A DNA stretch of 44,340 nucleotides, from contig JAQULH010000008.1 of assembly GCA_029004215.1 (NCBI GenBank), positions 1-44,340 on the forward strand. The letters are read 5' to 3'. Source of the stretch: Patescibacteria group bacterium (GTDB lineage: Bacteria > Patescibacteriota > Patescibacteriia > 2-12-FULL-60-25). Under the pieces are notes generated by a model. It did no database searches, was not told where the DNA came from, and saw nothing but the letters and a program-made list of their open reading frames with translations. Below are positions 1-44,340 of the stretch, piece by piece. The position numbers and the translations under genes are program-made. Every line of letters starts with the position of its first letter. The stretch's first letter is position 1.

Positions 1-84
1 TTGCATCAGCATTGCCTTGTCCTTAAATTTGTAACCAAGCCGCTTTTCCAGCGGTTTAAAATCACTCTGTGGGATTGTGGTCAT
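1..84 (-). CDS. rnc: Ribonuclease III, N-terminal fragment (runs off the window)
   Basis: Only the first 28 codons are present, read leftward from an ATG at 84. The translation holds the segment LEKRLGYKFKDKAMLMQ, which matches the start of the RNase III catalytic domain (LE..LGY.F.....L..A). RNase III is a double-strand-specific endoribonuclease that processes rRNA precursors. The catalytic signature and the dsRNA-binding domain would lie outside the window. It is the last visible gene of the minus-strand series rpmF-nusB-rnc, separated from nusB by a 152-nt gap. The call rests on one short conserved stretch plus this gene order. Confidence 0.75.
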   Translation of the reverse strand, partial: MTTIPQSDFKPLEKRLGYKFKDKAMLMQ

Positions 85-236
85 AGCGTTCACTTTTGTG
101 GCGAACGTTGCTCGCGAAGCTGACGGACCCTCCTTCGCCAACCCACTTCGCTAAAGCTATGTGGGTCGAGCGGCTTCGGGGGGCAGTGTTCCGTGCGCTT
201 CGCCAGTCTCGTTCATCCAATCAATTATTTTACTAA
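85..236. repeat. Gene-free spacer with CGAAG-rich repeat-like sequence
   Basis: No convincing gene lies between nusB and rnc. The stretch has five CTTCG/CGAAG words at roughly 115, 133, 147, 174 and 199, and a short hairpin whose arms CCCAC (142-146) and GTGGG (161-165) flank an AT-rich loop. The string CCCTCCTTCGCCA (128-140) resembles the 3' end of a tRNA acceptor arm, but no cloverleaf precedes it. It may be a copy of a dispersed repeat or a tRNA-end remnant; nothing more can be said from one copy. Confidence 0.35.
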
Positions 237-740
237 TTATTCTTCACTTTTATCAGATGGCGGGGGACTGTCAATTGGTGCGTCAGGACTTTCTTTTGGT
301 TTGTCAGCTGGTTTGGCGATGCCTTTGGCTTGTTGGTCGCGGTAAACAGCTCCCAACACTCCGTTTACGAACTTGCCCGACGATTCGCCGCCAAAGGTCT
401 TGGCCAGTTCAATGGCTTCGTTGATGGCAACTTTAGATGGTATCTCTTGGTCAAAGACCAATTCAAAGATGCCCATCCTCAAGACATTGCGATCAACTGT
501 AGTGATGCGCTCAATCGGCCAATCAGGCGCAAAATGCCCGATGGCAGTATCTATTTCTTCTTTGTTTTTCAAAACGCCTTTTACCAAAGATAAGGCAAAA
601 GGCCGTTCGTCCATTTCCGGGGCAAACTCTGAAAGGTTACGTTCCAATATCTCAAGAGCTTTATCCTGATCCAAAGAATGGAAATCCCATTCATAAAGGG
701 ATTGGAGAGCCAGAGAGCGGGCTAGGTGGCGGTTTGACAT
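237..740 (-). CDS. nusB: Transcription antitermination factor NusB
   Basis: A 167-residue protein whose first ~135 residues match the all-helical NusB fold: an N-terminal [17 protein letters not shown] segment, a central region around [16 protein letters not shown], and the conserved [31 protein letters not shown] stretch near the end (described here in parts: residues ~100-132). NusB pairs with NusE (uS10, encoded at 12035) to bind boxA RNA and allow rRNA antitermination. A ~35-residue tail rich in Pro, Ser, Asp and Lys follows the domain and is probably disordered. It lies 32 nt downstream of rpmF and is presumably co-transcribed with it. The start ATG is the first in frame and gives a standard N-terminus. 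Confidence 0.93.
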
Positions 741-772
741 AAAGAAGGTGCGAATGAGGTTAGGCCGAAGTC

Positions 773-1000
773 CTAGGCCGGGGATTTTTTGGATTTCTTA
801 AGCAGTTTTTCAAGCTTGTGCTCTTTGCCTTTGATATGGATGGCGTGCCCGCGATAAGAAGACGCTCCGGGAGCGGCACGGTGTGATAGGTGAGTTTGTT
901 CGCCCTGTTTTTCCAAAGTAATATTTTGGCCTTTTAAGGCAAAATGTGAAGCGCGACGGCGCTTGTGTGAGCTTGTTCTACGATGTCCAGGAAGACCCAT
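773..1000 (-). CDS. rpmF: Large ribosomal subunit protein bL32
   Basis: A 75-residue basic protein starting [19 protein letters not shown], the typical bL32 N-terminus that threads into 23S rRNA, followed by a region around [14 protein letters not shown] that aligns with the part of bL32 that usually carries two CxxC zinc knuckles. There are no cysteines at all, so this is a zinc-independent form. The C-terminus is Lys-rich. It heads the rpmF-nusB-rnc series on the minus strand; a good -10 hexamer lies just upstream. Confidence 0.9.
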
Positions 1001-1016
1001 ACGGTTCTGTCAGTGA

Positions 1017-1022
1017 ATTATA
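1017..1022 (-). promoter_or_regulatory. -10 box of the rpmF-nusB promoter
   Basis: On the minus strand the sequence reads TATAAT, a perfect -10 hexamer, 16 nt before the rpmF start codon. The -35 region at the right distance is weak (TGAGTT), and it overlaps the ndk terminator hairpin. The predicted leader is only about ten nucleotides. Confidence 0.5.
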
Positions 1023-1035
1023 TCGAAAGTCTAAC

Positions 1036-1071
1036 AAAAAACTCAGGTTGGCGCAAGACCCCTCCTGAGTT
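1036..1071 (-). terminator. Rho-independent terminator after ndk
   Basis: On the minus strand AACTCAGG (1064-1071) pairs with CCTGAGTT (1040-1047) across a 16-nt loop and is followed by a run of T. It sits 26 nt past the ndk stop and ends transcription before the rpmF promoter. Confidence 0.75.
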
Positions 1072-1096
1072 CTTGGTTGTGAGTTTTTTGGCTTGG

Positions 1097-1609
1097 TTAA
1101 ACGATTGTCCTTTGGGTGTAGGCTGGGCTGAATTCATGCAGTTCTTCCGGCTCAAACCAGACTTGGATCTCTTGGCCGGCTTCTTCAACATTGCCTGAGG
1201 CATGGATCAGGTTGAAGATGCCTGTACCCCGAGCGTCGGCGTGCTTATAAGAGACATGTGAATAATCCCCCCGGATGGTACCAGGTGCAGCCGTCTTAGG
1301 TTCAGTCCCACCCACCATTTTCCTGACCAGTTCCACGGATTCTACGCCTTCCAAGACTATGGCTACGACCGGCCCGGAAAGTAACATCTCAATCATAAGT
1401 TTCCGGACATGCTCCCCGCGGCGGATGGCCAAGTCCTCTGTGTAATGCTTCATGGCCGTTTCCTCGCTGGGCCAGACCATCTTTAAGCCAACGATTTTTA
1501 GGCCGACTTTTTCAAAACGTTGGATGATTTCGCCGATCAGCCCGCGTTCCAGGGCGTCGGGCTTAAGCAGCACGAGCGTGCGTTGGATTGTTTCGCAGAT
1601 ATTTGTCAT
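1097..1609 (-). CDS. ndk: Nucleoside diphosphate kinase
   Basis: A 170-residue enzyme that transfers a phosphate from an NTP to an NDP through a phosphohistidine. Diagnostic stretches are TLVLLKPDALERGLIGEII near the N-terminus and GTGIFNLIHASGN, which holds the catalytic His; the usual D/S after HAS is replaced by G/N. The family norm is ~140-150 residues. The extra length is a Glu/Pro-rich C-terminal tail and a ~10-residue segment around PGTIRGDYSHVSYKHADARG. The ATG at 1609 is chosen over one 10 codons upstream because the kinase domain starts right after it (MTNICETIQRTLVLLKPDA). It is monocistronic with its own terminator. Confidence 0.93.
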   Translation of the reverse strand: MTNICETIQRTLVLLKPDALERGLIGEIIQRFEKVGLKIVGLKMVWPSEETAMKHYTEDLAIRRGEHVRKLMIEMLLSGPVVAIVLEGVESVELVRKMVGGTEPKTAAPGTIRGDYSHVSYKHADARGTGIFNLIHASGNVEEAGQEIQVWFEPEELHEFSPAYTQRTIV

Positions 1610-1654
1610 ACGGCCGCCAGGATACCAGCTTGAAACCATTTTGTATAGCCAATG

Positions 1655-1663
1655 TGATATAAT
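1655..1663 (+). promoter_or_regulatory. Extended -10 promoter giving a leaderless mRNA
   Basis: TG-A-TATAAT is a perfect extended -10 element. Transcription would start about 7 nt downstream, at the ATG at 1670 itself. No well-placed -35 is seen, as expected for extended -10 promoters. Confidence 0.6.
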
Positions 1664-1669
1664 CCAACC

Positions 1670-2179
1670 ATGCCCTCAGTAATTGCGGACGTTAAGGTAG
1701 AGCGAGACCCGCCTCCAAAGCCAGAAGAACACGTGACAGAGATCCGCGCGAATTTTATTTCATTGGGCGGGGGAGTGGTTTTGGCCATAACCATCGTGGC
1801 TACGCTTTTTCTGGTTTTTTCGTTGCTAATACCCATGGTTGGAACTTTACAGTTGGCAATTATTGCCATTCTGGCCTTGGCTTGTTGGGTTTATACCATC
1901 AACCGTTTTTCCGAACGCTTCAGGTTGGTAGACGGGACATTGGAGTTCAACGTTGCCTTGGGCAGGTCACAAAAATTTCAGTTGGAACAGGTAACGGCCC
2001 TGCGTTTGACTGATTTTGGTTGGAGCCTGAATGGAGATTTTTATGTTTTTGAAATAAGCGTCGCAGAACGCAGTCAGCCTATACAAATCGGCCTTGGCCC
2101 CTGTTGGCGCCGTCAAGATTTAACGGCCTTTATCGACACGGTGGGCCGCTTTTTGGAAAAGACGAACCAGGAGAATTAA
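1670..2179 (+). CDS. Two-helix membrane protein with a PH-like domain, unknown function
   Basis: A 169-residue protein not recognised as a named family. Residues ~1-30 are polar and charged, two adjacent hydrophobic helices span ~33-55 and ~60-78, and the remaining ~90 residues are soluble and beta-rich (FRLVDGTLEFNVALG ... QLEQVTALRLTDFGWSL). This order, a helical hairpin followed by a small beta domain, resembles bacterial PH-domain (bPH) membrane proteins, but the match is by pattern only. The mRNA is predicted to be leaderless. The stop codon lies inside a heptanucleotide repeat array. Confidence 0.75.
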   Translation: MPSVIADVKVERDPPPKPEEHVTEIRANFISLGGGVVLAITIVATLFLVFSLLIPMVGTLQLAIIAILALACWVYTINRFSERFRLVDGTLEFNVALGRSQKFQLEQVTALRLTDFGWSLNGDFYVFEISVAERSQPIQIGLGPCWRRQDLTAFIDTVGRFLEKTNQEN

Positions 2180-2206
2180 TAATTAAGAATTAACAATTAA
2201 TAATTT
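2174..2206 (+). repeat. Heptanucleotide tandem repeat array (AATTAAN units)
   Basis: Four 7-nt units in register: AATTAAT, AATTAAG, AATTAAC, AATTAAT, then a partial unit. The stop codon of the preceding gene (2177-2179) is within the first unit. Related arrays occur at 33915, 36649, 37217, 37704 and 43358. Confidence 0.7.
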
Positions 2207-2227
2207 CCGGATTGCACTTTAGCAGAT

Positions 2228-3067
2228 ATGCCAAAATCCCATCGCAAGGCAAAGCCCCACCATCCTGCCAAAAAAACAGTTTCCAAAAAACTCCAGAAAC
2301 CGCAGAGACCTTTTTATAAAAGCTCTGATTTTGTGTCAGGAGTTCCTAAGAATAATGGGGCAGTCGGCAAGCGTTTCATGTCTTGGGTTTGTTCGCCGGA
2401 AAACCAATGTTACCCGGCAGAAAATACGCCCTTCACTGAAAATTTATATTGGAGGATTTTTCGGATCATGGCAGAGTTCATCGAGGGTTTTGAATTTTTG
2501 TCAAAGCTCCACAATGAGGTAACTTTTTTTGGCAGCGCGCGAGCTTCGAAAAACAGCCGTTACTACAAAGCAGCCGAAGAGTTGGGCGGCATGTGCGCCA
2601 AAGCCGGCCTAACAGTCATTACTGGCGGTGGGCCTGGCCTCATGGAAGCGGGCAATAAAGGGGCTTATAACGGTGGAGGGGAATCAATTGGTTTGGATAT
2701 AGAATTGCCAACCGAACAAAGGCGTAACGATTATGTGACACGGGCCATTGGCTTCCACTACTTCTTCACTCGCAAAGTCATGCTCTCGGCCTCGGCTCAA
2801 GCTTATGTTTTCTTCCCCGGAGGCTTTGGTACCTTGGATGAGGCGACTGAGATGGTAGCCTTGATTCAAACCGGAAAAACTCCGCGCGAAGTCCCTTGCA
2901 TCTTTTATGGTAAGGCTTTTTGGAAACCGTTTTTTGATTGGGTCAATAAGACGCTTTTTGAAGAGAATGGGTTTGTAGGCAAAGACGATTTAAAATTAAT
3001 TCGCATCGTGGATACGGCTAAAGAAGCTTTTGATATCATTAAGCAGACCAAGGAACGAGCGTTGTAA
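2228..3067 (+). CDS. LOG-family protein (nucleoside 5'-monophosphate phosphoribohydrolase type)
   Basis: A 279-residue protein with a Rossmann-type LOG domain from about residue 85 on. Visible signatures are TFFGSARASKNSRYYKAAE, VITGGGPGLMEAGNKGA and the hallmark PGGFGTLDEATEM (PGGxGTxxE), which in LOG enzymes binds the phosphoribosyl group and supplies the catalytic Glu. Family members hydrolyse the N-glycosidic bond of nucleotide monophosphates; the true substrate in this lineage is unknown. The first ~80 residues are a basic, low-complexity extension plus a linker not typical of short LOG proteins. The gene ends just before a strong bidirectional terminator shared with rpmB. Confidence 0.88.
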   Translation: MPKSHRKAKPHHPAKKTVSKKLQKPQRPFYKSSDFVSGVPKNNGAVGKRFMSWVCSPENQCYPAENTPFTENLYWRIFRIMAEFIEGFEFLSKLHNEVTFFGSARASKNSRYYKAAEELGGMCAKAGLTVITGGGPGLMEAGNKGAYNGGGESIGLDIELPTEQRRNDYVTRAIGFHYFFTRKVMLSASAQAYVFFPGGFGTLDEATEMVALIQTGKTPREVPCIFYGKAFWKPFFDWVNKTLFEENGFVGKDDLKLIRIVDTAKEAFDIIKQTKERAL

Positions 3068-3069
3068 TA

Positions 3070-3115
3070 AAAAAGTAGAGACGCTCCGCAATTCTGCGGA
3101 GCGTCTCTACTTTTT
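3070..3115. terminator. Bidirectional terminator between the LOG gene and rpmB
   Basis: A perfect 21-bp inverted repeat (3070-3090 and 3095-3115) with a 4-nt ATTC loop. The stem core is GTAGAGACGCTCCGCA and the outer ends are A5/T5, so each strand shows a GC stem followed by T5. It serves the convergent genes on both sides. Confidence 0.92.
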
Positions 3116-3123
3116 AAAACCAA

Positions 3124-3375
3124 TTATTTTTTAACTTGCTTGCGGGCAGCTGTCTTGGCCTGCTTCTTTTGCTTCTTGGTCAATGTTTGGCCCTTGCTGA
3201 TGGCTTCAAGCTTCTTGAGGGTCTTGAGCGCGCGGGTAGAAAGCAAAACCTTAACACCACCCATGCGGCGGGTTTGGAGGTTTACTCCTTGTAAGCGCTT
3301 TGTGGCGCGGTTTGAGTGGCTCCGGCTATTGGCTGTGTTGGCTCTTTTACCGGTTAATATGCAGATGCGGGACAT
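3124..3375 (-). CDS. rpmB: Large ribosomal subunit protein bL28
   Basis: An 83-residue basic protein that begins [20 protein letters not shown], the conserved bL28 opening, followed by the NRATKR and NLQTRRM segments. It lies near the E site region of the large subunit. The zinc-binding CxxC pairs found in some bL28 forms are missing; only one Cys remains. The Lys/Gln-rich tail is probably disordered. It is a single-gene unit, with a promoter upstream that overlaps the divergent protease promoter. Confidence 0.93.
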
Positions 3376-3379
3376 AGGA

Positions 3380-3416
3380 TTGGCACAAGTATAGACGTTT
3401 ACGGTATGATTGGCAA
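3380..3416. promoter_or_regulatory. Interlocked divergent promoters for rpmB and the M50 protease gene
   Basis: Minus strand, for rpmB: TTGCCA (3411-3416), 17-nt spacer, TATACT (3388-3393). Plus strand, for the protease: TTGGCA (3380-3385), 19-nt spacer, TATGAT (3405-3410). The two -10/-35 sets overlap, so only one polymerase could bind at a time. The rpmB promoter is the stronger match. Confidence 0.55.
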
Positions 3417-3439
3417 GACCCTATTCATCTTCTCTGATT

Positions 3440-4096
3440 ATGAATCTAACGACCCTGTTTTCTGACCCGATCCTCTTCGTGCTTTGGATTGTGGCTGTAC
3501 TGGTAGCTTTGACTGTCCACGAGTTTTCGCATGCCCTGGCTGCCACTTGGCTAGGTGACCCAACAGCCAAGCGGATGGGACGGCTTTCCTTGAATCCTTT
3601 GGCCCATATCGACTGGTTTGGGCTTTTGGCCTTGGTCCTTGTCAGCTTTGGTTGGGGCAAACCAGTGCCTTTTAACCCTTACCTTTTGCGGGACCAGAAG
3701 TGGGGACCTTTATATATTGGATTAGCCGGGCCGTTCAGTAACTTACTAATGCTCTCGTTGGTAGGTCTCCTTTTACGTATTTTGTTGCCCATACTTGGTC
3801 CAAACAACCTACTCATCGTGTTTTTAGGGCTTTGTTTCCTAATCAATACAGCCCTGATGTTGTTTAATTTGATCCCTTTGCCGCCGCTCGATGGTTCCAA
3901 GATTATTATGGCCTTGTTACATAAGCCAAAATGGTTTGCCTTCAGGGAAAAGTTGGAGCGTTATGGCTCCTGGATACTGATGGGCCTAATCTTGCTTGAT
4001 GTTGTCTTTGGGATTGGGTTGATAAGTGCTGTTTTGGGTGGGCCATACCATTGGGTAGCTGGCCTCTTCGGCCTTAACGGACTTTTTGGCTTATGA
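3440..4096 (+). CDS. Site-2-protease family intramembrane zinc metalloprotease (M50)
   Basis: A 218-residue polytopic protein with the HExxH zinc motif in the first half (VHEFSHALAATWLGD) and the second M50 motif NLIPLPPLDGSK, whose Asp is the third zinc ligand. Four to six hydrophobic helices surround them, as in the minimal site-2-protease fold without a PDZ domain. Such proteases cleave transmembrane segments of membrane proteins; the substrate is unknown. The ATG at 3440 is preferred to an in-frame TTG ten codons upstream, because the latter lies on the -10 box. The gene overlaps the next one by 4 nt (ATGA), suggesting translational coupling. Confidence 0.9.
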   Translation: MNLTTLFSDPILFVLWIVAVLVALTVHEFSHALAATWLGDPTAKRMGRLSLNPLAHIDWFGLLALVLVSFGWGKPVPFNPYLLRDQKWGPLYIGLAGPFSNLLMLSLVGLLLRILLPILGPNNLLIVFLGLCFLINTALMLFNLIPLPPLDGSKIIMALLHKPKWFAFREKLERYGSWILMGLILLDVVFGIGLISAVLGGPYHWVAGLFGLNGLFGL

Positions 4097-5631
4097 TTCG
4101 CTCACGTATTTGGACTACTCCAGATCCCTCGACTCCAGATCGCGCTTCTGACGTTTGGTTTTTGCTGGGAGCCTTGTTGTTGGTCAGTTTGTTGGTACAG
4201 GTAATACGCCCGGCAACACTTTTACCGTTGGATATTTTTTTATGGCGGCCAATACTTGCCTGCACAGCGCTCTTGGCAGCCGGGCAATGGCTGGTTTATT
4301 GGCAGAAAAAAACTTGGAGCCAGGTTTGGGATACGCTTAAGGCGGCTTTGCCTTTTGCTCTGGTGTCATCTCTAGTTTTTGCACTTATCAATTTATGGCA
4401 ACAGGGGTCGGGCAGTATGCCTTTAACCTTAAGCCAGTTACCTGTCTACCTCTTGTCGCTTGGCTTTTGGCCAACAATAGCAGGCCCGGAATCGCTTTTG
4501 CGGGGGTTTGCTCTTGGTTTGGCTTTGGGCGTGGCTTGGCATGAGTATCGCGCCACTAAAAATGATTTGCGGACCATCGTGGGTGCAGTCGGTACTTGGT
4601 TGGCTTGTTCCCTTGTTTTACTTTTGCCTTCGATAACCATTATCCTGGCTTTACTTTTCCAAGGTTTACCAATCCTGAATCAAACAGGCCAGGACATTGT
4701 TGAAAATTTTTCGCGTTTAAACTTAAACACTTATTGGAGCAACTTGCAGCTCACGCGTTGGTTCACCGGATTTGGCGGCCAACTGCCCAACATGATGGCT
4801 TTATTCCAAATTACTTGGGTAGCGGTCATAGCTTTGGCTGTTACTTGGATAGTTAGCGGGCTGACAAAGTTCAAAACATGGTCAATAAAAAATATCCTCT
4901 CACAGTCTTGGGATATAGCTATTTGGGTAACAGCCATCTTAGCCGGCTTGTCTGCCGGTTGGGGCAGGATGCCTCATTCGCCTTTGGATTGGGCGACATG
5001 GTTAGCCTTCTTGATTTCCATGGTTCTTTTATTCATGTTTTGGCGGACTAAAATAATGGAGGAAGTCCAATCAGAAGGGGAATCATTATTTACTTATTGG
5101 CATCTGCCCCTGGTCCTCATCTTTGCCGCCCTACTTGGATGGCCGATCATGCAATTCGTAGTAGCTATCCTAATTATCTCGTGGCTGTATAAGAAGAGTA
5201 GCCGGGTAAGGGAACAGGGTTGGCTCAAAGATATTATTTTATGGCTAATTTGGATGTTAATAGCCAGCGCATCATTAGCCTTTGTCAGAGGCTCCCAAAC
5301 CATTGGGTTGAGCATGGTTAACGCTGTCATGGCTTTTGGTTTGCTTGTTGCTCCTGCTTTAATTTGGCGTTCAGCCCAAGGCAAAGCCCATAGTTGGTTC
5401 ATTACGGCCAGTTGTTGGTTGGTGGCCAGCTTAATAGCAGCCTATCTGCTCCAGGCTTTCGCGGTCTTTGCCCTGGCCCTCCTGGTTGTAGTCTTTTGCT
5501 ACATTTTATTTAGGTTAAAAGATAAAACCGGCCAGGTCATGCCTTTAGCCATCATATTATATACATTAGCGGTTTTGATATTCATTTTTTGGCTGCCGCG
5601 TTGGCTCAACCCACGGCTTTTACCGCTATAA
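4093..5631 (+). CDS. Large polytopic membrane protein, unknown function
   Basis: A 512-residue protein with roughly 12 hydrophobic helices distributed along its length and short charged loops; no recognisable active-site motif. A cytosolic N-terminus of ~20 residues is rich in Asp, Pro and Arg. The composition is very rich in Trp, Leu and Ala. Hydrophobic pattern alone cannot separate a transporter, a glycosyltransferase-C type enzyme or a scaffold. It overlaps the M50 protease gene by 4 nt, so the two are probably made together; it could be a partner or a substrate of that protease, which is inference only. Confidence 0.85.
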   Translation: MIRSRIWTTPDPSTPDRASDVWFLLGALLLVSLLVQVIRPATLLPLDIFLWRPILACTALLAAGQWLVYWQKKTWSQVWDTLKAALPFALVSSLVFALINLWQQGSGSMPLTLSQLPVYLLSLGFWPTIAGPESLLRGFALGLALGVAWHEYRATKNDLRTIVGAVGTWLACSLVLLLPSITIILALLFQGLPILNQTGQDIVENFSRLNLNTYWSNLQLTRWFTGFGGQLPNMMALFQITWVAVIALAVTWIVSGLTKFKTWSIKNILSQSWDIAIWVTAILAGLSAGWGRMPHSPLDWATWLAFLISMVLLFMFWRTKIMEEVQSEGESLFTYWHLPLVLIFAALLGWPIMQFVVAILIISWLYKKSSRVREQGWLKDIILWLIWMLIASASLAFVRGSQTIGLSMVNAVMAFGLLVAPALIWRSAQGKAHSWFITASCWLVASLIAAYLLQAFAVFALALLVVVFCYILFRLKDKTGQVMPLAIILYTLAVLIFIFWLPRWLNPRLLPL

Positions 5632-5642
5632 CTAAGAGGTGC

Positions 5643-5671
5643 TTGACTCTCTGGGGGGCATTTGTTATATT
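5643..5671 (+). promoter_or_regulatory. str operon promoter (rpsL)
   Basis: TTGACT (5643-5648), 17-nt spacer with a G6 run, TATATT (5666-5671). A 6-bp hairpin, AGCCAA (5684-5689) with TTGGCT (5694-5699), lies in the short leader ahead of rpsL and could be a regulatory element. The -10 and the G-rich spacer are shared with the tuf and tRNA-Met promoters. Confidence 0.75.
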
Positions 5672-5714
5672 TCGCCCACATTCAGCCAAGGTTTTGGCTA
5701 ATCTTTAACCGACC

Positions 5715-6140
5715 ATGCCTACTTTCAACCAACTCATACGGCACTCTCGCCGCACAGCCAAGGTAAAATCCAAGAGTCCGGCGCTGCAGTTCACGCGTGA
5801 TACTTTGCACCGCACCCGTACAGAGCTCCCCAAAGGGAGTCCGTTTAAGCGTGGCGTCTGCACCAAGGTCACGACCATGACGCCGAAAAAGCCAAACTCA
5901 GCTTTGCGCAAGATTGCCCGCGTCCGCCTTTCAAATGGCCAGGAAGTCACGGCTTATATCCCGGGTGAAGGACATAACCTGCAAGAGCACTCGATTGTCA
6001 TGATCCGCGGTGGCCGCGTTAAAGACCTGCCAGGCGTGCGCTACCATGTACTGCGTGGCGTTTATGATACTCAGGGAGTAGCTAACCGCCGTCGCGGACG
6101 TTCGCTCTACGGCAATAAGAAACCTAAGGCAGCCAAATAA
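5715..6140 (+). CDS. rpsL: Small ribosomal subunit protein uS12
   Basis: A 141-residue uS12 (decoding centre). The diagnostic [20 protein letters not shown] and [17 protein letters not shown] segments are intact, including the lysines that determine streptomycin sensitivity. It is longer than the 124-residue E. coli protein because of an insertion of ~15 residues between SPALQ and KRGVCTKV (around [19 protein letters not shown]), which is common in candidate-phyla uS12. It is the first gene of the rpsL-rpsG pair and lies 5 nt before rpsG. Confidence 0.98.
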
Positions 6141-6145
6141 GAATT

Positions 6146-6613
6146 ATGCGTGGAAAGCAAGCACCTCGTAGGTCAGTTCTCCCGGATCCGAAATACGGTT
6201 CGGTTGTTGTGGCCAAACTCATAAACTACGTGATGGAACGTGGCAAGAAGTCAACGTCCCAAAAGATCGTTTATGAGGCTTTTGATAAAGTCGAAGCCAA
6301 GACCAAGAAACCGGCCATGGAAGTTTTTGATGAGGCCCTCAAGAACGTGTCACCTTTACTTGAAGTCAAATCCCGCCGCGTGGGAGGCGCTAACTACCAG
6401 ATCCCTCTCCAGGTCCGCGCCGATCGCCGCCAGCAATTAGCTTTCCGTTGGCTCATCACGGCCGCCCGCTCCAAAAAGGGCAGGCCCATGGCCGATAAAC
6501 TGTCGGCTGAGATCCTGGCTGCTGCCGAAAATCAGGGCGACGCCGTTAAGAAGAAGCAGGACGTGCAGCGCATGGCCGAAGCCAATCGCGCTTTCGCCCA
6601 CTTCGCACGCTAA
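6146..6613 (+). CDS. rpsG: Small ribosomal subunit protein uS7
   Basis: A 155-residue uS7, the primary binder that nucleates the 30S head. Standard N-terminal start [19 protein letters not shown], the central [19 protein letters not shown] segment and the C-terminal [14 protein letters not shown] are all present; length equals the family norm. There is no Shine-Dalgarno sequence in the 5-nt gap after rpsL. It is followed by a terminator-like hairpin before fusA. Confidence 0.98.
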
Positions 6614-6661
6614 ACCGTTATGGATGACGGCTCAGACATCGCAGGTGATTAATGCAAGGTC

Positions 6662-6691
6662 AAAGGCCGGCGGTTTCGTCGTCCTTTTTTT
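6662..6691 (+). terminator. Intrinsic terminator or attenuator between rpsG and fusA
   Basis: AAAGG-C-CGGCG, a GTTT loop, then CGTCG-T-CC followed by T7. The stem has one G-U pair and one mismatch. Because fusA has no clear separate promoter in the 13 nt after it, this may attenuate rather than stop read-through. Confidence 0.65.
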
Positions 6692-6704
6692 GTCTCAATA
6701 ACAT

Positions 6705-8786
6705 ATGCCTAGAGAATATTCACTCAAAGATACCCGAAACTTCGGGATCATCGCCCACATTGATGCGGGCAAGACAACCGTTTCCGAACGCGTGCTTTAT
6801 TATACCGGCCGCAAACATAAGATTGGCGAAGTGCATGAGGGCGAAGCCACCATGGACTGGATGGAGCAGGAACAAGAGCGCGGTATCACCATCACCTCGG
6901 CTGCTACAACCTGTTTTTGGAAGGGTTGCCGTTTGAATTTGATTGATACTCCGGGACACATCGATTTCACCATCGAAGTCCAGCGCTCGTTGCGCGTTTT
7001 GGACGGCGCGGTCACTGTCTTTGACGGCGTGGCCGGCGTGGAAGCCCAGTCAGAAACCGTCTGGCGCCAGGCTGACAAATACCACGTGCCGCGCATGTGC
7101 TTTGTCAATAAGCTGGACCGTACGGGTGCTGACTTTCTTAAGGATGTGGTCTCCATCCGCACGCGCCTCAACAAGCGCGCTTACCCGATCCAACTGCCCA
7201 TTGGCGCTGAATCCAACTTCAAAGGCATCATCGACCTCATTACCATGAAGACAGAGATGTACATGGATGAAATGGGTAAGGAGATTGTGGAAGGAGAAGT
7301 GCCGGCCGACATGCTCGACGAAGCCAAGAAGTGGCGCAATGAGTTTTTGGAGGCCTTGTCAGAGACTGATGAAAATCTCATGAACAAGTATCTGGCCGGC
7401 GAGGAACTTTCAGTCGACGAGATTCGTGCGGCTTTGCGCAAAGCTGTCATCCATATGGATCTCTTCCCGATCCTGTGCGGTTCGGCCTTGAAGAACAAGG
7501 GTGTGCAGTTTATGTTGGATGCCGTCAACTATTATTTGCCGTCGCCGTTGGATGTTCCGCCTCTTATGGGCACGGACCCGAATGATCCGGAGAAGTCTAT
7601 CGAATGCAAGCCTGATGACAACGCGCCGTTTGCAGCCCTGGCTTTCAAGGTCATGTCAGACCCTTATGTCGGCAAACTGATTTTCTTCCGTGTCTATTCC
7701 GGCAAACTGGCCGCAGGTTCTTATGTTTACAATGCGACTAATGGCAGGAAGGAACGCGTGGGACGCATCGTACGCATGCACGCCAACAGCCGCGAAGAAG
7801 TGCAAGAGGTTTTTGCGGGCGAAATTGCGGCAGCTGTGGGTTTGAAGGAAACTTTTACCGGCCACACCCTCTGCGACGAAGAACATCCGGTCATACTCGA
7901 AACGATTGTCATTCCCGAACCGGTCATTGATTTGGCCATCGAGCCCAAAACCAAGGCTGACCAGGAAAAGATGGGCGTTGCTTTGCAAAAGTTGGCCGAA
8001 GAAGACCCGTCGTTCCATGTGCGGACTGATGAAGAAACTTTGCAGACTATCCTTTCCGGCATGGGCGAGCTTCACCTTGAAATTATCGTTGAACGCATGA
8101 AACGCGAGTTCGGCGTCGAAGCCAACGTCGGCAAGCCGCAAGTCGCTTACAAGGAAGCCATCAAAGGCGCAGCTGAAGGCGAAGGAAAGTTCATCCGCCA
8201 ATCCGGTGGCCGCGGACAATATGGCCATTGCTGGTTGCGCGTGGAACCCACGGAGCGCGGCAAAGGTTATGAGTTCGTCAACGATATTAAGGGCGGCGTC
8301 ATTCCTCGTGAATATATCCAACCTATCAATAAAGGCATTCAGGAAGCCATGCAAAGGGGAGTCGTGGCCGGTTATCCCATGTTGGATGTTAAAGCCACTG
8401 TTTATGATGGTTCGTATCATGAAGTTGACTCGTCCGAAGCAGCTTTCAAGATTGCCGCTTCCATGGCCTTTAAGGCGGCTTGCGGAACAGCCGGTGTCTC
8501 CATCCTTGAACCTATCGAGCGCGTGGAAGTTGTCGTGCCGGAGTTATACATGGGTGATGTGATCGGTGACCTCAACTCCAAACGCGGGCAAATCAATTCC
8601 ATGGAAGACCGCAATGACGTCAAAGTCATCCAGGCTGAGGTGCCGCTAGCTGAAATGTTCGGCTATTCCACTTCGTTGCGCTCAATGACCCAGGGTCGCG
8701 GTTCATACACCATGGAATTCGACCATTACTCGCCGGTTCCAAACAACATCCAATTGCAGATTATCGAAGGCAAGGCGAAGAAGTAA
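6705..8786 (+). CDS. fusA: Translation elongation factor G
   Basis: A 693-residue GTPase that drives translocation and, with RRF, ribosome recycling. G1 motif [17 protein letters not shown]2 around [11 protein letters not shown]3 [10 protein letters not shown]4 [10 protein letters not shown]; domain IV is recognisable around [15 protein letters not shown] and the C-terminal [18 protein letters not shown]. Full family length with no internal insertion. The start ATG is preceded by ACAT and lacks a Shine-Dalgarno sequence. Confidence 0.98.
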
Positions 8787-8802
8787 ATTAACAACGAACA
8801 TT

Positions 8803-8830
8803 AAAAGGATCGGCTTAGCCGGTCCTTTTT
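8803..8830 (+). terminator. Terminator after fusA
   Basis: AAAAGGATCGGC (8803-8814), TTA loop, GCCGGTCCTTTT (8818-8829), one G-U type mismatch in the middle, continuing into T5. It separates fusA from the surface-protein gene that follows. Confidence 0.85.
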
Positions 8831-8868
8831 GTGCGTAAAGGTTTAAAATGATAAAATACTCTTCAAGT

Positions 8869-10269
8869 ATGCCGCGTCGAACTTTTGTGCCACTGATCTT
8901 CCTCGCCGCGGTTTTAAGTTTGTTACCTGTCTCCGTCGCAAAGGCCCAAGAGCAAGATTGTGGCGGCTATGCTCACTGCGCCGGCTACATTGCCTCAAAA
9001 GGCAGTTATCAAAAACAGACCTGCTGTTTGCCGGTCAGCGGAACCTACAACCTTGCCGGCCAAACTTACTCAGCCACTAATGCTTGCCCAGGGGATTGGT
9101 ATAAGACAGTGGGTAATTGCACGCCGGCCAGCCAATTCATCTGCTGCGCAAAAACTTTGCCCGGAACCTCTGCCAGCACTGCTCCACAGGCTGGGGCGCC
9201 GGCTATAAAAAAATTAATAGTCCCAAAACTAAATGTCGCAATTCCGGGATTGAATTTTTCCAGTGATTTTTACGAAGAGGAGGGAGTACTTTATGTGCCG
9301 TTTTTGGGGCAATACATTTCGGCTTTTTTTAGTTATATCTTGGGCGTTGCCCTGATAGCCACGGCTATTATGCTGATTTGGGGAGGCATTTTATATGTGT
9401 ATGGGGCAACAGGCCTGCAAGTCTCTGATGCCAAGAAAAAAATGACTGACGCCATAGTCGGCCTGATCATCATTCTTGGCTCATACGTGATCCTCGCCAA
9501 CATCAACCCTAACTTGACCAAGCCGGCTGGGATTAAAATCGGTGTCGTTAAGGCCAAGCCTTATGTGCTTATGGGAGCCAAGGAATATACCGCTGCGATT
9601 AAAGAAGCCAAACCCCAATTTAAAAGCAACTTAGACAAGGTGCCGCCGGACGAGAACGCAATTTTCAGTTATGTTGAGCAGCGCGCCAAAGAACTGGGCA
9701 TCAATGTTTGCGTTGCAAAGGGGATTGTCCGGTCAGAATCAGGAGGCAACCCTAATGCAGTAAACCATAATGAAAACTACGATACTATCGATGCCCAAGA
9801 AAGAGTGGATTTTTTAAGAGGCAGTTTAAAATATTCCGGTGCCGGTTTTTCGGTATCAATGCCATCTGATTGTTCGGCCAGTTCTCCTGGCAGGACAAGC
9901 TGCATTTCACTTGCTCTTACCGGACCAAAGAATGATGACTCTGAAAAAGGTGATCCTTCAAAAATCGATGGTGGTTTTGATTGGAAGTGGTCCCATGATT
10001 TTGGGTTAGGCATGATTAATATAGGCACCCTTAAAGGAGGTAGCTGGTGCAGTCCGCCGACCCCCAGCCGTAAAATTGGTAATCAGTGTTTTACTTGGTT
10101 TGATCTATTAACTGCCAAAGGGGCAATCGAAGCCATGCTTAGCCATCCGGCCCTTCGGGGATCCAACCCGGATTCAATGGCCAGGGGCTATGTTGGTCAG
10201 AATTGTGGACCAGGGTGTGCTCCTTATGATCTAAAATTTAAGATTTTCTCCGATTGCCTTGGCAAATGA
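8869..10269 (+). CDS. Secreted fusion: type IV secretion pilin-like (VirB2/TrbC type) region plus lytic transglycosylase-like domain
   Basis: Counting from the first possible ATG (8848): a signal peptide ends near VAKA at ~33; a Cys-rich segment (~38-105) contains repeated CC pairs; two hydrophobic helices at ~155-185 and ~200-222 flank the basic SDAKKKMTDA segment, the pattern of CPR T4SS-pilin proteins (WGGILYVYGATG ... LIIILGSYVILANINP). The C-terminal ~190 residues look like a soluble lytic transglycosylase: IVRSESGGNPNAV with candidate catalytic Glu at ~297 and GLGMINI at ~385 in place of the usual GLMQI. Such enzymes cut peptidoglycan strands to let pili or secretion machines through. 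The ATG at 8869 is preferred because a TG-A-TAAAAT extended -10 lies 11 nt before it; 8848 would overlap that element. It breaks the usual fusA-tuf neighbourhood. Confidence 0.75.
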   Translation: MPRRTFVPLIFLAAVLSLLPVSVAKAQEQDCGGYAHCAGYIASKGSYQKQTCCLPVSGTYNLAGQTYSATNACPGDWYKTVGNCTPASQFICCAKTLPGTSASTAPQAGAPAIKKLIVPKLNVAIPGLNFSSDFYEEEGVLYVPFLGQYISAFFSYILGVALIATAIMLIWGGILYVYGATGLQVSDAKKKMTDAIVGLIIILGSYVILANINPNLTKPAGIKIGVVKAKPYVLMGAKEYTAAIKEAKPQFKSNLDKVPPDENAIFSYVEQRAKELGINVCVAKGIVRSESGGNPNAVNHNENYDTIDAQERVDFLRGSLKYSGAGFSVSMPSDCSASSPGRTSCISLALTGPKNDDSEKGDPSKIDGGFDWKWSHDFGLGMINIGTLKGGSWCSPPTPSRKIGNQCFTWFDLLTAKGAIEAMLSHPALRGSNPDSMARGYVGQNCGPGCAPYDLKFKIFSDCLGK

Positions 10270-10307
10270 TTTGCTTTTAAAGTGAGCGTGTGGTGAATTA
10301 TTGCCAT

Positions 10308-10682
10308 ATGTCATGGCAACATGTTTTTAAAACCGCCCGCCGTTTAGGCGCGCCGGTCATAGTCACTGACCAGGCAGGCGACGATCCGATGATCATTATG
10401 TCGCTTGATGCTTATGAAAATCTGGTTGGAACAGAGGCTATAAAGCCGGTTCGTAAGCCAAGCCGACGCAGTGCAGAGCCGGATGAAAGGGCCGAAAGCA
10501 TTTTTGAGCTACCCTTTGAAGATGAAATGCCGATTATAAGGCCTAAAGATTTGGCTGAAGCTCGCCAAAAAGAGCCAATGGAGCCTGTGGAAGAGACAGA
10601 GGCCAAAATAGGGGAAGATCAAGGAATTTCGCTAGATGAACGCTTTTATTTCGAGCCGTTGGAGGACGAAGTCAAAAAGTAG
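10308..10682 (+). CDS. Small acidic protein with a Phd/YefM-like N-terminus
   Basis: A 124-residue protein. Residues ~1-40 (MSWQHVFKTARRLGAPVIV ... MIIMSLDAYENL) resemble the small beta-alpha antitoxin fold of Phd/YefM, which typically has a 'vlms..ey..l' strand-helix. The remaining ~80 residues are acidic and low-complexity (many Glu, Pro, Asp). No toxin gene lies next to it, so an antitoxin role is not supported. The ATG at 10308 is chosen over in-frame GTGs at 10290 and 10293; it sits inside a small hairpin. It lies between the pilin fusion and tuf. Confidence 0.65.
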   Translation: MSWQHVFKTARRLGAPVIVTDQAGDDPMIIMSLDAYENLVGTEAIKPVRKPSRRSAEPDERAESIFELPFEDEMPIIRPKDLAEARQKEPMEPVEETEAKIGEDQGISLDERFYFEPLEDEVKK

Positions 10683-10690
10683 GCTACCTC

Positions 10691-10719
10691 TTGCGCTTTT
10701 TTAAGGGGGGTGCTATATT
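10691..10719 (+). promoter_or_regulatory. tuf promoter
   Basis: TTGCGC (10691-10696), 17-nt spacer containing G6, TATATT (10714-10719). The predicted transcript starts ~30 nt before the tuf ATG, in an AT-rich leader without a Shine-Dalgarno sequence. Confidence 0.7.
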
Positions 10720-10757
10720 TTTCCTACTTTGTTATTAATTTTTTTAGTATTTATACT

Positions 10758-11948
<1,191 letters not shown>

Positions 11949-11980
11949 TCAATCATTGAACTTTTTCATTCGTCTTCTCC

Positions 11981-12015
11981 ACCCTCCGTTGCATCCGTCA
12001 GGATCTGCGGAGGGT
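11981..12015 (+). promoter_or_regulatory. Leader hairpin ahead of rpsJ
   Basis: ACCCTCCG (11981-11988) pairs perfectly with CGGAGGGT (12008-12015); inside, ATCC and GGAT close a GTCA tetraloop. There is no T run, so it is not a simple terminator. It lies 19 nt before the rpsJ start, and its 3' arm contains GGAGG, so folding would hide a possible ribosome-binding site. Confidence 0.55.
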
Positions 12016-12034
12016 CGGAGGGACGGGAACGATC

Positions 12035-12382
12035 ATGGCCGAAGCTGTTACCACCAAGAAAGTCGCCAAGGAAACATCCACCCGCATCCGCATAAAGATA
12101 CGGGCGTATGACCATAAGATAATTGACCAGGCGACGCGAACTATCATCGAGACAGCTGAGAGAACCGGTGCGCGCGTGGTCGGTCCCATCCCTCTGCCAA
12201 CCGAGAAGAAGAAGTGGACTGTCAACCGTTCGACTTTCGTGCACAAGAATGCGCGCGAACAGTTCGAGATGAGGGTCCATAAGAGAATCGTGGACATCAT
12301 GGACGCAACTGCCAAAACCATTGATGCCCTGACCAGCCTCAATCTTCCATCCGGAGTGGATGTCGAGATAAAGATGTCGTAA
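12035..12382 (+). CDS. rpsJ: Small ribosomal subunit protein uS10 (NusE)
   Basis: A 115-residue uS10. The conserved core begins at [20 protein letters not shown] and includes [17 protein letters not shown] and [15 protein letters not shown]; a ~15-residue N-terminal extension precedes it. Besides its place in the 30S head, uS10 acts as NusE with NusB (encoded at 237) in antitermination. It opens the S10 operon but is separated from rplC by an unusual structured spacer. Confidence 0.97.
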
Positions 12383-12420
12383 GAAGCTAAAATAAAAAGT
12401 CAGAAAAAATAAACTGCAAA

Positions 12421-12703
12421 CTGTTCCAGATCCCAAGGAGAAAGTTGCCTCTCTTGAAGCCTTGTGCGAAGAGGGAAAGGTCAGAAAGCGATTCTGACCC
12501 CACGGGCATAACCTCCTTGTAGCGAGCTTGGAACAGCCATCGTCCGTCTTAGGCGGACCATAAATCGACTCTCACCAAACTAATTTGTAGCCTTTGATCG
12601 CTCAGAGGCCGGAAACTCTCAACTGTCTTGATTAAGATGGTTACGGGTTTCTGGCTTTTGCGTTTTAAGACGACGCGACACATCCTCATGGATCTCTGTC
12701 GTG
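12421..12703 (+). ncRNA. Candidate structured RNA element between rpsJ and rplC
   Basis: The 353-nt gap 12383-12735 has no gene but is dense with complementary arms. Seen directly: CTGTTCCA (12421) with TGGAACAG (12529); CAAGGAG (12434) with CTCCTTG (12513); CTCTCTT (12449) with AAGAGGG (12469); GGTCAGAA (12479) with TTCTGACC (12492); GTCCGTC (12542) with GGCGGAC (12552); GCCGGAAAC (12608) with GTTTCTGGC (12647); AACTGTCTT (12621) with AAGATGGTT (12634); CGCGACA (12674) with TGTCGTG (12697) around ATCC/GGAT. The first four form one closed multi-helix domain, the rest a second half. It does not show the conserved blocks of RNase P RNA, tmRNA or SRP RNA. It could be a ribosomal-protein autoregulatory leader for rplC onward, or a separate small RNA. 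Confidence 0.55.
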
Positions 12704-12735
12704 GCCAGGTCTAGCCCATAATTAAGGCAGACGAT

Positions 12736-13338
12736 ATGAAATTTATTCTAGCCAAAAAACTGGAGATGTCTCAGGTCTTCCTGCCCAACGGTACGGTCGT
12801 TCCCGTTACCTTGGTTCAGGCAGGTCCCTGCGTGGTTGCGCAAGTCAAGACGGAGGAAAAAGACGGCTACCAGGCCGTCCAGCTTGGTTTCTTGAATGCC
12901 AAGCGCCTGTCCAAGCCAATGACAGGTCATCAACAGGATTTGCCAAAGTCCAGGATTTTACAGGAGTTCCGCCTGGATCAGCCAACCGAGTTAAAACGTG
13001 GTGACATGGTCGAAGCCTCGACTTTTGCTGCCGGCGATACAATCGAAGTCTCTGGCACTTCCAAGGGCAAGGGTTTTCAAGGTGTCGTCAAACGCCACCA
13101 TTTTCATGGCCATCCCTCAACCCACGGTCACAAGGACCAGCTGCGCATGCCAGGTTCCATTGGTGCCGGCGGTGTCCAGCGTGTGTTTAAGGGTGTCCGC
13201 ATGGCTGGCCGCATGGGAGGCGAGACAGTAACTGTCAAGAATTTAAGTGTGGTGGAAGTGCGGGATGGCGGAGTATTGGCCATCAAAGGCGCTGTGCCGG
13301 GTGCACGTAATTCCATTCTTTCAATCCAAACCTTATAA
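12736..13338 (+). CDS. rplC: Large ribosomal subunit protein uL3
   Basis: A 200-residue uL3, an early 23S rRNA binder near the peptidyl transferase centre. Diagnostic segments: the N-terminal KKLEMSQVFLPNG, GTSKGKGFQGVVKRHHFHG, and STHGHKDQLRMPGSIGAGG leading to GVRMAGRMGGETVTV. Length matches the family. It starts right after the structured spacer that separates it from rpsJ, so its translation may be controlled there; an AAGG lies about ten nucleotides before the ATG. Confidence 0.97.
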   Translation: MKFILAKKLEMSQVFLPNGTVVPVTLVQAGPCVVAQVKTEEKDGYQAVQLGFLNAKRLSKPMTGHQQDLPKSRILQEFRLDQPTELKRGDMVEASTFAAGDTIEVSGTSKGKGFQGVVKRHHFHGHPSTHGHKDQLRMPGSIGAGGVQRVFKGVRMAGRMGGETVTVKNLSVVEVRDGGVLAIKGAVPGARNSILSIQTL

Positions 13339-13343
13339 GACCT

Positions 13344-13976
13344 ATGCCGAGCGTAAAAGTATTCAACATAAAAGGCGAGGCTGTGGGCCAGACAGAATTG
13401 TCTGACTCGCATTTTGGCGTCAAACCTTCGACCTCGTTGGTCCATAGCGTAGTCGTTGCCCAGGAAGCCAACAAAAGGACAACCAAGGCTAATACCAAGA
13501 CCCGCGGCGAAATCGCCGGCGGTGGTCGCAAGCCGTGGAAGCAAAAAGGCACGGGCCGTGCCCGCCAAGGTTCTATCCGTTCTCCTCAATGGGTGGGCGG
13601 CGGTATAGTTTTTGGTCCGCGCAAGGAGCGCAATTACAGCGTCAAGATCAACCGCAAGGCCAAGCAAGCTGCACTCTTCATGGTGCTTTCTGACCGCGTA
13701 TCACATGACAAATTTGTCGTGGTCGACAATTTTCCGATCGATACGCCCAAGACCAAATCTTTTGCCGGATGGATGAAGGTTTTGCCTTTTGGCCGCAAGT
13801 CACTGGTTGTCATCCCTGCTTCCAATCCGACATTGTTGCGCATGGTTCGTAACCTCAAAAACGTGCAGTTGGTGACGGTTAATGCTTTGCACGTGGCTGA
13901 CCTGGTCAAGTATCCGACCGTCATCTTCGAGCAACCCAGCCTTGCAGCTTTTGAGAAACTTTATAGCAAAGCCTAA
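13344..13976 (+). CDS. rplD: Large ribosomal subunit protein uL4
   Basis: A 210-residue uL4 lining the peptide exit tunnel. The long conserved loop is visible (TRGEIAGGGRKPWKQKGTG, ARQGSIRSPQWVGGG, FGPRKERNYSVKINRK), followed by the globular domain. In gamma-proteobacteria uL4 represses its own S10 operon by binding the leader RNA; whether it binds the structured spacer upstream of rplC here is unknown. It lies 5 nt after rplC. Confidence 0.97.
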   Translation: MPSVKVFNIKGEAVGQTELSDSHFGVKPSTSLVHSVVVAQEANKRTTKANTKTRGEIAGGGRKPWKQKGTGRARQGSIRSPQWVGGGIVFGPRKERNYSVKINRKAKQAALFMVLSDRVSHDKFVVVDNFPIDTPKTKSFAGWMKVLPFGRKSLVVIPASNPTLLRMVRNLKNVQLVTVNALHVADLVKYPTVIFEQPSLAAFEKLYSKA

Positions 13977-13977
13977 T

Positions 13978-14409
13978 ATGGGAATTTTCTCGCGTAAAAC
14001 AACCTCCCCCAAGGGAGCCAAAACCAAGCCTTCCAAAGAGGCGGCGGTTGAGGAAGTGTTGACCCCGGCTTCCCAGCAGGCAGCTGGTAAGACAGCCACC
14101 GCCACGGCAGCCAAAGGCCAGGCTGGCATGTCGTACCGCGTTTTGCATTCGCCGCGCGTCAGCGAAAAGTCAGCCGTCCTCTCCTCGCATAACGTTTATG
14201 TGATTAACGTGCCGGTTGAAGCTAACAAGATCGAGATCGCCAAGTCGGTTAAGAGCTTGTACGGCGTGACGGTCGAAGCGGTGCGAACCGCTCGCGGTAT
14301 TGGCAAGCGTATGAAGCGCGGCCGCATCTCTGGTCAGCGCAAGAACTGGAAAAAAGCTTTTGTGACTATTAAACAGGGCCAGAAGATTGACCTCTACGAA
14401 GGAGTCTAA
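13978..14409 (+). CDS. rplW: Large ribosomal subunit protein uL23
   Basis: A 143-residue uL23, which sits at the tunnel exit and docks trigger factor and SRP. The conserved domain covers residues ~50-143 (VLHSPRVSEKSAVLSSHNVYV, then VKSLYGVTVEAVRT and KKAFVTIKQGQKIDLYEGV). The first ~50 residues are an Ala/Lys/Thr/Pro-rich extension absent from the ~95-residue standard form. The ATG at 13978 begins one base after the rplD stop. An earlier in-frame ATG lies inside rplD and is rejected. Confidence 0.95.
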   Translation: MGIFSRKTTSPKGAKTKPSKEAAVEEVLTPASQQAAGKTATATAAKGQAGMSYRVLHSPRVSEKSAVLSSHNVYVINVPVEANKIEIAKSVKSLYGVTVEAVRTARGIGKRMKRGRISGQRKNWKKAFVTIKQGQKIDLYEGV

Positions 14410-14413
14410 GCAT

Positions 14414-15256
14414 ATGCCTATTAAGCAATACCGACCCGTCACTAAAGGGCGCCGTATCTCATCGGTGCAGGATTTTTCCGATATCACGAAGAGTGAGCCG
14501 GAAAAGTCTTTGATTAAGATGCGCAAAGAGTTTGCCGGCCGCACCAGGGGCAAGATTACAGTCCGCCATCGCGGCGGCGGCGCGAAGCAGTTTTACCGCC
14601 AGGTTGATTTCAAGCGCGACAAATATGATATCCCAGCCCGCGTGGCAACTATTGAATACGATCCGAACCGCGGTGCCCGCATCTCACTCGTTGTCTACAA
14701 AGACGGAGAGAAGCGGTATATTGTAATGCCGGATGGGATGAAAGTCGGCCAAATGATTGTCAGCACCAAGACCACTGAGATTGAAATTACTCCGGGCAAC
14801 CGTTTGCCGCTTGATCGCATACCGCTCGGCACATTGGTGCATGCTGTTGAGTTGAGGCCGGGCGAGGGAGCTAAGTTGGGTCGGGGAGCGGGCGTCATGA
14901 TCCGCCTCATGGCCGTCGAAGGGCCTTATGCGACTTTAAAGTTGCCTTCAGGCGAACTGAGGAATGTTCCCAAGGGTTGCATGGCCACGATTGGCACAGT
15001 TTCCAACCAGGATTACCGATTGGTGCGTTATGGCAAAGCCGGCCGCATGCGTCATCGCGGTATCAAGCCGACTGTCCGCGGTAAGGTCATGAACCCGATT
15101 GATCACCCGCACGGCGGTGGTGAAGGCAAACATCCTATTGGTATGAAGTATGCCAAGACAAAATGGGGCAAGCATGCCATGGGTGTTAAGACGCGCCGCA
15201 AGAACCTTGCTTCAGACAGGCTTATTATCGAACGCCGCAAGGGCAAGAAACTCTAA
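14414..15256 (+). CDS. rplB: Large ribosomal subunit protein uL2
   Basis: A 280-residue uL2 needed for subunit association and peptidyl transferase activity. The start [18 protein letters not shown] and [21 protein letters not shown] are typical, as is the C-terminal [15 protein letters not shown] segment with the important His. Full family length. GGAG of the preceding rplW end lies ~10 nt before the ATG. Confidence 0.98.
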
Positions 15257-15261
15257 ACAAT

Positions 15262-15594
15262 ATGTCTAGAAGTCTTAAAAAAGGGCCATTTACCGAGCCC
15301 AAGCTGCTTGCCAAAGTAGCCAAACTCAAGCCAGGCGAAAAGACCGTGATCAAAACATGGTATCGCGCCTCGACCATCACTCCTGAGATGGTGGGCATTA
15401 CGTTTGGCGTGCACAACGGCAAAGTCCATGTCCCGGTCTTGGTTCAGGAAAACATGGTTGGCCACAAGTTGGGCGAGTTTGCGCCTTCGCGCAAGTTTGT
15501 CCGTCATGGCGGCAAGATACAGAAGACCATTGAAACTGGGGCTCCAGCTGCTGCCCCGGCTGCTGCCGCTCCGGCACCTGCTAAGAAGAAATAA
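15262..15594 (+). CDS. rpsS: Small ribosomal subunit protein uS19
   Basis: A 110-residue uS19 of the 30S head. Conserved: [40 protein letters not shown] and [20 protein letters not shown]. The last ~25 residues are an Ala/Pro-rich tail ending AKKK, beyond the usual ~92-residue length. No Shine-Dalgarno sequence precedes it. Confidence 0.97.
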
Positions 15595-15600
15595 AACAAT

Positions 15601-16038
15601 ATGGAAGTCGTTGCTAAACTCAATTCATTGCGCATGGCGCCCCGTAAAGTCAGGCTAGTGGCCGACTTGATTAGGCGTTTGCCGGCAATCGAAGCAGAAC
15701 GCCAGCTTGTCTTTTTGAACAAGGCTTCAGCTAAACCGTTGCTCAAGCTGCTCCGTTCAGCCATAGCCAATGCAGAACATAACTTTAAGTTGTCCAAGGA
15801 AAATCTTTGGATCAAGTTTTTAACGGTTGACGGCGGAGCGACTATTAAGCGTTTTAGGCCGCGTGCCCATGGTTCGGCTGCCCCTATCCGCAAGCGGACA
15901 TCGCACATCACGCTCAAACTTTCGGATGAAGTGCGCCCGACAAAGGTCAAGAGGACTTACAAACCACGGATCCGTGACACGCGAAACGTGACACGCGAAA
16001 CGTCGAAGGTTGAAGCCGCGCCGATTACCAACGAATAA
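15601..16038 (+). CDS. rplV: Large ribosomal subunit protein uL22
   Basis: A 145-residue uL22 whose beta hairpin lines the exit tunnel. Recognised by LNSLRMAPRKVRLVADLIR at the start and the hairpin segment TVDGGATIKRFRPRAHGSAAPIRKRTSHITLKL. The C-terminal ~25 residues extend past the usual end; part of this tail (RDTRNVTRETS) is encoded by a two-copy 14-nt direct repeat. Confidence 0.97.
   Translation: MEVVAKLNSLRMAPRKVRLVADLIRRLPAIEAERQLVFLNKASAKPLLKLLRSAIANAEHNFKLSKENLWIKFLTVDGGATIKRFRPRAHGSAAPIRKRTSHITLKLSDEVRPTKVKRTYKPRIRDTRNVTRETSKVEAAPITNE
15974..16001 (+). repeat. Two perfect 14-nt direct repeats in the rplV tail
   Basis: GTGACACGCGAAAC occurs twice head to tail (15974-15987 and 15988-16001). 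The period is 14, twice the 7-nt period of the other arrays in this window. It lies in frame in the non-conserved C-terminus of uL22. Confidence 0.75.
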
Positions 16039-16042
16039 TCAT

Positions 16043-16783
16043 ATGGGACACAAAGTTAATCCAAAATCCTTCCGTCTGGGGATGACCACTACATGGCCAT
16101 CGCGTTGGTTTGCGCGTCGCAAGATTTATCGCGACCAAATCCAGCAAGATCACAATATCCGCGTTTTCTTTAAGCGTGAGCTTAAGGATTCGGCCGTCAA
16201 TGCCATCCTGGTTGACCGTTCGCGTGGCACATTGAATGTGACTTTGACTACAGCTAAGCCCGGCATGATAATCGGTCATTCTGGTGCTGGCATAGAAGAG
16301 TTAAAGAAGAAGTTTTTGAAAGAGTTTTATCGCGGCAAGAAGATACAATTCCAATTGAATGTTTCAGAAGTGTCCAAAGCCGGTCTGGAATCCACTCTGG
16401 TCGTCCAGCAAGTTATCTCCGAACTCGAGCGCCGCATGCCTTTTAGGCGTGTCTTGAAACAGTCCATCGAAAGGGTCAAGAAAGCCGGTGCCTTGGGCGT
16501 CAAAATTGCTGTTTCTGGCCGTTTGAACGGCGCTGAAATCGCCCGCCGCGAATGGTTGGCTTGGGGCAAAATCCCCTTGGCCAGCATGCGCGCCGACGTG
16601 GACTATGCTCAAGATTTTGCGCATACCATGATGGGCGCCATTGGCGTCAAAGTCTGGATCTACCGCGGTGATGTTTTTGCCAAGGACAGGCTCCAACAGT
16701 ATCAGCCCACGACAGCCCGCACGCCTGGCAGTCGTGAGGCAACCGGTCGCCGTGAAAGGCCTCCGATGCGCCCACGCGCCTAA
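16043..16783 (+). CDS. rpsC: Small ribosomal subunit protein uS3
   Basis: A 246-residue uS3 at the mRNA entry channel. Starts MGHKVNPKSFRLGMTTTWPSRWFA; the KH domain is visible around RGTLNVTLTTAKPGMIIGHSG, and the C-terminal domain has GVKIAVSGRLNGAEIARREW and VKVWIYRGDVF. The ATG at 16043 gives the family N-terminus; an upstream in-frame ATG lies in rplV. The tail is Arg/Pro/Thr-rich. Confidence 0.97.
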   Translation: MGHKVNPKSFRLGMTTTWPSRWFARRKIYRDQIQQDHNIRVFFKRELKDSAVNAILVDRSRGTLNVTLTTAKPGMIIGHSGAGIEELKKKFLKEFYRGKKIQFQLNVSEVSKAGLESTLVVQQVISELERRMPFRRVLKQSIERVKKAGALGVKIAVSGRLNGAEIARREWLAWGKIPLASMRADVDYAQDFAHTMMGAIGVKVWIYRGDVFAKDRLQQYQPTTARTPGSREATGRRERPPMRPRA

Positions 16784-16798
16784 AGTTAAAAAACGCTT

Positions 16799-17209
16799 AT
16801 GCTTATTCCGAGAAAAGTAAAACACAGAAAGTGGCAAAAAGGCCGCGGACGCAATGTTCGTATCGCTACGGACAAGGTCTTCTTGGCTTTTGGCGAATTT
16901 GGGCTCAAGGCCACCACGCCGGCCTGGCTGACTTCAAGGCAGATCGAAGCTTGCCGTCGCGTGCTGACGCGTTATACGCGCCGCGGCGGAAAAATTTGGA
17001 TCCGCGTTTTCCCTGACAAGCCAATCACCAAAGGCGGCAATGAAAAGCGCATGGGTGGAGGTAAGGGCGCTGTTGACCATTATGTAGCACCGGTCAGGCC
17101 AGGCACCATCATCTTTGAAATGGGTGGCGTTACGGAGAAGCAGGCCAAGGAAGCGTTGCTGCTGGCAGCTTATAAACTGCCATGCAAGACCCTGTATTTA
17201 ACCAGATAA
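16799..17209 (+). CDS. rplP: Large ribosomal subunit protein uL16
   Basis: A 136-residue uL16 near the A-site tRNA elbow. The start [18 protein letters not shown], the middle [10 protein letters not shown]-like block ([21 protein letters not shown]) and [20 protein letters not shown] are typical. Length equals the family norm. It follows rpsC by 15 nt. Confidence 0.97.
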
Positions 17210-17216
17210 GCAAATT

Positions 17217-17402
17217 ATGAAAGCCAAGGATTTAGTACAAATGACGCCCGTCGAGCTGAACGCAAAGGCGGCCGAACTGCGCGGATTGATCCGTGACCTT
17301 AGGTTTAAGGTCACGACCCGCCAGAACTCCAAAGTGCGCGACCTGAGGAAGGCCCGCAAAGATCTGGCCCGCGTCATGTCGGCTTTGGTATCCAACAAAT
17401 AA
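17217..17402 (+). CDS. rpmC: Large ribosomal subunit protein uL29
   Basis: A 61-residue helical-hairpin protein at the tunnel exit, beginning MKAKDLVQMTPVELNAKAAEL, with the conserved LRDLRFKV-type segment (IRDLRFKVTTRQ) and the basic KVRDLRKARKDLARV helix. Position between rplP and rpsQ confirms it. Confidence 0.95.
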   Translation: MKAKDLVQMTPVELNAKAAELRGLIRDLRFKVTTRQNSKVRDLRKARKDLARVMSALVSNK

Positions 17403-17406
17403 TAAT

Positions 17407-17682
17407 ATGACGACTGAAGTAACGCCCAAAACAACCAAGAGCCGCCGCCGGCTGATTGGGACCGTAGTCTCTGCCAAGATGACTAAGACGGTTGTGGTCC
17501 GTATTGACCGCACTGTCCAGCATCCAAAGTATGGCAAGAGCTATGCTGTTTCCAAAAAGTACAAGGTCCATGACGCCGAAGGTAAGGCCAAGGTTAATGA
17601 TGTGGTTGAAATCGAGGAGACGCGCCCCATGTCTGCTGATAAGCGCTGGCGTTATTTGCGGACAATAACCAAGAACGTATAA
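17407..17682 (+). CDS. rpsQ: Small ribosomal subunit protein uS17
   Basis: A 91-residue OB-fold protein. Signature strands: [38 protein letters not shown] and [19 protein letters not shown]. The first ~12 residues are a Thr/Lys-rich extension. It lies 4 nt after rpmC. Confidence 0.96.
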
Positions 17683-17686
17683 AGCT

Positions 17687-18058
17687 ATGGTCCAACATCG
17701 AACAATGCTCACAGTGGCCGATAATACTGGTGCTAAAAAGCTCCAGTGTATCCGCGTGCTGGGCGGTTACCAAAAACGGACTGCCGGCGTAGGGGACATG
17801 ATCACCTGCGTTGTCAAGGAAGCTGTGCCCCACGGTACTGTCAAGAAATCTGACGTTGTGCACGCCGTTATCATCCGGACACACAAGGAAACTCGCCGCC
17901 CGGATGGCACTTATATCCGTTTCGACGACAACGCGGCCGTCATTATCGACAAGAAGACCCATGAGCCCAAGGGCACGCGCATTTTTGGACCGGTCGCCCG
18001 CGAGCTGCGCGGCCGCGGATACATGAAGATTATTTCGCTCGCGCCCGAAGTTTTGTAA
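17687..18058 (+). CDS. rplN: Large ribosomal subunit protein uL14
   Basis: A 123-residue uL14, part of an intersubunit bridge and the target of RsfS silencing. [31 protein letters not shown] and [20 protein letters not shown] are all intact; exact family length. Start 4 nt after rpsQ. Confidence 0.98.
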
Positions 18059-18064
18059 AAATAT

Positions 18065-18334
18065 ATGGCAAAGCTATTAATCAAAAAAGGCGACACGGTC
18101 GCCGTCACAGCAGGCAAGGACAAGGGCAAGACCGGCAAGGTAATGCAGTCTTTTCCTAAACTGAACCGCGTCGTCGTGGAAGGCATCAACGTCTGCAAGC
18201 GCCACTTACGCGCCCGCCGTAGCGGTGAAAAGGGTCAGACCGTAGAATTTTCGATGCCTTTGCACGCCTCGAATGTCATGCTGATTGATCCGTCCGGCAA
18301 GAAGATGCGCCATGATGACCGCCCAAAGGCCTAA
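18065..18334 (+). CDS. rplX: Large ribosomal subunit protein uL24
   Basis: An 89-residue KOW-domain protein that starts 50S assembly. The KOW motif is [20 protein letters not shown], followed by [18 protein letters not shown]. Slightly shorter than the ~103-residue E. coli form. It precedes rplE by 10 nt. Confidence 0.96.
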
Positions 18335-18344
18335 TTTCGAATAT

Positions 18345-18881
18345 ATGACGCTAAAAGAACGCTACTCAAAAGAAATCGTGCCCCATCTTATGAAGACCCT
18401 GGGGGAAAAGAACCCCATGGCCGTTCCGGCTGTTAAGATGGTGACCGTGGCAGTTGGCATCCAGGCGACCCAGAAGGATGCTAAGTTTATAGATACAATC
18501 GAGCAGACATTGACGCGTATTACGGGGCAGAAACCGGTCGACACCAAGGCCAAAAAATCAGTGTCTGGCTTTAAAGTGCGCGAAGGCATGGTGGTCGGTA
18601 AGAGGGTTACTTTGCGCGGCGAGCGCATGTGGTCCTTCTTGGCCAAGTTGCTCACCTTCACTTTCCCTCGCATCACTGACTTCCGCGGCATTTCGGCCAA
18701 GTACATAGATTCAACCGGCAACCTTTCCGTTGGTTTCCGTGAGTACCTCTCATTCCCTGAGATTCGCCCTGATGAAGTGGAGCGGGTGCATGGCCTCCAG
18801 ATCGTAGTCACGACCAACGCAGGTACGCGCGAACGCGGCCTGGCCTTATTCAAGGAGCTTGGCTTCCCGTTCAATTCCTAA
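18345..18881 (+). CDS. rplE: Large ribosomal subunit protein uL5
   Basis: A 178-residue 5S rRNA-binding protein. Recognised by MTLKERYSKEIVPHLMK, the ITGQKPVDTKAKKSVSGFKVREG block and the C-terminal VTTNAGTRERGLALFKELGFPF. The ATG at 18345 gives the family length; an earlier in-frame ATG overlaps rplX. Confidence 0.97.
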   Translation: MTLKERYSKEIVPHLMKTLGEKNPMAVPAVKMVTVAVGIQATQKDAKFIDTIEQTLTRITGQKPVDTKAKKSVSGFKVREGMVVGKRVTLRGERMWSFLAKLLTFTFPRITDFRGISAKYIDSTGNLSVGFREYLSFPEIRPDEVERVHGLQIVVTTNAGTRERGLALFKELGFPFNS

Positions 18882-18890
18882 CAATGACTT

Positions 18891-19076
18891 ATGGCAACTG
18901 AAAATCAAATCGCCAAATCAAGGCGTAAGCCCAAGTTCAGCACGCGGCACGTAAACCGTTGCTGGCGTTGCGGCAGGCGACACGGCTACCTGAGGGATTT
19001 TGCCCTCTGCAGAATCTGCTTCCGTGAGTTGGCCAACCGCGGCGAATTGCCGGGCATTAAAAAATCCAGCTGGTAA
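18891..19076 (+). CDS. rpsN: Small ribosomal subunit protein uS14, zinc-binding type
   Basis: A 61-residue protein with the C-x2-C ... C-x2-C zinc ribbon ([10 protein letters not shown] and [10 protein letters not shown]) of the short uS14 form, ending [11 protein letters not shown]. uS14 helps assemble the 30S head near uS3 and uS10. Standard spc-operon position between rplE and rpsH. Confidence 0.97.
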
Positions 19077-19084
19077 AAAAAGTT

Positions 19085-19477
19085 ATGATTACCGATCCAA
19101 TTAGCGATTTCCTGACGCGCATCCGCAACGCACAGGCTGCGAACCACACAGTCCTGAGTTTGCCTTCTTCCAAGATTAAGTTGGCTTTGGCCAAGATTTT
19201 GGAAACTGAAGGCTATGTTACTGGCGTCGAAGTGACCCAAGAAGGCCATAAAGCCACCTTGGTCGTCCATTTGAAGTACAATGGCAAACAACCGGCCATC
19301 AAGTCCATCAAGCGCATATCCACACCAGGACGCCGGGTTTATCGCCAGTACGATACCCTGCCGCGTGTTTTGAGCGATCTGGGTATTGCCATAGTCTCGA
19401 CTTCCACCGGCCTCATGACCAACAAACAGGCGCGCAAGCGGCACTTGGGTGGCGAAATAATTTGCGAAGTCTACTAA
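19085..19477 (+). CDS. rpsH: Small ribosomal subunit protein uS8
   Basis: A 130-residue uS8, a central-domain 16S rRNA binder that in E. coli represses the spc operon. Begins MITDPISDFLTRIRNAQAAN and contains the C-terminal GIAIVSTSTGLMTNKQARKR motif. Typical length; lies 8 nt after rpsN. Confidence 0.97.
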   Translation: MITDPISDFLTRIRNAQAANHTVLSLPSSKIKLALAKILETEGYVTGVEVTQEGHKATLVVHLKYNGKQPAIKSIKRISTPGRRVYRQYDTLPRVLSDLGIAIVSTSTGLMTNKQARKRHLGGEIICEVY

Positions 19478-19481
19478 TGAT

Positions 19482-20030
19482 ATGTCACGCATAGGAAAAA
19501 AAGCGATTACCATCCCTTCGGGCGTAGAGTTCGCCCTGCAGGGGAGACAAGCCGCCGTCAAAGGGCCGAAAGGCAACCTCAGCATTGGCATACCAGAAAA
19601 TGTCACCGTTGAACTGTCAGCTGACAAGAAAGAAGTTTTGGTGACTGTCGAGAAGCCGGACGATATCAACCAGCGCGCGCTGTGGGGTTTGGCCAGACAG
19701 CTCATAGCCAATGCCGTGGCTGGTGTCCAAAAACCTTTTGAGAAATCCTTGGAGTTTGTGGGCGTTGGTTTCCGCGTTGCTTTGGAAGGTAAGAACCTGA
19801 ATATGGAAGTCGGTTTTTCGCATCCAGTTAAGATGGCCTTGCCAGCCGGCATTCAAGCCGCAGTCGATAAACAAGTAGTGACTGTTTCCGGAGTGGACAA
19901 GCAACAAGTGGGCGAATTTGCCGCTCGTATCCGCCGCGTCAAGCCACCAGAGCCTTATAAGGGCAAAGGCATCAAATACACAACCGAAACCATCCGCCGC
20001 AAGGCAGGTAAGGCGGCTGCTAAGGCCTAA
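19482..20030 (+). CDS. rplF: Large ribosomal subunit protein uL6
   Basis: A 182-residue uL6 near the sarcin-ricin loop. [17 protein letters not shown] starts it; the [25 protein letters not shown] stretch (in parts) and the C-terminal [16 protein letters not shown] motif are typical. The short tail is Ala/Lys-rich. It lies 4 nt after rpsH. Confidence 0.97.
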
Positions 20031-20041
20031 TTTTAAGAGCT

Positions 20042-20401
20042 ATGAAACAAGCTAAAGCCAAACAAGCACAAAAGCTGCGCCGCATCCGCCGCGTACGCGC
20101 CAAGATCAAAGGCACAGCCGAGTGCCCGCGTCTTAGCGTCAGGCGTTCGCTCAAGCATCTTTATGCTCAGTTAATTGACGACGTGAAGGGCAAGACTTTG
20201 GTTGCCGTTTCCGACCTTGAACTCAAAGCCAAGGCAGGGACTCCGCGTTTAGAGATAGCCAGCCTGATCGGCAAGGCTATTGCTGAGAAGGCCCAAGCCA
20301 AAGGCCTTAAATGCGTGGTATTCGACCGTCGCGACAAACGTTATCATGGCCGAGTGAAAGCTGTGGCCGAAGGCGCCCGCGAAGGCGGACTTGAATTATA
20401 A
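20042..20401 (+). CDS. rplR: Large ribosomal subunit protein uL18
   Basis: A 119-residue 5S rRNA-binding protein. Conserved parts: [41 protein letters not shown], and the C-terminal [25 protein letters not shown] (shown in part). Standard length and position before rpsE. Confidence 0.97.
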
Positions 20402-20407
20402 AAATTT

Positions 20408-21091
20408 ATGACTGAAGAGATCCAACAACCAGTGGAAGCCGCAGCTGTGGCAACCGCAACGCCAGTTCTGGCCGATGTGCCTGAAGAGGCCCAAAAGAAG
20501 CGCTTTAACAAAAGCGCTAGGCCCCAGCGTGGCGGCGGAGGCCGTGGCGGACGCGGCGGTAACAGCCGCAGGCCGGGAGCTGAGGTGCCGGCTGAATCCG
20601 ACTATGAGGAAAAGAATATCGAGGTGGCGCGTGTCACCCGCGTGACCAAAGGTGGTAAGCGCATGCGCTTTCGGGTTTTGTCTGTGATTGGCAACCACAA
20701 AGGCCGCGCCGGTTTCGGCTTGGCTAAAGGCCTGGATGTGGCGGCTGCCACATCCAAAGCCACGACCAAGGCTCGTAAGTCTTTAATTACTTTGCCCCTG
20801 GTTAATGAAACTATTCCCCATGCTGTTGAAGCCAAGTTTGCAGCTGCCCGCATCATCCTAAAACCAGCTCCTAAAGGTACTGGAGTAAAAGCCGGTGGTC
20901 CGGTGCGTGCTGTTTTGGAACTGGCCGGTGTGCCTAACGTTTCAGCTAAGATTTTGGGATCCAAGAATAAAGTCAATAATGTCAAAGCAGTTTTCAAGGC
21001 TTTGAGGCTTTTGTCTTCCCCGGTTAAGGCTAATGGACAGACAGAAGGCCCAGAGACACAACCTGCCTCCGGTCAACCGGTCGCAGTCTAA
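20408..21091 (+). CDS. rpsE: Small ribosomal subunit protein uS5 with an RGG-rich N-terminal extension
   Basis: A 227-residue uS5, longer than the ~165-residue norm. The core (residues ~60-205) shows ARVTRVTKGGKRMRFRVLSVI, GNHKGRAGFGLAKGLDVAAA and GTGVKAGGPVRAVLELAG. Before it lies a Gly/Arg-rich stretch, QRGGGGRGGRGGNSRRPG (residues ~39-56), resembling an RNA-binding RGG box, and after it a ~20-residue Gln/Pro/Gly tail. uS5 takes part in decoding fidelity and mRNA helicase activity at the entry site. The next gene is rplO; rpmD is absent. Confidence 0.96.
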   Translation: MTEEIQQPVEAAAVATATPVLADVPEEAQKKRFNKSARPQRGGGGRGGRGGNSRRPGAEVPAESDYEEKNIEVARVTRVTKGGKRMRFRVLSVIGNHKGRAGFGLAKGLDVAAATSKATTKARKSLITLPLVNETIPHAVEAKFAAARIILKPAPKGTGVKAGGPVRAVLELAGVPNVSAKILGSKNKVNNVKAVFKALRLLSSPVKANGQTEGPETQPASGQPVAV

Positions 21092-21102
21092 ACTAAAAAA
21101 GT

Positions 21103-21543
21103 ATGAGCATTGCAATGCACACCTTAAAACCTGCCAAGGGTTCAACGACCCGTAAGTTTCGTATTGGCCGGGGTAACGCTTCCGGACGCGGCACCACAGC
21201 CGGACGCGGCACCAAAGGCCAAAGGGCCAGGGCCGGAGGCCGCAACAAGTTGAAGCTTAAAGGCATGAGGCAGATGCTTTTGTCTTTCCCTAAAAATCGC
21301 GGGTTCAGGTCACTTTATGTCAAGGCAGAAGTAGTGTCCCTGGAGCGCTTGGGCAAGACTTTTAAGAAACCGGAAACAATTACGCTGGCCTTGCTTAAGA
21401 AGTCCGGTTTGGTGAACAAGCAGGCCCTCAGCGCCAAGATTGTTGGCAAGGGTGAAATCAAACTAGCTTTCAAGTTGCAAGGAGTAACTGCTACCAAGGC
21501 CGCCACTGAAGCAATTGAGAAGGCAGGCGGTAAGGTTAACTAA
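21103..21543 (+). CDS. rplO: Large ribosomal subunit protein uL15
   Basis: A 146-residue uL15. The core begins MHTLKPAKGSTTRKFRIGRG and carries the Gly/Arg-rich segment GRGTTAGRGTKGQRARAG typical of the family. Two ATGs are possible (21103 and 21115); the second matches the family N-terminus better, but the first cannot be excluded. It directly follows rpsE, where most bacteria have rpmD (uL30). Confidence 0.96.
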   Translation: MSIAMHTLKPAKGSTTRKFRIGRGNASGRGTTAGRGTKGQRARAGGRNKLKLKGMRQMLLSFPKNRGFRSLYVKAEVVSLERLGKTFKKPETITLALLKKSGLVNKQALSAKIVGKGEIKLAFKLQGVTATKAATEAIEKAGGKVN

Positions 21544-21575
21544 ATACAGCGGGCGTGATAACTTATTGAGCGATT

Positions 21576-22853
21576 ATGTGGGAAAAAATCTTGAACGCCT
21601 GGAAGGTCAAGGAAGTGCGCAATGGCCTGTTGTTTGTCTTGGCTACCATGATCCTATTTCGGATCACGGCGCATATCCCGTTGCCTGGTATTGATTTGGT
21701 GGCTTTAAGGCGCTTTTTTGAGGGTAACCAGGTCTTGGGCATGTTGAGCCTGTTTTCGGGCGGTACGATCAGTACTTTTTCTGTCGTGGCCCTGGGCGTT
21801 GCCCCATACATCACGGCTAGCATTATCTTCCAGCTCCTGGCCATGATTGTGCCTAAGCTCGAAGAGATCCAAAAAGAAGGAGAGAGCGGCCAGCGGCGCA
21901 TCAACCAATGGACCAGGTTGTTGACTGTCCCGCTGTCCATCCTCCAGGCTTTTAGCTTGATTTCGATGTTGCGCCAATCCCAGATGCAGATCATGACCCG
22001 CACGGACATCTTCCATATTGTGGCCCTGGTTTGTACGGTTACGGCCGGCACCATGTTCTTGATGTGGCTGGGTGAATTGATTTCCGAAAAGAAAGTCGGT
22101 AACGGCATGTCGCTTTTGATTTTTGCCGGCATTTTGGCCAGTCTGCCGCAGTCGTTCTCGCGGTTCATGGCCACTTATGACTCATCGCAATGGGTATTCA
22201 TTGCGGTTTATGGCGTTATAGCCATAGTCACTGTGGTCGGCGTGGTTTTCGTCAACGAAGCAGTGCGTAATGTGCCTGTGCAGTATGCCCGCCAAGTTAG
22301 GGGGCAGGGTACTCTTTCGGGTGGAGTTGCCACGCATTTGCCACTTAAGCTCATCATGGCCGGCGTGATCCCGATCATCTTTGCCATCTCAATGATGCTT
22401 ATCCCGTCGCTTCTGGCGCAATTTTTCGTACATGCACGGACAGCGTGGTTAGGCGCGGCCGCTCAATGGGTCTTGACCACCATGCAGAACCAATGGGTTT
22501 ATAGCGTATTATATTTTGTCTTGGTTTTTGCCTTCACTTACTTTTATACGGCTGTTATTTTCCATCCGGATAAAATTGCTGAGAATTTGCAGAAGCAGGG
22601 AGGTTTTATACCGGGCATTCGCCCAGGCAAGCCTACGAGTGAGTACCTCAACCTGGTGATTAACCGTTTGAACTTCTTCGGCGCAGCGTTTTTGGGAGCC
22701 ATTGCCGTGCTCCCACAGCTTGTAAGTGGAATTGGCGGGTCACAGATCCTGGCTATTGGCGGCACTTCACTTTTAATCGTGGTTTCGGTTGTCATTGAAT
22801 CAGTCAAACAAATCGAGGCTCAGGTCACCATGCGGCAGTACGATGCGTACTAA
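21576..22853 (+). CDS. secY: Protein translocase subunit SecY
   Basis: A 425-residue protein with ten hydrophobic helices forming the Sec channel. Typical segments: ITAHIPLPGIDLVALRRFF in the plug/TM1-2 region, SLFSGGTISTFSVVALGVAPYITASI (in parts), SEKKVGNGMSLLIFAGIL, and the C-terminal GFIPGIRPGKPTSEYL loop contacting the ribosome and SecA. It closes the spc operon and is followed by a strong terminator. SecE and SecG are not in the window. Confidence 0.97.
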   Translation: MWEKILNAWKVKEVRNGLLFVLATMILFRITAHIPLPGIDLVALRRFFEGNQVLGMLSLFSGGTISTFSVVALGVAPYITASIIFQLLAMIVPKLEEIQKEGESGQRRINQWTRLLTVPLSILQAFSLISMLRQSQMQIMTRTDIFHIVALVCTVTAGTMFLMWLGELISEKKVGNGMSLLIFAGILASLPQSFSRFMATYDSSQWVFIAVYGVIAIVTVVGVVFVNEAVRNVPVQYARQVRGQGTLSGGVATHLPLKLIMAGVIPIIFAISMMLIPSLLAQFFVHARTAWLGAAAQWVLTTMQNQWVYSVLYFVLVFAFTYFYTAVIFHPDKIAENLQKQGGFIPGIRPGKPTSEYLNLVINRLNFFGAAFLGAIAVLPQLVSGIGGSQILAIGGTSLLIVVSVVIESVKQIEAQVTMRQYDAY

Positions 22854-22867
22854 CTAACCAACAATAA

Positions 22868-22895
22868 AAAATCCCTGCTTGAACGCAGGGATTTT
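22868..22895 (+). terminator. Terminator after secY
   Basis: AAAATCCCTGC (22868-22878), TTGAAC loop, GCAGGGATTTT (22885-22895): an 11-bp perfect stem with a T run, 15 nt after the secY stop. It ends the ribosomal protein operon. Confidence 0.9.
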
Positions 22896-22920
22896 AATAT
22901 CAAGAAGTTTGAGGTAAGAT

Positions 22921-23754
22921 GTGTCAGCTGTGAGTGATACTGAACAACGACTAAAGAAAGGCGGACAGCCAGGCTGGAAATGGTCGCATATTGTTTTTTT
23001 AGCTGGCTATTTCCTGATCCTTTACCTGATTTATTGGTTACTTTCAACCAAGAATTTTTTAGTGCCCAATTTAATCTATTGGTTGGTAGCTTTCTTAGCT
23101 TCACTCACCATCCTGCTCATGGTCTTGGGCATACTGAAAAAGAACATCTCATATGTTTGGTGGGAAGTTTTGCTTTTGGTTTTTGGATTTAGCGGGGTTT
23201 GGATTTTAGCTTTGGCAGTTTTGCCTTTTTGGGCAGCCGTCATGGTAGCCGGAGGCATGGTCCTATTGCCTTACATTTGGCCACTGACTCTTTGGCATGA
23301 CTTAACATTTGTCTTAGGTTCAATGGGCATCGGGCTTTTTCTTGCCATCCGTTTTCCGTTTAGCGTCTTGCTGGTTTGTTCCTTGGGGGTTATTGCTTAT
23401 GAATATTCAAGGCAAAAGCAAACCCAGATGGCTACTTTGCTTTCGGAAGCTTTTCGCACTGGTTTGCCGCCAGGCATCCTTTTGCCGATTAAGCCCATTG
23501 GTTGGCTCAAGGTTATTGAAGAGACGTGGCAAGCCGGCAGCGGCATGGTCATCAGTTTGTTGCCCTTAATCATGCTGTCGGCTATTGGCATGCGGCTGGC
23601 GCATGTTGGTTGGTATTGGTACTTACCCATGGTAGCTACTGTGCTCGCGGCTGAAGTCATATGGGGTCATGATAAACAGAACCGTCTGCGGAGTTGGATT
23701 TTTCTAGCGGTTGCGGTAGGATTTTATGCCCTGATGGGCATAATCAACTTATGA
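22921..23754 (+). CDS. Polytopic membrane protein, unknown (possible degenerate presenilin-like fold)
   Basis: A 277-residue protein with about eight hydrophobic helices and a short polar N-terminus. The start is a GTG with GAGGT six bases upstream; a second in-frame GTG lies at 22930. In the second half, VIAYEYSRQKQTQMATLL then a PIKPIG loop and QAGSGMVISLLPL recall, at the same spacing, the YD ... GxGD ... P pattern of presenilin-type intramembrane aspartyl proteases, but both catalytic Asp positions would be replaced (E and M). That reading is weak. It overlaps adk by 4 nt (ATGA) and probably shares its transcript. Confidence 0.75.
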   Translation: MSAVSDTEQRLKKGGQPGWKWSHIVFLAGYFLILYLIYWLLSTKNFLVPNLIYWLVAFLASLTILLMVLGILKKNISYVWWEVLLLVFGFSGVWILALAVLPFWAAVMVAGGMVLLPYIWPLTLWHDLTFVLGSMGIGLFLAIRFPFSVLLVCSLGVIAYEYSRQKQTQMATLLSEAFRTGLPPGILLPIKPIGWLKVIEETWQAGSGMVISLLPLIMLSAIGMRLAHVGWYWYLPMVATVLAAEVIWGHDKQNRLRSWIFLAVAVGFYALMGIINL

Positions 23755-24410
23755 AGAACAAGCATCTTTGCTCCGTGATATTTGGCCCCCAAGGCAGCGG
23801 CAAGGGGACCCAAGGCACGCTTTTGGCTGAAAGGCTGAATATCCCCCTGATTGGCGCTGGGGAGCTGTTTCGCAATGAAATAACCGAGAACTCAACACTT
23901 GGCAACCTCGTGGCCCAGTATGTGAACCAGGGCCTCCTGGTGCCTGATGAGCTGGTGAATGCTGTCATGGCCAGGCACTTGAAACGCGTGGATTTGTCGC
24001 GTGGTTTTATATTGGATGGTTATCCGCGCAACATTGAGCAAGCCGAGGCGCTTGATCGCATTCTGCCCATCAACTTAGCTGTCCAGCTTAAGATTGATGA
24101 CACGGAAGTAGTCAGGCGCTTGAGCGGCCGGATGCAGTGCCCAAAATGCAAAAGCGTTTACCACGAAACAGAGGCGCCGCCTGTTAAAAAAGGCATTTGT
24201 TCACTTTGCGGTACGCCCTTAATCAAACGTGAAGACGATAAAGAAGAGGTTATCAAGCTTCGTCTTCAAGCCTATCATTATATGACAGCGCCTTTGGCTG
24301 GTTATTACCGCCAACGCGGAGTCTTGCTTGTCATCAACGGCGAACAGCCAATTAATTACGTGTTTGAAGATATTGTAAAGAAAATTTCTAAATTAGGGTT
24401 CGCGGTGTAA
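23751..24410 (+). CDS. adk: Adenylate kinase with zinc lid
   Basis: A 219-residue enzyme interconverting ATP + AMP and 2 ADP. P-loop VIFGPQGSGKGTQG; AMP site GELFRNE and DGYPRNIEQAE; the LID carries two Cys pairs (CPKCKSVYHE and CSLCGTPL) that bind zinc as in Gram-positive-type enzymes, and RKDD-type residues follow (REDDKEEVIKLRLQAY). The start overlaps the previous stop by 4 nt. An upstream in-frame ATG lies inside the membrane protein gene. It is followed 2 nt later by map, the classical secY-adk-map order. Confidence 0.97.
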   Translation: MKNKHLCSVIFGPQGSGKGTQGTLLAERLNIPLIGAGELFRNEITENSTLGNLVAQYVNQGLLVPDELVNAVMARHLKRVDLSRGFILDGYPRNIEQAEALDRILPINLAVQLKIDDTEVVRRLSGRMQCPKCKSVYHETEAPPVKKGICSLCGTPLIKREDDKEEVIKLRLQAYHYMTAPLAGYYRQRGVLLVINGEQPINYVFEDIVKKISKLGFAV

Positions 24411-24412
24411 AT

Positions 24413-25195
24413 ATGATTACCATTAAAACAGCCGAAGAAATCGAGAAGATGAAACAAGGCGGAAAAATACTTTCCCAAGTTTTGTCGCAAGTCATGGCCG
24501 CCTGCGTTCCCGGAGCCCATACCGAAGAGCTAGATCGCATAGCGCGCGAAGGTATAGTCAAGGCCAATGGCAAGCCGTCTTTTTTGCATTATCAAATTTC
24601 TGATGTCGATCCTCCTTATCCGTCTACGGTCTGTATTTCCATTAACGAAGAAGTGGTACATGGCCTGGCGACTCCCAACCGTGTGATTAAGGAGGGTGAT
24701 TTGGTAGGGCTGGATATTGGCATGTGGTATGAAGGCCTGGCAACAGATATGGCAGCTACGGTTTGTGTGGGCAAAGCCACTTCAGAAGCTCGAGAGCTTT
24801 CTCAAGATACTCGGGAATCATTGAAGCTCGGCCTGGCCGTCATTAAAGAAGGTGCTTGGCTGCATGAAATCAGCCAGGCTATCGAGGGCTATCTCGCACC
24901 AAAAGGCTATGGCATTATCCGCGATTTATGTGGCCATGGCGTGGGATATTCTGTCCACGAAGATCCGCAAATACCGAATTATCACGAGCGCCGTCACAAG
25001 CCGGTCAAACTCAAAGCGGGCATGTGCTTGGCCATTGAGCCTATGGTTTCGCTAGGGGATTGGCGCATCAAACAAAAAGACGATGGTTGGACTTACGTAA
25101 CAGCTGACAAATCTTTGGCCGCGCATTGGGAAGTTACCATCGTAGTCACTAAGAGCGGTTTTGAATTTGTAACTCCTTGGCCGGACAAAGTATGA
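24413..25195 (+). CDS. map: Methionine aminopeptidase, type I
   Basis: A 260-residue metallo-enzyme that removes the initiator Met. The five metal ligands are in place: D in GLDIGMWYEG and ATDMAATV, H in CGHGVGYSVHEDP, E in AIEPMVSLG and E in AAHWEVTIVVT. The substrate-binding loop FLHYQISDVDPPYPSTVCISINEEVVHG is recognised in parts. Family length. It overlaps ruvX by 4 nt. Unlike the usual arrangement, infA, rpmJ and the alpha operon do not follow. Confidence 0.97.
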   Translation: MITIKTAEEIEKMKQGGKILSQVLSQVMAACVPGAHTEELDRIAREGIVKANGKPSFLHYQISDVDPPYPSTVCISINEEVVHGLATPNRVIKEGDLVGLDIGMWYEGLATDMAATVCVGKATSEARELSQDTRESLKLGLAVIKEGAWLHEISQAIEGYLAPKGYGIIRDLCGHGVGYSVHEDPQIPNYHERRHKPVKLKAGMCLAIEPMVSLGDWRIKQKDDGWTYVTADKSLAAHWEVTIVVTKSGFEFVTPWPDKV

Positions 25196-25593
25196 GGTTG
25201 CTTGGCATTGATTACGGAGAACGCAAGATTGGCGTGGCCATGGGCGACACGGAAACGAATGTTGCCAGCCCTTGGGTTATTATCGAAAACGTGGGGCATG
25301 GTGATGCTATCAAACAAATCAAGTTAATCTGTGAGCGCGAAGGAGTGGAACGGGTGGTGGTGGGCATCCCTAAGATGCTGCGCGACACGTCAGCGGAAAA
25401 TGAACAAATTAGGTCAATCAGGCGTTTTGCCGATGACTTGCGCAAAGAAAATATTCCGGTAGATGAAGCGGACGAGATGTTAACCAGCGCCCAAGCGCAA
25501 TATTATTTGCACCAAACCAATTCTAAAGCGCAAGATGATGATGTAGCCGCCTCAATCATGCTGCAATCCCACCTTGATCGACTGCAAAGTTAA
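25192..25593 (+). CDS. ruvX: Putative pre-16S rRNA nuclease / Holliday junction resolvase-like RuvX (YqgF)
   Basis: A 133-residue RNase H-fold protein. MRLLGIDYGERKIGVAMGD carries the first acidic residue, VVVGIPKML the second strand, and DEADEMLTSAQAQ plus QDDDVAASIMLQ the other catalytic acids. YqgF proteins process the 5' end of 16S rRNA; a recombination role is also annotated. The ATG overlaps the map stop, so the two are coupled. Confidence 0.9.
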   Translation: MRLLGIDYGERKIGVAMGDTETNVASPWVIIENVGHGDAIKQIKLICEREGVERVVVGIPKMLRDTSAENEQIRSIRRFADDLRKENIPVDEADEMLTSAQAQYYLHQTNSKAQDDDVAASIMLQSHLDRLQS

Positions 25594-25597
25594 TTTT

Positions 25598-26365
25598 GTG
25601 TATCTTCGCGACCAAGTCATTGTCCTAAAAAAATCGCCTTACCGTGAGCACGACCGTCAGTATGTAATGTACGGGCGGCGGCACGGGCTGCTTTTAGCAG
25701 CCGCGCGGGGCACCCTGAAGCCCAGGGCAAAACAGGCTTGCCACCTGGAGCCATTGTCCTTGGCTGATGTCATGATTGCCAAAGGCCGCAACTTTGACCA
25801 GCTGGCCGTAGCTGTCAGATCCAGGCCGAGCAATAGGCTCCAAAAGCTGGGCGCCCTGGCCATAGCCGGAGCTTTTGCTGACCTTTTCCTTAAACTCACC
25901 CGTCCCGGCGTGGCTGATGAACGCCTTTTTGTCCTTTGGGAAGAGCTGATCACTTGCCTGACGGAGTTGCCGCAAGAGCCAACGGCCCTGCGCGCCCAGC
26001 TTTTGTTTGCCGCCGCCAGCCTTAAACTCATGGATGCCTTGGGCTATGGCCCTGCGCTCCGCGCTTGCGCTGTGTGCCGCCGCCCGCCCGGCCCGACTGA
26101 TGCCTGGTACGCGCCAAGCCTGAATGCATTGATTTGTTCTGATTGCATCCAGACCAGGCAAGAGCCGGCTGTCCTGGCCAGGACTCACGCCCTGGCGCTT
26201 TTGAGGTTTATGCGCACTTCGTCGCTATCTGACGTTCTCCGGGTAGGTTTAGCTGTCGACGTCGCCCAAAATGTCCTACGCCTTGTCCAAGAGGTCTGGA
26301 AACATGCGCCTCTCGAACGCGAACCGCATGGCCTGGATACCATTGAGCGTATCTTGGTTGTTTGA
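25598..26365 (+). CDS. recO: DNA repair protein RecO
   Basis: A 255-residue protein of the RecFOR pathway that loads RecA on SSB-coated DNA. The N-terminal OB fold is recognised from YLRDQVIVLKKSPYREHDRQYV, and a zinc knuckle appears as CAVCRRPPGPTDAWYAPSL then CSDC. The GTG at 25598 gives the expected start (VYLRDQVIVLKK); the TTG upstream would overlap ruvX. It lies 4 nt after ruvX. Confidence 0.88.
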   Translation: MYLRDQVIVLKKSPYREHDRQYVMYGRRHGLLLAAARGTLKPRAKQACHLEPLSLADVMIAKGRNFDQLAVAVRSRPSNRLQKLGALAIAGAFADLFLKLTRPGVADERLFVLWEELITCLTELPQEPTALRAQLLFAAASLKLMDALGYGPALRACAVCRRPPGPTDAWYAPSLNALICSDCIQTRQEPAVLARTHALALLRFMRTSSLSDVLRVGLAVDVAQNVLRLVQEVWKHAPLEREPHGLDTIERILVV

Positions 26366-26401
26366 CGGAAAGGGTCTTTTAGGCAAAAATACCTTTGCCT
26401 T

Positions 26402-27694
26402 ATGCAACAATTCATATCTCAGTTTCCGAGTCTGGTGGGCCAGACAGCGACCATTAATGGTTGGGCCTACAATGTCCGCTCGTCCGGCAAAATCGCCTTT
26501 TTGCAGATCCGTGATGGGTCTGGTTTTGTGCAGGCTGTTTGCGTGCAAAATCAAGTTGACGAGATAACCTGGCAGCGCGCACTTGAGGTAACTCTCGAGT
26601 CGTCCGTGAGTGTGACCGGCATTGTCACCAAACATCCCAAACACGATGACGTTTTCGAGTTACAGGTTACAAGTCTCGAGTTAATACAGAAAGCCGAGGA
26701 ATATCCCATTGGCAAGAAAGAACACGGCCCTGACTTTTTGCTCGATAACCGCCACCTTTGGCTCCGGGCTCCCTCGCAGTGGGCCATCCAACGTGTCCGC
26801 AATACCATTATTTACGCCACTTATGACTGGATGCGCGACAATGGTTTCATAAAAATCGATTCCCCGATTTTGACGCCCAATGCCTGCGAAGGCACAACCG
26901 AATTATTTGAGATTGATTATTTTGGAGAGCGCAAAGCTTATCTCTCGCAGTCGGGCCAGCTTTATATCGAAGCTGCCATTGCTTCAGTCGGCCGCTGTTT
27001 TGACTTTGGCCCTGTCTTTCGCGCTGAAAAATCCAAGACGCGCCGCCACCTGACAGAATTTTGGATGATGGATGCCGAAGCGGCCTTTGTTGACCACGAG
27101 GGCAACATGCAAATTCAAGAGCAGTTAGTCTCCTTTATCGTGAAGCGCGTACTCGAGACATGCCAGACAGAGTTGAAGATCCTGGAGCGTGACCAGGAGC
27201 CGCTCAAAAAAGTCGTAGCACCTTTTTATCACATGACGCATGCCGAAGCCATCAAGATCCTGCGCGAAAAGGGGAGCGATATCGGAGAGATGGATGATTT
27301 GGGAGCTGATGATGAGACGATTTTGACCCAGATGTACGACAAGCCGATCTTTGTCGAAAAATATCCTTCGGCAGTCAAGGCGTTTTACATGAAACGCGAT
27401 CCGCAAGATCCTCGTTACGTCCTGAACTCTGATCTGCTTGCTCCGGAAGGCTACGGCGAAATCATTGGCGGCTCGCAGCGCGAGGATGATTATGAGGAGT
27501 TGATCAAGCGTGTGCGTGAACACAACCTGCCCGAAAAAGAATTCCAGTGGTATCTCGATCTGCGCAAATACGGGTCAGTGCCGCACTCGGGTTTTGGCTA
27601 TGGCCTGGAGCGCATCGTCGGCTGGGTCTGCGGCTTGCACCATGTGCGGGAGACGATCCCGTTCCCAAGGTTGATGAATAGGCTTGAACCATAA
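26402..27694 (+). CDS. asnS: Asparaginyl-tRNA synthetase
   Basis: A 430-residue class IIb synthetase charging tRNA-Asn with Asn. Anticodon-binding OB fold at ~1-110 (INGWAYNVRSSGKIAFLQIRDG); motif 2 FGPVFRAEKSKTRRHLTEFWMMD; motif 3 SGFGYGLERIVGWVCGL. The sequence TPNACEGTTELFEIDYF and the MDAEAAF region match AsnRS rather than AspRS. Its presence means Asn-tRNA is made directly, so the nearby AspRS can be discriminating. Confidence 0.95.
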   Translation: MQQFISQFPSLVGQTATINGWAYNVRSSGKIAFLQIRDGSGFVQAVCVQNQVDEITWQRALEVTLESSVSVTGIVTKHPKHDDVFELQVTSLELIQKAEEYPIGKKEHGPDFLLDNRHLWLRAPSQWAIQRVRNTIIYATYDWMRDNGFIKIDSPILTPNACEGTTELFEIDYFGERKAYLSQSGQLYIEAAIASVGRCFDFGPVFRAEKSKTRRHLTEFWMMDAEAAFVDHEGNMQIQEQLVSFIVKRVLETCQTELKILERDQEPLKKVVAPFYHMTHAEAIKILREKGSDIGEMDDLGADDETILTQMYDKPIFVEKYPSAVKAFYMKRDPQDPRYVLNSDLLAPEGYGEIIGGSQREDDYEELIKRVREHNLPEKEFQWYLDLRKYGSVPHSGFGYGLERIVGWVCGLHHVRETIPFPRLMNRLEP

Positions 27695-27725
27695 AATATT
27701 TTACCCGCCCCCAATTATTCTGCTT

Positions 27726-28874
27726 ATGAACTTTAATAGAATCGCTCAAGCTTTTGAGGGCGCACCAAATCCACCACCGGAAAAACCAAAAAAAAGAACG
27801 GCTCCGCGCAATATCAGGCCGGAAGTATTTGAGGCGGCGAAGAAAGCTACAATGGAGTCCGGTTGGCCCCATGACATGCATCTTGTGGGCAAAGGATCTG
27901 AAAATTTCGTCTTCTTTTTTGAGGATGATAAACATAAGGATATTGTTTACAAGGTTAACTATCTTAATAGCTTCGATGTTTTTTGCGGCATGATGAATGA
28001 TAACTTACAGGAATATCGCCAAGGAGTAATTGGGCTTAAAAAAGCGCAAAAGGACAGGCGAGCTAAGCTGAAAGTCCTACGTGAATATTTTGGTTTTTCA
28101 GCCGTGCCGGTCGAAAAGACCATGATCCGTAACATGCCGGTTGATGCTGGTATAGTCAAAGAGCTAACGGGCAGAGGCTACACCTCCGAACAACTGGCCA
28201 AGCTCCAACCAGGCGTACCGGCTTTGGTCACGATTCAGCGTAAAGTTGATATAAAAAGGCAAGGCGATGAAATAGAGTTGGGATGCAATTTTCCTGAAAG
28301 GACCATTGCCAAAGATCCAAATGCTGCCACGATTTATGATGAGGGATATCGCCTGTTAGTGACACAAGAAAAAAATAATGACTGGGATGAGAATCGCCAG
28401 AAAGAAATCGTCGAAAAACTTTATCCGGAATCATTGATGATTGGCTTACGCATTGACCATGACCCTGAGTTTAAAGAATCTTTGCGTTCTTTTGTGTCCC
28501 AAGCGATTAAAATTGGCAATGAAAAAGGCATTTACTTGGATTTGGTTGGCAATGGCAACCTTTACTTTGTAAAACAACCAACCGGCTGGCAACCCAAATT
28601 AATTGATGTGCTGTTGCCTTTATTTAATGATTCCGAGAAGTTAGCGGAGAGTGTTGAAAAAATAAAACAAGGCAAGTCATCAGATATCGAAAGGAAGTCA
28701 GTCATGACGATGATGAACTCGATTAGGACGATAAATGCTTTGGCAGTGCTTGTGGGTTTGCCGGACCGGATAAATGCACCTGAATTGCTTGATGTGCCGT
28801 CAGAAACTTGGGCCCGAGGCTACATTGATATGAGGTCGGTTAAACGTAGAGAGAGTAAGCCAATGGCCGCCTAA
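27726..28874 (+). CDS. Kinase-fold-like protein, unknown substrate
   Basis: A 382-residue protein. After a Pro/Lys-rich N-terminus (~1-40) comes a possible kinase N-lobe: VGKGSENFVFFFEDD as Gly-rich loop and VYKVNY with a VAIK-type Lys. Near residue 285, GIYLDLVGNGNLYFV and then PKLIDVLLPL recall the catalytic D...N and metal-binding D of aminoglycoside phosphotransferase/HipA-like kinases, though spacing is not exact. Substrate and activity are unknown. The ATG at 27726 is preferred because an upstream in-frame ATG overlaps asnS. Its last codons form the arm of a terminator. Confidence 0.65.
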   Translation: MNFNRIAQAFEGAPNPPPEKPKKRTAPRNIRPEVFEAAKKATMESGWPHDMHLVGKGSENFVFFFEDDKHKDIVYKVNYLNSFDVFCGMMNDNLQEYRQGVIGLKKAQKDRRAKLKVLREYFGFSAVPVEKTMIRNMPVDAGIVKELTGRGYTSEQLAKLQPGVPALVTIQRKVDIKRQGDEIELGCNFPERTIAKDPNAATIYDEGYRLLVTQEKNNDWDENRQKEIVEKLYPESLMIGLRIDHDPEFKESLRSFVSQAIKIGNEKGIYLDLVGNGNLYFVKQPTGWQPKLIDVLLPLFNDSEKLAESVEKIKQGKSSDIERKSVMTMMNSIRTINALAVLVGLPDRINAPELLDVPSETWARGYIDMRSVKRRESKPMAA

Positions 28875-28885
28875 GGGCGGCTTTT
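28866..28885 (+). terminator. Terminator overlapping the stop codon of the kinase-like gene
   Basis: GCCGCC (28866-28871), loop TAAG that includes the stop codon, GGCGGC (28876-28881), then TTTT. Compact 6-bp all-GC stem. Confidence 0.85.
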
Positions 28886-28894
28886 GTTGGGGAA

Positions 28895-28923
28895 TTGACT
28901 ATTAAGCGCATTTTTGGTGAAAT
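28895..28923 (+). promoter_or_regulatory. Putative promoter of the GC-rich orphan at 28982
   Basis: TTGACT (28895-28900), 17-nt spacer, TGAAAT (28918-28923). The -35 is strong and the -10 moderate. A leader of ~50 nt follows, ending in AGGGG eight bases before the ATG. Confidence 0.5.
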
Positions 28924-28981
28924 AGCGCCGGCTCTTTCTTTTTGCGCTTAGCTTCGCAACCACCAACCAGGGGTTAAACCA

Positions 28982-29923
28982 ATGCAGAGAGTCAGTCCGT
29001 CTGAGCGCACCCTCCAAGGCAAGATCCAGCCGATTTTCGTGCCAGTGAATCAGGGCACGGTTTCCTGGGCGCGGGCCAAGGGAGTGGATCCGGTAGTGCT
29101 CAAGGTCGTGATAAACAACGGCGTGCTGTCCAGGAAGTTGCGTCGGGCAACCCGAGACAACTCGAAAGCGGCTGAGCCGCACCAGTTGCACGTCGTCGAA
29201 CCCTTGCCTGAGGTCATCGAGGCATCGCCCCCGACGCTCCAGGTCGTAGAGGAATCGTTGGTCGTTCCCGAGATCATCGAAGAGGTTTCGGCTTTCCAGC
29301 CTCCGTCTCAGGGCGTAGTGAGAGGCATCGCTTCTCTGGCCGTAAAGCAGCTTTACAACCGCTTTCGCAAGACGCCTTGGGGCAAGATGGTCCACGCGTA
29401 CTGTAGCGGCATGGTCGGCCCAGCCAAAAGAGGGCGCGAGGTCGAAAGATACGTCATCGAGTATCTGAACCGCGCGATCACCGAATGGCTGAAGGCTAAC
29501 CTTGCCATGAGTCATGCGGAGGTGAAAGCCGGGCTTGTGCGCAAGGCAGCTTTGGCCTTGGACGAGATCGAGGATGTCTTGTGCAGTTTGGTCAAGACTC
29601 AAGGCCATCCACCCAAGGCGAGTTCGACTCAGTTCGACTACAAGGTGGTCATCGTCAGTCTTGGGTTCAAGACCAAGCGTGAGGTCTTTGTGCTCTTCGA
29701 GATTCATCGGACCATAACCGGGGTCAAGAAGAAGGCTAAGACGCGCTGGGGATTGCCCAAATACAAGTACGAGACCGAAATCGAGATCGTGAGCGTCAAG
29801 AGCGCCCGTGATTTCCGGCGCGGAGTGCGCAACCGCTTCACGCGCCAAGAGCGAGAGCGCCGGCAACGGGGAGATGACGAGTCTCTCGATTTCCGCAACG
29901 TGCCGCGGGTCATGCGGCACTGA
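28982..29923 (+). CDS. GC-rich orphan protein, unknown function
   Basis: A 313-residue protein with no recognised family. The N-terminal ~110 residues are Val/Glu/Pro-rich with a likely disordered linker; the C-terminal ~200 residues are basic, with a helical part (~130-200) and a strand-rich part (YKVVIVSLGFKTKREVFVLFE). It ends in an Arg/Glu-rich tail. Third positions are mostly G or C, in contrast to the neighbours, and an AGGGG ribosome-binding site is present. The opposite strand also has a long open frame, but its His/Leu/Asp-rich translation has no start signal; the plus strand is preferred. A hairpin GTGCCGC/GCGGCAC covers the last codons. Confidence 0.65.
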   Translation: MQRVSPSERTLQGKIQPIFVPVNQGTVSWARAKGVDPVVLKVVINNGVLSRKLRRATRDNSKAAEPHQLHVVEPLPEVIEASPPTLQVVEESLVVPEIIEEVSAFQPPSQGVVRGIASLAVKQLYNRFRKTPWGKMVHAYCSGMVGPAKRGREVERYVIEYLNRAITEWLKANLAMSHAEVKAGLVRKAALALDEIEDVLCSLVKTQGHPPKASSTQFDYKVVIVSLGFKTKREVFVLFEIHRTITGVKKKAKTRWGLPKYKYETEIEIVSVKSARDFRRGVRNRFTRQERERRQRGDDESLDFRNVPRVMRH

Positions 29924-29950
29924 CACAATGCCAATCAGGCAACTACACGC

Positions 29951-29981
29951 GCGCCGTCCACTGCTCGGACAGGCGCTTTTT
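29951..29981 (+). terminator. Terminator after the orphan at 28982
   Basis: GCGCC-GTCC (29951-29959), ACTGCTC loop, GGAC-A-GGCGC (29967-29976), followed by T5. One bulged A. Confidence 0.8.
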
Positions 29982-30008
29982 GTTTATCCCAGCCCAAAGA
30001 GGTATGCT
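29980..30008 (+). promoter_or_regulatory. Putative promoter directly before the anchored propeller-like gene
   Basis: TTGTTT (29980-29985), 17-nt spacer, TATGCT (30003-30008). It begins within the T run of the preceding terminator. Transcription would start near 30015, the second of two in-frame ATGs. Confidence 0.4.
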
Positions 30009-31067
30009 ATGGGCATGGCAAACAAGTCCAAAAATGCTAAAGCCGGCTGGCGGGTTTACTCGGGGCTGATTGTAGTTTGTTTAATAGTCATTGGCGTGGC
30101 CATTCTTTCAGTCACTGCCTCAAAAACCAAGCCTTCGTCCATCAGTTCCCAGCCAGCCCAAGCTCCAGCGCCCACAACATCCGGAAAAGGCCCGGCTTTT
30201 TTAATCCTCTCATCAGATAGCTTGAAGCTAATGAGTCTCGACGGTTCACGCGAGCTAAAGATTGTTTGGCCGGATGATGTTTCGCGGCTGGGCAAGCCTC
30301 TTTCTCAAATCAGGGGAGTGGATTTAGGGACGGGCCAGCCGGTTTGGTTGGATTCCGGTTTTGTACGCGCTTCATCAACCGCCTGGCGTTCACCTGATGG
30401 CCGACGCAGCGCTTACCTAGCATCTGACAGGCGCGATGGCAGTGGTGCAGTCGAGATCAAACAAGGCAATGAAAGCACTTTACTCGTCTTACGCCAAAAA
30501 AGCGGCCGCAAAATTACGGACGAACAGCTTTTGGGTTGGTTGGACAAAGATACTCTTGCCTTGGCAGCCGTGGCCACAAGCACAAGGAATATTTTGATTC
30601 TGGATTTGAATGGCACGCTGACCCCGATTGCTAATTTGCCGGACGATGCCTGGCTGATTAAAGTCGCCGACGGAGCTATCTACTATGCCCGCGCTACGCC
30701 CGGCGAAGGTATTGAGATGTCGCAATCTCCGCCTTCTTCTTTATGGAAAATTGTGCCAGGAAAGGGCATTGAGGAAATAGCAGAGGAATCGTCTCATGTG
30801 ATTCAGAATTTCGTGGTGTCAGAAGGCATGGTAGTTTATGCGACAGAAGATAATAACATGACGCAAATTGCGAATGATGGCCTAAAAAGTCTGGGGAAGG
30901 GCCTGCCGATGCTTTATATTAATGGCCAGGGGACGCTTATTATCCAGAACAGTAAGTTGGTCCTGATTAAAAACGACGGCCAAACATCGGAGTTAAGTAA
31001 TGTGAGCATGAAAGGGGCCATATTTTATCTGCCAGAGGCTTCTTTGGACGAAAAGTCATCTAACTAG
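30009..31067 (+). CDS. Membrane-anchored protein with a beta-propeller-like extracellular domain
   Basis: A 352-residue protein with one N-terminal membrane helix (~15-37, VYSGLIVVCLIVIGVAIL) followed by a Ser/Pro/Ala linker and a long beta-rich part. Repeated patterns such as AWRSPDGRRSAYLAS, LLGWLDKDTLALAAV, NILILDLNGTL and GMVVYATEDNNMT look like blades of a WD/TolB-type propeller, with 'SPDG' characteristic of TolB-like blades. Probably exposed outside the cell. Start either 30009 (AGAGG spaced 6 nt upstream) or 30015 (leaderless); not decidable here. The next small gene follows 12 nt later. Confidence 0.75.
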   Translation: MGMANKSKNAKAGWRVYSGLIVVCLIVIGVAILSVTASKTKPSSISSQPAQAPAPTTSGKGPAFLILSSDSLKLMSLDGSRELKIVWPDDVSRLGKPLSQIRGVDLGTGQPVWLDSGFVRASSTAWRSPDGRRSAYLASDRRDGSGAVEIKQGNESTLLVLRQKSGRKITDEQLLGWLDKDTLALAAVATSTRNILILDLNGTLTPIANLPDDAWLIKVADGAIYYARATPGEGIEMSQSPPSSLWKIVPGKGIEEIAEESSHVIQNFVVSEGMVVYATEDNNMTQIANDGLKSLGKGLPMLYINGQGTLIIQNSKLVLIKNDGQTSELSNVSMKGAIFYLPEASLDEKSSN

Positions 31068-31079
31068 TAACATACTGGC

Positions 31080-31370
31080 ATGCCATTTAAGAAATATAAA
31101 ACGTTTTGGATTATCCTGGGCATTATTGTCTTGATTTTAGTAGCCCTTTTAGCTTACGGATTGTCCATGCGCCAACAAGAATCGCAAAAAGTGGTTAATC
31201 AGCCGCAAGCCAATATCCAAATCGGTTTAGGTGAGTTAGGCGCTGAATGTGGCGGAGAACTGCGCTTGCCTTGTAAACCAGGATTAAAATGCTCAAAACC
31301 AGGAGATGACTCAAAGGGTGTTTGCGTCAAAGATCTTCAAGTAGAGCCAGGGAAAACCGAGCCGCGATAA
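31080..31370 (+). CDS. Small membrane-anchored Cys-rich protein
   Basis: A 96-residue protein: membrane helix at ~9-28 (FWIILGIIVLILVALLAYGL), then a spacer and a compact domain with four cysteines, ECGGELRLPCKPGLKC and GVCVKD, which could form two disulfides outside the cell. Similar 'CGG...C..GL.C...GVC' modules recur in exported CPR proteins; the role is unknown. Likely co-transcribed with the preceding propeller-like gene. Confidence 0.75.
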   Translation: MPFKKYKTFWIILGIIVLILVALLAYGLSMRQQESQKVVNQPQANIQIGLGELGAECGGELRLPCKPGLKCSKPGDDSKGVCVKDLQVEPGKTEPR

Positions 31371-31437
31371 ATTATCAAGTAGGAACGGAAGGGAAGTTAT
31401 AGACTTTTCCCGGCTTTTTAGCTAACCTATTGGCCAT

Positions 31438-32829
31438 ATGTCACGTATTATGAATTTGGATACGGTTAACCTGGTTGGCCAAAAGGTCAACATCAAAGGG
31501 TGGGTCAATGTACGCAGAAACATGGGTAAAATCGCCTTTTTGGACATGCGCGACCATTCTGGAATTGTCCAGGTCGTGCTTGTCCCGTCTGAATTGTCAG
31601 ACCAGGCCAAAGCAGAATTGGATAACCTAAGGCCAGAGGATTGCCTTTCGATTACAGGCATTGTCCAAGAGCGCGGAGCCAAGCAAATCAACCCAGACAT
31701 GCCAACCGGCAAGGTTGAGATTTTGGCCAAAGACATCGAGGTTTACAACCATGCCAAGACCCCGCCGTTTGAAGTTGATAAAGACACGTCAAACGTTAAC
31801 GAGGAACTGCGTTTAAAATATCGCTATTTGGATTTGCGCACAGAAAGGATGCAAAAGAATCTTGCTTTGCGCGCCAGGATGGTGCAGTCACTCCGCAATT
31901 ATTTGGTTGGAAAGGGATTCATGGAGATTGAAACGCCAACCATGGTCAAAGGTACGCCCGAAGGATCGCGTGAATACCTCGTACCGTCGCGTTTGCATCC
32001 CGGCAAGTTTTACGTTCTGCCCCAGTCACCGCAACAATTCAAACAATTACTCATGGTGGGCGGAGCTGAAAAATATTTCCAGGTTGCGCGGTGCTATCGC
32101 GATGAAGATGCGCGCGGCGACCGCCAGATGGAGTTTACCCAGCTTGATCTCGAGATGTCGTTTGTCGAGCAGGAAGATGTTTTGCAGGTTGTCGAGGATA
32201 TGATGGTTAAGATGGTAAAAGAGGTCGTGCCTGAAAAGAAATTAACTTTCAAGAAATTTGCCCGCATTACCTACGAGGACGCCAAGAACCAGTACGGTTC
32301 CGACAAGCCTGACATGCGCAAGGACAAAAATAACCCGGATGAGTTGGCTTTTTGCTGGGTGGTTGATTTTCCGATGTTTGCAGTGGGGTCAGATGGTCAT
32401 CTTTCCGCAGAACATCATCCGTTTTGCATGATTAACCCGGAGGATGAGAAATATCTGGATAAAGAGCCGCTCAAAGTTCGCGCTGCGAGTTATGATTTGG
32501 TCTTGAACGGCTACGAAATATCGTCCGGCTCGATCCGCATCCACAAACCCGAGATGCAGAAAAAGATTTTTGACGTTCTTGGCTTGAGTGACGAGCAGAT
32601 CCAGCAAAAATTCGGTCACATGCTCGAAGCTTTCCAGTACGGCGCGCCCCCGCACGGAGGTGCGGCGCCGGGCTTGGACCGCATTGCCATGATCCTGTGC
32701 AACGAACCGAGCATCCGCGAGGTTATTGCTTTCCCCAAGACCGGCGATGCGCGGGACCCGCTCATGGGCGCGCCGTCCGAGCTGCCGCCTGAGCAAATCG
32801 CTGAAGCGCACATCAAGATTACGAAATGA
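31438..32829 (+). CDS. aspS: Aspartyl-tRNA synthetase lacking the bacterial GAD insertion
   Basis: A 463-residue class IIb enzyme. OB fold at ~1-105 (KGWVNVRRNMGKIAFLDMRD); bacterial-type signatures YLDLRTERMQ, REYLVPSRLHPGKFY and LPQSPQQFKQLLM; motif 2 FQVARCYRDEDARGDRQMEFTQ; motif 3 GGAAPGLDRIAMIL. The ~590-residue bacterial form has a GAD domain between motifs 2 and 3; here the sequence passes from YEDAKNQYGSDKPDMRKD almost directly to FCWVVDFPMF, so that domain is missing. The 4-nt overlap with pyrD suggests co-translation. Confidence 0.95.
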   Translation: MSRIMNLDTVNLVGQKVNIKGWVNVRRNMGKIAFLDMRDHSGIVQVVLVPSELSDQAKAELDNLRPEDCLSITGIVQERGAKQINPDMPTGKVEILAKDIEVYNHAKTPPFEVDKDTSNVNEELRLKYRYLDLRTERMQKNLALRARMVQSLRNYLVGKGFMEIETPTMVKGTPEGSREYLVPSRLHPGKFYVLPQSPQQFKQLLMVGGAEKYFQVARCYRDEDARGDRQMEFTQLDLEMSFVEQEDVLQVVEDMMVKMVKEVVPEKKLTFKKFARITYEDAKNQYGSDKPDMRKDKNNPDELAFCWVVDFPMFAVGSDGHLSAEHHPFCMINPEDEKYLDKEPLKVRAASYDLVLNGYEISSGSIRIHKPEMQKKIFDVLGLSDEQIQQKFGHMLEAFQYGAPPHGGAAPGLDRIAMILCNEPSIREVIAFPKTGDARDPLMGAPSELPPEQIAEAHIKITK

Positions 32830-33923
32830 TTTACGACAAGATCCTAAAACCCATCTTCTTTGCCTTTGATGCTGAAGATACGCACCACTTTTTTGTTTGG
32901 GTGGGGGAGAACTTGGGCCGTTTTGGCCTGACCAGATGGGCTACTCGCTTGGCTTGCCGCCCGGTCGTCGATCCAATCCTGCAAACAGAGCTGGCTGGCC
33001 TCAAACTCGACCATCCTTTGGGCGTGGCAGCTGGTTTTGATAAGGAAGGTCGCATGGTCCCAATTCTTAAAGACGTTGGTTTCTCGTTCGTGGAAGTCGG
33101 TTCAATAACCGGTCAGCCAAGCTCGGGCAACCAGCGCCCGCGGTTGTGGCGTTTGCCCGAAGATCGTGCATTGGTCATCAACTACGGCTTGCTCTCAACT
33201 GGCATGGAAGCTGTAGCTGCCCGTTTTAAGCTAAACCGCGAGCAAGGGCGCTGGCAAATGCCGGTCGGCATTTCGGTGGCCAAGGCCAACGTGCCCGGGC
33301 TGGGCGGCGCCGATGGCCTGCAGGATTTGCTCAATGCCTTTGAAAAACTCCAACCTTACGCGGATTACATGACGGTCAACGTCTCGTGCCCTAATACGGG
33401 CGACGGAGTCCAGTATTGTAAAGACCCAATCATGTTCCGCGAGTGTCTTGCGCGCTTAGACGCCTTACGCCCAACAAAACCAGTCTTCTTCAAGATTTCG
33501 CCGGACCTTTCCGAAGCTCGGCTGTTGGAAGTAATGAACGATTGCGAAAAGTTTTCTTGGGTCAAAGGATTTGTCATGACAAATTTGACGCATGATCGGA
33601 CGGGTTTGACTTCAAAGAATCTGGCAGTGGCAAAAAGCGGGGGAGTATCTGGTCCGCACTTGCGTGAGTTGGCTGACCAAAACCTCAAATTTGTTTATCA
33701 TCATGGCCACCAACGTTTTCAATTCATTGGTTGTGGCGGTATTGATTCGGTCGAAGACGCTTACCGCAAAATCCGCTTGGGTGCATCTTCCCTCCAAATC
33801 GTCACGTCCCTCATCTACAACGGCCCGCTCTGGCCATCACAGCTCATGCGCGGTTTGGCAGCTAAACTTCGCGCTGATGGTTTTAAGAATGTCACGGAAG
33901 CAGTCGGCGTCGACAATCGATAA
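32826..33923 (+). CDS. pyrD: Dihydroorotate dehydrogenase, class 2-like scaffold with a class 1-type cysteine
   Basis: A 365-residue FMN enzyme oxidising dihydroorotate to orotate in pyrimidine synthesis. The N-terminal helical extension (~1-45) and LGVAAGFDKEGRMVPILKDVGF, VGSITGQPSSGNQRPRLWRLPED are of the membrane-linked, quinone-reducing class 2 type. The catalytic-base loop reads NVSCPNTGDG, with Cys where class 2 enzymes have Ser; Cys is normal for cytosolic class 1 enzymes. FMN-site segments IGCGGIDSVEDAYRKIRLGASSLQIVTSL (in parts) are intact. The stop codon lies within a heptamer repeat. Confidence 0.9.
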   Translation: MIYDKILKPIFFAFDAEDTHHFFVWVGENLGRFGLTRWATRLACRPVVDPILQTELAGLKLDHPLGVAAGFDKEGRMVPILKDVGFSFVEVGSITGQPSSGNQRPRLWRLPEDRALVINYGLLSTGMEAVAARFKLNREQGRWQMPVGISVAKANVPGLGGADGLQDLLNAFEKLQPYADYMTVNVSCPNTGDGVQYCKDPIMFRECLARLDALRPTKPVFFKISPDLSEARLLEVMNDCEKFSWVKGFVMTNLTHDRTGLTSKNLAVAKSGGVSGPHLRELADQNLKFVYHHGHQRFQFIGCGGIDSVEDAYRKIRLGASSLQIVTSLIYNGPLWPSQLMRGLAAKLRADGFKNVTEAVGVDNR

Positions 33924-33928
33924 TCGAT
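33915..33928 (+). repeat. Heptanucleotide repeat (AATCGAT units) across the pyrD stop
   Basis: AATCGAT occurs twice in register (33915-33921, 33922-33928), followed by the partial AATTG. The pyrD stop TAA (33921-33923) straddles the unit boundary. Confidence 0.6.
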
Positions 33929-33934
33929 AATTGT

Positions 33935-34324
33935 ATGCTCCCATATCTCGATGAGCTTAAACAACTTAACCTGCCATCCAAACAATATGCCATCTTTGGC
34001 AGCGGGCCTTTGGCTATCCGTGGCATTAGGGAAGCGCGCGATATTGATGTTTTGATTAAAAAAGATTTGTGGGACAGCCTATCCAAAATCTACCCACCCA
34101 ATGAAAAAGGCAATGGTTTGTTGATTGGTCATGTGGAACTTTTTAGCAAATGGGAACCGTTTGACGTTAACATCGATGAGCTGATTGATTCGGCGGAAAT
34201 GATCGAAGGTCTGCCTTTTGTCAGGATGGAATACGTTATTGAATGGAAAAAACACGTCGGCCGAGATAAGGATAAGAATGACCTTGAGCTGATTGAGGAG
34301 TATTTTAAGGCGAAAAAGGCTTGA
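33935..34324 (+). CDS. Nucleotidyltransferase-fold protein
   Basis: A 129-residue protein. The opening IFGSGPLAIRGIREARDIDVLIKKDLW has the GS...R..DIDVL pattern of MNT/Pol-beta-type nucleotidyltransferases, with the Asp pair that binds metal; a later PFDVNIDEL could supply the third acid. Related small proteins are found as single-domain antitoxin-like or unknown NTases. No partner HEPN gene is adjacent. It lies 11 nt after pyrD. Confidence 0.75.
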   Translation: MLPYLDELKQLNLPSKQYAIFGSGPLAIRGIREARDIDVLIKKDLWDSLSKIYPPNEKGNGLLIGHVELFSKWEPFDVNIDELIDSAEMIEGLPFVRMEYVIEWKKHVGRDKDKNDLELIEEYFKAKKA

Positions 34325-34363
34325 GCCTAGCCATTTTTTTGCCCTTGGGTTATTATTATTGCC

Positions 34364-35104
34364 GTGGCATATCAGGTAAACGTTGAACATTTTGAAGGGC
34401 CTTTGGACCTGCTTTTGCAGTTAGTTGAGCAAAATGAACTCGAAGTTTCTAAGATATCTTTGGCCACTGTGGCCGACCAGTTTGTCCAATACATGCAGGC
34501 TTCAGCTGTGCCGCCCGAGGAATTGGCGGACTTTTTAGTTATTGCCTCTAAACTCGTTTATCTCAAGTCGCAGTTATTGTTACCTGATTTCAAGGACCAA
34601 GAAATGGAAGAGGGTCCTGACCTTGAGGCCCAACTCCGCCAGTACCAGATGTTTGTGGCAGCTGCCCGCCAGATAGACTCTATTTGGAAGTCAGGCAATC
34701 GATCTTTTATTCGTGGCACCTCAGTCACCAGGCGCAGGGAAGTAAAATTTTTACCGCCGACCAACGTGGATGTCCAAGTTTTAATGGATGCCATGAAACG
34801 GGTGATTGCCCGCCTTGAACCTATTGTCCGTTTGCCAAAAGTGGCAGTCAGGCGAGCTATTTCCTTGCACGAGCGCATACGAGACCTGTTCTCCAAGATC
34901 AAAGACCATGCCACACTGACGTTCAGGTCATTTCTTAAGGATGCTGACCACAAAGAAGATGCCATCGTTTCTTTTTTGGCGCTCCTGGAACTGATCAAAC
35001 AGAAGTTTGTCATGGTTGACCAAAAGGATTTATTCAATGATATAGATATCAGCCTGCATCCCGATGCTCCGGAGCGTGATCCGTTAGCTGAATCATTCGT
35101 CTAG
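34364..35104 (+). CDS. scpA: Segregation and condensation protein A
   Basis: A 246-residue kleisin that bridges the SMC dimer with ScpB. Starts with GTG; the N-terminal segment VEHFEGPLDLLLQLVEQNELEVSKISLA is diagnostic, and the C-terminal winged-helix part (TFRSFLKDADHKEDAIVSFLALLELIKQKFV, in parts) is present. A TATTAT -10 box ends eight nucleotides before the GTG, so the mRNA is probably leaderless. It is followed by scpB. Confidence 0.95.
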   Translation: MAYQVNVEHFEGPLDLLLQLVEQNELEVSKISLATVADQFVQYMQASAVPPEELADFLVIASKLVYLKSQLLLPDFKDQEMEEGPDLEAQLRQYQMFVAAARQIDSIWKSGNRSFIRGTSVTRRREVKFLPPTNVDVQVLMDAMKRVIARLEPIVRLPKVAVRRAISLHERIRDLFSKIKDHATLTFRSFLKDADHKEDAIVSFLALLELIKQKFVMVDQKDLFNDIDISLHPDAPERDPLAESFV

Positions 35105-35113
35105 TAATCAAAT

Positions 35114-35698
35114 ATGAAACTTGATCAGACAATTGAAGCGATATTGTTCGCTGCCGGTAAGCCACTCACTGCCCGTAAGCTGGCTGAGCTTATGGATGTT
35201 AAGATAGATGAGGTGGAAGAAGCCTTGGAGGCGCTTAAAGAGCGCCTGCAAGAAGGTAGTGGTCTCATGCTGCAGGAATATGGCAAAGAGCTTGAGCTGG
35301 TCACCAAACCCGAAGCAGCCGAAGTGGTCAAAAAAGTCATTAAGGATGAGGAGCAGGCTGAGTTGACCCGCGCTTCGCTCGAAGCTTTGACGATTTTGGC
35401 GTATCGCGGACCCATGACCAGGCCTGAGCTTGAGCAAATCCGCGGTATCCAATCATCTCTCATCTTGCGTAACTTAATGATTCGCGGTTTGGTCGAGCAA
35501 AAAGATGATGAGCGCTTGGGCCAGCCGACCTATGCCGTGACTTTTGATTTCATGAACCATCTTGGCCTCTCGTCGGTCAAAGACTTACCGGATTATGAAG
35601 TTTTGCGGGGCAATGCCGCCATCTCGGACGTGTTGGACCACTTAAACCAAGCAGAAGACAAATCAGATAAAGAACCAAAAGAACAAATCAATGTTTAA
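35114..35698 (+). CDS. scpB: Segregation and condensation protein B
   Basis: A 194-residue tandem winged-helix protein. Diagnostic: IEAILFAAGKPLTARKLAELM, ALEALTILAYRGPMTRPELEQIRGI and RGLVEQKDDERLGQPTYAVT. It works with ScpA and SMC in chromosome compaction. The end overlaps the next gene by 8 nt. Confidence 0.95.
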   Translation: MKLDQTIEAILFAAGKPLTARKLAELMDVKIDEVEEALEALKERLQEGSGLMLQEYGKELELVTKPEAAEVVKKVIKDEEQAELTRASLEALTILAYRGPMTRPELEQIRGIQSSLILRNLMIRGLVEQKDDERLGQPTYAVTFDFMNHLGLSSVKDLPDYEVLRGNAAISDVLDHLNQAEDKSDKEPKEQINV

Positions 35699-36647
35699 TA
35701 TGTTTCAAAACCTTCTCGGCATCATGGCGGTTATGGCGTTGGCATCAGCGCCCTCGCCCCATCTCGACCCTATAACAATGTACGGCCAGTCAGTGCCGAT
35801 CCAGCCGGTTTTGGCTGTCCAAGCTCAGGTGGGACCGGTCAAGACTGTGCCTAAGCCGCCCAAAAAGAAAAACCAGAATAATTTGGGCATTGTGACCTCG
35901 GGTAAAAGCGTTTTTGTGGCCGATGTGGCGACAGGAGGCATCCTTTATACCAAGGCTCCGCACGATATCCATCCCATAGCCAGCATTACTAAGCTTATGA
36001 CAGCCTTGGTTGTTATGGAAAGCGACAAGAAGCTGGATGGAGACCTGACTTTTCTTGCAGATGACTTTGATAATGAGAGTAAACCAATTTTTGCAGCCGG
36101 CGATACCATCTCACGCAAGGATGCCTTGCGTGCCCTGTTGGTGGGTTCGGTCAACGCGGCGGGCGAAGCTTTGGCGCGTACCAGCGGGCTGACTCGGCAG
36201 GAATTTATCGATAGGATGAATGGCAAGGCCAAAGAATTGAATTTAGCCTCAATGGTTTTTGCGGAACCGACCGGTTTGAGTTCCAGCAACCAATCTAATG
36301 CGGCTGATGTGGCGGCCTTAATAACCATTGCCTTGCGCGAACCAGATATCCGTGCGGTTTTGGATGAACCAGAAGTGACCGTCAAGACAAAGGCCGGTAA
36401 GGAAATCAAAGTCGAATCCACTAATTTATTGTTAACCTCTTTCCTGAATAAAGCGCCCTATAAGATCATTGGCGCTAAGACAGGGTCGTTGCCCGAGGCT
36501 GGTTTTTGCATGGCTCAAGTCACACGCGATGCCAAGGGGCATGAGGTAGTTGCGGTTTTATTGGGCAGCGACAATCATTTTTCACGTTATCGCGATATTA
36601 AAGCTTTGACTGGTTGGGCTTTCAGTTCCTTTGACTGGCCCAATTAA
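35691..36647 (+). CDS. D-alanyl-D-alanine carboxypeptidase (S11 family)
   Basis: A 318-residue penicillin-binding-type enzyme that trims peptidoglycan stem peptides. A signal/anchor hydrophobic stretch (~4-20) is followed by a Pro/Lys linker; the catalytic motifs are SITKLM (SxxK), SVNAAGE (SxN) and AKTGSLPEAG (KTG). The C-terminal domain of DacA is absent, as in short S11 forms. The start overlaps scpB by 8 nt. A mirrored heptamer array follows immediately. Confidence 0.92.
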   Translation: MFNMFQNLLGIMAVMALASAPSPHLDPITMYGQSVPIQPVLAVQAQVGPVKTVPKPPKKKNQNNLGIVTSGKSVFVADVATGGILYTKAPHDIHPIASITKLMTALVVMESDKKLDGDLTFLADDFDNESKPIFAAGDTISRKDALRALLVGSVNAAGEALARTSGLTRQEFIDRMNGKAKELNLASMVFAEPTGLSSSNQSNAADVAALITIALREPDIRAVLDEPEVTVKTKAGKEIKVESTNLLLTSFLNKAPYKIIGAKTGSLPEAGFCMAQVTRDAKGHEVVAVLLGSDNHFSRYRDIKALTGWAFSSFDWPN

Positions 36648-36648
36648 G

Positions 36649-36721
36649 TAACGAGTAACTAGTAACGAGTAAAAAGGAGTATGCCTAAGACCACTCGTTA
36701 CTTTTTACTAGTTACTTTTTA
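36649..36721 (+). repeat. Two inverted heptamer arrays forming a long hairpin
   Basis: Left arm (36649-36676): TAACGAG, TAACTAG, TAACGAG, TAAAAAG. Right arm (36694-36721): CTCGTTA, CTTTTTA, CTAGTTA, CTTTTTA, the complements of the same units in another order. A ~17-nt loop separates them. It fills the gap between the carboxypeptidase and glycosyltransferase genes and could act as a terminator. Confidence 0.75.
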
Positions 36722-36727
36722 CTGTTT

Positions 36728-37807
36728 ATGAAAGTCGGTTTAGACCTGCGGTGCTTGCCAAGTGATGGCTCTGAAGGGGCTGGCGTGGCGCATGCAGCCA
36801 GGGCTTTGTGTTCCCAATTGATTAAGGAAAAGCCCATTAATTGGCAGGCTTTTGTTGTTAAAGGCAGTGCTTGGCAAGCAAGTCCTAAGTACGAATTAGC
36901 GGATGGCCAAAGCAAGACTTTGAAAAAAGCTTTGGGTGAAAATCCTTGCGATATTTTATTTGTTCCATCTGGTGCAGTCAGTTATGGTCTGGATATTCCA
37001 GCTATTCCTTGGGTGCATGATTTGATAATTTTTGATCACCCGGAATGGTTTCCGGAATCCTGGTTGCATCGTCAGTTAACTACTCATCTTTTTTTGCGAG
37101 GCATCAAGCAGGCGCCAATCGTCTTTGCTGTTTCCGAATATACCAAACAAGCCATCATCCGCCACGCACGAGTCACTCAAGAAAAAGTGATGGTCACGCA
37201 TGAAGGGGGAGACGGACAATTAACAATTAACAATGAACAATTAACAATTAAAAAGTCCGCTTCTGAATATTGCCGCGGCAAGTGGGGGATAGAAGGTCAA
37301 TTTATTTTGGCTTTAGGAACAGTTGAGCCTAGAAAAAATTTAGCGATGCTGATTAGGGCTTGGAAAAAGTCTGGAGGAGCATTAGATTTAGTTATTGCAG
37401 GTCGAAACGGCTGGAAGTTTGAAGATGTGACTCGAGAGATCAAAAGTTTGACGTCCGATGAAGCATCGAGGTTTCACCGTATCGAAGATTTTAATGATGA
37501 TGATAAACGCCAACTCTTGTTGGCCGCCAGTATTGTCGCCGTCCCATCGCTGGATGAGGGTTTTGGTCTCGTGGCGCTTGAAGCTTTGCAAGCGGGGACT
37601 GATGTCGTCGCCTCAAATCGTGGTGCATTGCCCGAAATTGTTGGTCAGGCTGGAATATTGCTTGACCCTGAGGATGAAAAGGCTTGGGCAGAAGCACTCA
37701 ATCGAATCTCGAAGCTCGAATCTCGAAGCTCGAGTACAGAACAAGCTCAAAAATTCAATTGGGAAAAGACGGCTGGAGTTGTTTTGGAGGGGCTGAAAAA
37801 ATTGTAA
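36728..37807 (+). CDS. Glycosyltransferase family 4 (GT-B)
   Basis: A 359-residue GT-B enzyme. N-terminal domain starts KVGLDLRCLPSDGSEGAGVAHAA; the C-terminal donor-binding domain has LALGTVEPRKNLAMLIRAWKK and the EX7E motif in SLDEGFGLVALEALQAGTDVVAS. It likely adds a sugar to a surface glycan or lipid. Two heptamer arrays are embedded in frame: one encodes QLTINNEQLTIKK between the two domains, the other RISKLESRSSS in the C-terminal helix. Both sit at positions where the fold tolerates insertions. Confidence 0.9.
   Translation: MKVGLDLRCLPSDGSEGAGVAHAARALCSQLIKEKPINWQAFVVKGSAWQASPKYELADGQSKTLKKALGENPCDILFVPSGAVSYGLDIPAIPWVHDLIIFDHPEWFPESWLHRQLTTHLFLRGIKQAPIVFAVSEYTKQAIIRHARVTQEKVMVTHEGGDGQLTINNEQLTIKKSASEYCRGKWGIEGQFILALGTVEPRKNLAMLIRAWKKSGGALDLVIAGRNGWKFEDVTREIKSLTSDEASRFHRIEDFNDDDKRQLLLAASIVAVPSLDEGFGLVALEALQAGTDVVASNRGALPEIVGQAGILLDPEDEKAWAEALNRISKLESRSSSTEQAQKFNWEKTAGVVLEGLKKL
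37217..37251 (+). repeat. In-frame heptamer array inside the glycosyltransferase gene (CAATTAA units)
   Basis: Five units: CAATTAA, CAATTAA, CAATGAA, CAATTAA, CAATTAA. Translated as QLTINNEQLTIK between the N- and C-terminal domains. The unit is a rotation of the AATTAAC unit at 2174. Confidence 0.8.
37704..37731 (+). repeat. In-frame heptamer array inside the glycosyltransferase gene (GAAKCTC units)
   Basis: Four units alternating GAATCTC and GAAGCTC. Encodes RISKLESRSSS near the C-terminus. The same units occur in parB at 43358. Confidence 0.8.
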
Positions 37808-37838
37808 AAAAAGAAGCGGTCAAGAGTGCTTGAACCGC
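37808..37838 (-). terminator. Terminator of the minus-strand orphan gene
   Basis: On the minus strand GCGGTTCAAG (37829-37838), CACT loop, CTTGACCGC (37816-37824), then CTTC and T7. It also lies right after the glycosyltransferase stop on the other strand. Its 3' arm nearly repeats that of the terminator at 39678. Confidence 0.75.
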
Positions 37839-37849
37839 CAGGCGTGTCC

Positions 37850-38749
37850 TTAGGCCGCGGACACGGTTGCTCCTGCTTGGGAGCGTTTCTTGGCCAACCG
37901 GCGCACATTGCGCACATTACGGAAGTGCGCAGCCAGGTGCATCAGGATCAGCCCTTCTTGGTTGACGTCTGCCAGAGTGGCCGTTTCGAGGGCTACTCCT
38001 TCGCGCAGGTGATTGACCGCAAACCATCGATCCTGCTTGCAAAGCTCTGTCAGCGGGCGCCTCTTGCGAAGCTGTCGCCGTCGCCGGTGCCGTAGGCCAG
38101 CCGACGGAATGCACTTGCTGAGCTGCATGGCAGAGTAAAGCTCATACGCCAGCAGCTCGACCGTCTCGGATGTGGCATTGAAGCAGTACCTGATCTCGTG
38201 CGACTCGCGTTGCCATCCGGTAGAGGCTCGGTAGAGTTCGTCCCAGGCTCGACGGTAATGGGCCTGCCCGATCAACCTGCGAACGCGCCGCAGCCAGTAG
38301 GCATCGGTGTTCAGGTGGGCGGCCACCAGGGCATACTCGTCATCTGAGATCATCTCCTGCATGGCAGGATGTTCGATGATGAGGGCCAGGTCATCTGCAT
38401 CCAAGATCAGCTCGCGCACGATGCTGGGAGAGATGGTGTAGAGCGGTCGCCCGTCTCTCTTGAGAGCGAACTCGACGGAAAAGAGCGACATGAGTTCCAT
38501 GACGAACTTGGGTCGACATTCCGCGCCTTTTGTCAGCCGGTTCAGTTCCCTGAGCAGGTCATGCCTGCGAGGGCAGAAGGGCACGCAACGCAAGGCGGTT
38601 TTTGGCCCGTGGGATTGCAGGATTTCTTGGATGGCCAACTTGGCCAGTTCCAAATCGCGGACCGATGAGAGATCGAGCGAATCGATGGCGTACGCCAACA
38701 GGCCTTTGTTTTCCTCTGCCTTCTCTGCTTTTTCTGCTTCTGACAGCAT
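37850..38749 (-). CDS. GC-rich orphan helical protein, unknown function
   Basis: A 299-residue, mainly helical protein not assigned to a family. It starts with an Ala/Glu/Lys-rich segment, has a middle part rich in Leu/Glu/Arg (REIYRAS-like), and a strongly basic cluster near residue 220 (HRRRRQLRKRR). A textbook AGGAGG lies 6 nt before the ATG, and third positions favour G/C, unlike core genes here. A TTGACT-16 nt-TACAAC promoter on the minus strand is plausible. It may be DNA- or RNA-binding, judged only by charge. Confidence 0.7.
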   Translation of the reverse strand: MLSEAEKAEKAEENKGLLAYAIDSLDLSSVRDLELAKLAIQEILQSHGPKTALRCVPFCPRRHDLLRELNRLTKGAECRPKFVMELMSLFSVEFALKRDGRPLYTISPSIVRELILDADDLALIIEHPAMQEMISDDEYALVAAHLNTDAYWLRRVRRLIGQAHYRRAWDELYRASTGWQRESHEIRYCFNATSETVELLAYELYSAMQLSKCIPSAGLRHRRRRQLRKRRPLTELCKQDRWFAVNHLREGVALETATLADVNQEGLILMHLAAHFRNVRNVRRLAKKRSQAGATVSAA

Positions 38750-38855
38750 GGCTGCCTCCTATCCCAAAAGGGGACAATGTGGAGTTGTACTGCGCTTATA
38801 AGCCAAGTCAAAGGACGGGTTTGGAAAATACCTTAAAATCTGTCCAATGTCAAGG

Positions 38856-38884
38856 TTGCCAAAAGGCGGGGAATGGGTTATATT
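38856..38884 (+). promoter_or_regulatory. tRNA-Met promoter
   Basis: TTGCCA (38856-38861), 17-nt G-rich spacer, TATATT (38879-38884); the tRNA starts 20 nt downstream. Same -10 and G-rich spacer as rpsL and tuf. Confidence 0.7.
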
Positions 38885-38903
38885 GCTCCCGCAAAAAACA
38901 TGG

Positions 38904-38980
38904 GGCGAGGTAGCTCAGTTGGTTAGAGCGTGGGACTCATAAGCCCAAGGTCGTGGGTTCGATCCCCACCCTCGCTACCA
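38904..38980 (+). tRNA. tRNA-Met (CAT), elongator type
   Basis: A 77-nt cloverleaf with encoded CCA. D arm GCTC/GAGC, anticodon loop CTCATAA with U33, T arm GTGGG TTCGATC CCCAC. The acceptor opens with a G1-U72 wobble and the base of the anticodon stem has an A31-G39 mismatch. It lacks the C1-A72 mismatch of an initiator. A CAT anticodon could also be an Ile2 tRNA if C34 is lysidinylated; elongator Met is more likely. Confidence 0.9.
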
Positions 38981-38981
38981 T

Positions 38982-39009
38982 AAAAAACACGGTAAAAACC
39001 GTGTTTTTT
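38982..39009 (+). terminator. Terminator after tRNA-Met
   Basis: AAAAAACACGG (38982-38992), TAAAAA loop, CCGTGTTTTTT (38999-39009): 11-bp perfect stem with T6. Confidence 0.9.
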
Positions 39010-39059
39010 CGTTATATTTTGTCAGCTAAACCAGGCCAGCCATGGCCAACCTCCTTGGC

Positions 39060-39088
39060 TTGACATTTAGGCTTAAAACTGGTAAAGA
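39060..39088 (+). promoter_or_regulatory. Promoter of the orphan gene at 39142
   Basis: TTGACA (39060-39065), a perfect -35, 17-nt spacer, TAAAGA (39083-39088). A leader of ~45 nt ends in GGAGGAGG before the ATG. Confidence 0.55.
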
Positions 39089-39141
39089 ACAAGCCATCGG
39101 TGCACCTTCCACTTCGGCGTGAAGTCGGGAGGAGGTAAAAA

Positions 39142-39645
39142 ATGGGAGTTATTGCTAGCCTGAAAGAATGCAGAGAGCAGCGTAGACGGCAGAAGATGAG
39201 GCCGCCTGAAGGCAGGCGGTATAAGAAACCTCATCCTCCAACCTGCTTGAGCTCTACTTGGTTCAAAAAGCACGGGCCTCTGAAGGCCCGGATCACCAAG
39301 AACAACGATTTGTTCCTCGAACACGACTACTTCCGCTTCATGCCCGATATGGTCATTGGTGACCTGTTGGAGCGTGGCATTGTCGTGTACTTCGCCGGCG
39401 AAAATCGGCTTGGGCTGGAGCACAAGCTCCACTGCCTGATAGGCAATGACCATGTAGTCAAGCAACTCGTAGCCAGCCCGGGTATCAAGGTGCCCAAGAA
39501 GGTTACGAAGCTTCTCATCGTCATGCAGTTCGGCAAAAAAGAAGAAGACAGGGACGTCTTAGTCGATGACGAAGATGATGAGTGCACGTATCAGGAACTG
39601 CTCATCTGCGAAGTGAGCACCATCCTCGATTCGCGCGCCATCTAG
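39142..39645 (+). CDS. GC-rich orphan protein with strong ribosome-binding site, unknown function
   Basis: A 167-residue protein. The first ~50 residues are very basic (KECREQRRRQKMRPPEGRR), the middle is strand-rich (MPDMVIGDLLERGIVVYFAG), and the last ~35 residues are acidic (DRDVLVDDEDDE). GGAGGAGGTAAAAA precedes the ATG, the best Shine-Dalgarno in the window. Together with its own -35/-10 and terminator it is a self-contained expression unit. No homologous family is recognised. Confidence 0.7.
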   Translation: MGVIASLKECREQRRRQKMRPPEGRRYKKPHPPTCLSSTWFKKHGPLKARITKNNDLFLEHDYFRFMPDMVIGDLLERGIVVYFAGENRLGLEHKLHCLIGNDHVVKQLVASPGIKVPKKVTKLLIVMQFGKKEEDRDVLVDDEDDECTYQELLICEVSTILDSRAI

Positions 39646-39677
39646 CTCCTTGTCTGCCTAGGGCAATGGCCTACTCG

Positions 39678-39713
39678 GCGGTTAAAGCATCCAGCTTGAC
39701 CGCTTGTTTTTTT
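39678..39713 (+). terminator. Terminator after the orphan at 39142
   Basis: GCGGTTAA-A-GC (39678-39688), ATCCA loop, GCTTGACCGC (39694-39703), then TTG and T7. The 3' arm and T tract almost copy the terminator at 37808 (CTTGACCGCTT then T-rich). Confidence 0.8.
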
Positions 39714-39720
39714 AGCAAAA

Positions 39721-39749
39721 TTGGATTTTTCCCACACCTGGTTTATAGT
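39721..39749 (+). promoter_or_regulatory. Promoter of the ATP-PPase/AlaRS-like/reductase operon, leaderless
   Basis: TTGGAT (39721-39726), 17-nt spacer, TATAGT (39744-39749). Transcription would start at 39756-39757, the first base of the ATG, so the first gene is probably leaderless. Confidence 0.6.
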
Positions 39750-39756
39750 GGAATAT

Positions 39757-40461
39757 ATGGATAAGAAGATTGCCGTAATGTTCAGCGGAGGTAAAGACAG
39801 CTGTTATGCACTCCAATCGGTCTTGAAGACTGACCCGATCGAATTTATGATTAGCGTCATTTCAGACAATGGCGATACCCATCTGCATGCAGGACCCGAG
39901 ATTGATAGTGGGCTGAGGCAGATCCAACTCGAACTCTTGGGGTTGCCTTATAAAATAGTCAAAGTCGGATCGGGCGAGAACTATCTTCATGAACTTTTTG
40001 TGGCTTTGAATAAACTTGTCAAAGAAAACGGAATAACCCATCTTGTGACTGGAGATCTTTGGCATCCATATACGACCGGTATTGGTGATATGTTGGCTGG
40101 AGCCTTAGGCGTCAAGATTATTAGACCGGCCAGGGAAGCATGCGCATCGAGATCAGAAGACACGGCTTTTATGGAAAAAGTTCTTGCTTCAGGCGTCCGT
40201 TCAGTCATAATCAGCGTTCGCGACGGTGATTTGCCAAAAGAATATGTCGGACGAGAGATTGATGAGCCTTTAATTCAAAAATTAGTTTCATTAGGTGTAG
40301 ATGCGGCGGCTGAAGGAGGGGAATACCAGTCATTTGTCGTATCTTGCCCGCTTATGAAAAATCAGATAGTTATAGATGACTTTAGAGTTGACTTAGTTGA
40401 TGGCAAGAATGGCAAGGAGAGATTCCATCGGATGTTCGTTAACCGCTATCACGTTGTATGA
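39757..40461 (+). CDS. Dph6-like ATP pyrophosphatase (diphthine-ammonia ligase family)
   Basis: A 234-residue PP-loop protein. The adenylating P-loop FSGGKDSCYA is at residues 9-18, HLVTGDLWHPYTTGIG lies mid-protein, and the family hallmark EGGEYQSFVV (EGGE-type loop) is near 188-197. Dph6 enzymes activate a carboxylate with ATP and amidate it with ammonia; in eukaryotes and archaea they complete diphthamide, but bacteria have no diphthamide, so the acceptor must be another carboxylate. Gene 1 of a coupled trio; overlaps gene 2 by 4 nt. The ATG at 39757 is preferred over one 12 codons upstream that lies in the promoter. Confidence 0.85.
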   Translation: MDKKIAVMFSGGKDSCYALQSVLKTDPIEFMISVISDNGDTHLHAGPEIDSGLRQIQLELLGLPYKIVKVGSGENYLHELFVALNKLVKENGITHLVTGDLWHPYTTGIGDMLAGALGVKIIRPAREACASRSEDTAFMEKVLASGVRSVIISVRDGDLPKEYVGREIDEPLIQKLVSLGVDAAAEGGEYQSFVVSCPLMKNQIVIDDFRVDLVDGKNGKERFHRMFVNRYHVV

Positions 40462-41426
40462 AGACCTGGTCTTGGCTCAGTAATAAACTCAATGCTTTCC
40501 ATCGCCCAATTTCGCACGTGATTAAGGGATTCTCGCCCATGGCTGGCAGTCAGTTTCCAGGAAATTTCAATGTGAGCGGTTTTCATGATCAAATTCTTAA
40601 GTTGCCGGATCACCCGTCGGCTATTTGGGGAATCGATCGATGTCTGCGCATAAGAGAGAAGGTAGACGCTTGTCACTCATATGTCTTTCACATGGGCATT
40701 TTCGCGCAAAGCGTTGATTTGAACGGTGATTTTAGAGAGCCATGGAAGGATATTCGATTCCATGTGTTGCAAAAAGAAATTTTAGACCAGTTTTTTGCTC
40801 TTCTTAATTTATTAGGTGTCGATCATAAATCATTGGAGTTTACCTATCTGGCTGGTGTTAATTTTGAAGGGTTGAAGAAGAAGTATTATCTGCCCGAAGA
40901 TATTGTTTCAAAGAAATATTTGAAAAAGCTCTTGATAAAATCTTTCCCAGTCCATTCACCTGCGAATATCGATGCTGTTAATATTGAAGGAGCTTTAGTC
41001 GGATCGCGATTGGAAGTGGCAAGTAATGGGATTGAAATTGGCACGATCGTTTTTGACTGTTTTAAGGTGAAAAAAGGTAAGTTGGTTCCTATTAATTACG
41101 TCGGTGGATATGCGCTTGGGATGGAACGTCTGCTTTGCTCAGTTAATGGTGGTGACTTTATTCGATCGATTGGACGTTATACACAGGCAGGGAAGAAGCT
41201 TTTTAAAAAAGTAAAAGCAGTGCAATCCATTTTGTTAAAGGACGATGTGCTGGGTTTTCTTTTCGGAACAGAAGCTTTGGCTTGTGTTCCCGACAGTCTA
41301 GCTCGTGGTCAAAAAGAGCTGGTGCGCCGTTTGAAAAAGAATTTGAAAGAATATGAAATAAATTTAGGGTTATCCCAGAAAGATACAGATACATTCATAA
41401 CATATTTTAAACAATGGAAATCTTAA
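40458..41426 (+). CDS. Stand-alone class II synthetase core resembling alanyl-tRNA synthetase
   Basis: A 322-residue protein. IDRCLRIREKVDACHSYVFHMGIFAQS (residues ~60-85, in parts) aligns with AlaRS motif 2 (QRC.R..K......HHTFFEMLGN); the helix WKDIRFHVLQKEILDQFFALL follows as FKKEAI.FAWEFL does in AlaRS; LEVASNGIEIGTIVFDCFK and GGYALGMERLL (216-226) match the LEI.N.VF and GMGLERL motif 3. The tRNA-binding, editing and C-terminal AlaRS domains are absent, and the AlaRS N-terminus is only partly recognisable. It could activate an amino acid and pass it to a protein or small molecule. Overlaps its neighbours by 4 and 13 nt. Confidence 0.75.
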   Translation: MKTWSWLSNKLNAFHRPISHVIKGFSPMAGSQFPGNFNVSGFHDQILKLPDHPSAIWGIDRCLRIREKVDACHSYVFHMGIFAQSVDLNGDFREPWKDIRFHVLQKEILDQFFALLNLLGVDHKSLEFTYLAGVNFEGLKKKYYLPEDIVSKKYLKKLLIKSFPVHSPANIDAVNIEGALVGSRLEVASNGIEIGTIVFDCFKVKKGKLVPINYVGGYALGMERLLCSVNGGDFIRSIGRYTQAGKKLFKKVKAVQSILLKDDVLGFLFGTEALACVPDSLARGQKELVRRLKKNLKEYEINLGLSQKDTDTFITYFKQWKS

Positions 41427-42184
41427 TCATGGGCAGCAAAGGTCTGCTCGGGGCAGAATTGGCTAGACTGGGCGGACGAGACGGCCATAAGATTTTTGCT
41501 TTTGATAAAGATGGGCTCGATATCACTGACGAGGCAGCGATTGAAGAATTTTTTAAAACCCATTCCCCGAAAGTGGTAATAAATTGCGCAGTTGTATCTC
41601 CAAAGGCGTGTGAAGAGAATCCGGGACGTGCCTATCAAGTGAATGTCGAAGGCGTAAAAAATCTACTCAAACATAAGAGCTCGGCTTTATTAATCCAGTT
41701 TTCCAGTCCAGCCGTATTCGACGGAAATTTACCTTTGCAAAATATTCAGTACTCAGATAGCCCAGAGGTAGGCTATAAAGAAAACGATCAGGTGAATGCC
41801 ATCTCAGTTTATGGAAAGACAAAAGCGGAGATGGAAAAACTTCTTAATGGCACTGATAACCTGATTCTACGAACCTCTTGGGTTTATTCCAAGACAAAAC
41901 CTTTCGGCCTAGCGGATGCCCCGCCCTTTCCTTTGAACGAAATTGGTCGTCCTACTTATACTGAGGATATCTGGAAATGTATAAACGTCCTCTGGCTTGA
42001 AAAGTTAACTGGATTGTTCCATGTCTGCGGCCCTGAGGTTATGTCCAGACATGAGCAAGCCATGAGATTATTTGGGAATGTCGAACCATACTCGCTTCCT
42101 AAAGATAACATCCGTCCGTTATCAATTGGTAAAATTTATCCGTATTTGGTTAAGAATTCGGTTTCTCTGACCAAGTGGGGTTGA
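41414..42184 (+). CDS. RmlD-like NAD(P)-dependent reductase/epimerase (extended SDR)
   Basis: A 256-residue SDR. Nucleotide-binding MGSKGLLGAELARLG, VINCAVVSPKACEENP, catalytic-type YGKTKAEME (YxxxK) and RTSWVYSKT match dTDP-4-dehydrorhamnose reductase and its MAT2B-like relatives. No other rhamnose genes (RmlA-C) are here, so dTDP-rhamnose is not implied. The gene overlaps the AlaRS-like gene by 13 nt, arguing for a shared pathway. It ends before a bidirectional terminator. Confidence 0.85.
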   Translation: MEILIMGSKGLLGAELARLGGRDGHKIFAFDKDGLDITDEAAIEEFFKTHSPKVVINCAVVSPKACEENPGRAYQVNVEGVKNLLKHKSSALLIQFSSPAVFDGNLPLQNIQYSDSPEVGYKENDQVNAISVYGKTKAEMEKLLNGTDNLILRTSWVYSKTKPFGLADAPPFPLNEIGRPTYTEDIWKCINVLWLEKLTGLFHVCGPEVMSRHEQAMRLFGNVEPYSLPKDNIRPLSIGKIYPYLVKNSVSLTKWG

Positions 42185-42226
42185 GGTCCCTCGATTCCGT
42201 CTCGTCCAACTCATTACACTCAGGAC

Positions 42227-42262
42227 AAAAAAATAAACCGCAGGATTGCGGCTTATTTTTTT
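42227..42262. terminator. Bidirectional terminator between the reductase gene and initiator tRNA
   Basis: AAAAAAATAA-A-CCGCA (42227-42242), GGAT loop, TGCGG-C-TTATTTTTTT (42247-42262): 15 base pairs with one mismatch. A7/T7 ends make it work in both directions; its last base is the first of the tRNA's CCA complement. Confidence 0.9.
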
Positions 42263-42337
42263 GGTTGCGGGGGTCGGACTTGAACCGACGACCTCCAGGT
42301 TATGGGCCTGGCGAGCTGCCAACTGCTCTACCCCGCG
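42262..42337 (-). tRNA. Initiator tRNA (fMet, CAT) with C33
   Basis: A 76-nt cloverleaf on the minus strand, CCA encoded. Initiator features: C1 x A72 unpaired, typical GCAACCA end, T arm GTCGG TTCAAGT CCGAC. The anticodon stem is CCAGG/CCTGG, so the three initiator G-C pairs read A29-U41, G30-C40, G31-C39. The anticodon loop is CCCATAA, with C in place of the near-universal U33. All arms pair, so it is not obviously a pseudogene. Confidence 0.93.
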
Positions 42338-42376
42338 TTACGCGAAACATCAAACGAAATTCAAACACCGAGCAAT

Positions 42377-42405
42377 AAACTACCATGCGCCGGTTTTAGT
42401 GTCAA
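42377..42405 (-). promoter_or_regulatory. Initiator tRNA promoter
   Basis: Minus strand: TTGACA (42400-42405), 17-nt spacer, TAGTTT (42377-42382). Perfect -35. The tRNA begins ~40 nt downstream. Confidence 0.65.
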
Positions 42406-42436
42406 TGACGCAGATTTATCGCCCAGAAGCATCCCC

Positions 42437-42465
42437 TTGTCTTTAACCGTTGGGACATCTAATAT
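42437..42465 (+). promoter_or_regulatory. parAB promoter
   Basis: TTGTCT (42437-42442), 17-nt spacer, TAATAT (42460-42465). The ParA ATG is 11 nt after the -10, so the leader is almost absent. It is arranged back-to-back with the initiator tRNA promoter. Confidence 0.65.
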
Positions 42466-42475
42466 ATAGGCGGTT

Positions 42476-43258
42476 ATGGCACGCATAATTGGTATTGTGA
42501 ACCAGAAAGGGGGAGTGGGTAAAACCACCACTGCCGTGAATTTAGGCGCGTATCTGGCTGACTTGGGAAAGTTCGTTTTGATCATTGATCTTGACCCGCA
42601 GACCAACGCCACATCGGGTATTGGCATTGACCAACGCAATATCGAGCGCAGCGTATATGAGGCCATCTTAGGCAAAGTGCGCATGAGTGAGATTGTACAG
42701 CCTACCATGCACGAGACTTTGCGTATTGCTCCCGCTACCTCGTCTTTGGCCGGCTTGAACGCTGAGTTGCCCAACATGGAGAGGCGTGAATACAAGCTCC
42801 ACGAAGCATTGCGCGAGGTCAGGAATGATTATGATTATATTTTGATTGATTGTCCGCCGACTTTGGGTTACATTACATTAAACGGCATCGTAGCTTCTGA
42901 CGAGATTTTGATACCGGTCCAGGCTGAGTATTACGCACTCGAAGGTTTGGCTGATTTGTTGGAAACGTTGAAGCTGGTCAAAGAACGTTTACGTCCCGAT
43001 ATTCAGATATTAGGCGCTGTGCTCACCATGTACGACAAGCGCACTAAACTTTCTAACGACGTGCTACAAGAACTTTATAAGTATTTCCCCAATAACATTT
43101 TCCGTTCGGTTATCCCGCGCAGCGTGCGTTTGGCAGAAGCTCCTTCCTTTGGCCGGTCGATTGCGGCTTTTGATCCGGATAACATGGGAGCCAAGGCTTA
43201 CGAGCGTTTGGCCAGAGAAGTCTTAGGGACAGAAATTTTTGTACAAACACAAATATGA
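42476..43258 (+). CDS. parA: Chromosome partitioning ATPase ParA (Soj)
   Basis: A 260-residue deviant Walker ATPase. Walker A' IGIVNQKGGVGKTTTAVNLGAYL, switch I IDLDPQTNATSG, Walker B DYILIDCPPTLGYIT. It lacks a DNA-binding N-terminal extension, as chromosomal Soj-type ParA does. With ParB it drives origin segregation. It overlaps parB by 4 nt. Chromosomal parAB commonly lies near the origin. Confidence 0.96.
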   Translation: MARIIGIVNQKGGVGKTTTAVNLGAYLADLGKFVLIIDLDPQTNATSGIGIDQRNIERSVYEAILGKVRMSEIVQPTMHETLRIAPATSSLAGLNAELPNMERREYKLHEALREVRNDYDYILIDCPPTLGYITLNGIVASDEILIPVQAEYYALEGLADLLETLKLVKERLRPDIQILGAVLTMYDKRTKLSNDVLQELYKYFPNNIFRSVIPRSVRLAEAPSFGRSIAAFDPDNMGAKAYERLAREVLGTEIFVQTQI

Positions 43259-44211
43259 TGCTTAAAAGACCATCAGGACTCGGTAGAGGATTGGGTGCGC
43301 TGATTCCTCCCAAACAACCAATTTCTCAGCCTTTTGCGGACGAGGATCAGGAAAATCGAAGCTCGAATCTCGAAGCTCGAAGCTCGGATAACGAAAGTCC
43401 GGAGAGTGAGGCCCAGCTGTCTGATATTATCGAATCAGTCCACCGCATACCTGTGGGTTTGATATCGCCTAACCCGCATCAGCCGCGTGAGCACTTTGAT
43501 TATGCAGCGCTCGAGGACTTGGTTTCATCCATCAAGGAACACGGCATCTTGCAACCGCTAGTCGTCTCGCCTCTGCCTGACGGGCGCTATGAGCTGATTG
43601 CTGGCGAGCGTCGCTTGCGGGCAGCTAAGATTGCTGAAATGCCGGAAGTTCCGGCCATAGTCCGCACGGTCAACGAGCAGCAAAAGCTGGAGATGGCCAT
43701 TATCGAGAATGTCCAACGCAGGGATTTGAATCCAATCGAAGAAGCGCGCGCTTATTTGCGGTTGCATGAAGAGTTTGACCTGACGCAGGACCAGATAGGG
43801 GAGCGCGTGGGCAAAAGCCGTCCGCAAGTCGGCAATACCATGCGCCTTTTGCAACTTGAGCCGGAAATTCAGAGCGCTTTGGCCCAAGAAAAAATTTCTG
43901 CTTCCAATGCCAGGACATTACTCTCAATCCCAACCAAGGAAGAACGCTTAGAGCTGTTCCAGCGCATGTTGGATGGTAACTTTACTGTTCGCCAGGCAGA
44001 AGAACATATTCCGCAGGACCGCCGGCGCATTAAGATTGTTGACCCGAATATAATGGATATGGAGTCACGCATGCGCGGATTTTTCGGCCTCAAAGTCAAC
44101 ATCAAACGTCAGCCAGACGGCCGCGGTGAAGTTAAGATTGCTTTTGAAAACGACGAAGACCTCAGCAATATCGTCAATCGAGTTTCGGCAACTGGGCAAG
44201 TTGAACTCTAA
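43255..44211 (+). CDS. parB: Chromosome partitioning protein ParB (Spo0J)
   Basis: A 318-residue CTP-dependent DNA clamp. GLGRGLGALIPP at the N-terminus contacts ParA; IPVGLISPNPHQPREHFD and YELIAGERRLRAAKI (GERRxR) form the CTP-binding ParB/Srx domain; the helix-turn-helix lies in TQDQIGERVGKSRPQVGNTMRLLQL. The ~45-residue linker before the core holds an in-frame heptamer array (ENRSSNLEARSSDNE). No parS-like palindrome was found in the window. Confidence 0.96.
   Translation: MMLKRPSGLGRGLGALIPPKQPISQPFADEDQENRSSNLEARSSDNESPESEAQLSDIIESVHRIPVGLISPNPHQPREHFDYAALEDLVSSIKEHGILQPLVVSPLPDGRYELIAGERRLRAAKIAEMPEVPAIVRTVNEQQKLEMAIIENVQRRDLNPIEEARAYLRLHEEFDLTQDQIGERVGKSRPQVGNTMRLLQLEPEIQSALAQEKISASNARTLLSIPTKEERLELFQRMLDGNFTVRQAEEHIPQDRRRIKIVDPNIMDMESRMRGFFGLKVNIKRQPDGRGEVKIAFENDEDLSNIVNRVSATGQVEL
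43358..43385 (+). repeat. In-frame heptamer array inside parB (GAAKCTC units)
   Basis: GAAGCTC, GAATCTC, GAAGCTC, GAAGCTC in register. Encodes RSSNLEARSS in the flexible linker between the ParA-contact peptide and the CTPase domain. Same units as the glycosyltransferase array at 37704. Confidence 0.8.
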
Positions 44212-44213
44212 AC

Positions 44214-44340
44214 TTATTTGTTCTTGGTCTTCTTCCTCATGGCATGAGGGATAACGCCTTTGATCCAATTCGCCAGACCCGCGCGGGCATACTGGCGGAT
44301 TTTGCTTTTAGCATGTCTTGTCTTGGCAAACCTAAGCCAG
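44214..44340 (-). CDS. C-terminal fragment of an unknown basic protein
   Basis: A minus-strand frame open to the window edge ends at 44214 with TAA. The visible 41 codons encode a Lys/Arg-rich tail (RFAKTRHAKSKIRQYARAG ... IPHAMRKKTKNK). It is convergent with parB and only 2 nt from its stop. Too short to assign. Confidence 0.4.
   Translation of the reverse strand, partial: WLRFAKTRHAKSKIRQYARAGLANWIKGVIPHAMRKKTKNK

Follow-up and report, generated by a model that had tools for sequence, protein, structure and literature searches.

An accessory three-gene operon of a DUF71 protein, a truncated AlaRS-like protein and an RmlD-like reductase at a tRNA-Met insertion hotspot in a CPR genome

Within the window, by which we mean the whole analysed stretch of 44,340 nucleotides from a Patescibacteria (CPR) genome, three overlapping genes fill an accessory block beside a tRNA-Met gene (Table 1). 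They are referred to here as genes 1, 2 and 3. The trio is real, accessory and of unusual make-up; it is not a demonstrated system. We tentatively suggest, as a possibility we would not yet call probable, that it is an accessory cassette for carboxylate activation and metabolite tailoring, gained at the tRNA-Met hotspot in one CPR lineage. What appears to be new, as far as sequence comparison can tell, is a distinct DUF71 clade joined with an orphan AlaRS derivative, a combination found in no other genome searched.

Table 1. Features of the block and its surroundings, in positions of the window
Feature	Position	Strand	Basis or remark
Accessory block, 2.47 kb	39714..42183		exactly missing in congener G002, ~20 nt instead
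Candidate promoter TTGGAT-17 nt-TATAGT	39721..39749	+	weak match by eye; 7 nt before gene 1 ATG
Gene 1, DUF71/COG2102 PP-loop ATP pyrophosphatase, 234 aa	39757..40461	+	PF01902, SGGKDS
Gene 2, predicted truncated AlaRS-type class II core, 322 aa	40458..41426	+	profile/hhalign similarity, motif 3
Gene 3, extended SDR of RmlD type, 256 aa	41414..42184	+	PF04321, G-S-K-G-L-L-G, Y-G-K-T-K
Terminator-like bidirectional hairpin	42226..42263		17-nt arms, 94% complementary; outside block
tRNA-Met	42262..42337	-	3' end points to block; insertion hotspot in congeners

The operon layout described in the earlier note agrees exactly with the coordinates: genes 1 and 2 overlap by 4 nt (ATGA, with the gene 1 stop at 40461 and the gene 2 ATG at 40458), genes 2 and 3 by 13 nt (gene 2 stop 41426, gene 3 ATG 41414). 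The AT-richness remarked upon there is likewise borne out. GC amounts to 40-44% (0.44, 0.40 and 0.43 in genes 1, 2 and 3) and GC3 to 0.43, 0.38 and 0.42, respectively, compared with ~0.46-0.74 in most other long ORFs of the window. Homology to known families supports all three ORFs as real genes, and we accept them as such because of PF01902 (E=2.6e-29), the AlaRS profile (27.5 bits) and PF04321 (E=5.4e-42). A shared promoter and terminator had also been presumed. The promoter does exist as a sequence match, but a weak one that a program promoter scan of the locus did not report; mRNA starting from it would be leaderless or almost leaderless. The hairpin is present as well, but since G002, which is devoid of the trio, carries a different hairpin at the same position, it belongs to the ancestral locus and not to the cassette. 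Rfam matches in the window comprise two tRNAs only.

Congener G002 matches the window on both sides of the block, at 83% identity over positions 36939-39713 and at 89% over 42184-44339, and its parA protein is 100% identical to that of the window genome. A contig chimera as the source of the block is ruled out, because both flanks match G002 on one contig. Genes 1 and 2 were sought in eight congeners and neither was found in any of them (0/8), so gain in the window's lineage is the simplest reading. Together with the low GC and the exact empty site in G002, this sustains the earlier suggestion of a cassette-like gain, and the three-gene operon was probably acquired horizontally. No att site or target-site duplication was seen at the block ends.

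The neighbourhood of the trio consists of a 167-aa ORF, tRNA-Met and parA, with 78 nt between the block end and the 3' end of the tRNA-Met gene. This site is an insertion hotspot. In G001, a phage integrase lies 83 nt from the corresponding tRNA-Met, and a replication gene of filamentous-phage type is close by; in G003, the corresponding interval upstream of parA contains Schlafen AlbA_2 and Abi_C genes; in G002, it holds the 167-aa ORF alone.

Several further observations concern this region. Upstream of parA, the interval delimited by two tRNA-Met genes of opposite orientation (window 38904-42337) is variable across the genus and apparently near-empty in G004. At locus L024 (3386-6170), an integrase and a Phage_CRI (filamentous phage G2P-type) replication protein adjoin tRNA-Met in a CPR genome, which might represent an inovirus-like prophage. 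At locus L023 (6733-8491), a Schlafen AlbA_2 gene overlaps an Abi_C gene at the hotspot, and the two form a candidate defence pair. Outside the variable interval, a minus-strand ORF of 299 aa (window 37850-38749, GC3 0.71) has no Pfam match and is present also in G002.

Gene 1 belongs to the DUF71 family, reaching 102.8 bits against PF01902 (gathering cut-off 23.2) with its SGGKDS PP-loop and EGGE motif intact; its closest relatives of known structure are 2d13 and 3rjz. Members of this family carry Glu at position 188 in Dph6 and His in the DUF71-B12 type, and further functions exist (PMC3541065). Gene 1 reads EGGEYQSF, as opposed to EGGE(F/Y)E(T/S) in Dph6 and E(N/G)GE(F/Y)H in the B12 type. 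In an alignment of 84 rows (gene 1 and 83 relatives), position 188 is Glu in 78, among them the non-orthologous PP-loop protein L101, His in four and Gln in two; five further bacterial or phage relatives have His in 5/5 cases. Glu188 is thus found in 77 Dph6-like proteins of the alignment, almost all of them from archaea, and His188 in nine other proteins of bacteria or phages, counts that do not equal natural frequencies, because the set was chosen by sequence patterns.

The second Gln at this position, and the only other one among the aligned proteins, is that of L029 from Ca. Magasanikbacteria, a member of the same class as the window genome, with which gene 1 shares 61% identity. In both, the PLW motif of Dph6 is replaced by PAR, and RPARE is common to these two only within the aligned set. 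In a tree made without L101 they constitute a 100/100 clade with a branch length of 2.93, apart from the 77 Dph6-like and nine His proteins. We read gene 1 as a new branch within the Dph6-like ligases, Q188 being a third DUF71 signature. The Dph6-like character claimed for it earlier can be retained for the PP-loop and the DUF71 family, but not for Dph6 itself, as E188 is changed to Q and PLW is altered.

Could gene 1 nevertheless be a genuine Dph6 working on diphthamide, or a DUF71-B12 salvage enzyme? Its matches to PF01902 and to the archaeal Dph6 model and its solved relatives would fit. Against the Dph6 equivalog TIGR03679, however, it scores 103.6 bits, under the cut-off of 197.3; residue 188 is neither E nor H, PLW reads PAR, and the clade is separate. 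Diphthamide is absent from bacteria (PMC3541065), and no B12 transport or cbiB genes adjoin gene 1. With Q188, a score under the cut-off and the context missing, we rejected both roles and consider them extremely unlikely. As a separate observation, a His188-type DUF71 gene at locus L145 (1450-2169; genome G737, same class) lies amid radical-SAM-like genes, with no B12 genes beside it in the stretch covered.

Gene 2 has no match in Pfam, NCBIfam or PDB searches. Its only matches in whole-genome searches are AlaRS genes from CPR lineages other than that of the window (best E 1.6e-9), with ~30% identity to CPR AlaRS over residues 57-235. Against a profile built from seven CPR AlaRS cores it scores 27.5 bits, the best of 500 shuffles reaching 5.6, and hhalign aligns residues 37-235 to AlaRS with E 2.9e-6. 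This similarity is unevenly spread. Residues 161-240, the motif-3 region, obtain 21.3 bits vs <=1.5 in shuffles; residues 1-165 and 240-322 alone do not score above shuffles, and residues 50-85, with motif 2, take rank 2 of 501 including the shuffles. The motif-3 half can be firmly predicted to be of AlaRS type, and for motif 2 such an assignment is only plausible. Of the AlaRS-type core announced by the earlier note, the part over residues 161-240 is therefore strong, whereas the motif 1/2 half is weak.

In the AlaRS alignment, R224 corresponds to the motif-3 Arg, R64 to the motif-2 Arg and F77 to the motif-2 Phe, and the motif-3 Glu-Arg is retained. Because the N-terminal half scores like some shuffles, the keeping of ATP-binding residues is tentative. 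The alanine pocket is altered at two places. Asp235 of E. coli AlaRS holds the amino group of the substrate (PMC12143591), and its equivalent in gene 2 is G217; EIWN became EIGT, with T196 instead of Asn. The protein ends at 322 aa, without editing, tRNA-recognition or C-Ala domain. As a normal full-length AlaRS is encoded elsewhere in the window genome, gene 2 is dispensable for translation and free to differ. AlphaFold models from the single sequence and from a 13-row alignment had mean pLDDT of 36.1 and 39.4, too low to use.

Gene 3 is RmlD-like, just as had been proposed. It scores 144.3 bits against PF04321 (RmlD_sub_bind; cut-off 27) and possesses the nucleotide motif G-S-K-G-L-L-G and YGKTK as its YxxxK. 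Its 119.1 bits against the rmlD equivalog TIGR01214 are far under the cut-off of 224.05. The relatives found are ~30-41% identical, none above ~41% in the CPR sample.

Judged by our searches, gene 1 is rare. Genomes with any match number 2/380 in the phylum, 4/381 in the class and 2/86 in the order of L029, the window's own genome being counted where sampled. L029 itself is solitary, flanked by clpP-like and DHH-type genes, and no gene-2 relative was found in its genome. No orthologue of gene 2 turned up among 96 genomes of relatives, 380 of the phylum, 134 of the class and 16 others (sets that partly overlap), and none was found in collections of viruses, plasmids and phages. Peptide-pattern scanning, which requires exact short matches, was applied twice to 84,980 species genomes and likewise yielded none among the matches listed. 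Alignments with artificial rows served to steer the peptide patterns, and the query of the second scan was a chimera of gene 1 and gene 2 pieces with substitutions outside the chosen motifs; the chimeric query did recover L029 among the matches listed. Rare gene-2 orthologues may exist elsewhere. An AlaRS-like neighbour is missing from all 80 fetched DUF71 loci (0/80), and the trio was not detected a second time in the genomes searched. The earlier note had envisaged a new, conserved system and had itself named confinement of the trio to this genome as evidence to the contrary. The three genes were indeed found adjacent in this genome only, within our sampling, the nearest gene-1 orthologue stands alone and gene 2 is without an orthologue in the genomes searched; conservation as a system is not upheld.

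A possible model of trio function is as follows. The PP-loop enzyme encoded by gene 1 would probably adenylate a carboxylate and hand it to ammonia or an amine, in Dph6-like manner with another substrate. The AlaRS derivative, in which ATP binding is probably (and tentatively) kept and the alanine-holding residues are lost, would most likely activate an acyl or aminoacyl group other than alanyl, or transfer it, with a small molecule and not tRNA-Ala as the acceptor. The NAD(P)-dependent extended SDR of gene 3 would probably reduce or epimerise a sugar, a nucleotide sugar or a keto intermediate. The product might be a small molecule, or a building block for glycans, that has been amidated or aminoacylated. 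Two of the three families adenylate carboxylates and the third contains nucleotide-sugar and keto reductases; assembly or tailoring of such a molecule seems to us the most likely joint task. Against a joint pathway speak the lack of conservation of the trio, the solitary position of the sole close relative of gene 1, and the lack of any known substrate, carrier or fourth gene.

The same facts feed the alternative that three independent accessory genes merely share one transcript, with gene 1 acting alone and genes 2 and 3 as cargo. Its main argument is the solitary L029 in a genome without gene-2 relative, and no other fetched DUF71 locus has an AlaRS-like neighbour. The two tight overlaps, on the other hand, imply selected translational coupling and would rarely arise by chance in a recent insertion, so that we hold this explanation to be unlikely, though deserving serious consideration. 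The hotspot raises the idea of a defence or phage-conflict cassette, in line with what congeners carry at this spot (the integrase and filamentous-phage-type replication gene in G001, AlbA_2 and Abi_C in G003) and with the patchy presence of the trio; but PADLOC matches 0/3 genes and all three are metabolic-type enzymes, which makes it quite improbable.

Two more alternatives concern gene 2 alone. AcmF, an AlaRS-like aminoacyltransferase of ascamycin biosynthesis, is likewise truncated and exists beside a canonical AlaRS, and its changes N219Q and D232E (PMC12945691) fall at the two positions altered in gene 2, T196 and G217. An AcmF-like gene 2 would pass aminoacyl from charged tRNA to a small-molecule amine or sulfamate, ATP-free. 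Yet AcmF requires the acidic E232 where gene 2 has Gly, it has a tRNA-recognition domain (E374) whereas gene 2 ends at 322 aa with a C-terminus lacking significant AlaRS similarity, and it lost the ATP residues that gene 2 apparently keeps; we give this mechanism only a small chance. A decaying or regulatory, HisZ-like pseudo-enzyme supporting a neighbour gene would account for the lost substrate Asp and Asn, the failure to find orthologues and the weak N-terminal half. Such a role sits poorly with an intact frame of 322 codons that overlaps both neighbours and keeps the motif-3 Glu-Arg, and its prospects look slim.

We return to the metabolite-tailoring cassette as the preferred, if tentative, reading. 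Small genomes with little biosynthetic capacity are typical of CPR bacteria, and against this background the gain of a cassette that combines two ATP-dependent ligases with a reductase is striking. Q188 of gene 1 adds a third signature to the DUF71 family, which has functions beyond that of Dph6. An active gene 2 would be an AlaRS derivative that works independently of tRNA, something rarely met in nature; even with an inactive gene 2, the operon bears witness to a tRNA-Met hotspot at which cargo of phage, Abi/Schlafen and metabolic kinds is exchanged within a single CPR genus. That the trio constitutes a mobile CPR pathway leading to amidated or aminoacylated metabolites of a new class, combining an AlaRS core turned into a tRNA-independent non-alanine ligase with a third functional class of DUF71 ligase marked by Q188, is a bolder proposal and in our opinion an improbable one.

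Among known systems, Dph6 (PF0828, PDB 3rjz/3rk0/3rk1) and DUF71-B12 (PMC3541065) share with gene 1 the fold family, SGGKDS, EGGE and a similar length; gene 1 departs from them by Gln188, PAR for PLW, its long-branch clade and the missing diphthamide or B12 context. Compact CPR AlaRS (for example of genome G274, locus L003) resembles gene 2 in the motif-3 region and the strand-rich catalytic-core half; gene 2 differs in having no editing or C-Ala domain, EIGT for EIWN, and Gly in place of the amino-group-anchoring Asp. AcmF, compared by description, parallels gene 2 as a truncated AlaRS derivative that is additional to a canonical AlaRS and has two altered active-site positions, but it keeps an acidic residue and the tRNA-recognition domain and has different neighbour genes. 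Gene 3, finally, has the extended SDR fold, nucleotide motif and YxxxK of RmlD dTDP-4-dehydrorhamnose reductase and MAT2B (1vl0, 2ydx); unlike them it is shorter (256 aa), stays below the equivalog cut-off and has no rml genes adjoining.
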